The translations under genes were made by a program, and so were the position numbers. DNA of 52,437 bases from positions 1-52,437 of the forward strand of contig JAAUUW010000005.1 of the NCBI GenBank assembly GCA_012030735.1, written 5' to 3'. Positions 1 to 52,437 of this stretch are shown here, piece by piece (the stretch's first letter is position 1; each line of letters opens with the position of its first letter). This DNA comes from Acaryochloridaceae cyanobacterium SU_2_1. Its GTDB lineage: Bacteria; Cyanobacteriota; Cyanobacteriia; Thermosynechococcales; Thermosynechococcaceae. The notes under the pieces were generated by a model, which was not told where the DNA came from, made no database searches, and saw nothing but the letters and a program-made list of their open reading frames with translations.

Positions 1-507
1 GCTGTGGAGAGTCAGCCTCTCTTGAACCAGCTTCAGGCTCGTGTCGATCACTGTCGGCAAAGAAGTCAAGGAATCAGCCAAAAGCCAAGGGTAGGTTGCT
101 TGGAATGGACAGATCCGTTAATGGGTGCTGGTAATTGGGTACCTGAACTGGTCAGTTTGGCTGGGGGAGAAAATGCTTGGGGTAAGGTGGGTGAGCATTC
201 TGATTGGTTAACCTGGGAACAACTGCTGATTACAGATCCGGATGTGATTGTCTGTATGCCCTGTGGGTTTGACCTGAATCAGACTCAGGAAGCTGTGCGA
301 GATTTAGCAGCTGCCCATCCATTGAGCTGGCAAAGTTTACAAGCCGTCCAGGCCGGGCAGGTTTATCTTACGGATAGCAATCAGTATTTCAATCGGCCTG
401 GGCCCAGATTGGTGGATTCCCTCGAGCTGTTGGCTGAAATTATGCATCCAGAGTTATTTAAACCGGTTTATGCTAGCCGAGGTTGGCAAAGGTTCAGCGG
501 ATCATGA
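1..507 (+). CDS. Cobalamin-type periplasmic substrate-binding protein, C-terminal part (5' end outside window)
   Basis: The reading frame is open from the first base and stops at 505-507, so about 168 C-terminal codons are present. The stretch with GCLEWTDPLMGAGNWVPEL followed by AGGEN is characteristic of the BtuF-like (periplasmic binding protein type 2) family annotated as cobalamin-binding proteins. Known members capture a corrinoid or related ligand outside the inner membrane for an ABC importer. The later part (DPDVIVCMPCGF, then a segment ending in LAEIMHPELF) matches the C-terminal lobe. No transporter gene is visible; the next gene is a protein kinase whose ATG overlaps this stop (ATGA at 504-507), suggesting co-transcription. 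The ligand is inferred from family resemblance only. Confidence 0.75.
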   Translation, partial: AVESQPLLNQLQARVDHCRQRSQGISQKPRVGCLEWTDPLMGAGNWVPELVSLAGGENAWGKVGEHSDWLTWEQLLITDPDVIVCMPCGFDLNQTQEAVRDLAAAHPLSWQSLQAVQAGQVYLTDSNQYFNRPGPRLVDSLELLAEIMHPELFKPVYASRGWQRFSGS

Positions 508-2141
508 TTGGTCAAATTCTGGATGGACGCTATGAGGTGTTGCGCACCCTGGGGATGGGTGGCTTTAGCCAAACCTTTGTCGCGGCGGATATCCGTCGAC
601 CGGGTCGACCCTTATGTGTGGTTAAGCATTTACAGCCCGCCAGTAGCCAGCCTGATTTTTGCAAGTGGCCCGCCGTTTGTTTCACAGTGAGGCCGAAACC
701 CTAGAACGCCTTGGACATCATGATCAAATTCCTCGGTTGCTCGCTTTTTTTGAGCAGGATCGAGAGTTCTTTTTAGTGCAAGAACTAGTGGAGGGTTCGC
801 CCTTAAGCGAAGAGTTGGTGAGGGGTCAATGTTGGCCAGAATCACGGGCGATCGCAATGCTCTTAGATCTCCTTCGTCTCTTAGTCTTTATCCATAGTCA
901 AGGCGTCATTCACCGCGATATCAAACCCGATAACATTATCCGACGCCGCCTAGATCAAAAGCTGGTCTTGGTCGATTTTGGCTCGGTAAAACAAATTAGA
1001 GCCCAAACATTAATGGCGGATCAAACCGTCAACGCCACCGTTGCTATTGGCACCCCTGGTTATATGTCTAGTGAGCAAAGCCAAGGGAAGCCGAGGGCGA
1101 ATAGTGATCTCTACTCCTTGGGAATGGTAGGCATTCAGGCCGTTACAGGACTTTTGCCAATCCAGTTACAAGAAGATGTAGATGGCGAAATTATTTGGCA
1201 AGATCAGGCTCAAGTCAGTCCAGGCTTAGCGCTGTTTTTAACCCAAATGGTACGGCCCTATTTCAAATTGCGCTATCAGAGCGCCCAAGAGGCCTTGCAA
1301 GTGTTAGAGCAAATTGTTGCTCAGGCCCAAAGGAGAAACCCTACCGCTTCCTAAGCGTAGGGCAACCGTCTCAGCAAGCGTCTCACTCAACGTGGACTCT
1401 ACTTCTTCTGCCCTTTTCCCGACCCAAGTGGTGGCCCCCCCAGTCCGAGCGCCTCAGCAACTAGCGCCGCCAGCCCCTCGATCTGTCCAGAGGAGCAAAA
1501 GCTCAGGACTCACTCCTTGGTTTGCCGGTTTGGGAGCGATGATTATGGCCTTTGGGCTAGGCATGGCAGCCCTCAGCTATTTTGGCTTAACCCAGGATCT
1601 GCTGCCTTGGTTGACCTCTAAGCCAGCCGTGGTGGTTGATGACAGCCCTGCCCAGCTCGCAGAGGCCAGACAAATAGCCAGCCGCTCCGGAAACTTGGGA
1701 GAAGCAATTGCTCTAGCGCAACAAATTCGGCCCGGGAGCCAAGCTGCTGCTGAAGCTCAAACCCAAATTAATCAGTGGCAGCAGCAATGGCAAGCCCAGC
1801 AAGATCTCTTCCAAAAAGCCAAAGCAGCCTTCGATGCCCAGCAATGGTATAGCGCTCGAGATTTAGCCTATCGTCTACCGCGTAATCCTTATTGGGATCG
1901 GCAGGCTGACAGCCTTTACTTAGCAGCCAAGCGTAAAATTGCCGATATCGAACTGGCTCCACCATCTCCCACTGTTACAACTGAACCAACGCCCATAGAA
2001 ACAACCGAGCCAACACCTACAATTACAATTACTCCATCCCCTGACCCCACATCTGCTCCATCCTCGAACCCATCGCCTAGCCCCAGCCCATCGCCGCTAC
2101 CGACGACCACTCCTCCTCCTTCACCCTCGGCGGGTAACTAG
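504..2141 (+). CDS. Serine/threonine protein kinase with C-terminal membrane anchor (two frame breaks)
   Basis: A eukaryotic-type (Hanks) kinase. The N-lobe has the glycine loop (GMGGFSQTF, residues ~17-25) and the VVK lysine. The catalytic loop is HRDIKPDN (~136), the metal-binding motif is DFGS (~155), and the activation segment contains GTPGYMSSEQ. A hydrophobic span (AGLGAMIMAFGLGMAALSYF, near nt 1520-1600) should anchor the kinase in the membrane, followed by a Gln/Ala-rich helical region and a Pro/Ser/Thr-rich tail. The frame breaks twice. At 656-660 a run of five T appears to lack one T, joining QPDF to LQVARRLFHSEAE. Between ~1320 and 1352 one extra base (or two missing) is needed to enter the TM-containing tail; the exact site cannot be fixed. 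Start ATG 504 overlaps the stop of the upstream binding protein. Substrates are unknown. Confidence 0.85.
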
Positions 2142-2374
2142 CTCTGAATTGGCTAGAGTTAGCTGACCAATGCACCATCAAGTTCTGAGACAGAAATCTT
2201 TGAGGGGCTAGCAAACTGGCAGTCTTGAGGCTCTCATAGCGCTTCTGAACAGGCGCCTCGTGATCGACTGTTCGGGAATATCCATTTTTTTGGGGTATCG
2301 CTTTCAGCCTCAGACCAACCCGGCCCATGGCAGAGGACTCGCTAACCTGCCATATTCAGGCTTCCAAGAATCGC

Positions 2375-2380
2375 TATAAT
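2375..2380 (+). promoter_or_regulatory. Candidate -10 box upstream of trpC
   Basis: A perfect TATAAT lies 30 bases before the trpC ATG. No convincing -35 hexamer is seen at 16-18 bases upstream, so this is only a plausible vegetative promoter with a very short leader. No trp leader peptide or attenuator is visible. Confidence 0.4.
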
Positions 2381-2409
2381 GATTGGGCCATCTTTGTTCC
2401 TGTGATTCC

Positions 2410-3337
2410 ATGCAAATTCGCCGTCGGCCTCCCAGCCTGGCTATTAATGTTCAGGTATTGCAATTCAAAATCAAAACACCGGAGGATCAACCCCGCAATA
2501 TTCTGGAAAAAATTGTCTGGTTCAAAGAGCTAGAAGTCACTCAAATGCGAGAGAGCTTACCCTTAGCTAAGCTGCAAAAGCAGGTGGAAAGCTGCCCTCC
2601 CCCCCTTGACTTTCTGGCTGCCTTGCGAGCTGGCAAAACCCAACCAGCCCTGATCGCCGAAGTTAAAAAAGCCTCTCCGAGCAAAGGGGTATTACGGGCT
2701 GATTTTGATCCAGTCATCATTGCCCAGGCCTATGAGGAAGCTGGTGCCTCCTGCTTATCCGTCCTCACAGACAAAGAATTTTTTCAAGGCAGTTTTGACT
2801 CTTTACAGCAGATCCGGGCTGCCGTCAGCCTGCCCTTGCTCTGCAAAGAATTTATTATCTATCCCTATCAAATTTATTTAGCGCGGGCGCGAGGTGCCGA
2901 TGCCGTACTCTTGATTACCGCTATCTTGAGTGATCAAGATCTCACTTATTTTTAAAAATCATTCAAGCTATGGGTATGGTTGCTTTAGTTGAAGTGCATA
3001 CCCAAGCAGAACTCGATCGGGTGATCCAGCTCCCTGGGGTGGCCCTCGTGGGGATCAATAATCGAAATCTGGAAACCTTCGGGGTCGACCTGCAAGTCAC
3101 CTGTGATCTATTGGCCCAGTCTAGACAGTCCCTAGCGATCGCAACATCTTGGTGGTCAGTGAATCGGGTCTCCACACCGCTGAGGATGTAGCTCAAGTCA
3201 AAGCAGCAGGTGCAAAAGCTATCTTAGTGGGAGAGTCTTTAATTCGGGATACTGATGATCAAGCCTCGTCTTGTAGCGAGCCAGATCGAATGCGAGCTAA
3301 AATCTCAGCTCTTTTTTCAGGGTTTTCTCCAGCCTAG
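2410..3337 (+). CDS. trpC: Indole-3-glycerol phosphate synthase (two frame breaks)
   Basis: TrpC closes the indole ring of 1-(2-carboxyphenylamino)-1-deoxyribulose 5-phosphate in tryptophan synthesis. The ATG at 2410 gives the N-terminus typical of cyanobacterial TrpC ([27 protein letters not shown]). Active-site blocks are all visible: [25 protein letters not shown] (CKEF where CKDF is usual), [24 protein letters not shown] and [12 protein letters not shown]. The frame is broken at 2949-2953, where TTTTT needs a sixth T to read [18 protein letters not shown]. It breaks again at ~3143-3148, where one base is missing between AIAT and ILVVSESG. With both repaired the protein is about 309 residues, normal for the family. 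A tryptophan gene broken twice by one-base losses is more likely sequence error than decay. The last ~30 residues are less conserved than I expect. Confidence 0.9.
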
Positions 3338-3430
3338 CAAAACATCGCTATCCGTGGCGGGAATTCACTCGTTTTTTAGGTTCTAAGGCGACTGAGCTTT
3401 TATCTAATCCCTATTGTTGTTAGGTTGACC

Positions 3431-3673
3431 ATGGGCATTGTGCCTCTTCCCTCTCATATTCACTACGAACTTCTTCTGCAAATTTTAGAGCGGCAGACCT
3501 TACCTGCTTTAAGGCCAACCTCCGATGAATATATTCAGGCGCAACAAGTGGTTGTTTTACTGCGTAAGGCCCTGACCCATCAGAAGAGCTTGGAAGCTGA
3601 ATGTATCCGTGCTGATCGGCGAGTAGAGCATCGCTGGTCCTTAAATGGAGCCTTACCCTCCTCGGCTGATTAA
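3431..3673 (+). CDS. DUF5340 family protein
   Basis: An 80-residue soluble protein beginning MGIVPLPSHIHYELLLQILERQT, which I recognise as the cyanobacterial DUF5340 family; function unknown. ATG 3431 is preferred; an in-frame TTG lies two codons upstream. The protein is predicted helical, charged and without membrane segments. It follows trpC on the same strand after about 90 bases. The stop codon is the first element of a 9-bp inverted repeat, annotated separately. Confidence 0.75.
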   Translation: MGIVPLPSHIHYELLLQILERQTLPALRPTSDEYIQAQQVVVLLRKALTHQKSLEAECIRADRRVEHRWSLNGALPSSAD

Positions 3674-3696
3674 ATGAGCAGCCCGGCGCTCATTTA
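3671..3696 (+). terminator. Inverted repeat at the end of the DUF5340 gene, possible weak terminator
   Basis: Perfect 9-bp arms TAAATGAGC and GCTCATTTA flank an 8-base loop, and the left arm contains the stop codon. No T tract follows, so it may be a transcript-stabilising hairpin rather than an intrinsic terminator. Confidence 0.4.
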
Positions 3697-3802
3697 GCAT
3701 AGAAGGTTAAGAAAAGCCGGAAGAGATACCAGCGCGAGTGAAATCGGCTGGTAAACTGGTGCGAAGGGTTGGGCAAAGTAGATAGCGAAAGGGGACCCTC
3801 TT

Positions 3803-5085
3803 TTGGCAGAGCAACTAGAGATCAATTGGGCCAATCAAGGTGCAGGAGAAGCCCGCGATCAAAACCAATCTTCCCTAGGCCCACAATCCTGGTCACAGCC
3901 CTCTCCCTCAGAGCCAGAATTCGCCTCCCAAAATCTAGGCAATCCGATCGTATCAGACCCGCCAGAGTCGAACTTTCTCGAGGGCTTGGCTCCAGTCCAT
4001 GCCTTGCTGACAGAGGGGGAGTTGATCTCAGGGAGGGAAGGGCCAGAGGATATCGATGATTCAGCTCGTTCTCGAATCCGGCTTTTAGAACAAGCACTAG
4101 AACAATGTCAGATATATATCGATGAATTAAAATGCCAGCTGATGGAACAGGCGTTTTTGGAAGAGCAACTGGCGACGACCGAGGAATTCTCGCATATTCA
4201 AAAACAGGCTGTTTTGGCCTTGCAAGCACAGCTCGCCAATCGCCACCCCTTACAAGAAAAACTCGCCACCCTAGAACAAACCAAACTCAACTTGAAGGAA
4301 CGGCTCGCCCAACGCGATGCAGATTTGCAGTTTAAGACTGCCCAATTGCAACAGCTGAGCGCTCAAGCAGAAGAAGAGCAACTAGCGATTAAGCAATTGC
4401 AAGAGCAAACTGATCGCCTATCGAGGCAGGTTAAATCAGCCCAAGATATGGCTGTCCATGAGACCCAACAGCGTATTATTGCCCAAACCACAGCAGAACG
4501 GCTACGCACTCAGTTGCGCGATCGCGACGCCAGTCTTCAAACCCTTGAAAATCAATTACAGCAAGCTCAAGATAGCTGTGCCCAGCAAGCAGAAATCATT
4601 GCCTCTGTGCAAATTGCGGGTCAGTCTGACTCCCATAAAAATCAAGCCATTCAGGGTTTAAGTGCCAGCTTGTTGCGGACTCAAACTAAATACGGGATCT
4701 AGAGGGGCAGCTATCTAATCAATCCGTTGTCCAAGCTCAATTTCAACATTCCACCCAAGAATATGCGGAAAAAGCCCAGTTTTTTCAAACCCGTGCTGAG
4801 GATCTAGAACAGCAGGTGGCAGAGATGCAAGAGCAAATCTTGCATCAGGCCCAACAGGCTAGTGAGTATGAAACGGCGGTGCAGCATTGGAAAGATCGTT
4901 CTGCCAAGGCTGAGAGAACGATGGTGCAGATGAAGCAGGTACTCGAACATTTATTGTGTGATCGCAAAGATCCCACCACGCCTCTGCCCTCCCAAGTGGA
5001 TGCTGCAATCTCAGAACTTTCCAAAACTTACCTCCCTGATTCCCTAGAGCTGACTCAGGCACAGCACGCAGGAACATCAAACTAG
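3803..5085 (+). CDS. Long coiled-coil protein of unknown function (one frame break)
   Basis: After an acidic, Pro/Ser-rich N-terminus of ~85 residues, the protein is almost entirely heptad-like coiled coil rich in Gln, Glu, Leu and Ala (about residues 90-390). There is no signal peptide or membrane segment. The frame breaks at 4688-4690: AAA needs a fourth A to read LRTQTKIRDLEGQLSNQ and continue to the stop at 5085, giving about 427 residues. The start is probably the TTG at 3803, which has a GGGGA about ten bases upstream; no better ATG precedes the conserved helical part. It lies between DUF5340 and purN on the same strand. A structural or scaffolding role is guesswork. Confidence 0.7.
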
Positions 5086-5209
5086 ATCTCCCCGCCCTCT
5101 TACATCGATGGCGTAATACAAAGCTATAAGAAGTAGGGCCTTGATGGCTGACCGATTGATCGCTACAGTGAAGATCAAGCTTGATTAACCACCCTTAAAC
5201 CCGCCTGTT

Positions 5210-5896
5210 TTGTCATCCCTTCACGACTTACCCCCCACTGACTACAGCTTAATCTCACCCCTCGAGATCGATCCGTTGGTCTATGATCCAGCCTTGCCCC
5301 GTCTGAAGCTGGGGTTAATGGCCTCGGGGAGGGGGAGCAACTTTGTGGCCATTGCCGATGCCATCGCTCAAAAAAATCTTCCCGCCCAAATTCAAGTCCT
5401 GATCTATAACAATCCCGAGGCCAAGGTTGCTCAACATGCCCAAGCGCGTGCCATTCCCTGCCGCTTACTCAATCATCGCCACTATCCCCATCGTGAGGAA
5501 TTCGACCAGACAATCGTCGAAACCTTACAATCCTTTGATGTGGAATGGGTGATCATGGTGGGCTGGATGCGCCGTGCCACTCAGGTGCTGGTCAATGCCT
5601 TTCCCGATCACATCCTTAATATTCATCCGAGCCTATTGCCCAGCTTTCCCGGCCTGCATGCCATCGAGCAAGCTCTCAACCATTCTGTAAAAATTTCTGG
5701 CTGTACCGTGCATTTGGTGCGCTTAGAGGTCGATAGTGGACCCATCTTAATGCAAGCTGCAGTACCGATCTGCCCTCATGATACCGCCGATAGCTTGCAT
5801 GCTCGGATCCAACAGCAGGAGCATCGGATTATCGTTGCTACCATTGCTCAACTTGCTCATCAGCCTCCTACGGCTACACCAGCCAGACCCCAATAA
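5210..5896 (+). CDS. purN: Phosphoribosylglycinamide formyltransferase (10-formyl-THF dependent)
   Basis: PurN transfers a formyl group to GAR, the third step of de novo purine synthesis. The frame is intact at 228 residues. Visible motifs are the phosphate-binding ASGRGSNF loop (~residue 39), the catalytic Asn-His of NIHPSLLPSFPG, and the CTVHLVRLEVDSGPIL segment containing the catalytic Asp. An N-terminal extension of ~30 residues precedes the Rossmann-like domain, as in other cyanobacterial PurN proteins. The start is taken as TTG 5210; a later start is possible but would trim only the extension. Confidence 0.93.
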   Translation: MSSLHDLPPTDYSLISPLEIDPLVYDPALPRLKLGLMASGRGSNFVAIADAIAQKNLPAQIQVLIYNNPEAKVAQHAQARAIPCRLLNHRHYPHREEFDQTIVETLQSFDVEWVIMVGWMRRATQVLVNAFPDHILNIHPSLLPSFPGLHAIEQALNHSVKISGCTVHLVRLEVDSGPILMQAAVPICPHDTADSLHARIQQQEHRIIVATIAQLAHQPPTATPARPQ

Positions 5897-6050
5897 TGAT
5901 CGCTCCCTAGCTATCTTAGACCTTGAATCTCAATCCATGAGAACGGCAAGGTAGCAGTGAATTTTTATTTTTAATTTAAATGGATAAAAATAGCGAATTT
6001 AATATCCCATTCGCTACAATGAACCAAGGGGAGCTTACTCAGTTTGCGGC

Positions 6051-6839
6051 ATGGAAGTAAGACTGCAAAAATTGTTGTCCCAATGGGGAATTGCTTCTCG
6101 CCGACAGGCAGAAGAATTGATAACAAAGGGCCAAGTTCAGCTTAATGGTCATCCTGCCTGTTTGGGTCAAAAAGCAGACCCAGAAATCGATCAAATCAGA
6201 GTCAAGGGGCAATTATGTAATCCTGTTCAACCTCCTCAGCACAGCTACTGGCTATTACACAAACCCAAAGGAGTGGTGTCGACCTGTAGAGATCCGAGAA
6301 ATCGGCCCACGGTTCTTGATTTACTCTCATCCATCCATCGACAGGGACTCCATCCCGTAGGTCGTCTTGATGCTAGCTCTACGGGTGCCCTAATATTGAC
6401 CAATGATGGTGAATTTACCTTTAGATTGACTCATCCCAGGTTTCATGTGCCCAAGACCTACCAAGTCTGTTTGCAAGGCAACCCATCGACAACTGCTTTA
6501 CAGCAATGGAGACAAGGTCTTGAATTAGATGGCAAACAGACTCAACCCGCCCAAATTAGGATTGTAAAACCTTACCAAAGGACTACCGATTCCACAGAAA
6601 TAGAAGTTATTCTACAAGAAGGTAAAAATCGGCAAATTCGACGGATTGCAGAGCAACTAGGCTATCCAGTTCGGCAACTACACCGGACTCACATTGGCTC
6701 AGTGGCCTTGCAGTCTCCCTCTTGTCGAGCCTTACCGGTGGGGCAGTATCGGCCCCTTGCTCCCGCTGAAATTGATCATTTATGGCGCATCACCGACAAA
6801 AAGAGCCGCGCCTGCTCTAGAAGGAGTACCCTCTCATGA
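6051..6839 (+). CDS. RsuA/RluB-family 16S/23S rRNA pseudouridine synthase
   Basis: An N-terminal S4 RNA-binding domain (VRLQKLLSQWGIASRRQAEELI, residues 3-60) is followed by the pseudouridine synthase domain with catalytic Asp in GRLDASSTGALILTNDG (~residue 106) and the closing KNRQIRRIAEQLGYPV motif. It isomerises specific uridines in ribosomal RNA. The exact target (RsuA-, RluB- or RluE-like) cannot be settled from motifs. 262 residues, intact. The stop overlaps the rodZ start (ATGA at 6836-6839), implying translational coupling. Confidence 0.92.
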   Translation: MEVRLQKLLSQWGIASRRQAEELITKGQVQLNGHPACLGQKADPEIDQIRVKGQLCNPVQPPQHSYWLLHKPKGVVSTCRDPRNRPTVLDLLSSIHRQGLHPVGRLDASSTGALILTNDGEFTFRLTHPRFHVPKTYQVCLQGNPSTTALQQWRQGLELDGKQTQPAQIRIVKPYQRTTDSTEIEVILQEGKNRQIRRIAEQLGYPVRQLHRTHIGSVALQSPSCRALPVGQYRPLAPAEIDHLWRITDKKSRACSRRSTLS

Positions 6840-7732
6840 AATCTCTCAAGGTTGAGCCAGCTAAAGCTCAGCATTTAACCGAAATTGGTGCTCAGTTGCG
6901 TACAGCCCGAGAGCAGGGAGAGATTTCCTTAGACGAAATTTCTGCTAAAACCATGATTCCAACGCGTTTGTTGGTGGCGATTGAGTCTGGACAAGCGGAT
7001 TTGTTGCCCGAAGCTATTTACACCAAGGGCTTTATTCGCCGTTTTGCGGATAGCTTGGGTCTCAATGGGGATCAGTTGGCCGAAAAGGTTTGCCGGGCCA
7101 AGCGATGAAGAACTCTTGGCCGAAACCGAGGATCGCAAAAAACGCCAGAGAAGATCCTTCAGCTTTAGGGGGACTATTCGTCCTGTACATTTATACCTTT
7201 TGTATGTTGTTTTAATTGTAGGTGCGGGGGTTGGCCTTTCCTACATGACCAATCAATCAGCCTTGACCTTTGAAACGACTTCTGCACCAAAGACAGGGAC
7301 ACCAAAAACAGAGGCTAAGAATAAAGTTGCACCTGCCCAGAAGGATGCGATCGCCAAGAACTCTCAACCCACTTCGACTAATAATTCCATCCCAGCTGCT
7401 TCGCCCAACCCAGCTAATCCGGTCCAGTCTGTAAGCAACTCATCAGATCCCACAGAAACGGCTGCTCAGCCAACGACCGTTAAGGTTGACTTGAGTATCA
7501 AGCAAGAATCTTGGATCGAAATTGTGGTCGATGGCAAGGTTGATTATGCTGGATTGCTCTCACCTGGAACGAATAAACCGTTGTTGCCAAGGAACAACTT
7601 GTCATTCGAGCGGGTAATGCCGGTGGGGTGATGGTTGCTGTTGATAACAAACCGGCTAAGCAAATGGGTCAATCAGGATCTATTGAAGAGCTGATTTTGA
7701 AACCCGAGTCCTTGGCTTTGCAGCCAATTTAA
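6836..7732 (+). CDS. rodZ: RodZ-like HTH/transmembrane cytoskeletal protein (two frame breaks)
   Basis: The domain order is that of RodZ: a cytoplasmic helix-turn-helix (QLRTAREQGEISLDEISAKT through YTKGFIRRFADSLGL, residues ~20-85), one membrane span (YLLYVVLIVGAGVGLSYM), a Pro/Ser/Thr-rich linker and a C-terminal beta domain (WIEIVVDGK, VIRAGNAGGVMVAVDN). Family members link MreB to the membrane and shape the cell. Two one-base breaks interrupt it. At 7087-7088 GG should be G, giving AEKFAGPSDEELLAE. At 7589-7590 AA should be AAA, giving KEQLVIRAGNAGG and continuing to TAA 7730-7732. The repaired length is ~298 residues. The breaks are of opposite sign, which argues against ordinary decay. 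Confidence 0.85.
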
Positions 7733-7957
7733 GAGCAGCCGACCAATGATTGAGGCCCTCACTCCAAACCACAGACAGAGTAAGCCTCTCTATACTCTGC
7801 TTATCTTCAAGCTTCTCTGCCTATCCTCTAGCTATTCCTGAGATCTGCTTCCGGGGCAAGGGGAATGTTGCTATCGGATGCTGGCAGCTTGATCTCTTTG
7901 TCGATTTTTATCTAGGCAGAATAGGCTCTAAACTGGATGAGTGAAATAAGGGCCTGA

Positions 7958-8494
7958 ATGTTGATGGATAAAGCCGACCTAGCAAAAGCGATTTACCAAA
8001 CGTCCCATATCACAGGTGAGTTTCTGTTGAGATCGGGCCAAGTCAGCCAAGAATATTTTGACAAGTATTTGTTTGAGGCAGATCCGAATTTATTGCGGGC
8101 GATCGCAACTCACTTGACACCCCTAGTACCCCCAGGTATTGATGCTTTAGCGGGTTTAGAAATGGGCGGCATCCCCGTCGTTACCCTATTGTCTCAATTG
8201 ACGGGACATCCGGCCTTATTTGTCCGTAAAGCAGCCAAATCCTACGGCACTTGCAAATTAGCCGAGGGGGGAGACCTCCAGGGTAAACATCTGGTGATTA
8301 TTGAAGATGTTGTCACCTCGGGTGGACAGATCAATCTCTCGGTCGAGGCATTGCGACAGTTAGGGGCAAAGGTCACCGATGTTTTATGTGTGATTGATCG
8401 AGAGGCAGGCGGGGTTGAAAACTTGGCTGCCGCTGACTTAAGGCTGCATGCTTTATTTACGATGTCCGAACTCAAGCAATCCCTGGCAGCGTAA
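7958..8494 (+). CDS. pyrE: Orotate phosphoribosyltransferase
   Basis: PyrE joins orotate to PRPP to make OMP in pyrimidine synthesis. The frame is intact at 178 residues. The PRPP-binding loop VIIEDVVTSGGQ (~residue 110) is present, as is GLEMGGIPVVTLL and the FVRKAAKSYGT catalytic-loop region. ATG 7958 is chosen; ATG 7964 is also possible. The nuclease gene follows within four bases, so they may share a transcript. Confidence 0.93.
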   Translation: MLMDKADLAKAIYQTSHITGEFLLRSGQVSQEYFDKYLFEADPNLLRAIATHLTPLVPPGIDALAGLEMGGIPVVTLLSQLTGHPALFVRKAAKSYGTCKLAEGGDLQGKHLVIIEDVVTSGGQINLSVEALRQLGAKVTDVLCVIDREAGGVENLAAADLRLHALFTMSELKQSLAA

Positions 8495-8497
8495 GCC

Positions 8498-9360
8498 TTG
8501 AGACGAATTGCACCCATCAAACTGGCTCTGCGATGGCTGAGGCTAGCCCAAGGGATCGGCCTTGGACTGGCTTTGGGATTGCTGACTGGCTGTAGTTTCT
8601 TTCAGCCCCTCTGGCATGCTCCTGTTGATCATCTTGCCCTAGGCAATCCCAGTCAAGCAAGGGCTGTGTTGGCAAACCCTCAAAATTATTTGCTAAAAAA
8701 GCCTCAATATGTGTTGTCCTATAACCGCAAAAAGGTATTTCGAACTGGGTCAGTTGGCAATTAGATCGAAGTTGGCTAGGGACTGTAGAGCGCCAGAATA
8801 CGTTTCGGGTGGATGAGAGTCTGCCCTCCAACTGGTACCAAGTCAGCCCCTTAGACTATAGCCGCAGTGGCTATGATCGCGGCCATCTGATCCCCTCAGC
8901 CGATCGCACCAACAGCGAGGCCAATAACTCCGCCACTTTTTTGATGACCAATATTGTCCCCCAAACCCGAGACAATAACCGAGGGCCTTGGGCCGAATTA
9001 GAACAATATTGTCGAGAGCTGGTCTATGGGGGTAAGGAGCTGTTCATTATGGCAGGGGGCTATGGCGAAAAACCTGCGATCGCAAAGGGTAAAGTTATTC
9101 CTCCCCAACAACTCTGGAAGATTATTGTCGTTACCCCTGAGACAACCCTAGGCGTTGAAGGCATCGTCGCCAAAACCCGCGTGATCGCCGTCGATATGCC
9201 CAATCAATCCGGTATTGAAAAGATCCCTTGGCAGCACTATAAGGTCTCTATCGATCAGCTAGAGGCAAAAACAGGTTTTAATTTTTTATCAAAGCTGCCT
9301 CAATCTCTACAACAGAGTCTGGAAAGCCAGGTTGATGGACAAAAAAGCCCTCTTAAGTAG
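8498..9360 (+). CDS. DNA/RNA non-specific endonuclease, NucA type, lipoprotein signal (one frame break)
   Basis: A secreted nuclease of the NucA/EndoG beta-beta-alpha-metal family. The catalytic DRGHLIPSADRT motif and the metal-binding Asn stretch FLMTNIVPQTRDNNRGPW are textbook. The N-terminus has a hydrophobic signal with lipobox LLTGC, so the enzyme is probably a lipid-anchored exported protein. The frame breaks at 8734-8735, where GG should be GGG to read RKKGISNWVSWQLDRSWLG. The start is likely TTG 8498, four bases after the pyrE stop; no strong ribosome-binding site is seen. The 3' end overlaps the convergent ubiD stop by eight bases. Confidence 0.9.
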
Positions 9361-10869
9361 GCATCTCATACCCAAACAAATTCGGATCAACCTCTCCCAA
9401 CTGCAAATCCGCTAAGCCATATTCAGCCCATCGCTGATCAACCTTGGCCACCACCGCCGGATCCGGTTGCAAAGGGTCACCCCAGGGGTGATCAGTCTCG
9501 GGCGGCATCTTAGTCGTCGCATCAATTCCCATCCGCCCTCCCAGGCCAATTTTAATGCTGGCAAAATCCAGCGTATCAAAGGGCGTATCTGGCAAAATAA
9601 ACACATCTCGCACCGGATCAACCTTAGAAGAAACCGCCCAGACCACTTGGCGCGGATCTCGGATATTCACATCCTTATCCACCACAATTACAAATTTGGT
9701 ATAGGTAAACTGAGGCAGGGCACTCCAAAAGGCCAAAGCCGCTCGTCTTGCTTGGCCTGGATAGGCTTTATCGATAGAAATGACTGCCGCCTTATAACTC
9801 AGAGATTCCATCGGCAAGAAGAAATCGACAATTTCTGAGACCTGTTGCCGCAAAATAGGCGTGTAAATCCGATTCAGCGCAATGGCCATCATCGCCTCCT
9901 CTTGGGGGGGCGACCACTAAAGGTGGTGAGATAAAGGGGCTGATGGCGATGGGTCAGGCATTGAAAGCGCATCAGGGGAGCAGCCTCATTGATGCCACCG
10001 TAATAGCCCATATGATCGCCAAAGGGACCATCTACCCCAACTTCCCCTGGGGTAATCGTTCCTTCTAGTACAAATTCGCTATGGGCAGGCACTTCCAAAT
10101 CGACGGTCTTACATTTAGCCAACAGCACCCCACTGCCCCCATACAGACCCGCAAATAGCCATTCCGACAAGTCCACTGGGATCGGGGTCGCCGCCGCCAT
10201 AATAATCAGCGGATCAACCCCTAGGGCGATGGCCACCTCTAATTGTTGGCCATGCTCAGCCGCCTTGCGTAAATGGCGAGCACCGCCCCGCACAGACAAC
10301 CATTGCACAGTCATTGTATTTTTAGACTGTAACTGTAGCCGATAGACCCCCACATTCGGGGTGCCTGTTTCACAGTCCTTGGTAATCACAAGCCCCAAGG
10401 TAACTACCTTGCCCCCGTCCCCAACATAGGGTCGAATCATCGGAATTTTGGTCAGATCGACCTGGTCGTCTCGTAACACCACCTGATGGCAAGGAGGGAA
10501 TAAATCCCGTTGGGGTTTAGCCCGCACCACATCAAACAACACCTTGCCAAAATCAAGGAACTGGGCCAGCTTTTTAGGTGGTTTAGGCTGCTGCAAAAGA
10601 GCCAACTTTTCGCCAAGCTTTTCTAGCTCCGCTTGGGATTCCATCTTCATTGCCCAGCAGGTACGTTCGACAGTTCCCAACAGATTGACTGCCACAGGAT
10701 AATCAGCACCCTTCACATGCTCAAATAACAGCGCTGGTCCGCCTTTCTGCAACATCCGGTCCGCAATTTCGGCAATTTCTAGATCGGGATCAACTAAGGC
10801 TTCAATGCGTTGCAATTGGCCCCGTTGTTCCAATTGTTGAATAAATTTTCTCAGGTCTCTAGCCATCAA
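9353..10869 (-). CDS. ubiD: UbiD-family 3-polyprenyl-4-hydroxybenzoate decarboxylase (one frame break)
   Basis: A prenylated-FMN-dependent decarboxylase. In cyanobacteria it serves plastoquinone synthesis, acting after UbiA, which is encoded at 37152-38039. Conserved blocks include GGPALLFEHVKGADYPVAVNLLG, YRLQLQSKNTMTVQW, the GEVGVDGPFGDHMGYYGG segment and a C-terminal KVDPVRDVFILPDTPFDTLDFAS. The frame breaks in the + strand run at 9902-9910: one extra G or T is needed so that SGRPP continues as KEEAMMAIALNRIYTPILRQQV. Repaired length is ~505 residues, normal for the family. Start ATG 10869 gives MMARDLRKFIQQLE, the expected N-terminus. It is convergent with the nuclease gene. Confidence 0.92.
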
Positions 10870-11114
10870 TAGTTTCTTGGGAAGGTGAACAGGTGCAGAG
10901 TCTAATACCCTGCCTCTATTATGGGCAGAAGTCAGCTCTTTCTAGGATGACTGCCCAGCAAATCTACTCTCTTCGAAGGTTAGTCAAGATTGACTGCCGA
11001 AATTCATACATCCCTGTTCGGAGTCAGGCTGGTTTGGCCTACAGCAAGAATCATCATCAACAGCGCTACAGTGGATAGGAGTTAAATTGTAACGATTCAG
11101 GAATCAGGCCCATC

Positions 11115-11881
11115 ATGCTAGCCAAGCGAATCCTACCTTGCTTAGATGTCAAAGCTGGACGAGTGGTCAAGGGGGTAAATTTTGTCAATCTCAAGGATGC
11201 TGGTGATCCCGTTGAGCTAGCCCAAATTTATAACGAAGCGGGTGCCGATGAATTGGTTTTTTTGGATATCACCGCTACCCATGAAGATCGCGGCATCATC
11301 TTCGATGTGGTTCATCGAACTGCGGAGGCTGTGTTTATTCCGTTAACGGTGGGAGGCGGGATCCAATCCTTAGAAGCCATTAAAAAATTGTTGCGTGCCG
11401 GGGCAGATAAGGTCAGTATTAATTCCTCAGCCGTGAAAACCCAGACTTTGTTAATCAGGCGAGCGATCGCTTCGGTCGACAATGCATTGTTGTAGCCATT
11501 GATGCTCGCCGTCGTTGTGATCAGCCTGGGGCTTGGGATGTGTTTGTGCGCGGGGGGCGCGAAAATACTGGGTTAGAGGCCATTGCCTGGGCCAGGGAAA
11601 TGGCGCAGCGGGGAGCTGGTGAACTCTTGGTAACCAGCATGGATGGTGACGGAACCCAAGCTGGATATGACCTAGACTTGACCCGCACCATTGCCGAACA
11701 GGTTGAAATTCCCGTGATTGCCTCTGGCGGAGCAGGCAACTGCACCCATATTCAAGCAGCACTCACCGAAGGTAAGGCAGAAGCTGCTTTGCTGGCTTCT
11801 CTATTACATTATGGCCAACTCTCTATCGCTGAGATTAAAGCTCATTTAGCAGCCCATCAAGTTCCAATTCGTCAAACCTAA
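11115..11881 (+). CDS. hisF: Imidazole glycerol phosphate synthase, cyclase subunit (one frame break)
   Basis: HisF pairs with HisH to form the imidazole ring of histidine, releasing AICAR. The (beta-alpha)8 barrel motifs are present: [19 protein letters not shown] with the first catalytic Asp, [25 protein letters not shown] with the second catalytic Asp, and [13 protein letters not shown]. The frame breaks at 11453-11454: AA should be AAA, converting LLIRRAIAS into [22 protein letters not shown]. The repaired protein is 256 residues, the normal length. A single loss in an essential amino-acid gene again suggests sequence error. Confidence 0.93.
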
Positions 11882-11922
11882 AACCTTAAAAGATTGTCAA
11901 GTAATCGTAGAAGTCTGGTGAA

Positions 11923-12171
11923 ATGGTCTTTAATTTTATTAAAATAAGTAAAGTTATGATCATAATTCTTGTCAGTGCTGCCGGTTTAGGATTGTGGTCC
12001 CTGCAATTAATGAGGAAAGCCCGTCAATCTGAGGAGGCTTCGCTGATATTTGCCGGGGCATTGGTTGCCCTGTCTGCAATGGGGTTGGTTGCAGTTTATT
12101 TGCTCATGGACGGTTGCATGGGATATTTCACTGGTAGTCAACCCCTATTGAGCCTCTTGCCAGTCTATTGA
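11923..12171 (+). CDS. Small two-helix membrane protein, unknown
   Basis: 82 residues with two hydrophobic helices (VMIIILVSAAGLGLWSLQL, and LIFAGALVALSAMGLVAVYLLM) joined by a short charged loop (MRKARQSEEA). I do not recognise a family. A GGTGA lies just before ATG 11923; the in-frame ATG at 11956 would remove the charged N-terminus. Its last seven bases overlap the 3' end of the convergent DMT transporter gene. Confidence 0.5.
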   Translation: MVFNFIKISKVMIIILVSAAGLGLWSLQLMRKARQSEEASLIFAGALVALSAMGLVAVYLLMDGCMGYFTGSQPLLSLLPVY

Positions 12172-13166
12172 GCTGAGTTGCCCAAACCATTGTTCGGATC
12201 ATGGGTTGCCCCATCACTTGATTTTGCTAGATAGACGCCCAACAGAACCACGAGAAAGGCAATCCATTTGGTAAGCGTTAAGCCTTCGGCAAAGACAACC
12301 CAGGCAATTAAGGCAGCCAAGACTGGGTCTAAAAGCAACAAAACGCCGACTAAGCTTGAGGATAGTTTTTTGAGGCTAAAGGCTTGCAAGCCTTGACCTA
12401 GAACTTGGCAAACAACGGCCAAGCCAATCACTGCCAACCAACCAGAAGCAGACACAGGAAATAGTCGCTCTTCGGTTAATAAGGTAATGGGCAGCGTCAG
12501 AACAGCTCCTAGGAAACAGCACCGTAGAAGGATGGTCGTCACCGAAAATTTGGCGCGTAGTTTCTCAATCAGCATGAGGTTTGCGGCGGAGAAAAGAGCA
12601 GAGAACAAGGCAGCTAAATCGCCTGTTAAATGGGCTGCAGAAATTTGCAGGTCACCAAAGCCTAAGACAGAGGCCCCAACCAGCGCTACTACCAACCCCA
12701 GCAAAAAGCGTCGATCAAAGCGTTGATCTAAGATTAACCAGCCACCTAGGGTTGTAAATAGAGGCGTGAGGTTATGGAGCAAGGTGGAGTTGGCAACACC
12801 GGTTTGAGTCAAGGACCAAGCCCAAAAAGCAATGCAACCCCAAAACATCAGGGCTGCTGCTGCCAATAGCAATTGATCCTTACGGGTAGAAGTGTCTGCT
12901 GGAACTTCGATGGCCTCTTTTGAAGCAGACCGCCAGACCTCGGCCTCATGCCAGACCCGCAAAACTAGATAAGCAATCCAAAAGCGATTAAAAATGGTGG
13001 CAAAGGGTCCTAATTCTCGCTCACTTAGTTTGATGAAAATGGCGGCTAGGGCAAGGGCCACGATTGCCCCAATCATAGCCAGCAAGGAGAGCAGCGTGAT
13101 GGATGGGGCCTTGCTAGATTGTTCGGCTGACTGATTGATCTGGAGAACGGGTATTTTCGTTGTCAT
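12165..13166 (-). CDS. DMT-superfamily (EamA) permease
   Basis: About 333 residues with roughly ten hydrophobic segments arranged as two EamA repeats. The first covers residues ~25-165 (AAIFIKLSERELGPFATIFNRFW, then GVANSTLLHNLTPLFTTLGGW). The second covers ~185-320 (DLAALFSALFSAANLMLIEKL, then LLLLDPVLAALIAWVVFAEGLT). Such proteins move small metabolites across the inner membrane; the substrate cannot be told from sequence. A cytoplasmic loop of ~35 polar residues follows the second helix. ATG 13166 is preferred over the in-frame TTG two codons upstream. Confidence 0.85.
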   Translation of the reverse strand: MTTKIPVLQINQSAEQSSKAPSITLLSLLAMIGAIVALALAAIFIKLSERELGPFATIFNRFWIAYLVLRVWHEAEVWRSASKEAIEVPADTSTRKDQLLLAAAALMFWGCIAFWAWSLTQTGVANSTLLHNLTPLFTTLGGWLILDQRFDRRFLLGLVVALVGASVLGFGDLQISAAHLTGDLAALFSALFSAANLMLIEKLRAKFSVTTILLRCCFLGAVLTLPITLLTEERLFPVSASGWLAVIGLAVVCQVLGQGLQAFSLKKLSSSLVGVLLLLDPVLAALIAWVVFAEGLTLTKWIAFLVVLLGVYLAKSSDGATHDPNNGLGNSAQ

Positions 13167-13518
13167 ACACAAGATCTTTGATTGCGGCCCTTCACTCTTT
13201 TCCCAAAGAGTTACGGTCCTGGCAGAGGGTGACCAAATAAGGACTACCGGATGAGCTGCATCCTAAAAGAGGAGCTGCATCCTAAAAATAGTTGAGTAAA
13301 ATAGCTCAGTCACAGAAGCATTCTGACAGAGGGCTTCAGGACTATGTAATATTCTCGCACTCTTCAGGATACTCTGGTTATGCGAGCGAATAGGTTTTGA
13401 TGGTTCTCGTTTTTATGTTTTTGGAAATCTGCGATCGCTCCATCCATCGCAGCACCACTGAGGGACTATCCCTAACAGCGGTATGACTAGTCTTTTGCTT
13501 CCTTGCCCTTGACAAGCC
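13167..13518. other. Intergenic region between divergent genes, with a short tandem duplication
   Basis: About 350 bases separate the start of the DMT permease gene and the SRPBCC-like gene, so promoters for both should lie here, though none is convincing. It holds a direct repeat (13253-13287, listed separately) and one HIP1 octamer near 13431. No small ORF with a good ribosome-binding site was seen. Confidence 0.6.
13253..13287. repeat. Two tandem copies of a 16-bp direct repeat (period 19)
   Basis: GAGCTGCATCCTAAAA occurs at 13253-13268 and again, identical, at 13272-13287. It may be a recent local duplication or a paired binding site; no further copies were noticed in the window. Confidence 0.85.
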
Positions 13519-14052
13519 ATGATCTTTTCTGTTGATGCCTCCATACCTTTTCCTCGTCCCTTGGTCTATCAAACTTACCGAGATCGGCTACTAGAGCTAC
13601 TGCCTTACATGGGCAATGTTCAACGCATTGAGCCAAGATCCGCTCACCAAGAGCAAGGTAAGTTGCGATGCAGTAATGACTGGTATGGCGGCGGAGAGAT
13701 TCCAGCGATTGCTAGAGCCTTTATTAGTGAGCAAATGTTGTCATGGACTGAACATAATATTTGGGATGATCAAGAATATTCTGTGTTGTGGCGCATTGAG
13801 ACCCATGCCTTTACTGAAGCTGTTACCTGCGCTGGCAAAAACTATTTTCATGCTCAGGGAAACACCACGATGGTCGAGAATCGAGGGGAGTTGGTGATTC
13901 ATGCCCAGAAGCTGGAAGGCGTTCCCGATTTTTTAAAACCGCAAGTGGCTGAATTTGTAGAGGCACTACTGGGACAAAAAATTGGTCCTAATTTGAGACA
14001 AATGAGCGAGGGAGTACGTCAATACTTAAATCAGCAAGAATTGAGCGGGTAA
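13519..14052 (+). CDS. SRPBCC/START-like hypothetical protein
   Basis: 177 residues, intact. The opening IFSVDASIPFPRPLVYQTYRDRLLELLPYMGNVQRIE, followed by alternating beta strands and a long C-terminal helix, resembles the SRPBCC (polyketide cyclase-like) helix-grip fold, a hydrophobic-ligand-binding family. The family call rests on the overall pattern, not on a diagnostic motif, and no ligand can be suggested. There are no membrane segments or signal peptide. Confidence 0.6.
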   Translation: MIFSVDASIPFPRPLVYQTYRDRLLELLPYMGNVQRIEPRSAHQEQGKLRCSNDWYGGGEIPAIARAFISEQMLSWTEHNIWDDQEYSVLWRIETHAFTEAVTCAGKNYFHAQGNTTMVENRGELVIHAQKLEGVPDFLKPQVAEFVEALLGQKIGPNLRQMSEGVRQYLNQQELSG

Positions 14053-14425
14053 AGGCATGAAGCCACAAACATAGGCAGGACAAAGCAAGGAGGCCGGACT
14101 GGATCTCCGCCAAAACTAGGCAGATTAGCTAGGCAGATTAGGTTGAGAACCTTAGTCAATAAGACTCTTACAGAGTAACGATTCATCCTTCCTAAGGAAA
14201 ATATTAGGGTTTAGCCCGATCCATTGAGTGCCAACCCTGCTCTTTACCTAGCCAAAGCAATATCCTTGCTGTCTCTCTTGAGGCCCTAGTGCTATTGAAA
14301 TTCCCAATATTCTTAGAGGGAGACTCTAAAATGAGTAAATAACATTCTATTGCTACTGGCTTCTCTGTTTGTGACCTAACCATCCTTGCCATGGAATTAT
14401 TGCAGAGTTTAATTGAGGAGTGCCT
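14053..14425. other. Intergenic region upstream of the cyclase gene, with a tandem repeat
   Basis: About 370 bases without a supported gene. It carries a perfect 13-bp tandem duplication (14116-14141) and, at its end, the GAGGAG ribosome-binding site of the cyclase gene (14415-14420). A short antisense reading frame around 14204-14392 has no recognisable similarity and was not called. Confidence 0.6.
14116..14141. repeat. Perfect 13-bp tandem duplication
   Basis: CTAGGCAGATTAG occurs at 14116-14128 and is repeated immediately at 14129-14141. Confidence 0.85.
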
Positions 14426-16120
14426 GTGCCGTACTTAGTGGCTCCCCCCGATTCCCAGAGTTCCAAGTCATATCAACTGTTCAGTGGCATTACCTCTATT
14501 GGACGGGGATTAGATAATCAGGTTGTGCTGATGCACCCGAGCTTGTCGCGTCACCATGCTGAATTAATCATTCAAGAAAATGGCCGCGTGATTCTCAAGG
14601 ATTTAGAGAGTCTCAACCATACCTATGTCAATGATCAGCAGATCAAACAATGCCAACTAAATGATGGTGATCTGGTCCGGTTTGGCACGGTGGAGATGCA
14701 AATTACTTGGGAGTTAGGAGCGCCCCCTCCTGCGGCTGACAAAACCCAACCCCATGCCCGACCCAGTGGTTCTCTATCGATTATTAGTCGCTTTGCGCCA
14801 GAAAATACCCGCATTGAAATCCAAGATTTATTAGAGCCGGCCCTCGGACAGTCAGGAATTGGCTTGAAACTTAAGCAGCAAGATAGTCAAACTCGGGTGG
14901 TAGACAAGTTAAAGATTTTGCTGGAAGTGAGCCATCAGTTGTCATCTCCCACTGAATTGAATGCGCTGCTCGATAAGATTCTCGATCTGCTGTTTGAAAT
15001 TATGGCTGTGGATCGAGGGTTGATCTTACTGGTGAATCCTCATACTCAAGAGCTAGAGCAAAAAGCCATTAAGTTTGCCAGTGGTATTCCCTCGGGTTTG
15101 CGATTTTATAGCTCTACGATTACTCAGTTTGTCCATAAATCTGGGGAGGGGATTCTGACGGATGATGCAGCTCGGGATCAGCGATTTCATCACTCTCGGT
15201 CGATTGTACAGCAAGCTATTCATGCTGCTATGTGTGTCCCCCTCAAGCCTAGGGATGAGGTGATTGGGGTTTTATACACGGATAATTTATCGATCCGATC
15301 GATCTACTCCCAAGAGGACTTAGAGTTTTTGACAGGGCTCGCCAATCAGGCTGCGATCGCAATTGACAACGCCCGCCTTTACAATAAAATCCAAACAGAA
15401 GCCGTTCTACGCACAAAGCTAGAGCGATTCTTTCCTCAAAATGTCTGGAAAAAGCTCAGCGAAGAAAGCAAATTAGAAATCATTGACACCAAAGTCACTG
15501 TTGTTTTTGCTGATATCAGCCATTTCACCGAGTTATCATCCCGCTTAGAACCGCGCCAAGTGATTGCCTTGCTCAACGAATATTTCAGCGCCATGGTCGA
15601 GGGGATTGTCTTTCGGTTTGAAGGCACCTTAGAGCAATATATTGGCGATGCTCTGCTTGCGGTATGGGGAGCACCCTACCAGCATCCTAACGATGCAGAA
15701 CGAGCCGTCCAAGCTGCGATCGCCATGCAAAAAACAGTCAACGAACTCAATCAACGCTGGACCGAACAGTGGGATCAAAGCATTCAAATTCATATCGGCA
15801 TCAATACAGGCTTGGTAGCCGCCGGAAACATTGGCTCAGAACAACTCCTCCAATACGGCACCATCGGCAATACCACAAACATCAGTAGCCGCATTTGCGA
15901 TGTTGCCCAAGCCGGTGAAATTTTAATCTCAGAAAGCACACTCAACGACTTAAAGAGTCAAGATTTACCCCTGCAAAAACTTCCCCTCGTGCGCGTCAAA
16001 GGAATCTCCCAACCCATACAACTCTATCGACTGCTGTGGCAGCAGCTACAAACCCCCTTGCAACTGCAAGAGATGGCAAGCAACCTAGGCGTCAATCAAA
16101 AATCCGCAGAGGGGGTTTAA
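14426..16120 (+). CDS. FHA-GAF-class III nucleotidyl cyclase
   Basis: A 564-residue soluble signalling enzyme. An FHA phosphothreonine-binding domain (residues ~15-90: SIGRGLDNQVV, SLSRHHAELII) is followed by a GAF domain (~155-310: DRGLILLVNP, MCVPLKPRDEVIGVLYTDN) and a class III cyclase domain (~350-530). The two metal-binding Asp are present (VVFADISHF and YIGDALLAVWG), as are the transition-state Asn and Arg (NTTNISSR). At the two base-recognition positions I read Gln (EQYIGD) and Gly (QYGTIGN) instead of the Lys and Asp/Thr of standard adenylyl cyclases, so the product could be cAMP or cGMP. GTG 14426 is preferred over GTG 14420 because GAGGAG sits five bases before it. The FHA domain suggests recruitment by a Ser/Thr kinase. 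Confidence 0.92.
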   Translation: MPYLVAPPDSQSSKSYQLFSGITSIGRGLDNQVVLMHPSLSRHHAELIIQENGRVILKDLESLNHTYVNDQQIKQCQLNDGDLVRFGTVEMQITWELGAPPPAADKTQPHARPSGSLSIISRFAPENTRIEIQDLLEPALGQSGIGLKLKQQDSQTRVVDKLKILLEVSHQLSSPTELNALLDKILDLLFEIMAVDRGLILLVNPHTQELEQKAIKFASGIPSGLRFYSSTITQFVHKSGEGILTDDAARDQRFHHSRSIVQQAIHAAMCVPLKPRDEVIGVLYTDNLSIRSIYSQEDLEFLTGLANQAAIAIDNARLYNKIQTEAVLRTKLERFFPQNVWKKLSEESKLEIIDTKVTVVFADISHFTELSSRLEPRQVIALLNEYFSAMVEGIVFRFEGTLEQYIGDALLAVWGAPYQHPNDAERAVQAAIAMQKTVNELNQRWTEQWDQSIQIHIGINTGLVAAGNIGSEQLLQYGTIGNTTNISSRICDVAQAGEILISESTLNDLKSQDLPLQKLPLVRVKGISQPIQLYRLLWQQLQTPLQLQEMASNLGVNQKSAEGV

Positions 16121-16204
16121 TCCCTTGGCCCATCAAGCCACAGAACCTTTTCAAACCCTTCATTCAAGATCCGACAATCAAGCGATCACCCCCATCAATC
16201 CAAC

Positions 16205-16801
16205 TTAATTAGGTCGCTCTTCAATCACTTGATCAATCAAGCCATATTCCTTAGCTTCTTGGGCCGACAGAAAGAAATCGCGATCCATATCCCGCTCAAT
16301 CTTCTCCAAGGGCTGGCCCGTCCGCAGCGCATAAATTTCATTCAGTTGCCGACGAACACGAATAATCTCCTTCGCTTCAATCTCAATATCTGAAGCCTGC
16401 CCACGAGTGCCGCCAGAGGGCTGGTGAATCATAATCCGAGAATTGGGTAAGGCCAAACGCTTCCCAGGCGACCCTGCTGCCAACAGAAAAGATCCCATAG
16501 AAGCCGCCAAGCCCACACAGATTGTAATCACTTCAGACTTAATATGCTGCATGGTGTCATAAATTGCCAGCCCCGCCGTAACCGAGCCACCTGGGGAATT
16601 GATATAGACCGAAATCGGCTTGCTCGGATCATCAGAATCAAGATAGAGCAGAAAGGCCACAATTCGATTGGCTAGGCCATCCGTCACCTCTTGTCCTAGA
16701 AAAATAATTCGCTCCTGGCTGAGGCGAGTATAGATATCAACCCATCGCTCGTAAGGACTGCCTGGCAAACGATAGGGAACACTCGGAACACCAATAGGCA
16801 T
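16205..16801 (-). CDS. clpP: ATP-dependent Clp protease proteolytic subunit (ClpP3-like)
   Basis: 198 residues, intact. The catalytic Ser is in [14 protein letters not shown], the His in MIHQPSGG and the Asp in the MDRDFFLS region, so this is an active serine protease subunit. The N-terminus [20 protein letters not shown] resembles cyanobacterial ClpP3, which forms mixed rings with ClpR. The clpR gene lies 46 bases upstream on the same strand, making the classic clpR-clpP3 operon. Its 3' end faces the cyclase gene. Confidence 0.95.
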
Positions 16802-16847
16802 GATTCAGTACTCTCTTTGATTGAATGAACAGTTGACAAAAAAGAAT

Positions 16848-17540
16848 TTAAGAAATGGGAAGTAAGGGTTTGGGCAAATCCTTTTGGCTCTCTAGAACCC
16901 GATCAATCAGCCCATACTCCTTAGCACTTTCCGGTGTTAGATAAAACATCCGGTCCATATCCTTGGCAATTTTCTCCACTGTCTGACCCGTATTCTTGGC
17001 CAAAATCCCTAACATCGTTTGTTTGTTAGAAATAACTTCTTGGGCACGGATTTGAATATCGGAGGCTTGCCCTTGAGCACCACTACGAGCCTGGTTAAGA
17101 ATAATTGTGGAATGTCCTAGACTCGCTCGACAACCCTTTGAACCTGCCGACAGAATCATAGCCGCAGTCCCCATCGCCTGGCCAATACAAATGGTATGAA
17201 CGGGTGGCTTGATATAAGACATGGTGTCGCAGATGGCAAAGGCTTCAGTTTCAAAACCAATAGCATCACCGCCATACCAAGACGTCCCAGTGGAGTTGAT
17301 GTAAAAGAAAATCGGCTTCTCTGGATCATCAAACTGCAGATAGAGCAGTTGAGCAATAATCAGCTCAGTCACATCAATCCCGACCTGGCGTTTCATGTCA
17401 TCGGAGGAAAACAAGGGCATTCCTAAATAGACAATGCGTTCTTTTAGCAACAGAGATTCTAAGTCAGGAGGTGGGGTACGGTAATAAGCATCACCGCCTC
17501 CATAGTAAGGGGTTTGCACTGATTGAATTGGTGACTCCAT
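16848..17540 (-). CDS. clpR: ClpR, catalytically inactive ClpP-like subunit
   Basis: 230 residues, intact, beginning MESPIQSVQTPYYGGGDAYYRTPPPD as in cyanobacterial ClpR. Aligned with the neighbouring ClpP, the catalytic serine of GLAASMGS corresponds to Gly (GQAMGTAA), and the catalytic histidine of MIHQ corresponds to Asn (ILNQ). It should therefore be a structural ring subunit. The insertion STGTSWYGGDAIGFETEAF near residue 80-100 is also typical of ClpR. It is first gene of the clpR-clpP3 pair. Confidence 0.94.
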   Translation of the reverse strand: MESPIQSVQTPYYGGGDAYYRTPPPDLESLLLKERIVYLGMPLFSSDDMKRQVGIDVTELIIAQLLYLQFDDPEKPIFFYINSTGTSWYGGDAIGFETEAFAICDTMSYIKPPVHTICIGQAMGTAAMILSAGSKGCRASLGHSTIILNQARSGAQGQASDIQIRAQEVISNKQTMLGILAKNTGQTVEKIAKDMDRMFYLTPESAKEYGLIDRVLESQKDLPKPLLPIS

Positions 17541-17684
17541 TGCCCGAGGCTACCCAAAGTAGATGATACTGTTACACTGTAGCAATTTTCTGCCCTGTGA
17601 ATTGGAGCAAATACCGTACTTGTAGCTGGGTGCTGTGGAAAAATAGTGGAGATTGGCTTCTGTTTAGTCCCTCAGTACTTGCAT

Positions 17685-18339
17685 ATGTTGAATCAATGGG
17701 CCTCTGCTGAACATGCCTTAGGCTATCTGGCTAGGGCAGATCATTTTCCTCATCGAACAGAAGGGGAGGCAGTGCTGCTTGAACATGTTCCGCAGTCTGC
17801 CCAGCGAATCCTGGATTTAGGGACCGGAGATGGTCGCTTATTAGCACTCTTAAAAAATTGACCGTCCTCACATGGATGGCCTGGTAATGGATTTTTCTCC
17901 AACAATGCTGGAGGCCGTTCGGCAGCGATTTGCAGAGGATGCCAAGGTCATGATTGTTGACCACAATCTAGACACCCCGTTGCCCCCATTGGGAAAGTTT
18001 GATGGGGTCGTCTCTAGTTTTGCAATTCATCATCTCGCACACCCGCGCAAACATACTCTTTACCAAGAAATATTTGCCTTACTTGAGCCTGGTGGTATCT
18101 TCTGCAATCTGGAGCATGTTGCCTCTTCGACCATTAAGCTCCATGAGCAATTTTTACAAGCCATTGGCGTCCCACTAGCAGAAGATGATCCCTCTAATCA
18201 ACTATTGGATGTAGAAACTCAACTGAGATGGTTGCGCGAAATTGGGTTTACGGATGTGGACTGCTATTGGAAGTGGCTAGAAATGGCTCTCTTGATTGGG
18301 GTAAAGCCCATCACATCAACAGCTTCTCAAGGTACTTGA
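17685..18339 (+). CDS. Class I SAM-dependent methyltransferase (one frame break)
   Basis: A Rossmann-fold methyltransferase with the SAM-binding motif [16 protein letters not shown] (~residue 44), then [15 protein letters not shown] and [13 protein letters not shown]. The acceptor is unknown. The frame breaks at 17852-17857: a run of six A should be five, giving [21 protein letters not shown] 17685 is preferred because [19 protein letters not shown] is the usual start of this protein type; the open frame extends upstream to a GTG at 17646. Repaired length is ~218 residues. It is divergent from clpR. Confidence 0.85.
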
Positions 18340-18518
18340 CGAGGGCCTGATTAAGGCCCACCCGTTGCTTGTAGATCCATTACCCGCAAAAAATGTGGGC
18401 AAAGGTGATCTCAATCACCCCCTAGGCAGCAATGGATTGGCCATGATAGAGAGGTGCCTCCATGGAGACCAACTTCATGGTGATTGTTTTCACCGTCGAT
18501 AGGTTTAGTAGATCAGTT

Positions 18519-18550
18519 GTGCAACCTAGAGTTAAGTGCAACCTAGAGTT
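18519..18550. repeat. Two copies of a 15-bp direct repeat (period 17)
   Basis: GTGCAACCTAGAGTT occurs at 18519-18533 and again at 18536-18550, about 33 bases before the DUF1361 start. It could be a local duplication or a paired operator. Confidence 0.85.
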
Positions 18551-18582
18551 CAATTCAACCCAGATTCTTTGTAGATAGACAG

Positions 18583-19230
18583 ATGGAAGATATCCTCGGC
18601 GACGCATTGGGAGAATATAACGGCTATAGTGGCTGGATCATTTGGAACTTGTTTCTTGCCTTTATCCCCTTAGCCCTGAGCTTTATGTTGTTTCGCTGTC
18701 GGTGGCAAAGGCGATCGCTACTTTGGTGGTTGGGGTTAATCTCGTTTATCGCCTTCTTGCCTAATGCACCCTACTTGCTGACGGATATCATCCATCTGAT
18801 CGAGGCAGCTCGAAATACTCGCTCCATCTGGGTCGTTACTCTGATTTTTATACCGCTGCATACCTTTGCAATTGTGACTGGTTTTGAAGCCTATGTGATT
18901 GCTTTGATCAATCAAGGTCATTATCTAAAACAACAGGGAGCAGGGCGATTTATCTTTTGGTCTGAACTATTGGCCCATATTCTCTGCGCCATCGGAATCT
19001 ATTTAGGCCGCTTTATTCGGTTGAATAGTTGGGATTTAGTTACGGATTTTCATAGTGTTTTACGTGTGACAGTCAATGAGCTGTCTTCGCGCTTTCCCGT
19101 GATTGTGATTTTTATTACTCTCATGGTGCTGATGATCGGTTACTGGTTAACAAAGCAACTCACCTTAGGTGTGGTCTTGCGGATTAAAGAGGTGAGACAT
19201 CATCAACATAAATCCATTTCTAATATCTAA
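18583..19230 (+). CDS. DUF1361 membrane protein
   Basis: 215 residues with about six hydrophobic helices. The segment FIAFLPNAPYLLTDIIHL and the later YLGRFIRLNSWD are signatures of the DUF1361 family, whose function is not established. ATG 18583 is the only reasonable start, although no strong ribosome-binding site is visible. The methyltransferase gene lies 243 bases upstream, with a duplicated 15-mer in between. Confidence 0.85.
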   Translation: MEDILGDALGEYNGYSGWIIWNLFLAFIPLALSFMLFRCRWQRRSLLWWLGLISFIAFLPNAPYLLTDIIHLIEAARNTRSIWVVTLIFIPLHTFAIVTGFEAYVIALINQGHYLKQQGAGRFIFWSELLAHILCAIGIYLGRFIRLNSWDLVTDFHSVLRVTVNELSSRFPVIVIFITLMVLMIGYWLTKQLTLGVVLRIKEVRHHQHKSISNI

Positions 19231-19297
19231 GGAGAAGCTGAAAATTGTCTCAATATGCAAAGATTAAGCCAGTCGGACCCTTCATAGAGGAGAAACG

Positions 19298-19498
19298 ATG
19301 GCCATAGAGCGAAGAATGTCTCGGGATGCTTTTATATCTACGGAGATCGTAGAACTTAAACAAATCTGCTTGACCCCCAACCAGGTTTATCAACCGGGGC
19401 GATATCTTGCCAGTGAATTGCCTGATATTGCGTTTACCATGGGTCTGGTGGCTAGGACTCCCGCCTCCACTAGCCCCGATCAACCCCCTGCAGGTTAG
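19298..19498 (+). CDS. Small hypothetical protein
   Basis: 66 residues, no membrane segment, ending in a Pro/Ser-rich tail (ARTPASTSPDQPPAG). The call rests on a good ribosome-binding site (AGAGGAG at 19286-19292, five bases before ATG) and on the gap it fills between DUF1361 and the convergent scpA, whose stop it abuts. I do not recognise a family. An opposite-strand frame over the same bases lacks these signals. Confidence 0.5.
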   Translation: MAIERRMSRDAFISTEIVELKQICLTPNQVYQPGRYLASELPDIAFTMGLVARTPASTSPDQPPAG

Positions 19499-20254
19499 TT
19501 AAGAAGCTGCTGAACTCAAGGGAGCATGGAATGTTGCGGGATTGACTTCAGGAAAGAGGGGGCGCAGTCTTAAATCTTGATAAAATTCAGTTTGAGTTAA
19601 CTCCACTTTAGATTGAGCGCAGAGTAAGAGCAGCGCCCAGAACACCCCCACCCGATCATTCATTAAGGCCAACAGATCCTCAAAGTCTAGCCAGTCTTGA
19701 TTGAGGTCTAAGCGCGCAAAGATTTCTTCGAGTTGACCGGCCACTTCGGATAGGTTCTCTTGGTGGGCGAGCTGCGTGATCGCTTTTGCTGAGGCAGCCT
19801 TAGAAATACGGCGAACTTTACGCACTCGCATTCGTTTGGCTTGTCCCTCCACCGCGACAGCCATCAGTTCTAGCTGATGGATGAGTTCTGTCAAGGTCAC
19901 CCGACGACGTTTGGGAGGAGGTGCTGCTGCCCGTCGATACAAACAGCTTTCTAAGGGAGAGGGCAAGGCAGTTCTATCGAGGGCAAGGGGATCGCCGTCA
20001 AATAGCTCTAGCTCTTCTAGCTCTGGAGCTTCTTCAATGCTGGGGGCAAGGGTTTCAGCCTTGAGTAGTACCAACATAGAAGCATAGAGAAAAGCCTGTC
20101 CTGAGGAGGTGAGTTCCTGAGAATCTTGATAGGATAATTGGCTCAAGAAGCGATCAAAGACATCAATCACTTGCACATCCCAAGGATCAATTTCGCCACG
20201 CTGGGCCAAGTCAATCAGTAGGGCAATGGCATCTTGGGCAAAGGAGCGGCTCAT
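19499..20254 (-). CDS. scpA: Segregation and condensation protein A
   Basis: ScpA is the kleisin that, with ScpB, bridges SMC heads in chromosome condensation. The N-terminal helix AIALLIDLAQRGEIDPWDVQVIDVFDRFL and the C-terminal winged-helix segment FWALLLLCAQSKVELTQTEFYQDLRLRPL are diagnostic. 251 residues, intact. Its ATG overlaps the stop of the upstream lapA-like gene by four bases, so the two should be coupled. Confidence 0.9.
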   Translation of the reverse strand: MSRSFAQDAIALLIDLAQRGEIDPWDVQVIDVFDRFLSQLSYQDSQELTSSGQAFLYASMLVLLKAETLAPSIEEAPELEELELFDGDPLALDRTALPSPLESCLYRRAAAPPPKRRRVTLTELIHQLELMAVAVEGQAKRMRVRKVRRISKAASAKAITQLAHQENLSEVAGQLEEIFARLDLNQDWLDFEDLLALMNDRVGVFWALLLLCAQSKVELTQTEFYQDLRLRPLFPEVNPATFHAPLSSAAS

Positions 20255-20697
20255 GGTTCCTCTCGATCTATGTTTGGCTCCGAAGCAGGATCGTCAATTA
20301 CCATCGCCTTAGAGATATCCATGGATGGCGTAGGGGTAGAAGATCCAGAGCCAGTATTGGTTTGGCGATTAGCGGAGGAAACACTAGGCAGAAGGCGCTG
20401 TTGTTCTTCAAGCTCTGCTTTATAGCGCTCGATATTAACTTGCAATGCTTCGATTTGAACCTCTTTTTGTTGCAGGGCTTCTCGGGTAAGGAACAGATCT
20501 TGCAGAGCCGTCCAAACACTGAATACCCAGGCGAGGACTGCCCCAATGCCAAGGGCAATGATTAGTTCAATGGATAGGGGCGCTGTAATTTGTATGCCTT
20601 TAATGATGTTGATGCTGACCAATTGAGTATTTTCAATTGCAAATAACACCAGAGCCAGACAAATTACAAAGATTAATGTGAAGTTAACTTGCCGCAT
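20251..20697 (-). CDS. LapA domain protein
   Basis: 148 residues with two N-terminal membrane helices (FTLIFVICLALVLFAIENTQLVSINII and LIIALGIGAVLAWVFSVW), a cytoplasmic coiled coil (REALQQKEVQIEALQVNIERYKAELEEQ) and a Ser/Thr/Pro-rich tail. This is the LapA (YciM/LapB partner-like) layout; its role in cyanobacteria is unknown. It overlaps scpA by ATGA. Confidence 0.8.
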   Translation of the reverse strand: MRQVNFTLIFVICLALVLFAIENTQLVSINIIKGIQITAPLSIELIIALGIGAVLAWVFSVWTALQDLFLTREALQQKEVQIEALQVNIERYKAELEEQQRLLPSVSSANRQTNTGSGSSTPTPSMDISKAMVIDDPASEPNIDREEP

Positions 20698-20879
20698 TTG
20701 CTAAGCTCCTAAGTTGTCAACTTTGCCATTCTAGCGATAGTTGTAACTTGTATGATTAGTAGTTAGTTACAGTAAAGAACAAACCCTGACAAATATTTTT
20801 CAAAGCTTAGCAGGTTTACTGAGATTTAGGCGATTTTCTGGTCAGAGCGGTGGTTGGGGGACAGGTGATTGGTTTGAAT

Positions 20880-21659
20880 ATGCTTTCTAAGGAAAAACTG
20901 ATCCAAGGTAATGAACATCGAGAATGTTTATCTCGCTTGATTGATCAAGCGTCCCAGGCTCTCAAAACTTGGGAAGTTGTTCTCTCAACTTTTTTGTCTC
21001 CTCCAGAGGGGGTTGCAGCCCAAACGTTGTTCAGCCAACTGACGGAGTTGAAAATCCTGTCTTGGGGGGGGTACCCTCAAGCTGAACGTCAACGATTGGC
21101 GATTGCCCGTGCGGATCTGCCCCTAGAGGTTACCCAAGTGGAGTTAATAGCCCTGAGCATTGCAGGGAATTTTCTGTTTGATCCCGCTAATCATCGAGAT
21201 TTCTTAGGTGCAATCTTGGGGACAGGGATTGAGCGCGATCAGGTGGGTGATGTTTTGGTACTGGGAGAACGAGGTGCCCAGGTGATCGTAGCGCCAAGGC
21301 TAGAGCCTTTTTTAGTCACTCATCTGACTCAGGTACGCACTGTTCCGGTGCAGGTGGAGCCGATCTCTTTAGATCACCTGAAGGTGCAGGCTCCCCGAGC
21401 TAAGGAGATGACAACGGTGGAAGCCTCGATGCGTTTAGATGCGATCGCATCAGCGGGCTTTGGTCTCTCTCGAAGCAAAATGGTTAACCTCATTAACACC
21501 GGTAATGTGCGCGTCAATTGGAAGGATACCTCTCAATCTAGCTACACCCTCAAAGCGGGTGATTTAATTACTATTCGGGGTAAGGGGCGGCTCGAGATTG
21601 GTGAGGTGAATATAACCAAGAAAGATCGCTATCGCATCCACCTCAAGCGCCTGAGTTAA
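20880..21659 (+). CDS. Photosystem II S4 domain protein
   Basis: 259 residues from ATG 20880; the frame is open upstream to a GTG at 20850, but MLSKEKLIQGNEHRECLSRL is the expected start. The C-terminal S4 RNA-binding domain (RLDAIASAGFGLSRSKMVNLINTGNVRVNW) and the YlmH-like body with GDVLVLGERGAQVIV match the cyanobacterial and chloroplast PSII S4 family (TIGR03069), linked to photosystem II and absent from non-phototrophs. The molecular role is unsettled; RNA binding is inferred from S4. Confidence 0.9.
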   Translation: MLSKEKLIQGNEHRECLSRLIDQASQALKTWEVVLSTFLSPPEGVAAQTLFSQLTELKILSWGGYPQAERQRLAIARADLPLEVTQVELIALSIAGNFLFDPANHRDFLGAILGTGIERDQVGDVLVLGERGAQVIVAPRLEPFLVTHLTQVRTVPVQVEPISLDHLKVQAPRAKEMTTVEASMRLDAIASAGFGLSRSKMVNLINTGNVRVNWKDTSQSSYTLKAGDLITIRGKGRLEIGEVNITKKDRYRIHLKRLS

Positions 21660-21844
21660 GCTACTGGCAGATTCGCTGGCATCCAGTAACAACCGGTTCC
21701 TGCTGTTCTAGTTTGCCAAGAAGCGGCTGGAGGTCAAATTTGGCCCCAACCAGGTCCAAGAGATCATGTGCTAGATCTGTGGAACTGAACTCAAATTCAC
21801 AACCAAATTCAACTTTTTATCAGTCTTTACCTAACCGGCAAGGC

Positions 21845-22561
21845 TCACCAAGCCAGGGGATCAGGCTGATGCATCAGAGCTTGGATGGGCTGCCAATTGC
21901 TAATATCGCCAAGCAAAGACTGGTAACCCAAAGAATTGGGATGGAGACCATCCATGCTTAACTGCTGATTGCACCAGTTGACTCCTCTTTGCTGCCAAAG
22001 TTCAAAGACATCCAAATAGGGAATCTCGCGCTCCTGACAGGCCAACCGCGTCACTTCCTTATACAGATGTTGATCGGCCTGAGTATAGAAAAAGGTCTTG
22101 AGGAAGGGCATCGCTGCTTCATTGACAGGTACCATGCCGATAAACAAAACCGGACAGAGCTGACTGGCGCGATCGAGTAACTCTACTAGTTGAGCTTGAA
22201 ATTGGGAAAAGGGCGTAAAATGCTTGCCCTGAAGGCGGGCTAACCGCGCTGAATCATTGACACCTACGGACAGAATAATCCGATCGGGAACTCGGTGCCG
22301 CAACTCACCCCGATAGCGAAACTCACTTTCTAGACGGCGAGCAACTTGGGCAACGGTATCCCCACGGACGCCCAAATTGTAGAGAACATGCCCCGTATTA
22401 TCTGGGTACATCCATTGGCGACGTAACCGATCTACCCATCCACCCCCCTCTGGATCACCAAATCCATAGACCAAACTATCCCCCAAGGCAACTAGCTTCA
22501 GGGGAACAGGATATTTAAGGCTGGGCTGCTTGAGCTGAGGTGAGATAGAAACACGATGCAT
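21845..22561 (-). CDS. GDSL-type (SGNH) esterase/lipase
   Basis: 238 residues, intact. The SGNH blocks are visible: ALGDSLVYGFG with the nucleophile Ser (~residue 29), the Gly of the NLGVRGDT block, SVGVND with the Asn, and SMDGLHPNSLGY with the catalytic Asp-His. There is no signal peptide, so it is probably cytoplasmic. The ester substrate is unknown. Confidence 0.9.
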   Translation of the reverse strand: MHRVSISPQLKQPSLKYPVPLKLVALGDSLVYGFGDPEGGGWVDRLRRQWMYPDNTGHVLYNLGVRGDTVAQVARRLESEFRYRGELRHRVPDRIILSVGVNDSARLARLQGKHFTPFSQFQAQLVELLDRASQLCPVLFIGMVPVNEAAMPFLKTFFYTQADQHLYKEVTRLACQEREIPYLDVFELWQQRGVNWCNQQLSMDGLHPNSLGYQSLLGDISNWQPIQALMHQPDPLAW

Positions 22562-22749
22562 CGGCGGTTAGATGTCTAAGAAAGAATGAAGACAAGAGAC
22601 AAAGATTCAAGTTTGTAAATATCTTGAAGCAAGTCTTAGTATTTCTTCAACTTTATCATCCAATTTACCTTCCTTACAAATCGACGAGACCCAATCACAC
22701 TTGACGATGGTTGGGCGCCACCCTCTTATCCCTAAGCTTTCTCTACCCC

Positions 22750-23217
22750 TTACAGATCACCGCGAATATCTTCGACGACACCATCCCGAAGCAGGATCTC
22801 GACTTGCATGCGGCGAATGAGGTGATCGCCTTTTTTAATATAGAAAAAACTATCAATTTGTCCTTGTTCAACCTCTTGCTCAAATTCTAAGCCTTGGACT
22901 TGGTTGAGCTGTTGGAGAATTTGGTTTTTCTGGTCTAGGAACTCACTTTTGCGATTATTGGCTTGGAGTTGAAGATCTTGAATTTGGGCCTGGGTTGGGT
23001 CTTGAGTGGAGGCTTCTACACCAATAATTTGGACAGACTGCTTTTTGAGTTCACTGATCATTTGCTGAACTTGCAGGTCGAGTTGTTGCAGCTGGCCATC
23101 AAGCTGATTGATTTGGCCTTGTAGTTGTTGCTGCGCTTCATCTTTCCAAAGGGGTGTGACCACTGCTTTAACAGTGATCGGTCGTTTCAACAGAAGTTGA
23201 TCAGCAGGAATTTCCAT
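22750..23217 (-). CDS. YlqD family protein
   Basis: 155 residues, intact. The start PADQLLLKRPITVKAVVTPLWKDEAQQQLQ, the central coiled coil (~30-110, including a long Gln/Leu-rich stretch) and the beta-rich end IDSFFYIKKGDHLIRRMQVEILLRDGVVEDIRG match the YlqD family (PF11068). No function is established. Confidence 0.85.
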   Translation of the reverse strand: MEIPADQLLLKRPITVKAVVTPLWKDEAQQQLQGQINQLDGQLQQLDLQVQQMISELKKQSVQIIGVEASTQDPTQAQIQDLQLQANNRKSEFLDQKNQILQQLNQVQGLEFEQEVEQGQIDSFFYIKKGDHLIRRMQVEILLRDGVVEDIRGDL

Positions 23218-23308
23218 AGGTCTTTTGACGGCAACAGTAAGGGTCGTAAAACATCCCGTTGATCATATCGTGGGAAGGGACTTTGGTAACGATAGGCGGA
23301 TCCAGCGA

Positions 23309-24217
23309 TTACGGAGCCGCAATCGCTTGCTGGCCTGAGGGAGAGGTAACATAGCCCAAAAAAGCTTCAACGGTCGGGCTAGGCGGCTGCTTATAAACGT
23401 AGTAAAGGGTTCGTTTATAGGGATAGTTATCAGCTTCAGGCGTTAACCCGTCAATCGGGACAATTCTAGCTGTCTGCTGGTTGGCCACTTGTGCATAGGT
23501 GGCGTAACTAATGCCATCAACACCTAAGGCACGAATGAGGGGGGTAGTTACATCTTTTTCTAGGGTGGTAATATTGGCTGTGATCCCGAAGTTGCCTCCC
23601 TGCAGCACCAATTCTTTGAAGGTTTGATGGGTGCCACTAACAGGCGGGCGGTTAATCACCCGAATGATTCTAGGGTTACCACCCATTTGGGACCAGTCTG
23701 TTTGTTTACCCTGGAAGATCTCTAGAACTTGACTACTGCTGAGCCCCTTACGGAAGGAATTGGTATTGCCAATAATGATGGCGATCTCATCTTGGCTGAC
23801 GGGCACTGCCACTAAGTTTTGGCGTTGCTCAGCCGCCGTCAGTGCTCTAGAGCTAGCGGCAATATCTACGGTGCCAGCCAAGAGATCCTGAATGCCTCGG
23901 TTTGATCCCTGAGCGCTTGTGTTTACCTTAGTCCCCGGGAATTGATTCTCAAAGGCTTGTTTCAGGCTTTGGTTAATACCCACCATGCTGGTGGAGCCAT
24001 TAACGCGAACAGTGGTGCCACTGGCAAGGGTCACTGGCGAAGCAAAGGCAGGGGCATCTTGGCCTGCTGTCCCGTTAGGGTTTGGATTTTGTGGGTTGCC
24101 CTCTGACTCAATCTCGGGTTGTGATGATCGCTGGGTAAAGTACCAGAAGCCGCCTGCACCGAGCAGCAAAACCAATAGCAAATAAACAATGGGAGGTGGG
24201 CCGCTTTTTTGGGTCAT
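23309..24217 (-). CDS. PstS/SphX-like phosphate-type substrate-binding protein, membrane-anchored
   Basis: 302 residues, intact. One N-terminal helix (VYLLLVLLLGAGGFWYF) without a clear cleavage site is followed by an Asn/Pro-rich linker and a periplasmic binding domain (VNGSTSMVGINQSLKQAFE, SRALTAAEQ, PVSGTHQTF). The fold is that of phosphate-binding PstS proteins, but no pstCAB permease genes are adjacent and some ligand residues may differ. Many cyanobacteria have such stand-alone copies, which may sense rather than transport. Confidence 0.8.
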   Translation of the reverse strand: MTQKSGPPPIVYLLLVLLLGAGGFWYFTQRSSQPEIESEGNPQNPNPNGTAGQDAPAFASPVTLASGTTVRVNGSTSMVGINQSLKQAFENQFPGTKVNTSAQGSNRGIQDLLAGTVDIAASSRALTAAEQRQNLVAVPVSQDEIAIIIGNTNSFRKGLSSSQVLEIFQGKQTDWSQMGGNPRIIRVINRPPVSGTHQTFKELVLQGGNFGITANITTLEKDVTTPLIRALGVDGISYATYAQVANQQTARIVPIDGLTPEADNYPYKRTLYYVYKQPPSPTVEAFLGYVTSPSGQQAIAAP

Positions 24218-24286
24218 ATATCGTTGGTAAATCCTTTGATCATTCTATACAGGTTCTGACTCGAGCAGGGATGATCTGTGCTGATG

Positions 24287-25033
24287 CTATTCTGATAGCT
24301 CCAAGGGCTGCGACTGCACTGCATCTGGCAATTGGATCGGTTGCACGTCATTGAGCATTTGCAACCGCCGAGAAACCTCATCGTCGATGCTCATTTGCTC
24401 TAGATCAGCTGTTAACTTTTCGGCTGGATTTTCTGAGAGTTCAGCAAGGGCATTTTGTTGGAGGTTGCGTCTTTGGACGGCATTTTTGGCTGATTCAAAT
24501 TGCGATCGCGCCGAATCGATACTCAGATCACTATTCACCTGAGCCATACTCGCCAAGGCTTCGTTCACCTCGGACAAGTCCTTCATATTCTGCATATCAG
24601 TCTTGTAAGACTCAATCTTTAAACGCTCTCGATTCAGCTTATCCTTAGAGGCCTCGACAAACTGTTCAGCCTGCTGGACTTGTGACTCTAATTGGGGCAG
24701 CAGTTGCTCAATCTGAATCATTTTTGTCATTCCCAAGCGTGCTGCTTCTTGATTGCCATTGGCTTGGGCAACCCGAACTTGACTCTCAGCCGTCTGCAAC
24801 TCCTTGATTTTGCCCTCATACTTTTGCTTGGCGCGTTGATAGGCCGCCACCTGGGTAGACACAGCCGTCGCTAGCTTTTGCACAGACTCCTGCATTGAGC
24901 GCAAAGACTCTTCAGCAACTTCGACCGCAACTTGACCTCCCGCTTCCACGGGCTTACCCCATAACCAGTTCCAACTGCCGACAACCACACGTCCTGCCTT
25001 TTCACCCATCAGCCAGTAGATTGCTTTTTTCAT
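24287..25033 (-). CDS. PspA/IM30 family protein
   Basis: 248 residues, intact, mostly long alpha-helical coiled coil (residues ~35-190). The N-terminus MKKAIYWLMGEKAGRVVVGSWNWLWG is amphipathic and differs from canonical Vipp1/IM30, so this is the divergent second cyanobacterial PspA-like type. The family forms ESCRT-III-like rods or rings that protect or remodel membranes. It lies upstream of the PstS-like gene on the same strand with a 69-base gap. Confidence 0.8.
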   Translation of the reverse strand: MKKAIYWLMGEKAGRVVVGSWNWLWGKPVEAGGQVAVEVAEESLRSMQESVQKLATAVSTQVAAYQRAKQKYEGKIKELQTAESQVRVAQANGNQEAARLGMTKMIQIEQLLPQLESQVQQAEQFVEASKDKLNRERLKIESYKTDMQNMKDLSEVNEALASMAQVNSDLSIDSARSQFESAKNAVQRRNLQQNALAELSENPAEKLTADLEQMSIDDEVSRRLQMLNDVQPIQLPDAVQSQPLELSE

Positions 25034-25149
25034 CGGTTAGTTCTCAGAACACTACTCAAATCTAACTTGCCCAATTTCCACAATATTCATCTCACGATCT
25101 GTCTTCGATGGGAGTAGATCATTTTCTTACCCTCAGTCTAGGTCAATCT

Positions 25150-26691
25150 TCAGTACAGTCTAAAAAAGGCTACGGATTCAACATGGGCGGTTTGTGCAAA
25201 AAAGTCCGCAGGCTGCACACGCCGTAGTTGATAGCGACCCGTTGCACAGAGGCGAGCGAGATCTCGAGCGAGAGTTGCCGGATGACAACTGATATAGACA
25301 ATCTGCCGAGGTTTGAGCATCAATAACTGAGCAATCACCACTTCATGACAGCCCTTACGGGGTGGATCTAACACCACCAAATCAGGCGCAAACTTAAGTT
25401 GAGCTAAACAATCCTTGGCAGTCCCCAGGGCAAACTGAGTATTCGTGATCTGATTAAGTGCAGCATTGGTCTGAGCCAGCTGCAGGGCAGCCTCTTGCAC
25501 TTCGATACCCACGATTGAAGCCACCCGCTTTGCCAAGGGCAAGGTCAACGTACCGACCCCACAATATAAATCGACAACCTGCTCCTTTCCTGTGAGTTGA
25601 AGCTGATCGATAATCACAGCCACCAGTCGCTCAGCTTGCTCAGTATAAATCTGGAAAAATGTATCGGGGCGTAAGTGAAACTGAAGGCCTGCAAATTCCT
25701 CGCGAAGATAATCACGTCCTGCCACACAAATCGTTTCAGCGCCAAAAATGCGATTGGTACGGTGAGGATTGACATTGAGACAAACCCCCACCAAACCTGG
25801 ATATTCTGCCAGCCATGTCTGGGCCTGCAGGTCGAGATCAGGTAAGTTCCCTTCACAAACCACCAAGGTGATCAAAATCTCGCCCGTGCGGCGACCGATG
25901 CGTAAGGAGAGATGGCGAACTTGACCCTGATGGGATTGCTCAGTATAGATAGTCCAACCTCGGGCCTGGATATCTTGCTTAAGATTGGCCAACAAGGGAT
26001 CAAAGGCCGAATCCTGGACAGGGCATTGGTTAAGATTGATCAGCTGATGGCTACCCTTACGATAGTAACCCGCTTGCACCTTAGCTAAGGTGGGATTAAA
26101 TCCCATCGGATAGGTGACCTTATTGCGATACCCCAAGGTCTTGGGTGCTGCTAAGGGCAGATCGACAATAGGGCTCATAAATCCGCCGATTCGTTCTAAG
26201 GCTTGCACCACCTGATCATGCTTGGCCTGAAGCTGATAGGCATAGTCGACAGCCTGCCACTGACAGCCACCACATTTATCAGCGACGATGCAAGCAGGTC
26301 TGACCCGATGGGTAGAAGCCTGCAACAATTGATGGATCTGACCATGGGCAAAACGCGGCTTGACCCAGACTAAACGCGCCAAGATGCGATCGCCTGTGAC
26401 TGTATTGGGCACAAACACCACGCGCTGGCCCTCACCCCAGCGTCCGACCCCATCCCCCTTAGGACTTAAATCAGTGATTTCTAACTCTACGAGTTGGCCC
26501 TGTTGCCAGACAGGGCCTTGATGTTTTGGTTCTTGTTCCTCTAAGGAAGCACTTCTTGAGCCCAAATTGTCTAAATCCTCAGAAGAATTAGCATCAGATA
26601 TCATAACTAAGCGCTCGCTCAAGACCATAAAAACCTTTCCCAACTGTCCAAAATCCCTGGGCAACTCCTGCTCACAGACAGCAGTCAACAC
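25150..26691 (-). CDS. rlmD: 23S rRNA (uracil-5-)-methyltransferase, RlmD/RumA type
   Basis: It methylates a uridine of 23S rRNA using SAM. The N-terminal TRAM domain (GQLVELEITDLSPKGDGVGRW, ~64-120) is followed by iron-sulfur cysteines (CIVADKCGGCQWQ, and NLNQCP) and the methyltransferase domain with DLYCGVGTLTLPLA, LDPPRKG and the catalytic Cys in YISCHPATLARDL. The frame is open from 26691, giving 513 residues; the first ~29 are not typical, and the ATG at 26604 is the more likely start. The exact base modified (RlmC or RlmD) is not decided by these motifs. Confidence 0.9.
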   Translation of the reverse strand: MLTAVCEQELPRDFGQLGKVFMVLSERLVMISDANSSEDLDNLGSRSASLEEQEPKHQGPVWQQGQLVELEITDLSPKGDGVGRWGEGQRVVFVPNTVTGDRILARLVWVKPRFAHGQIHQLLQASTHRVRPACIVADKCGGCQWQAVDYAYQLQAKHDQVVQALERIGGFMSPIVDLPLAAPKTLGYRNKVTYPMGFNPTLAKVQAGYYRKGSHQLINLNQCPVQDSAFDPLLANLKQDIQARGWTIYTEQSHQGQVRHLSLRIGRRTGEILITLVVCEGNLPDLDLQAQTWLAEYPGLVGVCLNVNPHRTNRIFGAETICVAGRDYLREEFAGLQFHLRPDTFFQIYTEQAERLVAVIIDQLQLTGKEQVVDLYCGVGTLTLPLAKRVASIVGIEVQEAALQLAQTNAALNQITNTQFALGTAKDCLAQLKFAPDLVVLDPPRKGCHEVVIAQLLMLKPRQIVYISCHPATLARDLARLCATGRYQLRRVQPADFFAQTAHVESVAFFRLY

Positions 26692-27122
26692 TTTACAACT
26701 TACCGACCGATCCCCACCAAAAGATGTCCGACTCTCCCGCTTTCAAAGCCCTTAAGCCTCCGACAAGGTCAAACCCTATCGATGACAGGGGGGTGTTCCT
26801 CTAGGGTGATCTAGTCAGAACCATCGGCCTCAAACTGATGTAACAGTCTTAACAATTAAGGCTAGTTGGGGAACAATCTGATCAAATAGCAGGGTTCGCG
26901 CCGAGGCGAAGGCCAAGAGATCCAGTTCCTGAAATCCCTAAAACCCCTGAATTGCCGTTTAAATTTAATCAACAAAAAGAGCTAAAACCATTTTCCAGAA
27001 AGCATTTTAGCGATCGGACCGCATTCATGCAATCTATTTCCGTGTATCCTATTAAAGAATTCATCACAATATCCCTTAATTCGTGGTTATTGTGGAGACT
27101 CTAATCAATTAGGAGAAGCATC
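26692..27122. other. Intergenic region upstream of the small lipoprotein gene
   Basis: About 430 bases with no supported gene. It becomes clearly A+T-rich near 26950-27110, as expected of a promoter region. A ribosome-binding site AGGAG lies ten bases before the lipoprotein ATG at 27123. No conserved RNA was recognised. Confidence 0.5.
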
Positions 27123-27286
27123 ATGCGATCTAAATCTATTGCCTTACTATTGTCATTGGGTTTAGCAGCCACCGTTGCCGCTTGCACCGGTGATTCGACC
27201 ACAGAAAGCCCCAGCCCCAGTCCTGCTGCTACGGACACAGCACTCCTTCCCCTGCAGCAAGCCCTTCTCCAGAGACCAAAAAGTAG
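27123..27286 (+). CDS. Small lipoprotein (one frame break)
   Basis: A signal peptide with lipobox (MRSKSIALLLSLGLAATVAACTGDS) is followed by a short Ser/Pro/Thr/Ala tail. As written the frame runs on to 27350, but the tail changes character after ATDT. Adding one A at 27239 restores STPSPAASPSPETKK and a stop at 27284-27286, giving ~54 residues. A strong intrinsic terminator begins 110 bases downstream. Ser/Pro-rich small lipoproteins like this are common in cyanobacteria; function unknown. Confidence 0.65.
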
Positions 27287-27349
27287 TAACTCAAAACCCT
27301 CTGAACTCCTTTGGGTTTCGCCTATTATGTTGAGTTACCTCTTCCCCTA

Positions 27350-27380
27350 GAGCAATCCTGAAGCCGATAGGATTGTTCTA
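27350..27380 (+). terminator. First hairpin downstream of the lipoprotein gene
   Basis: AGAGCAATCCT and AGGATTGTTCT form an 11-bp stem with one G-T pair and a nine-base loop. It has no T tract and stands directly before a second, stronger hairpin. Confidence 0.5.
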
Positions 27381-27395
27381 GGTCTCTGGCTAAAT

Positions 27396-27429
27396 ATAGA
27401 ACTTGGCTACAAGTTCTATGTCTTTTTTT
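27396..27429 (+). terminator. Strong intrinsic terminator
   Basis: Perfect 10-bp stem ATAGAACTTG / CAAGTTCTAT with loop GCTA, followed two bases later by seven T (27423-27429). It terminates + strand transcripts from the lipoprotein gene and overlaps the very end of the convergent radical SAM gene. Confidence 0.85.
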
Positions 27430-28825
27430 AAATAAATTCTGTTCCCCGATCTTTTCTTCCATCAGCCTCAGATTTTCCAATAGCCTCAGACTGATTGCCC
27501 AGACAACCCTTAACCAGATCCTCAGCACCACTGCCAACTTGAATAATGGGGATGTCCAAATGGGCTGATAGCTCCTCAAGGGTCATATCATCTAGCAACT
27601 GGGTAGTGCCGAATTTGCACATCACTGTCGGCAGCAAGAGCGCATCGCCTAAGGATTGGCCTTGCAGCCCCCTCAGTAAATCTTGCCCCGTCAAAAGCCC
27701 TGTAACGGTCATCTTTTGTCCCCAATAGTCACTGCGTAAGGCTGCCATCTTGACGGTTAAACCTTGGACTTGATTCAGTCGGTGGAGAATGGGCTGAAAA
27801 ACTTGCTCCACACTGTTCCCTACCACCCAAGTCAACCTTTGAGGTAGGGCCAGTTGGGAGGGCAACTGTGGGGCAGCTTGATTGAACTGCTCTAGAAATT
27901 GGCGGATCGAGCCAACGCCATTGTCAATTTGGGGATAGTCTTCGTAATGACTGGCTGGAGGAAGCTGCTGACCTGCTAGCAAGAACCATTCATCTGCTAG
28001 CCAAGCAAAGATAGTGCCCAATTCTACCTGGAAGGTTGCTTGCAGCTCTTGAACGGCAGCAATAACTGCCCTTGCTTGGCTGGATGTTACAGGAACCAGT
28101 AGATCCTCTGGTGGGCGAAAGCGGGTGAGGCCAACGGGCACAATGGCTACCGAGGCAACTGCAGGTGTTGGTTGGCGGTGAAATTGGGCCAAGTCTTGCA
28201 GGGTTTGGTTCAAAATTGCTCCATCGTTGATGCCGGGGCAAACCACCACTTGAGCATGAATCTGGAGGCGACGATTTTGGAACCATTCTAATTGCTCTAG
28301 AATATTTCCTGCCCTAGGGTTTTGGAGGAGGCAACTACGAACTTGGGGGTCGGTGGCATGTACTGACACATAGAGGGGGGAAAGACGCAGGGCTTCAATT
28401 CTTTGCCATTCGGCAGGGGGCAGGTTGGTGAGAGTGAGATAACTGCCATACAGAAAACTGAGGCGATAGTCATCGTCCTTGAGGTATAAGCTAGAGCGCA
28501 ATCCCGGTGGTTTTTGGTCAATAAAGCAAAAGGGACAATGGTTATTGCACTGGATGAGGCTGTCGAATAAAGCCGTGGCAAATTCTAAGCCTAGGGTGTC
28601 ATCATAATCTTTCTCAATCTCTACCTGATGGGGATGACCGGCTGCATCTAGGACTTCTAAGCTCAAAAACTCATCAGCGCATAAAAACTGATAGTCAATC
28701 AGATCCCGAGGCCGTTGTCCATTGATGGCAACAATGCGATCTCCCGCTGCAAAACCGATCTCCGCCCCAATAGAATCAGGTAAGACTGCTGTGATCAAGG
28801 CGGGCTGAATAGTGCTGATACTCAT
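27428..28825 (-). CDS. TIGR03279-family radical SAM protein with PDZ and DUF512 domains
   Basis: A 465-residue protein with an N-terminal PDZ-like domain (ISTIQPALITAVLPDSIGAEIGF, then DLIDYQFLCADE), a radical SAM core with the CX3CX2C cluster motif CNNHCPFCF, and a C-terminal DUF512 domain (FQVELGTIFAWLADEWFL, YPQIDNGVGSIRQF). The family is found throughout cyanobacteria (TIGR03279), and the reaction is not known to me. ATG 28825 is chosen over 28852 because GGAGG lies eight bases upstream (28834-28838, - strand). The frame is intact. Confidence 0.9.
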   Translation of the reverse strand: MSISTIQPALITAVLPDSIGAEIGFAAGDRIVAINGQRPRDLIDYQFLCADEFLSLEVLDAAGHPHQVEIEKDYDDTLGLEFATALFDSLIQCNNHCPFCFIDQKPPGLRSSLYLKDDDYRLSFLYGSYLTLTNLPPAEWQRIEALRLSPLYVSVHATDPQVRSCLLQNPRAGNILEQLEWFQNRRLQIHAQVVVCPGINDGAILNQTLQDLAQFHRQPTPAVASVAIVPVGLTRFRPPEDLLVPVTSSQARAVIAAVQELQATFQVELGTIFAWLADEWFLLAGQQLPPASHYEDYPQIDNGVGSIRQFLEQFNQAAPQLPSQLALPQRLTWVVGNSVEQVFQPILHRLNQVQGLTVKMAALRSDYWGQKMTVTGLLTGQDLLRGLQGQSLGDALLLPTVMCKFGTTQLLDDMTLEELSAHLDIPIIQVGSGAEDLVKGCLGNQSEAIGKSEADGRKDRGTEFI

Positions 28826-28922
28826 CGTGGCGACCTCCCCATCAATGACCAAAGTCTGGTCCCAGAGCTTTGGAATGGCCCTTAAGCTTACAGTCCAAAG
28901 ACTAGAGCGCCGCTAGGAGCAG

Positions 28923-29861
28923 CTAGTCTATCTTAGCGCCTAAAATACCTGCCAATAGAGCCTGTTGAGCATGCAATCGGTTCTCAGCTTGGTCCCATAC
29001 TCGAGACTGAGGGCCTTCCATCACCTCTGTGGTGATTTCCTCTTGGCGATGGGCTGGCAAACAATGGAGGACAATCGCCTCTGGAGCAGCGGATTGCAGC
29101 CGTGCTTGATTAATTTGATAGGGCTTAAAAATAGGGAGGCGATTGGGAGCAGATTCTTCTTGACCCATGCTGGCCCATACATCGGTATAGAGCACATGGG
29201 CATCCGCAACTGCTTGCTCTGGATCGGAGGTAAGGGTAATAGTACTGCGATCGCCCGCCAACAATTTTGCTTGCGCCACAAGCTCTGGTAGAGGTTGATA
29301 GCCTGGAGGAGTCGCTAGCCGCAGATTGACCCCAGCCAGAGCACAGCCTAGCAGCAAGGAATGGGCCACATTATTGCCATCCCCCAGATAGGTGAGGGTC
29401 AGACCCTGAAGTTGGCCAAAAATCTCTTGAACAGTCAGCAAATCTGCCAAAATTTGACAGGGGTGCTCCAAGTCTGTGAGGGCATTGATCACCGGAATAT
29501 CAGCATATTGAGCAAAGGTAATAATATCCTGCTGATCAAAGGTTCGGATTGCCAAGGCATCTACATATCGAGTTAGCACCCGTGCTGTATCCTCAATGGG
29601 TTCTCCGCGACCCACCTGGGTCGCCTCGGGTCGCAGATCAAGCACTTGCCCACCCAGCCGATACATGGCCACCGAAAAACTGACCCGAGTACGCGTGGAG
29701 GCCTTCGCGAAAATTAGCCCGAGCACTTGGGGGCAATGGGGTTTGACCTTTCCTGCCTTGATCTGTGCGGCTAAATCCAACAGCAAGGCAAGTTCCGAGG
29801 CAGTAATATCTGCCAAACTTAACAGATCTCTTCCCTGGAGGGAGTTTAAAACAGTGGCCAT
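28923..29861 (-). CDS. argF: Ornithine carbamoyltransferase
   Basis: ArgF makes citrulline from ornithine and carbamoyl phosphate in arginine synthesis. The carbamoyl-phosphate loop STRTRVSF (~55), HPCQILADL and the ornithine-site HCLPAHR (~268) are intact, as is the SMGQE loop. 312 residues, normal length. Confidence 0.95.
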   Translation of the reverse strand: MATVLNSLQGRDLLSLADITASELALLLDLAAQIKAGKVKPHCPQVLGLIFAKASTRTRVSFSVAMYRLGGQVLDLRPEATQVGRGEPIEDTARVLTRYVDALAIRTFDQQDIITFAQYADIPVINALTDLEHPCQILADLLTVQEIFGQLQGLTLTYLGDGNNVAHSLLLGCALAGVNLRLATPPGYQPLPELVAQAKLLAGDRSTITLTSDPEQAVADAHVLYTDVWASMGQEESAPNRLPIFKPYQINQARLQSAAPEAIVLHCLPAHRQEEITTEVMEGPQSRVWDQAENRLHAQQALLAGILGAKID

Positions 29862-30036
29862 AGACTTAACTCAATCTGTAAAAAGGACAAACTGAAAGGA
29901 GACAGCCCCAATCTCTCGAGATGTTCGCCTCAACAAGGGCTAGAAAATCTCAGGATACAGCATCGCTGAGAAACCTGTCTGCTGATTAGGGGCATAGATT
30001 TCAGGCAATCCCCAGAGACAATAATCGAGATCTCAG

Positions 30037-31744
30037 CTAAAGGGAGGTGGATTCAGCCGCAGGCGAGGGAATTGCAGGAACCGAGGGTTGGCTCGCAGGG
30101 AGCTTGGGTTCAGGGGATACAGCAGAGGTAGAGTTTTGTGGAGGGGGAGGAGCGGTCTGACTAGAGGGCTTAGCCATGGGTGCTTTTTTCTTAGATGTTT
30201 TTGCCTCAGGGGCAAGGCGGATGGGGGGGTTGGGGTCGGCGCGGAACAGCCTCTGAAATCGGGGAGGGTGCTACGGCTTTATCAAGGCGATTCCAGAGTG
30301 TTTGAATTCTTTGTCGAGTGGCAGGAGAGTTTGCCGCTTGTCGCTGAGTCCAAGCTCGAGCCTTTGGGGATGGCTCTTGGAGATAGCGGATCATTGCGCC
30401 CCAGACGATCGCATCTTGATCCCCCGGTTCAACAGTTAAAAAAGCATCCACCCGTGCTAGAAGCCGCCCTGAATCAGTCAAGAGCAATCGCCTCACCTCC
30501 GTCATATCAGTTTGAGGAGCTTGCAAAACCTCTAAAGCCCGGTTCCAAGAGCCATTCACCAAATGAGCGACAATAGTTTGCACTGCATTGGCCGACTGCT
30601 GCTGCGCTTGAGCCTCAGTGACCTGGGCATGTAGTCGAATATAGTCTAACTGTCCTTGGGCAGAGGCCGACCATTGTTTGCCTAGATTTCGCTTCACCTG
30701 AGTCAACCGCTGCATCGCCAGTGACCATAGGCCATGGCGAGCCAACATGACCCCTTCAACGTAAGCAGAGTCACTCAAGGCTGCCTTGGTAAGGGTGATC
30801 TGTGCCATCTGTAGACTTCCCCCCGCCGCAGCGTTCACCTGATACACAGCAAACCCTGGTTCCAGACCCAAGGATTTGTTGACCACCAGTTCTGGCACAG
30901 AACTTCCCGTCACTTGTTGCCAGGCAGGAAAATCTCCTTGGGGGCTAGCCCAATTCAGCATTAAGCTCAGACCAGCTTGATCGGGGTGAAAATAGATAAT
31001 TTGACCATAGCTGGCGGCTCCACTGCCCTCAGAGCGGAGTCCTGTGAGTCGCAACCAAGCACCTGGCTGCGGAGCAGATTGATATCGCTCAATACGAGAC
31101 AGCGGTAAAGAATGGGCCGATCCAAGTAATCGAGGGTAATCAGCTAAGTCTGAAAGATCTGACGCCGATGGCCCTTGAGCCACCATTCGATCCAAAGGCC
31201 GATAATAGCGTTTACCCTCAAATACCCTTAACAGGGCAGGCAGTTGCAAGGAGCGATAAACGTAGATCTCCTTGATTTGCTGACAGCTAGACCCATCACA
31301 GGATTTTTGATAGAGAGGAATTAACAGATCTGTGGGCGTCAGCAGCCGGTCCTTGATTTTACTGTCTCCAGCTAAAATCATCGGTTTGCCAGGGGTCTGA
31401 TTTTTATGCTGTAGCTGCTTCAGAATTTGCCGTAGAGTGAGGGGCTGATATTGATCGGCTGTGGCTTTGTTGGTATTGATCGGCAAAAACTGATTAAACC
31501 AGAAGGATACATCAGGATTGGTAATCAACTCAAAGCTAAGCCAAGCCAAGCTGAGGGTTGAAATGACCAACCCTGCCTGTAAGAGCAGGGCGATAGAGGC
31601 AGCCCATCGATGACCCGCAGCCAAGGTGGAAGAACCAGGCTGAGCTTGAACGACAAAGGACGAAGAGGAAGGAGAAGAGTCTGCTTGGCGGTAGAGGACC
31701 TTACCGTTCAGACGCTTGCGGGGGAGGGAAGGTTTGATGCTCAC
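30037..31744 (-). CDS. Unknown membrane-anchored protein (one frame break near C-terminus)
   Basis: About 569 residues. A basic N-terminal segment of ~45 residues precedes one membrane helix (ASIALLLQAGLVISTLSLAWLSFEL). A large, presumably extracytoplasmic domain (~75-500) follows, and then a long Pro/Ser/Ala tail. I do not recognise the family. As written the frame stops after RRPQPPHPPCP. Removing one base from a C run (G runs at 30223-30229 or 30232-30235 on the + strand) continues it as PPIRLAPEAKTSKKKAPMAKPSS and on to a stop at 30037-30039. Start GTG 31744 lies nine bases after the DUF3181 stop, so both genes probably form one operon. Confidence 0.7.
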
Positions 31745-31753
31745 TGATGGATT

Positions 31754-32084
31754 TTAAAAATGGTATCCAGAGGTGGTTAAGTACTCACGAAAGTTTTCCA
31801 AAATCTCCATCAGTGCTGTTTGACATTGCTGGGGCAGCAAATCAGTCAATGGCACCTCTCGTTGGCCCCCCCCCCAGGGACACAGAGACATCGGATAGAA
31901 CTTGAGAAACTTGTGCTTGATTCAACAACCCAGCCTCTAATAAGGTGCAAAATTGCGCCGCCAAGGAGTCATGAAGATGGGTATCTCTGAGGTATAAATG
32001 CCATTTGGCCACATCTATATAGATATTTTCACCAATATCTGCAGCAAGGACTTCTACGTCTTTAGTGGCAATTTGCTCAGTCAT
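31754..32084 (-). CDS. DUF3181 family protein (one frame break)
   Basis: A small cyanobacterial protein whose core AADIGENIYIDVAKWHLYLRDTHLHDSLAAQF matches my memory of DUF3181; function unknown. The frame breaks at a run of ten C (31866-31875 on the + strand), which should be nine. Then SVSLGGG continues as QREVPLTDLLPQQCQTALME and ends at TAA 31754-31756, giving ~110 residues, the normal family length. ATG 32084 (MTEQIATKDVEV) is preferred; an in-frame TTG ten codons upstream is less likely. Confidence 0.8.
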
Positions 32085-32396
32085 GTTCTTAGAATCGCCT
32101 CTTCTTAACGGCAATTCCAGCAGTGGGTTGAGGAATCTTTTTCTAGGATAGCTTCTGCAAAATAAAAATCTAGATCTGCGGTTTAGGGATTTTAGCGATC
32201 GCTCTTCGCTGTGGCAAGTTTTAGGATCAAACCACCGGTGATCCCTTCGAATTTACCCATCTCCCTGGCATAGTTTGATGGCCTGACAATGGGATTTAAT
32301 TTTGGTAATTTTTCTAGGATCATCAAGGACCAGGGCTCCTTAAAAGCCCTAGTCTATGATTGATTGACTGCGGCTCCTTCATCCATCCCATAACCT

Positions 32397-33671
32397 ATGT
32401 TATCTACTCAAGACGCTGAAAGCCTTATTTTGCAATCGATTCAGCCCCTTAATTCCCGTCGAGATCAAGACCTTGTGCCCCTGCGCAATGCTCACCAAAG
32501 AATTTTAGCGACGGCGATTACGAGTGCCCTGGATTTTCCTTACTGGGACAATTCGGCCATGGATGGTTATGCCCTTCGATATCAAGATATTCAAGGCTGC
32601 AGCCCTGAATATCCGGCGGTTTTAGAGGTGGTGACCGAAATTCAGGCGGGCAGTTGTCCGCGGCTATCTGTTGGTAGCCAACAGGCGGCTCGTATTTTTA
32701 CGGGGGCGATGATGCCCTTGGGGGCTGATACGGTGGTGATGCAAGAGGACACTAATCGCCAGGGCAATCAGGTGCAGGTTTGCCATTGCCCTACCCTAGG
32801 GGCCTATGTGCGCCGTCAGGGCGCTTATTATCAGGCCGGTACACCCGTCTTGGGGCAGGGAACAGTGCTAAGGGCACCTGAGATTGCCATTTTAGCCACG
32901 ATGCAATGTACGACCGTGCCGGTGTTTCGGCGTCCTGTGGTGACAATTTTATCGACAGGGAACGAGTTAATTGCACCTGATCAGCCCCTGCAACCTGGGC
33001 AAATTATTGATTCGAATCGGTATGCCTTAGCAGCCCTAGTGGAAACAACAGGAGCTGAAGCCCGTTTGCTAGAGATTGTCGGTGATCAGCCTGAGGATCT
33101 AAAGGCAGCGATGGCGGGGGCGATCGCAACCTCTGATTTAGTCCTCTCAACGGGCGGAGTATCCGTGGGGGACTATGATTATGTCGATCAAATCTTGACC
33201 GAGCTGGAGGCCGAGATCCTGATCGCAGCGGTGGCCATTAAACCGGGCAAACCCTTAACCTTTGCCAGGACAGCACAGCTAGTAGATGGCCTACGTCCAG
33301 TTTGGTATTTTGGTTTACCAGGAAATCCGGTGTCGGCCTTGGTGAGTTTCTGGCGTTTTGTTCAACCAGCCCTACGGAAACTCGCTGGGCAAAGCAGGGA
33401 TTGGGGACCGAGTTTTGTCGCTGCCCAATCCGCCCAAGCACTGCCAGCCGCTGGCCCGCGAGAAACCTACCTCTGGGGACAATTAAGCCTCAAAGAAGGC
33501 AGGTATCAGTTTTCCCTTGCCGACGGCAGCCATAGCTCTGGTAATTTGATCAATCTCGCCCAAACGAATGGCTTAGCCGTATTACCCTGCCATAGTCCTA
33601 CCCTGGCCATCAACGAAACGGTGCAAGTGATGAAGGTGGGTTCGGTCGGGGATATTAATCGCCCTTTATAA
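32397..33671 (+). CDS. moeA: Molybdopterin molybdenumtransferase
   Basis: MoeA inserts molybdate into molybdopterin-AMP, the last step of Moco synthesis. Conserved blocks: the FPYWDNSAMDGYALR segment, ARIFTGAMMPLGADTVVMQED, the nucleotide-binding region with STGNELIAP and VLSTGGVSVGDYDYV, and the KPGKPLTFA plus FGLPGNPVSALVSF segments. 424 residues, intact. No other Moco genes are in view. Start ATG 32397. Confidence 0.94.
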   Translation: MLSTQDAESLILQSIQPLNSRRDQDLVPLRNAHQRILATAITSALDFPYWDNSAMDGYALRYQDIQGCSPEYPAVLEVVTEIQAGSCPRLSVGSQQAARIFTGAMMPLGADTVVMQEDTNRQGNQVQVCHCPTLGAYVRRQGAYYQAGTPVLGQGTVLRAPEIAILATMQCTTVPVFRRPVVTILSTGNELIAPDQPLQPGQIIDSNRYALAALVETTGAEARLLEIVGDQPEDLKAAMAGAIATSDLVLSTGGVSVGDYDYVDQILTELEAEILIAAVAIKPGKPLTFARTAQLVDGLRPVWYFGLPGNPVSALVSFWRFVQPALRKLAGQSRDWGPSFVAAQSAQALPAAGPRETYLWGQLSLKEGRYQFSLADGSHSSGNLINLAQTNGLAVLPCHSPTLAINETVQVMKVGSVGDINRPL

Positions 33672-33722
33672 GGAGTAAAGGTTAAAGATCCCTTCACCTC
33701 CGGGCAAATGAATTAGCATGAC

Positions 33723-33728
33723 TATAAT
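33723..33728 (+). promoter_or_regulatory. Candidate -10 box upstream of ahcY
   Basis: TATAAT at 33723-33728, 47 bases before the ahcY ATG; no clear -35. I looked for a SAH riboswitch between 33672 and 33774 and the space is too short and lacks its conserved elements. Confidence 0.35.
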
Positions 33729-33774
33729 TAACAAAGCATTGTTATAAGTACACAAATCGTTGAGCAAAGAATTT

Positions 33775-35160
33775 ATGAGTACATCCACTCTGACTCGTGA
33801 CTACAAAGTCGCAGACATTTCCTTAGCCGATTGGGGACGCAAAGAAATTGCGATCGCAGAAAGTGAAATGCCCGCCTTGATGACCATTCGCGCCAAATAT
33901 CGAGATAGCAAACCCCTGCAAGGTGCCAAAATCATCGGTTGTATTCATATGACCATCCAAACCGCAGTTTTAATCGAAACCCTCTGCGAATTGGGAGCAG
34001 AGGTGCGATGGTCATCTTGTAATATTTTCTCAACTCAAGATCATGCCGCAGCTGCGATCGCCGCTACTGGGGTACCCGTATTTGCCTGGAAGGGAGAAAC
34101 CGAAGAAGAATATATGTGGTGTATTGAGCAAACCTGCCATACCCCCACAGGCGACCTCTGGGATGCCAACATGATTTTGGATGACGGTGGCGATCTCACA
34201 GGCCATATCCATGAAAAATACCCCCAGATGCTCAATCAGATCCATGGCGTCACCGAGGAAACTACCACCGGGGTTCACCGCCTCCTAGAAATGCTAGAAA
34301 GAGGTGAACTAAAGGTTCCCGCCGTCAATGTCAATGACTCCGTTACCAAGTCTAAAAACGATAATAAATATGGCTGTCGCCATAGCCTCAACGATGCCAT
34401 CAAACGCGGCGTCGATCATCTAATGGCAGGCAAAAAAGCCTTGGTGATTGGTTATGGTGATGTGGGTAAAGGCTCAGCAGCCTCCCTCCGCCAAGAAGGG
34501 ATGATTGTCAAAATTACCGAAGCCGACCCCATCTGTGCAATGCAAGCTTGTATGGACGGCTTTGAGGTAGTATCCCCCTATCTGAACGGCAAAAACGATG
34601 GCACCGCCAACAGCATCGACAGAGATTTACTCGCCAGAATCGACCTAGTGGTTACCACCACAGGCAACATTAACGTCTGTGATGCCGCCATGTTGACTAA
34701 CCTCAAGACCGGAGCGGTGGTCTGCAATATTGGCCACTTTGACAATGAAATCGATACAGCCTTCATGCGTCAAAACTGGCGCTGGGAAGAAGTAAAGCCC
34801 CAAGTCCATCAAGTTTATCGCAGTGACAACCCTGAAGATTACTTGATTCTTCTCTCTGAGGGCCGTCTGGTGAATCTGGGTAATGCCACAGGTCACCCCT
34901 CTCGGATTATGGATGGCTCCTTTGCCAACCAAGTATTAGCACAGATGTTTCTGTTTGAGCGTAAGTTTGCCGACTTGCCTCCCACAGACAAGGCCGCTGC
35001 CCTAACCGTCGAAGTTTTGCCAAAGCAGTTAGACGAAGAAGTCGCCCGCTATATGGTGGAAGGCTTTGGAGGTGTGATCACGCAATTAACCGAGACTCAG
35101 GCCAAATATATTAATGTGCCGCTCCAGGGTCCCTTTAAGCCTGATAGCTATAAATATTAA
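33775..35160 (+). CDS. ahcY: Adenosylhomocysteinase
   Basis: It hydrolyses S-adenosylhomocysteine to adenosine and homocysteine, clearing product inhibition of methyltransferases. It shows [16 protein letters not shown] at the start, [16 protein letters not shown], the NAD-binding [19 protein letters not shown], and the terminal [10 protein letters not shown] required for activity. 461 residues, intact. ATG 33775 is preferred over the in-frame TTG 33760. A good intrinsic terminator follows at 35209. Confidence 0.96.
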
Positions 35161-35208
35161 TCAGAACTACCCTGCCATGGATCTCGATCAATAGATCTCT
35201 GGCCTCTA

Positions 35209-35241
35209 CCCCTTCATTCGTTCATGGATGAAGGGGTTTTT
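35209..35241 (+). terminator. Intrinsic terminator of ahcY
   Basis: CCCCTTCAT and ATGAAGGGG form a perfect 9-bp stem with a ten-base loop, followed directly by TTTTT (35237-35241). It is 49 bases past the ahcY stop. Confidence 0.85.
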
Positions 35242-35376
35242 AATGAACGGTCCTTGATTGCTATGACTTCAGCATGTCGAGTTATACCTGGACTTTGGAC
35301 AAAATTGTAGTCGAGAGCAGCGCCAAGGAAGAGCAATAGGCGATAAAGGGCAATTGTCATGCTCAGCCTATTGCTT

Positions 35377-35639
35377 ATGAATGTCCCAGATCATACCAAT
35401 CGACTCCGTCAATTTCGAGCCGAGATTAACAGCAGCTTCAAGCACCCTCAGGATAGCTGCATGGATCTCCTGACGGTGCCCCATGTGCAGCGCCACGGGC
35501 ATCTTCAGTGGCTGAATTGAGCCTTGAGCCATTATTTCGTCGTGGCTACAGCGCTTTGTATACCGCCATTAATGCCCTCAGTGACGATCCGAATAGAGTA
35601 GACCCTCCTCTCTGGCGATTAGTGGTCAAAGGAACCTGA
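35377..35639 (+). pseudogene. Transposase-like remnant, N-terminal part only
   Basis: Two frames that overlap around 35500-35520 read MNVPDHTNRLRQFRAEINSS, then CMDLL, and after a shift SVAELSLEPLFRRGYSALYTAI. From memory this resembles the N-terminus of cyanobacterial DDE transposases that begin with an HTNRL...FR and LFRR.YS.LY pattern. The catalytic DDE domain is absent, the reading frame is broken, and no terminal inverted repeats were found. A decayed insertion-sequence fragment is the best explanation, held with modest confidence. Confidence 0.4.
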
Positions 35640-36107
35640 GCAAGACCCAAAAAGACTGAACAAGCTGCTTAGTTGCCTACTCATTTGACCGGGTATTGCT
35701 AAAATGACTCCTGCTGATAGAGGGAACGGATCATGCCGTCTCGCTTTTTGTCCAAAGTCCAGAGTGAGGGTTCCTATCATTTGTGACATCAGCAAGATCA
35801 CCGCAAAAGCCACAGTTCCTGTGACGAAGCCCAGCAAAATCAAAATTAGAGGCTCTAGAAGGGCTGTGAGGCTTTCTAGCCTGATCTCCATGATCTCTTC
35901 TTGCAAGCTGCAGACTGTTCTTAATACCTTCGAAAGTTGTCCTGTCTCCGTGCCCACAGAGACGGCAGCGAGATAAAAGACAGAGAAGAAACCTGCCGTT
36001 TCTAATACCTTCTCCAAGTCGGTATCACTCTGAACCACATCTTGAAGAGCCTCTTCGATTCGCAACTTAAACGTGATATGTCCAGAGACAGATCCCGCCG
36101 TCGGCAT
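35619..36107 (-). pseudogene. Type II secretion / type IV pilus platform protein remnant (GspF/PilC C-terminus)
   Basis: The segment YLAAVSVGTETGQLSKVLRTVC, then LESLTALLEPLILILLGFVTGTVAFAVILLMSQMI, is the conserved end of a T2SSF domain, with its closing membrane helices. The first T2SSF domain and most of the second are missing. After MSQMIGTL the frame runs on through ~50 residues without family character. A normal family member has ~400 residues. The fragment lies beside the transposase-like remnant, suggesting insertion-driven truncation. It is unlikely to be functional. Confidence 0.6.
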
Positions 36108-36136
36108 TAAGGAACTCGTTTTTTCATCATTTTTTT

Positions 36137-36842
36137 CTATTTGCGATCAAGCTCAAGAATATGGTCAAAATTACCTTCACCCAGCTGTTCAGTTAAGGTT
36201 TTGATGATTTTGTCACTGTCATCGTAGGGACCAGAGAAATAGCAGGGCCTACCCCCTCGACCACAGGTCAGTTTTTGTTGGCCATCCCATTCCCCTAGAT
36301 ATTTCTCAGATTTGGCAAAGTCTCTATGGGGCTTAAAGCCTAGACTCTTGGCATAATCAATTGCACTATAAATCAGTGCCTGGGCTTGGTCTAAACTGAT
36401 TTCTTCAGGGGGTATTTCAGATCCTGCATAAACTTGCTCCAGGAAATCATCATAGTCTTGGCGATTCAGTTTGCGCGGGCCAATCGTATCCTTAAGCCCT
36501 AAGCACCAAAAATCGACAAGATAGGTGCAAACCACAAATCGATTATGGCTCATCTTGCGTGCAACGAGGACGATACCCATGCCGCTGCTTTGAGATTGCA
36601 TATCCTTGTCTTGAGGCCGATCCGATTCTTTGAAAAAATACTGAACAGTATGCCCACTAGCCCAACAGGCTTCCACCGGATCGAGGCTTGTTGTTTTTCC
36701 CTTGGCAATTGCCTGCTCTTCTGCTTGAGCCCGCAATACTGTAGAAACTTCGGCAACCCGCAGCCCCCAGTTTGCGGGCAATCTGTTTAGGAGTGAGATT
36801 TAAGGCTCGCAAATTAGCAATTTCTTGGTCTAGTTGATCCAT
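36137..36842 (-). CDS. HTH-containing conserved protein of unknown function (one frame break)
   Basis: ATG 36842 starts MDQLDQEIANLRALNLTPKQIARKLGLRVAEVSTVLR, a clear helix-turn-helix of the kind used by resolvase- and sigma-like DNA binders. A domain of ~170 residues follows, with VLVARKMSHNRFVVCTYLVD, WCLGLKDTIGP, YAKSLGFKPHRDF and the ending GPYDDSDKIIKTL, GEGNFDHILELD. I recall this second domain in other bacteria but not a name for it. The frame breaks at 36764-36768, where five C (+ strand) should be four. Repaired length is ~235 residues. Cysteines at WCLG, LTCGRGGRPC and CWAS might bind metal; that is a guess. Confidence 0.7.
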
Positions 36843-37151
36843 CTCTATATCTTTGTATCTCTACTGATAAACGATCATCCTTTTCAGTAAAGATCAAATG
36901 TTCAAGAATTTTTCCTTTCCCATAGTCTTTTAAGGTTTGCTGGCCTTTGCTCTAATCCATGGATGGTTGGTTAGTCCATGGCTATAGCACCTCTATTTAT
37001 TTAGGTGCTTCTGAACTTGATGCTGATCTGGATCAGTCAGGCAGCGGATATTGAGATCTGCAGAAATCTGGCGGGACTATATATTGCTCTAGTGATCCCC
37101 AGTTCTCTGATTCTTTGGCATGATTAGAAAGGAATTCTGATGTGATCAGTG
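36843..37151. other. Intergenic region between divergent HTH gene and ubiA
   Basis: About 310 bases with no gene. A hairpin with 7-bp arms AGCACCT/AGGTGCT lies at 36986-37009, not followed by a T tract. Promoters for both flanking genes must lie here but I see no clear boxes. Confidence 0.5.
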
Positions 37152-38039
37152 ATGACCCGAATTCAACCTAAAACTGCTATGCCCCTTTGGCTCGCTATTA
37201 TTAAGCTCTTGCGATGGGATAAGCCAGAGGGGCGGCTGATTCTAATGATTCCTGCCCTATGGGCCATTTTCTTGGCGGGTCAGGGTCGCCCTGCACCCTT
37301 ACTAGTGGCTATTGTTATTGCGGGCAGTTTGGCGACCAGTGCCGCAGGTTGTGTGGTCAATGATCTTTGGGATCGCAATATCGATCCTCAGGTTCAACGC
37401 ACCCAAACTCGTCCCTTGGCAAATCGGACCTTAACGATCTGGGTGGGTTTAGGGGTGACCTCTGTAGCCTTTGCCTGCGCCTTTGGCCTTTCTCGGTTTC
37501 TCAATCCCCTCAGTTTTGGCCTCTGTCTCGCAGCTGTACCTGTGATTATTTTTTACCCCTTGGCAAAGCGGGTTTTCCCAGTGCCTCAGTTGGTGTTAGC
37601 CATTGCTTGGGGATTTTCTGTCTTAATTAGCTGGAGTGCTGTTACTGGCACCTTGCCACCCAGTAGTTGGCTGCTATGGGCAGCGACCCTATTATGGACC
37701 TTAGGCTTTGATACCATCTATGCGATGCCCGATCGCATAGATGATCGACGCTTGGGCATTCATTCTAGTGCGATATTTTTAGGTAAGTTTGCACCCCAAG
37801 GGATTGGCCTTTGCCTTGGGGGTACGGTTCTTTGCTTAGCCCTAACGGGGATCGTTCTCAAACTGCAAATTGGCTTTTGGATTAGCCTGGGTCTGAGTAG
37901 TTATTTATGGTGGCGCCAGTATCTGCGCCTTGGTAGATCACACTCTCCCGTGGCAGTCTATGGCCAGCTATTTCGCCAAAATGTCTGGATTGGCGTTTTA
38001 CTCTTATTGGGAATGATCTCAGGATCTTTATGGCCTTAA
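37152..38039 (+). CDS. ubiA: 4-hydroxybenzoate polyprenyltransferase (UbiA family)
   Basis: An integral membrane prenyltransferase with 8-9 helices. The two Asp-rich prenyl-diphosphate/Mg motifs are present: NDLWDRNIDPQVQRTQTRPLA (~75) and YAMPDRIDDRRLGIHSSA (~190). In cyanobacteria this enzyme (also called plqA) attaches the solanesyl chain to 4-hydroxybenzoate in plastoquinone synthesis, upstream of the UbiD decarboxylase encoded at 9353-10869. The pattern is closer to UbiA than to chlorophyll synthase or homogentisate prenyltransferases. ATG 37152 is taken; a GTG sits directly before it. 295 residues, intact. Confidence 0.9.
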   Translation: MTRIQPKTAMPLWLAIIKLLRWDKPEGRLILMIPALWAIFLAGQGRPAPLLVAIVIAGSLATSAAGCVVNDLWDRNIDPQVQRTQTRPLANRTLTIWVGLGVTSVAFACAFGLSRFLNPLSFGLCLAAVPVIIFYPLAKRVFPVPQLVLAIAWGFSVLISWSAVTGTLPPSSWLLWAATLLWTLGFDTIYAMPDRIDDRRLGIHSSAIFLGKFAPQGIGLCLGGTVLCLALTGIVLKLQIGFWISLGLSSYLWWRQYLRLGRSHSPVAVYGQLFRQNVWIGVLLLLGMISGSLWP

Positions 38040-38042
38040 AGC

Positions 38043-38534
38043 TTATGGGTCGATGGGCGAGCTGGTTCCTTGAGGGAGTTCCACCGGAGCCCGATCGAGG
38101 GCAATCATTAGATCAGAGGGTTTCAGGTTCTCAGACCGAGGCTGGACTGCTACGGTTTGGGTGGCAGGATCAACGGGACTATAAGCCGTTTGCGGCAGAA
38201 AAGACCCGCCCCCAGAGAAGAGTCCGGCCACTGCAGCGACAATGGTTGCTGCTGCCGCTGATCCTAGGGTGATGGTCCATATCGCTATTCGAGGTTTACG
38301 TTCAACCCGGGCTAAGACTTGCTCAAGGGTCTGCTCCACAGAGATAGTCCTTACAGGTGCCGGTAACGCCTGAAAACCCCGTTGGATCTGCAAAAGCTGC
38401 TGATAGGACTGCTGGAAACTGAAATCCTCTTCCAGCAACGCTTCTACCTGCTTGCGTTCCTCAGCAGTGGTTTCACCATCTAGATAGGCACTTAATAGCT
38501 CGAATCGAGCGAGTTCAACAGTCGCATCATCCAT
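38043..38534 (-). CDS. Putative anti-sigma factor partner of the SigG-like sigma factor
   Basis: 163 residues. The N-terminal helical part (ARFELLSAYLDGETTAEERKQVEALLEED) matches the anti-sigma domain of ECF-associated membrane anti-sigma factors, without the HxxxCxxC zinc motif. One membrane helix (ITLGSAAAATIVAAVAGLF, ~87-105) is followed by a short exported Pro/Ser-rich tail. It lies downstream of the sigma factor gene on the same strand, separated by 261 bases. It probably holds the sigma factor at the membrane. Confidence 0.8.
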   Translation of the reverse strand: MDDATVELARFELLSAYLDGETTAEERKQVEALLEEDFSFQQSYQQLLQIQRGFQALPAPVRTISVEQTLEQVLARVERKPRIAIWTITLGSAAAATIVAAVAGLFSGGGSFLPQTAYSPVDPATQTVAVQPRSENLKPSDLMIALDRAPVELPQGTSSPIDP

Positions 38535-38629
38535 AACAACAACTCACTTGCCCAAACTTAAAAGATTCAGATAACAAACAAAGGGGGTTTGGTGTCAGAG
38601 GTCTCTGCTCAAAAGCACCGGCATTAACC

Positions 38630-38646
38630 GATGTCTTAGAGACATC
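38630..38646. repeat. Perfect inverted repeat between sigma and anti-sigma genes
   Basis: GATGTCT-TAG-AGACATC, 7-bp arms around a three-base centre. It may be a transcript hairpin or a protein-binding site for the separate expression of the anti-sigma gene. No T tract follows on either strand. Confidence 0.5.
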
Positions 38647-38795
38647 TGATGATATGCACCGAGGTAGTATTCTAAGCAAGGGTTTCATCAATCAAAGTCT
38701 TAATTCAAATTTAGCGCATGTTTTGCTTCGGGTCGATCAAGATGGTTAGGCATCATCTTTCTTTAAGATGATCAGCTTGGCGACAGAATTTAACC

Positions 38796-39458
38796 TTAGC
38801 TTTTAAGATAATTTTGTAATTCAGCTTGCAAACGTAGCCTTGCTCTGGCGATCCGTGACTTGACTGTCCCTAAGGAAACACCTGTTCTTTCAGCAATCTC
38901 TTCATAGGCCAACCCCTCAATTTCTCGAAGGACAATCGTAGTTCGAAAAGCTTCGGGGAGTTCTGCGATCGCAGCCCGTAGCTGGTGGTGAAATTCAAAG
39001 GTCGCCAAGCTATCCTCCGGTCCTGGATCGGCAGAGGCGACTTCCCAACTGACATCACCATCATCCAAAGAAATACGTGCATCTAAGGATAGAGGCGTTC
39101 TATGACGCTTGCGTTTGCGCAGCTCATCATAGAACAAGTTAGTGGTGATCCGACTCAACCATCCCCGAAACTTTGCGGGTTCCTGTAGACGATTAATATT
39201 GCGATACACTCTGATCCAAACTTCCTGGGCTAAATCAGCCCTGTCATCCCAATCAGGTGCTAGGTGATATAACAACTTTTCTACATGGGATTCATGGCGT
39301 CGCAATAGTTCACTAAAGGCAGCACGATCAGGATGCAGTCCAGATTGACAAAGTTGCACCAGCTCGTAATTGCCGAGTTTCGCCGCGGGGATTTGCACGT
39401 GAGGTCCTGAATCCTCAACCCTAACCCTTGACCAAGATACCTGAAGAGTGGCAGTCAT
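38796..39458 (-). CDS. sigG: ECF sigma factor, SigG type
   Basis: 220 residues, intact. Region 2 (AFSELLRRHESHVEKLLYHL, DLAQEVWIRVYRNI, KFRGWLSRITTNLFYDELRKRKR) and region 4 (LREIEGLAYEEIAERTGVSLGTVKSRIARARLRL) are complete. The long N-terminal segment before region 2 (GPHVQIPAAKLGNYELVQLC) is like the cyanobacterial SigG group, associated with envelope stress in some species. The anti-sigma gene follows downstream. The regulon cannot be read from this window. Confidence 0.88.
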   Translation of the reverse strand: MTATLQVSWSRVRVEDSGPHVQIPAAKLGNYELVQLCQSGLHPDRAAFSELLRRHESHVEKLLYHLAPDWDDRADLAQEVWIRVYRNINRLQEPAKFRGWLSRITTNLFYDELRKRKRHRTPLSLDARISLDDGDVSWEVASADPGPEDSLATFEFHHQLRAAIAELPEAFRTTIVLREIEGLAYEEIAERTGVSLGTVKSRIARARLRLQAELQNYLKS

Positions 39459-39532
39459 GAATGGAATTCACCATAAATACACCTAGCCCCTTTGACGCCG
39501 ACGCTATCCCGACTGTTCCCATCAAGGCCTCA

Positions 39533-39560
39533 TTGCTGGGGAAACTCTGTTCCTTATAAT
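39533..39560 (+). promoter_or_regulatory. Candidate promoter of thiG
   Basis: TTGCTG (39533-39538), 16 bases, then TATAAT (39555-39560), leaving an ~80-base leader before ATG 39645. No TPP riboswitch elements were recognised in the leader. Confidence 0.4.
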
Positions 39561-39644
39561 GTGAAAGACTCGCCAATACAGCGATTCCTTAGAACGCAAT
39601 TCCCTAAGAATGGCTCCCAGACATTTTCCTCTTCTGTTGAGAAT

Positions 39645-40484
39645 ATGCAAATTCTAGACTCTATCCCTGACCTATTCACCTCCCTGCAGGATTCACCCCT
39701 TAAAATTGGTAATCGGCACTTCCAGTCTCGGTTAATGACCGGCACTGGCAAATATCCCGACTTCGAGACAATGCGCCAGAGCATCGCTGCCAGTGGTTGC
39801 GAGATTGTCACCGTTGCCGTGCGTCGAGTGCAAAGCCAAGCCCCTGGACATATCGGCTTAGCCGAAGCCCTAGATTGGTCTAAGTTGTGGATGCTCCCTA
39901 ATACAGCGGGTTGTCAGACCGCAGAGGAGGCAGTGCGGGTTGCCCGTTTAGGCCGAGAGATGGCGAAGCTGCTTGGCCAAGAGGACAATAATTTTATCAA
40001 GCTAGAGGTGATCCCCGACTCTAAATACCTCCTTCCCGATCCCTTAGGAACCCTCAATGCCGCAGAGCAACTTGTGAAGGAGGGTTTTGCAGTCTTGCCC
40101 TACATCAATGCTGACCCCATCCTAGCCAAGCGATTAGAAGAGGCGGGCTGTGTAACAGTGATGCCCTTGGGATCTCCGATTGGCTCAGGACAGGGGCTCA
40201 ATAATGCTGCCAATATTCAAATCATTATTGATAACGCCACCGTGCCTGTGGTGGTTGATGCCGGGATTGGCACCCCTAGTGAAGCTGCCCAAGCGATGGA
40301 AATGGGGGCCGATGCCCTATTGATCAATACTGCGATCGCCCAAGCTCAGCATCCAGTGGCCATGGCTCAAGCGATGGGCTGGGCCACCCAAGCCGGACAT
40401 TTGGCATACTTAGCCGGTCGAATTCCAGTTAAAGCCTATGCCAGCGCTAGCTCTCCCTTGAGCGATCGCATCACTTCTGTATGA
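39645..40484 (+). CDS. thiG: Thiazole synthase
   Basis: ThiG builds the thiazole phosphate of thiamin from DXP, dehydroglycine and ThiS-thiocarboxylate. The (beta-alpha)8 barrel features include [39 protein letters not shown], the Schiff-base Lys in [22 protein letters not shown] and [29 protein letters not shown]. 279 residues from ATG 39645. The frame is open to 39492, but that extension has no family similarity and would cross the candidate promoter. Confidence 0.93.
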
Positions 40485-40563
40485 CTCAGGACTTGATTGC
40501 CCAAGGCTTTGACGAGCGCCAGATCGAAACCATGTGCATAACAGGCAAAGGCCAGCACAGCTC

Positions 40564-40572
40564 TGGTATAAT
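40564..40572 (+). promoter_or_regulatory. Candidate extended -10 promoter of the Psb35-like gene
   Basis: TGGTATAAT at 40564-40572 is an extended -10 element (TG-N-TATAAT) about 30 bases before the ATG at 40603. No -35 box was found. The leader is A+T-rich. Confidence 0.5.
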
Positions 40573-40602
40573 TTGTAAACCTTAATTAAGATTTTTTAAA
40601 CT

Positions 40603-40773
40603 ATGAGTTACATCACAGAAGAAGGCGGTCTGCTTAACAATTTTGCTGCGGAACCTAAAGCCTATGCAGCGGAGCCTCTCACCGCTAAGCAGAAGAAGAC
40701 CAATATAGTATTGATTGCAGTTGCTGTTATTGCGGTGGGCGGATTATGTGCCTTTGCCGCCACCCTCTCTTAG
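40603..40773 (+). CDS. Psb35/ssl1498-type light-harvesting-like small protein
   Basis: 56 residues: a soluble start (SYITEEGGLLNNFAAEPKAY), then one membrane helix (NIVLIAVAVIAVGGLCAFAATL). The GGLLNNFAAEPKAY block is the hallmark of the cyanobacterial ssl1498/Psb35 family, single-helix thylakoid proteins; Synechocystis Psb35 stabilises the CP47 module and its high-light-inducible partners during PSII assembly. It is too short for many gene finders. The extended -10 box at 40564 supports transcription. Confidence 0.85.
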   Translation: MSYITEEGGLLNNFAAEPKAYAAEPLTAKQKKTNIVLIAVAVIAVGGLCAFAATLS

Positions 40774-40915
40774 CTATTTGACTAACCCTAGCTCAATAGC
40801 GAAACCATTGGCCCCAGATAACTGGCCCACAGCAGTTTGATGATAGATTAAGGCTGAGCGGAGATTATTAATTTCTCGCTGCAAGGTTCTGCACATTGAT
40901 TTTTTGTTCAAACCT

Positions 40916-42040
40916 ATGCCTGAAGAACAGCCCACTCCCCCGATGTCGGAATCGGATCCTTGGCAGGATTCTAAGCCTCTAGATCAGCTCTAGAGGCTGA
41001 TCTAGGAACTGATAGACCATCCGGTTCTTCTGCGACCTCTACCGCGAAAGCCAGACTGAGATCCTCTACAGGCTCTAGAGCAGGGGCAAAAGCAGGGCCA
41101 TCACCCCCAAATCAGTCAGATCCAGGCCAGACTCAAGCTCGAACTGGATCGACATCTTGGCTGGAGCAAGCTATCGCTGTCAGTCAGCAAGCTTGGACCA
41201 AAATTGAACCGCTATTGTCTAAGACTTGGACAACCCTGAGTCGGGTTGGTGCACCTCTCCTCGCTCGCGTGCAAACAAAGATAGTGGGCTCCTCTCTCTA
41301 TGGCAATGTCGCGAAGCAGCTCCAGCCCCTCCAGCCCTTCGCTAAGGGGCTGCGTTGGCTATGGAGGCAAATTATTGTTCCCCTTGGCAATCAGGTGGTT
41401 AAACCCCTCTGGGGCCAAGGACTGAAGTTATTGCGTCGCCGTTTTCCCCAACTACTGCGGCCCTTATCTGATCGCCTGTTGACCGGAATCCTGTTGGGGC
41501 TATTGCTGCTGCTCTATAGCGGTATTTCATCTTTAACCCACCCCTCTCCTCCAGCTAGCCAAGGCCGTAGCCCCGCACCGGTGGCAATTTCTCCTCGGCC
41601 TGCTGCTCAACCCAGATCCCAACCCCCTGTATCGGCACCTAGTCCTCCGGAAACTGAGCTTCCAGTGACGCAGCTCCCTGCCGAAGAACCCATACCTTCC
41701 CCCCCAAGTTGAGCAAAAACCGATTGTTGATGTTCAGTCCCAAGTTGCTCAGTTGACAGAGCGTTTCTCCTCTGATCTGATCACGGCAGTTCAGGTCAAT
41801 TTTGCTGGCAATCGGTTGGTGGTATTGGTGAGCGATCGCTGGTTTGAGTTGAGTCAATCTGAGCAAGATCAACTGGGGACAGATAGCCTAGAGCGCAGTC
41901 GAAATCTCAATTTTCCTAAATTGGAAATTCGCGATCATCAAGATCATCTGCTGGCTCGAGAGCCAGTGGTGGGATCTAGAATTATTATTTTGCAGCGTCG
42001 AGCGCCAGAGAAAGGATTAACATCAAATGCTGCTGTTTAA
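40916..42040 (+). CDS. Unknown single-TM protein with Pro-rich linker (two frame breaks)
   Basis: Repaired, ~375 residues. An acidic and then Ser/Ala/Pro-rich N-terminus of ~80 residues leads to a helical part with LEQAIAVSQQAWTKIEPLLSKTW, then a membrane helix (LLTGILLGLLLLLYSGISSL). After that comes a long Pro/Ser/Ala linker, and a compact C-terminal domain (QVAQLTERFSSDLITAVQVNF, RLVVLVSDRWFELSQSEQDQL, FPKLEIRDHQDHLL). The frame breaks at 40986 (one A missing, to read LDQALEADLG) and at 41699-41705 (seven C should be six, to read SPQVEQKPIVDVQ). I do not recognise the family. Confidence 0.65.
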
Positions 42041-42111
42041 GGAAATGCTCCAGCTAGTGTCTTGGCTTGAAATTGGGGTAAGAGCATGGGGCCTTGGGAT
42101 GTTGCCCCTGG

Positions 42112-42519
42112 ATGATTATGGAAGATCAACTTGATGCTGCTGCCGCTTATTTTGATCGGGGTCTGAGTCTCCATCGCCAATTTGAGCTAGAGGCAGCGAT
42201 GGCGGCTTATCAACGAGCTATTGAATTAGATGCTAGCTACGATCCACCCTATATGAACCTAGGGTTGGCGTTGATTGAATCGCAGCAGCTCGATCAGGCT
42301 AGCCTTTTGTTTGATCAGATTTTGGCCTTGCCCGAGCGCAGCGAAACACCTGCTAGCATCCATACGTTGGCTCATTACAATTTAGCGATCATCTATCGAC
42401 GGCAAGGCAAAATTGGTGCGGCGATCAAGCAGGTTGAGGCTGCCTTAGACTTAAACTCTGGCTTCCAGCCAGCGAAGACATTGCATCAACAACTTTGCGT
42501 CGACACTTTTAATCAGTAA
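42112..42519 (+). CDS. TPR-repeat protein
   Basis: 135 residues with about three tetratricopeptide repeats (AAAYFDRGLSLHRQFELEAAMAAYQRAIELDASYDPPYMNLGLALIESQ, and a C-terminal HYNLAIIYRRQGKIGAAIKQVEAALDL). These pack as helical pairs for protein binding; the partner is unknown. The start is ATG 42112 or ATG 42118. The pentapeptide-repeat gene follows in the same direction. Confidence 0.8.
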   Translation: MIMEDQLDAAAAYFDRGLSLHRQFELEAAMAAYQRAIELDASYDPPYMNLGLALIESQQLDQASLLFDQILALPERSETPASIHTLAHYNLAIIYRRQGKIGAAIKQVEAALDLNSGFQPAKTLHQQLCVDTFNQ

Positions 42520-42557
42520 CGAAGAAGCAAACCATCCCTTTTGCTGGAGATCAAGCC

Positions 42558-42956
42558 ATGACTGAGGTTTTCAATCGCGCTCTTTTTCTCAGGGAGTATG
42601 CAACCGGACGCCGAGACTTTCAAGGCGTGAACTTACGAGGGGTTTTGCTGAGTGAAACTGATTTGAGTGGGGCCAACTTGGCAGAAGCCTTGATGGCGGG
42701 GACGGCTTTAGCGGCAGCTGATCTCTCGGAGGCGAATCTGCAGGGGACAAATCTGCGGGGGGCAGATCTGGCAGGGGCCTATTTACAGAGGGCGAATCTG
42801 ACAGGGGCCGATTTGCGGGGGGCAAACCTGATGGGTGCTGATTTGCGAGGGACGACTCTAGAGAGCGCTCGGCTCACGGCTGCGGATTATGATCAGCATA
42901 CAATGTTCCCGGAGGGCTTTAATGTGACCAGGGCTGGACTCCAGCGGGTGGGGTGA
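42558..42956 (+). CDS. Pentapeptide-repeat protein
   Basis: 132 residues, with ~16 consecutive A(D/N)LxX repeats from residue ~20 to ~105 (for example TNLRGADLAGAYLQRANLTG), forming a right-handed beta-helix. Function is unknown; such proteins are abundant in cyanobacteria. The stop overlaps a GTG (42953) that probably starts comEC. Confidence 0.9.
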   Translation: MTEVFNRALFLREYATGRRDFQGVNLRGVLLSETDLSGANLAEALMAGTALAAADLSEANLQGTNLRGADLAGAYLQRANLTGADLRGANLMGADLRGTTLESARLTAADYDQHTMFPEGFNVTRAGLQRVG

Positions 42957-45259
42957 GGGTGCCAGGGTCTAACTTTAATTTGCTCCCGGTTCCAGGTATC
43001 TTGGTCTGTCTAGCCTGGATTTTGGGATTGCTGGCAACGGGTTGGGCGAGGGGAGGCTGTTACTGCTTTTATGCCTAGGCTTGAGCTGTATGGGCTGCGA
43101 TGGTGGAGCCTTCGGCAACCTTGGTCGGGGCTTCAGCCTTGGCGGCGGGGGCCAAGGTTGGGAAGTTGGTTTTTGCTCATGCTGTTGGCAATGGCCGCTA
43201 GTGGTTATTTGACGCTCCGCAGTCCATCGCCAGGACCTCGGGATATTGGGCGGTTGGCAGCTCAAGTCGGCAGGGTCCGCTCTGCGGTGACGGTGGTGGG
43301 GACGGTGAAGACTTTGCCCCGGCAAACCCAGAGCCAAAAGCGACAACTGCTGATCGATGTTCAGCGTTTGGGGCCTGACTCTGCTGCTCATCGGGTGGGG
43401 GGTAAGCTCTATGTGACAGTGCCGGAGGATCAAGGGGTTGGCTTATATCCGGGCCAGCAGGTTGCGGTGAGGGGGTATCTCTATCAACCGCGACGGGCAT
43501 CGGTGCCCCATGGCTTTGACTTTGAGGATTATTTGGCCCGATCTGGAATTTTTGCGGGGCTGCGGGGTGAATCCGTGGTGGTGCAAAAGGAGGGCTGGCC
43601 TTGGGGTTGGTGGGCTGTGCAGCAGCGCATGGTGCGATCGCAAGCTCGGTTTTTGGGCAACAGGAAGGGCGCTTTGGTGAGTGCAATGGTGCTGGGCCAA
43701 CAGGCTGTTGATCTGCCCTTTGACCTCAAAACTGACTTTATCCAAGCCGGTTTGCCCATGCCTTGGACGGCCTCTGGGTTTCAGGTATCCATTCTGCTCT
43801 CTGGTGTATTGAAACTGACGGAGCGATGGGCAGAGCGATACCGAATCTGGATCGGTGGGACTGGCTTGCTGTTGTTTGGTCTGTTAAGTGGGTTTGAGCC
43901 CTCTGTTTCTCGGGCTGTTTTGATGGGAGTTGCAGGTCTCGCCAGTCTGGGTACTGATCGCAAAATCAAACCGGTTGGGTTGCTACTGGGGGTTGCGGCT
44001 TTGTTGCTGGTGATCCAACCGCTCTGGATTTGGGATTTAGGATTTCAATTAAGTTTTCTGGCTACCTTGGGGCTGATTGTGACGGTCTCTCCCTTGAGTC
44101 GGTCTTTAGATTGGCTACCGCCTGCGATCGCAACCCTGATTGCCGTACCCATTGCCGCCATGCTCTGGACCCTGCCCTTGCAACTCTATCGTTTTGGTGT
44201 GACGCCCCTCTATAGCTTGCTGGCTAACATCCTGAGCACCCCCTTCTTGATCATCCTCACCATTGGGGGCTTTGGCAGCGGCATACTCGCTCTGCTTTGG
44301 CCTTGGGCAGGTAGCCTCGGGGCTGCAGTCTTGGCGCTCCCCAGTCAGGGCTTAATTTGGATAGTCACCTCCATCAGCCAACTGCCAGGGGCAAGCTTGG
44401 TTGTAGGCACAATTTCAATCTGGCAGTTGATCTGGGTCTATGGTTTGCTGGCGGTTCCCTGGTTATGGCCTCGCTGGCAAAAACAGTTGCCCTTGATCGG
44501 CACTGCTGCCGTGATTTTAGTGCTCTTGCCCCTTTGGCAGGTTCAACGTCAGCGCTTTCAAATCACGATTTTTGATCAGGCCAATCCACCGATTATGGTG
44601 GTCCAACAACCTGGGGCAGTGATGGTCATCAATAGTGGCGATCGCAACCTCGTCACCCAAACCCTCACTCCTTTTTGCAACGCCAAGGCATCGATCAAAT
44701 CGATCTAGCCCTAGCAACAGATCTGCAACCCTCTTGGCACGAGGGCTGGCCCACGTTACTCAACTCTCTCCCCATCAAGATGCTAGCGCCTGTGACCTTA
44801 GTGGGTGCTAGCACCTTCGAACAATCGATTCGCAATGGCCCACAACAACCCGATCAACTCCGTTTTTTGCACCCCGCAGAACAACTTACCCTAGCCAAGA
44901 TGAACGTGAGGGTTCTTCGCCATCACCCCACCCTCTTGCAACTGCAGGTGGATCAACAGAATTGGTTGATCGTGGCCGGGACTGATCCTGGTCAAAATAT
45001 CTGGCTACAAACGGCTGAATTACCTGCCTGTGAAGTGCTCTGGTGGTCTAGCCCCCCAGATCTGCAAACCATTAAACACTTAAATCCCCAGATTTTGATT
45101 CTGACAACAGGACAGGTAACACCTCAACTGCTGGCGAAATTGCAACAAGATATCCCCCTCGTTTATTGGACTGCAAGAGATGGCGCATTGCAATGGACTC
45201 GCGATCTTGGCTTTGAGCGCCAGATGCCCACCAGTGAAAATCCTGCATCTCCCCTGTAG
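42953..45259 (+). CDS. comEC: ComEC/Rec2 DNA-uptake channel protein (several frame breaks)
   Basis: A polytopic membrane protein for import of single-stranded DNA in natural transformation. The N-terminal DUF4131 region (VTVVGTVKTLPRQTQSQKR, PGQQVAVRGYLYQP), a multi-helix competence domain (SGFEPSVSRAVLMGVAGLAS, WDLGFQLSFLATLGLIV) and a C-terminal metallo-beta-lactamase-like part (FQITIFDQANPPIMVV, then LPNAPI-like segments) are all present. The frame breaks at 44672-44676 (TTTTT needs one more T to read PFLQRQGIDQIDLALATD). Two further losses are probable between ~43040 and 43100, joining PGILVCLAWILGLLATGW to YGLRWWSLRQPW. Starts GTG 42953 and 42959 are both possible. A tRNA-Ser gene lies 34 bases downstream. 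Confidence 0.85.
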
Positions 45260-45293
45260 AATAGGCGATAGACGAAACCAACAAACCCAACCT

Positions 45294-45380
45294 GGAGAGG
45301 TGGCAGAGTGGTTGAATGCGGCAGACTCGAAATCTGTTTTAGGGTCAAACCTAACGGGGGTTCGAATCCCCCCCTCTCCG
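45294..45380 (+). tRNA. tRNA-Ser (anticodon CGA)
   Basis: The acceptor stem GGAGAGG/CCTCTCC with discriminator G is perfect. The anticodon stem is GCAGA/TCTGT-type around loop CTCGAAA, giving anticodon CGA. The long variable arm of class II serine tRNAs and the T loop GTTCGAATC are present. 87 bases; the CCA is not encoded. Confidence 0.95.
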
Positions 45381-45758
45381 TTCTATACCTATCATTCATA
45401 AGTCTTTCAACCTCAATTAACTGAGGCTGATTCGGGGTCACTCGGACAAAATATGGATACAGCTATGGCACAGTGCCCAAGGATGGCAGACTCCTTTGAC
45501 TGGCAAATCAAACCCCTCTAGCCGTTGAGTGCTGAGAACATCGAGGAGTTCTGAGGTATAGGGTTATATAGCCATAGCTGCTTTACAACTCTCATCGGGT
45601 CAATATTTCATCCTTCACCCTGCTTGACTAAGGTAAGGATTTTTATTTGACGTTAAAGCTCCAAAGCCGCTTAGCATATAGATACTAGCAGGTTAATTTT
45701 CCCAGCCAAGACCCTACTTTTTTACAGTAGAACCCCGTGAGTGCGCGATAGCTTCCAT
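45381..45758. other. Intergenic region between tRNA-Ser and hsp20 terminator
   Basis: Nothing recognisable: no ORF with a ribosome-binding site, and only a weak 5-bp hairpin (CCTCA...TGAGG, 45411-45426) after the tRNA. The region is A+T-rich in its second half. Confidence 0.5.
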
Positions 45759-45799
45759 AAAAAAATCCTTGAGGGATGATCACCTTCCTCAAGGATTTT
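45759..45799 (-). terminator. Strong intrinsic terminator downstream of hsp20
   Basis: A perfect 13-bp inverted repeat, AAAATCCTTGAGG (45762-45774) and CCTCAAGGATTTT (45787-45799), with a 12-base loop. On the - strand the stem runs into seven T (45759-45765), ~110 bases after the hsp20 stop. It may also stop + strand read-through from the tRNA. Confidence 0.85.
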
Positions 45800-45910
45800 A
45801 GCTATCGTCAATGGACTTGATTCGCATCAGACCGTTACTTGATAACGCTAGGGTTACCCAATTCAGTCTTTACGGCTCTGCTGTCCATCCTTTGAAATCA
45901 GCCCTTGATG

Positions 45911-46405
45911 TTAGGCGGATGCTGCCTCTGGGCTATCCCCCAAGGCAGTCTGGGAGAGCTCACTACTACGAGACAGGCTAATTTTTACGACTTTATTCTG
46001 CTCTGTTTCAACCTTCGGCAAGGTGAGCGTTAGAACTCCCTGCTCAAAGGATGCTGTCACTGCTGTATTTTGAATGGCAACTGGCAGTTTAATCGCCCGC
46101 TGGAAGGGACCATAATTGATGTCCGAGTATACTCGTTGAGTCCCTTCGGCTCCTTCGCTTTGATGGCGATGGCCTGAAATGGCAATCGCCTCACGAGTTG
46201 CTTGGATATCTAGATCATCGGCTTGGACGCAAGGTAAAAAAGCTTTAAAGATTAGATGGTTGCCTTCATCCCAGAGTTCAATTGTAGGAGCCCAAGGTCG
46301 AGCAGTGGGAGTGGTCTCTTTGTTAAGTATGCTGTCAAAAATGCGATCCAGTTGGTGACGCATAGCTTCAGTTTCTTCAATTGGGTTCCGATAGTGAATA
46401 ATCAT
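45911..46405 (-). CDS. hspA: Hsp20/alpha-crystallin small heat-shock protein
   Basis: 164 residues, intact. The alpha-crystallin domain (PTIELWDEGNHLIFKAFLPCV through FEQGVLTLTLPKVE, ~40-135) ends in the GVLTLTLPK signature, with the C-terminal KVVKISLSRS tail. ATP-independent chaperone that holds unfolded proteins and, in cyanobacteria, also thylakoid membranes under heat stress. The leader has GTAAGGT ~13 bases before ATG. I cannot see a convincing RNA thermometer or a CIRCE element. Confidence 0.92.
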   Translation of the reverse strand: MIIHYRNPIEETEAMRHQLDRIFDSILNKETTPTARPWAPTIELWDEGNHLIFKAFLPCVQADDLDIQATREAIAISGHRHQSEGAEGTQRVYSDINYGPFQRAIKLPVAIQNTAVTASFEQGVLTLTLPKVETEQNKVVKISLSRSSELSQTALGDSPEAASA

Positions 46406-47001
46406 TGATTTTTTTACCTTACGATAGCTGTTGATATGGGTTGCACGGAGTGTTTATCCGTTGATTCAACTATGCAATACCCCCACCCCCACCGAAAATC
46501 TTGAAAACCCTACTGGATAGGTTGGGATGTCCCAACTTCATGCTTGCAAGCCCCAACCCCCTCAACAGACCACTGGAATTTCCTCCTAGCAGATCCTGTG
46601 CCGCAGTGATAGCCAAAGACTCAGCGGCTGGCGGCAGTCCATTGAAGCGCTGGGCAACCTTCTAAAAGCCAGCCTTGAGGATAGGCAAAAGATTCTTGCA
46701 ATGGGCTTCGAGGAAGGGTTTGCAATGGCCCAAGATTAGCTTGATACATTACTCGAACAAGGCTAGAAAGCATCGAGTAGCGATAGAGTCGTTCCTCTCG
46801 ATCACAGGATGGGTATGGCCAAGATACTGGTGGATAGACATGAGCAAGCCTTTGCTTGGATCGAGATTCCCAGAGGTGGAACTACCCTCGTGCTGGGATA
46901 ATCGTGACTGCACGATGACCCCATAAGCAACGAGATTCCAAGCAGGAATGACGATTTGGCGGTAAGATTTGAGGAGCTTGGATGAGAAACAGGACCACTC
47001 C
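46406..47001. other. Intergenic region between divergent hsp20 and radical SAM gene
   Basis: About 600 bases. Long frames exist on both strands (+ near 46675-46926, - near 46749-47000), but neither shows a known family or a good start. It contains a perfect palindromic element at 46521-46536. It might hide a decayed gene; nothing certain can be named. Confidence 0.5.
46521..46536. repeat. Palindromic element upstream of hsp20
   Basis: GTTGGGA-TG-TCCCAAC: perfect 7-bp arms, two-base centre, ~115 bases upstream of the hsp20 ATG. It could be an operator or a very tight hairpin. Confidence 0.5.
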
Positions 47002-48603
47002 ATGAGAGTTTTACTTTTATACCCCCGTTTTCCAAAAAGTTTCTGGTCATTTGAAAAGACCCTATCCCTAGTTAACAAAAAGGCCTTATTACCGCCTCTA
47101 GGATTGGTTACTGTTGCCGCTATCTTGCCCCAAGACTGGGAATTTAGGCTTATTGATCGCAACATTGAGTCTGTTCCAGAGGCAGACTGGGAATGGGCAG
47201 AACTCGTCATTTTGTCAGGCATGATTGTCCAAAAGGAAGACCTGCTATTTTTGGTGGAAGAATCCCATCGACGCGGCAAGAAAGTCGCGGTGGGAGGTCC
47301 CTATGCCACCTCTGTACCCACAGATGTGCAGGCTGTTGGCGCTGACTACCTCATTTTGGATGAAGGGGAACTGACCCTGCCTATGTTTGTGGAGGCAATC
47401 AAGAATGGGGAAGAATCAGGGGTGTTCCGAGCCACAGAAAAACCAACGGTTACTGAAACCCCCATTCCCCTGTATGAACTGCTGAAATTTCCGGCCTATG
47501 ACAATATGTCGGTGCAGTTCTCTCGGGGTTGTCCCTTTCAATGTGAATTCTGCGACATTATTGTCCTCTATGGCCGTAAGCCCCGCACCAAAACCCCCCC
47601 CTCAATTGATTGGTGAATTGGAGCGCTTGTATGAACTGGGATGGCGCGGTTCAGTCTTTATGGTGGATGATAACTTCATTGGCAATAAGCGCAATGTGAA
47701 GCTGCTCTTGCAAGAGTTAGCAGTATGGATGGTTGAGAAACAGGATCCCTTCACCTTCTCCACCGAAGCCTCCGTTGATTTAGCCCAAGACACTGAGTTA
47801 ATGGAGCTGATGATTGCTTGCAACTTTAGAAGTGTGTTTTTGGGAATTGAAACCCCAGATGAAGCAAGTTTAACCGTCACTAAGAAGTTTCAAAATACCC
47901 GTGACTCCCTCAGTGAGTCCATCGATACCATTAACGAGATGGGCTTGAGAATTATGGCGGGGTTTATTATTGGGTTTGATGGGGGAGCAGGTGGGGGCGG
48001 GCGATCGCATCGCTCGATTTGATCCAAAAGACCAATATTCCCATTGCCCTATTTAGCATGTTGCAAGCCCTACCCAATACGGCCCTTTGGCATCGCTTAG
48101 AAAAGGAAGGTCGCCTATTAGAAAACCTTGAGGGCACTGGCAATCAAACCTCCCTGATGAATTTTATTCCCACCCGTCCCATCGATGAAATTGCCCGAGA
48201 ATATGTCGCGGCCTTTTCTGCCATCTATGACCCTGTTAACTATCTCGACCGGACCTTTCACCATTTCAAGCAGATGAGAATTCGTCCCCCTCGCCCAACC
48301 TGCCGTCCTTCTCGGATCAATTGGGTCGATCTGCGCGCCCTCGGCACCCTCGCTTGGCGACAGGGTGTGGTGCGAAAGACCCGCTGGAAGTTCTGGTATT
48401 ATCTAGTGCGACTGCTACAACATAATCCCCAAGTGATTGCTCGCTTCATATCAGCCGCTGCCTTTATTGAACATTTTATGGATTATCGCCAGATTGTGGC
48501 GAGCGAAATTGAGTCCCAATTGGCCCTTCATTTAGAGCAGCATCCACGGGTGATCAATCCCATAGAATCTACCCCAGAGCCAGTGGTGGCCAAAACCGCA
48601 TAG
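47002..48603 (+). CDS. B12-binding-domain radical SAM protein with DUF4070 (frame breaks)
   Basis: About 533 residues when repaired. An N-terminal B12-binding-like Rossmann domain (VLLLYPRFPKSFWSF, LLPPLGLVTVAAIL) precedes the radical SAM core with SRGCPFQCEFCDI (CX3CX2C). The C-terminal part (YDPVNYLDRTFHHFKQM) fits DUF4070. Breaks: eight C at 47594-47601 should be seven (TPPQLIGELERLYELGW). Five G at 47981-47985 should be four (FDGEQVGAGDRI), and one more extra base lies near 48013-48021 before IQKTNIPIALFSMLQALPN. Known relatives modify lipids or tetrapyrroles; the substrate here is unknown. ATG 47002 is chosen over an upstream in-frame TTG. Confidence 0.85.
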
Positions 48604-48688
48604 CATGCTTTCGGCCTTGATAGATCAACATACCTGCTCAGAAAAAAATTAAACGACAGACTGTAGACCAAAGTATCAGGTGGTAACC

Positions 48689-49513
48689 ATGACCAAGACA
48701 CCGACTCCTGTGATTGTGGCTGGGGCTGCCGGTAAAATGGGTCGGGAAGTGATCAAAGCTGTCTGTGACGCTGAAGATCTGGTGATTTGTGCAGCCATTG
48801 ATCGCAATCCAGAGGTCGTGGGTCTAGATGTGGGCGAGTTGGTCGGTCAAGCAACCCTTGGGGTTGAAGTGACTCATGAGCTAGACGCTAGCTTAGCCGC
48901 AGCAGCCCAGCATCAACAGCCCACTGTAATGGTGGACTTTACCCATCCAAGGGCAGTCTATGGAAACATCCGAGCCGCAATTGCCTATGGAGTTTACCCC
49001 GTGGTGGGGACAACGGGCTTAGCCGATCAGCAAATGCAGGATCTGGCCGACTTCGCAGACAAAGCGAGCATTGGCTGTTTGATTATTCCCAATTTCTCGA
49101 TTGGCATGGTGTTGTTACAGCAAGCTGCTATTCAAGCCTCTGCTTATTTTGATCATGTGGAAATTATTGAGCTGCATCACAATCAAAAGGCAGATGCTCC
49201 CAGTGGCACTGCCTTGAAGACAGCCCAACTCTTAGGGGAGTTGGGCAAAACCTATAATCCAGCAGTGGTGGAAGAACGAGAAGAGTTACCAGGGGCACGG
49301 GGGAGCCTAGGCAGTGAGAATATTCGCATTCACAGTGTGCGTCTGCCTGGTCTGATTGCCCATCAAGAAGTCTTGTTTGGGGCACCGGGCCAATTGTATA
49401 CCTTGCGCCACGATACCAGTGATCGCGGCTGTTATATGCCGGGTGTGATCTTAGCCATCCGCAAAGTCACCCAGTTGCAAACTCTGATCTATGGGCTAGA
49501 AAAAATTTTATAG
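48689..49513 (+). CDS. dapB: 4-hydroxy-tetrahydrodipicolinate reductase
   Basis: DapB catalyses the NAD(P)H reduction in the lysine/diaminopimelate pathway. NAD-binding [43 protein letters not shown] and the active-site [18 protein letters not shown] are all present. 274 residues, intact. ATG 48689 is chosen; GTG 48680 is in frame three codons earlier. Confidence 0.95.
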
Positions 49514-49514
49514 G

Positions 49515-50003
49515 TCAACTGGGGTTAGTTCTAGTGGCTGGCTCAAGGCACTTTGCCATCTGGTAGTTAACAAAGGATTGGCCTCGACAGAGGACTCGTT
49601 GCTCCTGAAGCAAGGTAAAGCCCATCTTGGTAAAAAAACCTTGGGCAGTAATGCTGGCTTCTGTGGTTAGATGCTTGATGCCTAGGGATAAGGCTTTAGC
49701 TTCTAAGGCTTGATAGAGTTGAGTTCCAATTCCACAGCCTTGATAGCTTGCATGGCAATAAAAGCAATCGATTCGACCGGTGGTTTCTAGCTCCGCAAAA
49801 CCCATCACCACCCCTTGCTCCTCCGCCACATAGGTCACTCGTGCAGAGCAAGCTTCCAGCCAGTTTCTAAAGTGCAAATTGGCGGGTGCCCATGCCTCTA
49901 GTTGAGCGGGGGAATAATCCTGGGCGTTAATCCGATGCACTGTGTCATGGAAGAGCTGAGCAATGGGCTCTACATCTTGGGGCTGGAAGAGCCGGATTTC
50001 CAT
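49515..50003 (-). CDS. GNAT-family N-acetyltransferase
   Basis: 162 residues, intact. The N-terminal strand-helix MEIRLFQPQDVEPIAQLFHDTVH and the acetyl-CoA-binding segment YQGCGIGTQLYQALEAKA (motif A, Q/RxxGxG/A) identify GNAT. The substrate is unknown. It is convergent with dapB, one base apart at the 3' ends. Confidence 0.88.
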   Translation of the reverse strand: MEIRLFQPQDVEPIAQLFHDTVHRINAQDYSPAQLEAWAPANLHFRNWLEACSARVTYVAEEQGVVMGFAELETTGRIDCFYCHASYQGCGIGTQLYQALEAKALSLGIKHLTTEASITAQGFFTKMGFTLLQEQRVLCRGQSFVNYQMAKCLEPATRTNPS

Positions 50004-50011
50004 GGGGAGGG

Positions 50012-51079
50012 TTACAGTCCAGAGACTTTTACTGTATAAGGAATCTCTTCAATGGGGAGATGGTTGCTGTCTTGGTGATTGTACAGGAGTTGCAGCCGCT
50101 GTTCCCCTGCATATTCAATCAGCTTGCCATGATAGAGCTCAGCTTTACTTCCCAAGCCTTGAGTATGGACTTTACCGCCAAAGACAGTCGCCCGGGCTAA
50201 ATACACGACTAAATCATCGCGGGAAGGACGATTAACGGTCACACTCGCCGTCAGATGGGCTAAGCCCCGTTCATCTAATTCTTGGGTAAGGGCCATCGCT
50301 GTATTGCGAATCCCCCGAATGGCGACAATGGCAGCAGCAACAGCCATGGTGATATCAATCCCTTCTTCGGTGAAGATTTGCTGGGTAGACAGGAACTGAA
50401 AGTTTTTTTCGCCCAGATCATCGCGAATTCGCCGATGAATAAGGTTGTGAGGATGGTAGTGGTTGAGGGCATCGGCGATCGCACCGCAGGCATTTCGAGG
50501 TTCGCGCCAGGGCGACTCACGGGTTTTGCCATAGATGCGCTTGCCCCCTTCTTCTAAGCGTCCCACATGGGTTTTGAGGTCAATGGCAACCAATACCATG
50601 GACTGGGGATGACCTGCATACAGACGACGGCGCAACTGTTCATCAAGTTGGTGGGCAACGGTGACATGGGCCAGGGTGGCACCGTTGTCTGTTCCGCCAC
50701 CAGCGGGGAAAAACCCCTCAAGTTTCAGTTCCCCAATTTCAGACAGGGTAGCAAACCGAGAGGCGACTACATCGCGATAGCGTTTAGTGGCTTCACCTTG
50801 GTGAATGCGATCTCCACAGTTGGTATAGGCTAAGGTGGTCACAACACTCGGCAAACTCAGATCAGCACCGCAGGCTTGAATGTCGGCGGGATAGGCAGCC
50901 GCAAATTGAAGCTCGTCCCGTAGGATCTGCAGACCTTTAATCAAGGCATAGCGATCGCTGACAATTTCATTGAGATAGTTATGATAAGCATTACGCTCCA
51001 TGCCAAAGCTAGCTTCTAAGGACCAAAACTGCTCAATTCGCTGTTTGGCTGGATCTGCATCAAAGGGAGTAGACATCAA
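50012..51079 (-). CDS. Conserved hypothetical protein
   Basis: 355 residues, intact, soluble, no signal peptide. Noteworthy stretches are TTLAYTNCGDRIHQGEATKRYRD, EGFFPAGGGTDNGATLAHVT, a histidine-rich DALNHYHPHNLIHRR, and a beta-rich end. The clustered His, Cys and Asp residues could indicate a metal site, but I cannot assign a family or reaction. It lies on the same strand between the GNAT and the Spy-like gene, with a 20-base gap to the latter. Confidence 0.7.
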   Translation of the reverse strand: MMSTPFDADPAKQRIEQFWSLEASFGMERNAYHNYLNEIVSDRYALIKGLQILRDELQFAAAYPADIQACGADLSLPSVVTTLAYTNCGDRIHQGEATKRYRDVVASRFATLSEIGELKLEGFFPAGGGTDNGATLAHVTVAHQLDEQLRRRLYAGHPQSMVLVAIDLKTHVGRLEEGGKRIYGKTRESPWREPRNACGAIADALNHYHPHNLIHRRIRDDLGEKNFQFLSTQQIFTEEGIDITMAVAAAIVAIRGIRNTAMALTQELDERGLAHLTASVTVNRPSRDDLVVYLARATVFGGKVHTQGLGSKAELYHGKLIEYAGEQRLQLLYNHQDSNHLPIEEIPYTVKVSGL

Positions 51080-51099
51080 TCATCTTCCAGTATTCTGAT

Positions 51100-51648
51100 T
51101 TAGAATCGTCCTTGTCGTCGCCGAGATCTACGATTTGGGCCGTCTTGGTTTCTCTGGTCTAGCCGCTCCTGGCGCTGTTGGGCAAAGGCTTGACGTTGCT
51201 CAGCGGTGAGGATATCACGTAAGGATGTAATACTCTCTAGCCGCAGTTGATCCAAGGCTTGGCGTTGTTTTTGAACTTCATCAAATTGGGCCTTGATCTC
51301 ACTGTTTGTCGCATCACTAGCAAGAAGCTGTCGAAATTCAGCCTTAGTGGCTCTGAAGTTGCGAGTCTGCTCCCGAATCTGGGGTTGATATTGGGCGCGC
51401 AGGCTTCGCAATTGCTGTATTTGAGTGCTGGATAAATTCAGCGATCGCAAAAAACTCCCCGACTTAAACTCTGCGACCTCTGAGGGAGCTGCTTCGCTTG
51501 CCAATTCAGCCCAAAGAGAATCATTGACCGTCAGGGAAGGAGCGGTTTGCTGGTGGAAGATCTGAGGCAAAACCCAGAGACCGAGGGTTGTGCCTAGGGC
51601 AATCATCCCAACAACGCTCCACCAAGATTTACGAAAATTCAACATCAT
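51100..51648 (-). CDS. Spy/CpxP-like (LTXXQ / heavy-metal-resistance fold) periplasmic protein, membrane-anchored
   Basis: About 182 residues from ATG 51648 (51645 also possible). An N-terminal signal anchor (SWWSVVGMIALGTTLGLWVL) is followed by a four-helix domain, from SLNLSSTQIQQLRSLRAQYQPQIREQ to SLRDILTAEQRQAFAQQ; LTAEQRQAF is the LTXXQ motif. The tail is basic (RRSRRRQGRF). Family members are periplasmic chaperones or stress and metal sensors. The frame is open farther upstream, but that part overlaps the anti-sigma gene; the ATG sits two bases after that gene's stop. Confidence 0.8.
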   Translation of the reverse strand: MMLNFRKSWWSVVGMIALGTTLGLWVLPQIFHQQTAPSLTVNDSLWAELASEAAPSEVAEFKSGSFLRSLNLSSTQIQQLRSLRAQYQPQIREQTRNFRATKAEFRQLLASDATNSEIKAQFDEVQKQRQALDQLRLESITSLRDILTAEQRQAFAQQRQERLDQRNQDGPNRRSRRRQGRF

Positions 51649-51649
51649 C

Positions 51650-52144
51650 CTAGTGCTTTGCCTCAAAAGTAGAAGCTTGTCCAGACTGAGCCAAGGAGAG
51701 CGCCTCTTGATCAGCCTGTTGCGGAGACTCCAACCAATCCCATTCCTCAAAAGTCTCCCGTGGTTCACCCATATCATGCCAAGATGCCGACAGATACTCC
51801 TCCAACTCCGCTAATTCAGCGAGTGAATAAGAAGAGGACGGGGTTACCCATTGTCTAACCAGCCAGCCCAGCCCCGCCAATAGAACAATCCCAACACCAA
51901 CCAACCAGGATAGCCGCCAGGCTTGGGGCGATTGCGATTTCGGTAGGGGGGTGGCTACTTCGGTGAAACCTGAAGGCTCTGGGGTCCATGCCTGTATCTG
52001 CTGCATCAACTGCACTTCTAGGTCTGCTGGCGCCTCAGGAATGGGCGGAGCATGGGCCCGCAAAAAAGACACTAACTGCGCATCTTCCTCTGGCTTACCA
52101 GAGCCAGAGTCATGGTCAGAGTTATAGAAATTGGGCCTGCTCAT
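51650..52144 (-). CDS. Putative membrane anti-sigma factor
   Basis: 164 residues: a soluble N-terminal part (EEDAQLVSFLRAHAPPIPEAPADLEVQLMQQIQ), one membrane helix (WLVGVGIVLLAGLGWLV, ~80-97) and an exported acidic segment (YSLAELAELEEYLS, EPRETFEEWDWLE). Its ATG overlaps the sigma factor stop (ATGA at 52141-52144), the classical arrangement of ECF sigma and anti-sigma genes. The exported part could contact the Spy-like protein encoded next. Confidence 0.75.
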   Translation of the reverse strand: MSRPNFYNSDHDSGSGKPEEDAQLVSFLRAHAPPIPEAPADLEVQLMQQIQAWTPEPSGFTEVATPLPKSQSPQAWRLSWLVGVGIVLLAGLGWLVRQWVTPSSSYSLAELAELEEYLSASWHDMGEPRETFEEWDWLESPQQADQEALSLAQSGQASTFEAKH

Positions 52145-52437
52145 AGAGCAATACCTTCGCCTTCAAAGAATTTTCTCAAGGTTGACCGAGCATGGAATAA
52201 TCTTGATTTCACCGTGCCCAAGGGAATGTCCAGAATCTGGGCAATGTCTGGTTGAGGCATCTCTTCCAAATCATGCAAACAATGACTAAGGCATGGTCTG
52301 CACTGAGTGATCGCAACCCCCGATCTACCAGATCTTGATGATGCATATCTTGCCATGGCGTCGAGGATAACTCAACAGAAACTGCCTGCAAAGACTCTTG
52401 TTTAGCAAGAGTTTTCGAAAGTTGTACGCCGGTAATC
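52141..52437 (-). CDS. ECF RNA polymerase sigma factor, C-terminal part (one frame break; 5' end outside window)
   Basis: Region 4 is visible: LRSLSADHALVIVLHDLEEMPQPDIAQILDIPLGTVKSRLFHARSTLRKFFEGEG. The frame breaks at 52277-52279 (+ strand AAA should be AAAA), linking HALVIV to LHDLEEMPQ. The frame remains open to the right edge with VQLSKTLAKQESLQAV, so region 2 lies outside. This sigma is distinct from the SigG-like factor at 38796-39458. Confidence 0.85.

Follow-up and report, generated by a model that had tools for sequence, protein, structure and literature searches.

A Gln/Gly base pocket in the FHA-GAF class III nucleotide cyclase of Acaryochloris

Results and discussion

The base pocket of an FHA-GAF class III nucleotide cyclase has, as judged from aligned sequences, been rewritten and fixed throughout the genus Acaryochloris, and a parallel rewriting probably took place elsewhere in the same cyanobacterial family. 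In the alignment the telling change is the replacement of the first base-reading Lys by an amide residue, always paired with Gly at the second base-reading position. The gene lies at positions 14426-16120 of the window (i.e., the whole stretch of 52,437 nucleotides analysed here), and the best reading of its product is a purine cyclase with relaxed specificity, with strict ATP use as the second.

Gene structure and domain architecture

The window is part of contig C169 in a genome assembly of 3.0 Mb (206 contigs, 87% complete). The gene and its domains are as follows.

14426..16120, + strand: FHA-GAF-class III nucleotide cyclase, 564 aa plus stop, GTG start (orthologues)
14492..14686, + strand: FHA domain, residues 23-87 (Pfam PF00498, E 1.1e-19)
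14957..15364, + strand: GAF domain, residues 178-313 (Pfam PF01590, E 6.5e-17)
15491..16027, + strand: class III cyclase domain, residues 356-534 (Pfam PF00211, Guanylate_cyc, E 1.1e-27)

The frame at 14426-16120 contains no internal stop codons. An alternative in-frame GTG was seen by eye at 14420, and because it overlaps the GAGGAG at 14415-14420, position 14426 is the better start. The order FHA, GAF, cyclase, together with end-to-end homology, places the protein in the cyanobacterial FHA-GAF-cyclase family. An AlphaFold model built on a 15-row alignment (mean pLDDT 75 and pTM 0.41, so that domain packing is unreliable) has the class III fold, with solved class III cyclases matching it at Z 24-26, including Pseudomonas CyaB (26.3), the Synechocystis PCC 6803 guanylyl cyclase Cya2 (PDB 2w01; 25.8, 32% identity) and the Spirulina/Arthrospira platensis adenylyl cyclase CyaC (PDB 1wc0-1wc6; 25.7).

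Catalytic residues and base pocket

15512..15514, + strand: metal Asp363 (Asp in 65/66 orthologues, one unreadable X)
15635..15637, + strand: base-reading position 404, Gln (CAA) replacing Lys (alignment, orthologues)
15647..15649, + strand: metal Asp408 (66/66 orthologues)
15857..15859, + strand: base-reading position 478, Gly (GGC) replacing Ala/Thr (alignment, orthologues)
15878..15892, + strand: transition-state Asn485 and Arg489 (kept in 66/66 orthologues)

The metal Asp pair and the transition-state Asn and Arg that characterise class III cyclases are all present (D363, D408, N485, R489), as the first-pass annotation had it, and both Cya2 and CyaC share these catalytic residues. In ungapped stretches, Gln404 aligns with Glu of Cya2 (EFMGD in 2w01) and with Lys of CyaC (KFVGD in 1wc0), and Gly478 with Gly of Cya2 and Thr of CyaC. 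The earlier placement of Gln and Gly at the base-reading positions therefore agrees with the alignment to both enzymes, which puts no Lys and Thr/Asp in the pocket. The canonical adenylyl cyclase Lys is replaced by Gln404 in 6/6 Acaryochloris, whereas CyaC has Lys and Thr. Within the base pocket, the likeness to Cya2 is confined to Gly at the second position, since Cya2 has Glu at the first and Tyr at the site of Ser488; its sensor is also of the CHASE2 membrane type rather than FHA-GAF (PMC5995499).

Ser488, three residues past the catalytic Asn, is Ser in all 31 rows checked, and Lys525, which we take to be the phosphate-binding Lys, is kept in 31/31 rows of one alignment. Position 527 is Ile in 6/6 Acaryochloris and Lys in 25/25 others, which gives little cause for concern, since the active enzyme CyaC carries Ile at this site too. 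A single-base change separates the Gln404 codons from Lys codons (AAA/AAG), and the same holds for the Gly478 codons and Ala (GCC).

Distribution of the base-reading residues

Searches of four overlapping genome sets (97, 388, 126, and 130 genomes) yielded 66 end-to-end orthologues from 63 cyanobacterial genomes, a count that leaves out matches of 31-42% identity in the first two sets (other subfamilies or partial); the final survey was chosen without a motif filter and read position by position. The residue pair at 404/478 was Lys/Ala in 30 orthologues, Lys/Thr in 29, Gln/Gly in 6, and Asn/Gly in 1, where the numbers count sequences rather than events and many Lys/Thr rows are close relatives from one genus (g34). 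The Gln/Gly pair occurs in 6/6 Acaryochloris copies (the window's own included, the other five ~77-82% identical), and the same two residues in all six exclude chance or sequencing error. The Lys-bearing orthologues (59/66) share this domain order and align with the window's protein from end to end at 48-61% identity; they differ in carrying Lys404 with Ala or Thr478, and their product is presumed to be cAMP.

Among the 66 orthologues, an amide at 404 and Gly478 co-occur in 7/7 cases with neither found alone, and the combinations Lys/Gly, amide/Ala, and amide/Thr were not seen. The first-pass description of both base-reading residues as non-standard thus stands for the change of Lys to an amide, but Gly itself is not new, given Cya2's Glu/Gly and an Ala at the second position in 30/66 orthologues. 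A second, separate Acaryochloris cyclase family (L003, L066, L067, L069, L070, and L071) has a Lys/Gly pocket with Asn/Arg intact, so Gly by itself needs no amide.

The Asn/Gly copy was picked up by searching 291 genomes with a Gly pattern. Its genome (G120) holds two paralogues, L101:5010-6689 (- strand) with Asn/Gly and L100:5255-6985 (- strand) with Lys/Ala, a natural before-and-after pair.

A Gln-motif pattern matched 29/388 genomes, compared with 272/388 for the Lys pattern, although it covers one motif spelling and is no census. The idea that Gln is common elsewhere was rejected: of the pattern's 23 matches outside Acaryochloris, 17 were by eye not cyclases (short or unrelated frames), and the remainder comprised five members of a Gln/Thr family and one Gln/Leu. 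This Gln/Thr cyclase-like family (L147, L148, L150, L153, and L154; ~585-620 aa) has lost Asn/Arg in the four members read (L147, L148, L150, and L153) and likely consists of pseudo-cyclases. Two further kinds of class III protein were observed. Long Acaryochloris proteins (L072, L075, and L076; 1148-1185-aa frames) have a class III domain with an Arg/Ala pocket, and a Lys/Asp cyclase of ~700 aa (L001, G000:C152, compared with L057-L060) has GS at the expected second metal Asp; the window organism's L001 reads TIAYR where its four sisters read NIAHR, so that its catalytic Asn is seemingly changed.

Origins and selection

The tree covers 47 of the 66 rows; most of those omitted were near-copies. 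In it the six Gln/Gly sequences form one clade (support 100/100), with the window sequence as the first branch within Acaryochloris, and the Asn/Gly sequence pairs as sister with the Lys/Ala paralogue from the genome that holds both (support 95/86). Forcing the seven amide/Gly sequences into one clade cost 25 log units (p-AU 0.019), a test to be read knowing that the group was named after its residues had been seen and that the Asn/Gly branch is long and represents a single sequence. These trees suggest that the amide and Gly pair likely arose twice, independently. In genome G120 the change came after a duplication, and the Lys/Ala copy remained.

Mean pairwise dN/dS in Acaryochloris was 0.041 for both the cyclase domain and the whole gene, and in six Lys/Thr relatives 0.036 and 0.046, respectively; dS was saturated in many pairs (usable for the cyclase domain in 11/15 and 13/15), so these values give the order of magnitude only. 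On these substitution patterns, the gene is under strong purifying selection rather than in decay. Among the 61 cyclase-domain sites that do not vary across 25 other orthologues, 5 differ in Acaryochloris (356, 404, 427, 482, and 527), four of them in all six copies and the fifth in one, and sites 404 and 482 fall within the two base-reading motifs.

What the enzyme may make

In adenylyl cyclases, Lys and Asp/Thr contact adenine N1 and N6, and in guanylyl cyclases, Glu contacts N1/N2 and the second contact is often absent (PMC7384201). The Glu/Gly pair of Cya2 accompanies guanylyl cyclase activity (PMC4215837, PMC4886424), and E488K alone turns Cya2 into an adenylyl cyclase (PMC5995499, PMC4215837). 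In Ma1120, K101E/D157G gave the best guanylyl cyclase activity, and the further change A167Y left no preference between ATP and GTP (PMC4215837); in CaRhGC, E497K/C566D switches the enzyme to ATP (PMC5967339). In the excerpts of open-licence literature available to us, we found no test of a cyclase whose first base-reading residue is Gln or Asn and nothing on this gene or any Gln/Gly cyclase, a weak absence given the restriction to open licences. The first-pass annotation regarded the product as uncertain, in agreement with what the sequence shows.

We tentatively favour a purine cyclase of relaxed specificity, which would make cAMP together with substantial cGMP owing to the changes Lys404 to Gln and Ala/Thr478 to Gly, a reading whose chance we put a little short of even. 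The protein is predicted to be an active, homodimeric class III nucleotide cyclase, putatively regulated by the FHA (phospho-threonine) and GAF domains at its N terminus. On the branch to Acaryochloris, Lys404 would have become Gln, whose carboxamide is both hydrogen-bond donor and acceptor and could pair with adenine N1/N6 or guanine O6/N1, and Ala/Thr478 would have become Gly, making room at position 6, as Gly does in Cya2; the strict choice of ATP may thereby have been lost. Relaxed purine choice is favoured because the carboxamide is compatible with adenine and guanine alike, and with Gly the second contact disappears. Against it, the second residue is already non-polar in about half of the family, and the step from Ala to Gly may therefore matter little; moreover, the Tyr that raises guanylyl cyclase activity in Cya2 is Ser here.

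A somewhat unlikely alternative, though the strongest of the others, is an ordinary adenylyl cyclase in which the Gln404 amide alone reads adenine (N1, N6), the substitution being neutral or affecting rate rather than substrate. The Mycobacterium tuberculosis cyclase Rv0386, a natural non-Lys adenylyl cyclase with different domains, has Gln at the first position and Asn at the second. Its activity is mainly that of an adenylyl cyclase, a precedent for simple ATP use. The Lys of the other 59 orthologues points the same way, as do the Ala at the second position in 30 of them, from which Gly is a small step, and Ser488 in place of Cya2's Tyr. A neutral change is, however, unlikely to have struck both base positions together twice with no intermediate among 66 orthologues.

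A dedicated guanylyl cyclase resembling Cya2, in which Gln stands in for Glu, is quite unlikely. Gln and Asn do mimic the shape of Glu and Asp, and Gly is Cya2's second residue (PMC4215837, PMC4886424), but Glu reportedly accepts from guanine N1-H and the 2-amino group (PMC7384201, PMC4886424), which an amide oxygen can serve less well, and Cya2's Tyr is missing. Membership of a Cya2-like guanylyl cyclase group by kinship was rejected, with both Glu and Tyr absent.

That the protein is a pseudo-enzyme, or turns over very slowly, and has been retained for FHA/GAF signalling and dimerisation is very unlikely in our view. Change of Lys to Glu at the first position abolished adenylyl cyclase activity in CyaG and Rv1625c (PMC4215837), and the changes at 5/61 otherwise invariant cyclase-domain sites in Acaryochloris would suit such a protein; yet the metal Asp pair, Asn, and Arg are kept in every readable copy, and constraint on the cyclase domain matches that seen in the Lys-bearing relatives. 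Finally, a pyrimidine cyclase (cCMP/cUMP, Pycsar-like) is extremely improbable: the cyclase domain is matched by PADLOC PycC profiles (E down to 6.5e-18), but so are 15/15 family members, among them Lys/Thr and Lys/Ala proteins, some of which score higher (2e-25). These matches thus reflect general class III kinship, and since Pycsar effector profiles had no match among the six neighbouring ORFs, Pycsar identity was rejected.

Beyond relaxed purine choice in this one enzyme lies a wider and unlikely proposal. Two class III base-reading codes exist, Lys with Asp/Thr for ATP and Glu with Cys/Gly for GTP. Carboxamide (Gln/Asn) with Gly might be a third natural code, evolved at least twice in one phospho-regulated cyanobacterial family, once by duplication beside a Lys copy, because it yields a different product or mixture (cGMP, cAMP with cGMP, or another cyclic nucleotide).

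FHA/GAF control and neighbouring kinases

Phospho-threonine-binding FHA domains have a pattern of conserved Gly-Arg, Ser-Arg-x-His, and Asn, which the window's FHA domain matches; Gly26, Arg27, Ser41, Arg42, His44, and Asn64 are invariant in 15/15 aligned family members. The domain thus looks competent, in line with the earlier suggestion that it implies phospho-dependent control. Anabaena CyaD also has an FHA domain. The gene of this adenylate cyclase (All0743 of Anabaena PCC 7120) is activated by FurA/NtcA (PMC12282138). The NKFDE motif of cNMP-binding GAF domains of the CyaB1/CyaB2 type (PMC4411481) was sought by eye, and GAF residues 178-313 contain no NK dipeptide.

The kinase at 504-2141, proposed in the first-pass annotation as a partner, found no support and was set aside: in this assembly it falls into three frames (483-704, 659-1354, and 1314-2141) with a Pkinase match only in the middle piece, it lies 12 kb off, and other Acaryochloris have a different kinase at the cyclase locus. 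A gene at 2383-3196, which from its sequence we take to be indole-3-glycerol-phosphate-synthase-like, is also split over two frames, and the split genes at 483-2141 and 2383-3196 suggest indel errors of assembly or sequencing at this contig end. The cyclase locus itself has the following neighbours.

12165..13172, - strand: EamA transporter, conserved outer neighbour (Acaryochloris loci)
13519..14052, + strand: neighbour gene without assigned family, 177 aa, locus marker (65-70% identical in 5/5 Acaryochloris loci)
14053..14419, no strand: 367-bp gap where other Acaryochloris have kinase-DUF4189 (kinase trace not found)

The product of 13519-14052 had no Pfam or NCBIfam match. A Ser/Thr kinase-DUF4189 gene stands at the cyclase locus in 6/6 other Acaryochloris genomes, and in 5/5 whose contig spans the site it sits between the cyclase and the 177-aa gene. 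A loss of the cyclase in one of them (G003) was considered and rejected, as its contig ends 339 bp past the kinase, at about the cyclase start. Elsewhere in the window's genome the best match to kinase-DUF4189 has 56% identity over the kinase domain, and at 87% completeness a relocated copy could be missed. The kinase may have been lost from the window lineage or gained in the other Acaryochloris. Separately, the window's genome has two kinase genes related to kinase-DUF4189 (58-63% across the domain), separated by ~4 kb, of which one is split between two frames (L127, G000:C176).

Across the family, 17/49 loci have a Ser/Thr kinase gene no more than 2.6 kb from the cyclase, and in 13/49 it is within 600 bp. 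Kinase genes number 22.6 per 100 kb over the first 600 bp and 0.46 per 100 kb at 2.6-5.2 kb, a far count that is somewhat low because the linked kinases were themselves among the probes and certain loci stop a short way from the cyclase. At least four kinds of kinase adjoin the cyclase: kinase-DUF4189 in Acaryochloris, those of G368/G377/G033/G034 (55-63% mutual identity), those of G111/G202 (71%), and that of G090, whose relatives (~60-62%) adjoin the cyclases of G439, G424, and G467. They occur in three arrangements (divergent upstream, co-directional downstream, and co-directional upstream). This looks like repeated recruitment of kinase genes beside the FHA cyclase, which supports phospho-control through the FHA domain; against control by a neighbouring kinase, 32/49 loci have none, including every examined g34 locus.

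Implications

How class III cyclases choose between ATP and GTP is still incompletely explained, and in the RhGC-GTP structure the predicted base contacts are partly absent (PMC7384201). The probable parallel rewriting of the pocket, with Lys-bearing sisters (~50-60% identity) as controls and both versions in one genome, offers a clean natural experiment on this choice. A 2014 review lists Cya2 as the only confirmed bacterial guanylyl cyclase (PMC4284465), so a second natural route to cGMP, if true, would matter. The different Ser/Thr kinase genes found repeatedly beside the FHA cyclase further outline a testable kinase-FHA-cyclase pathway in this cyanobacterial family.
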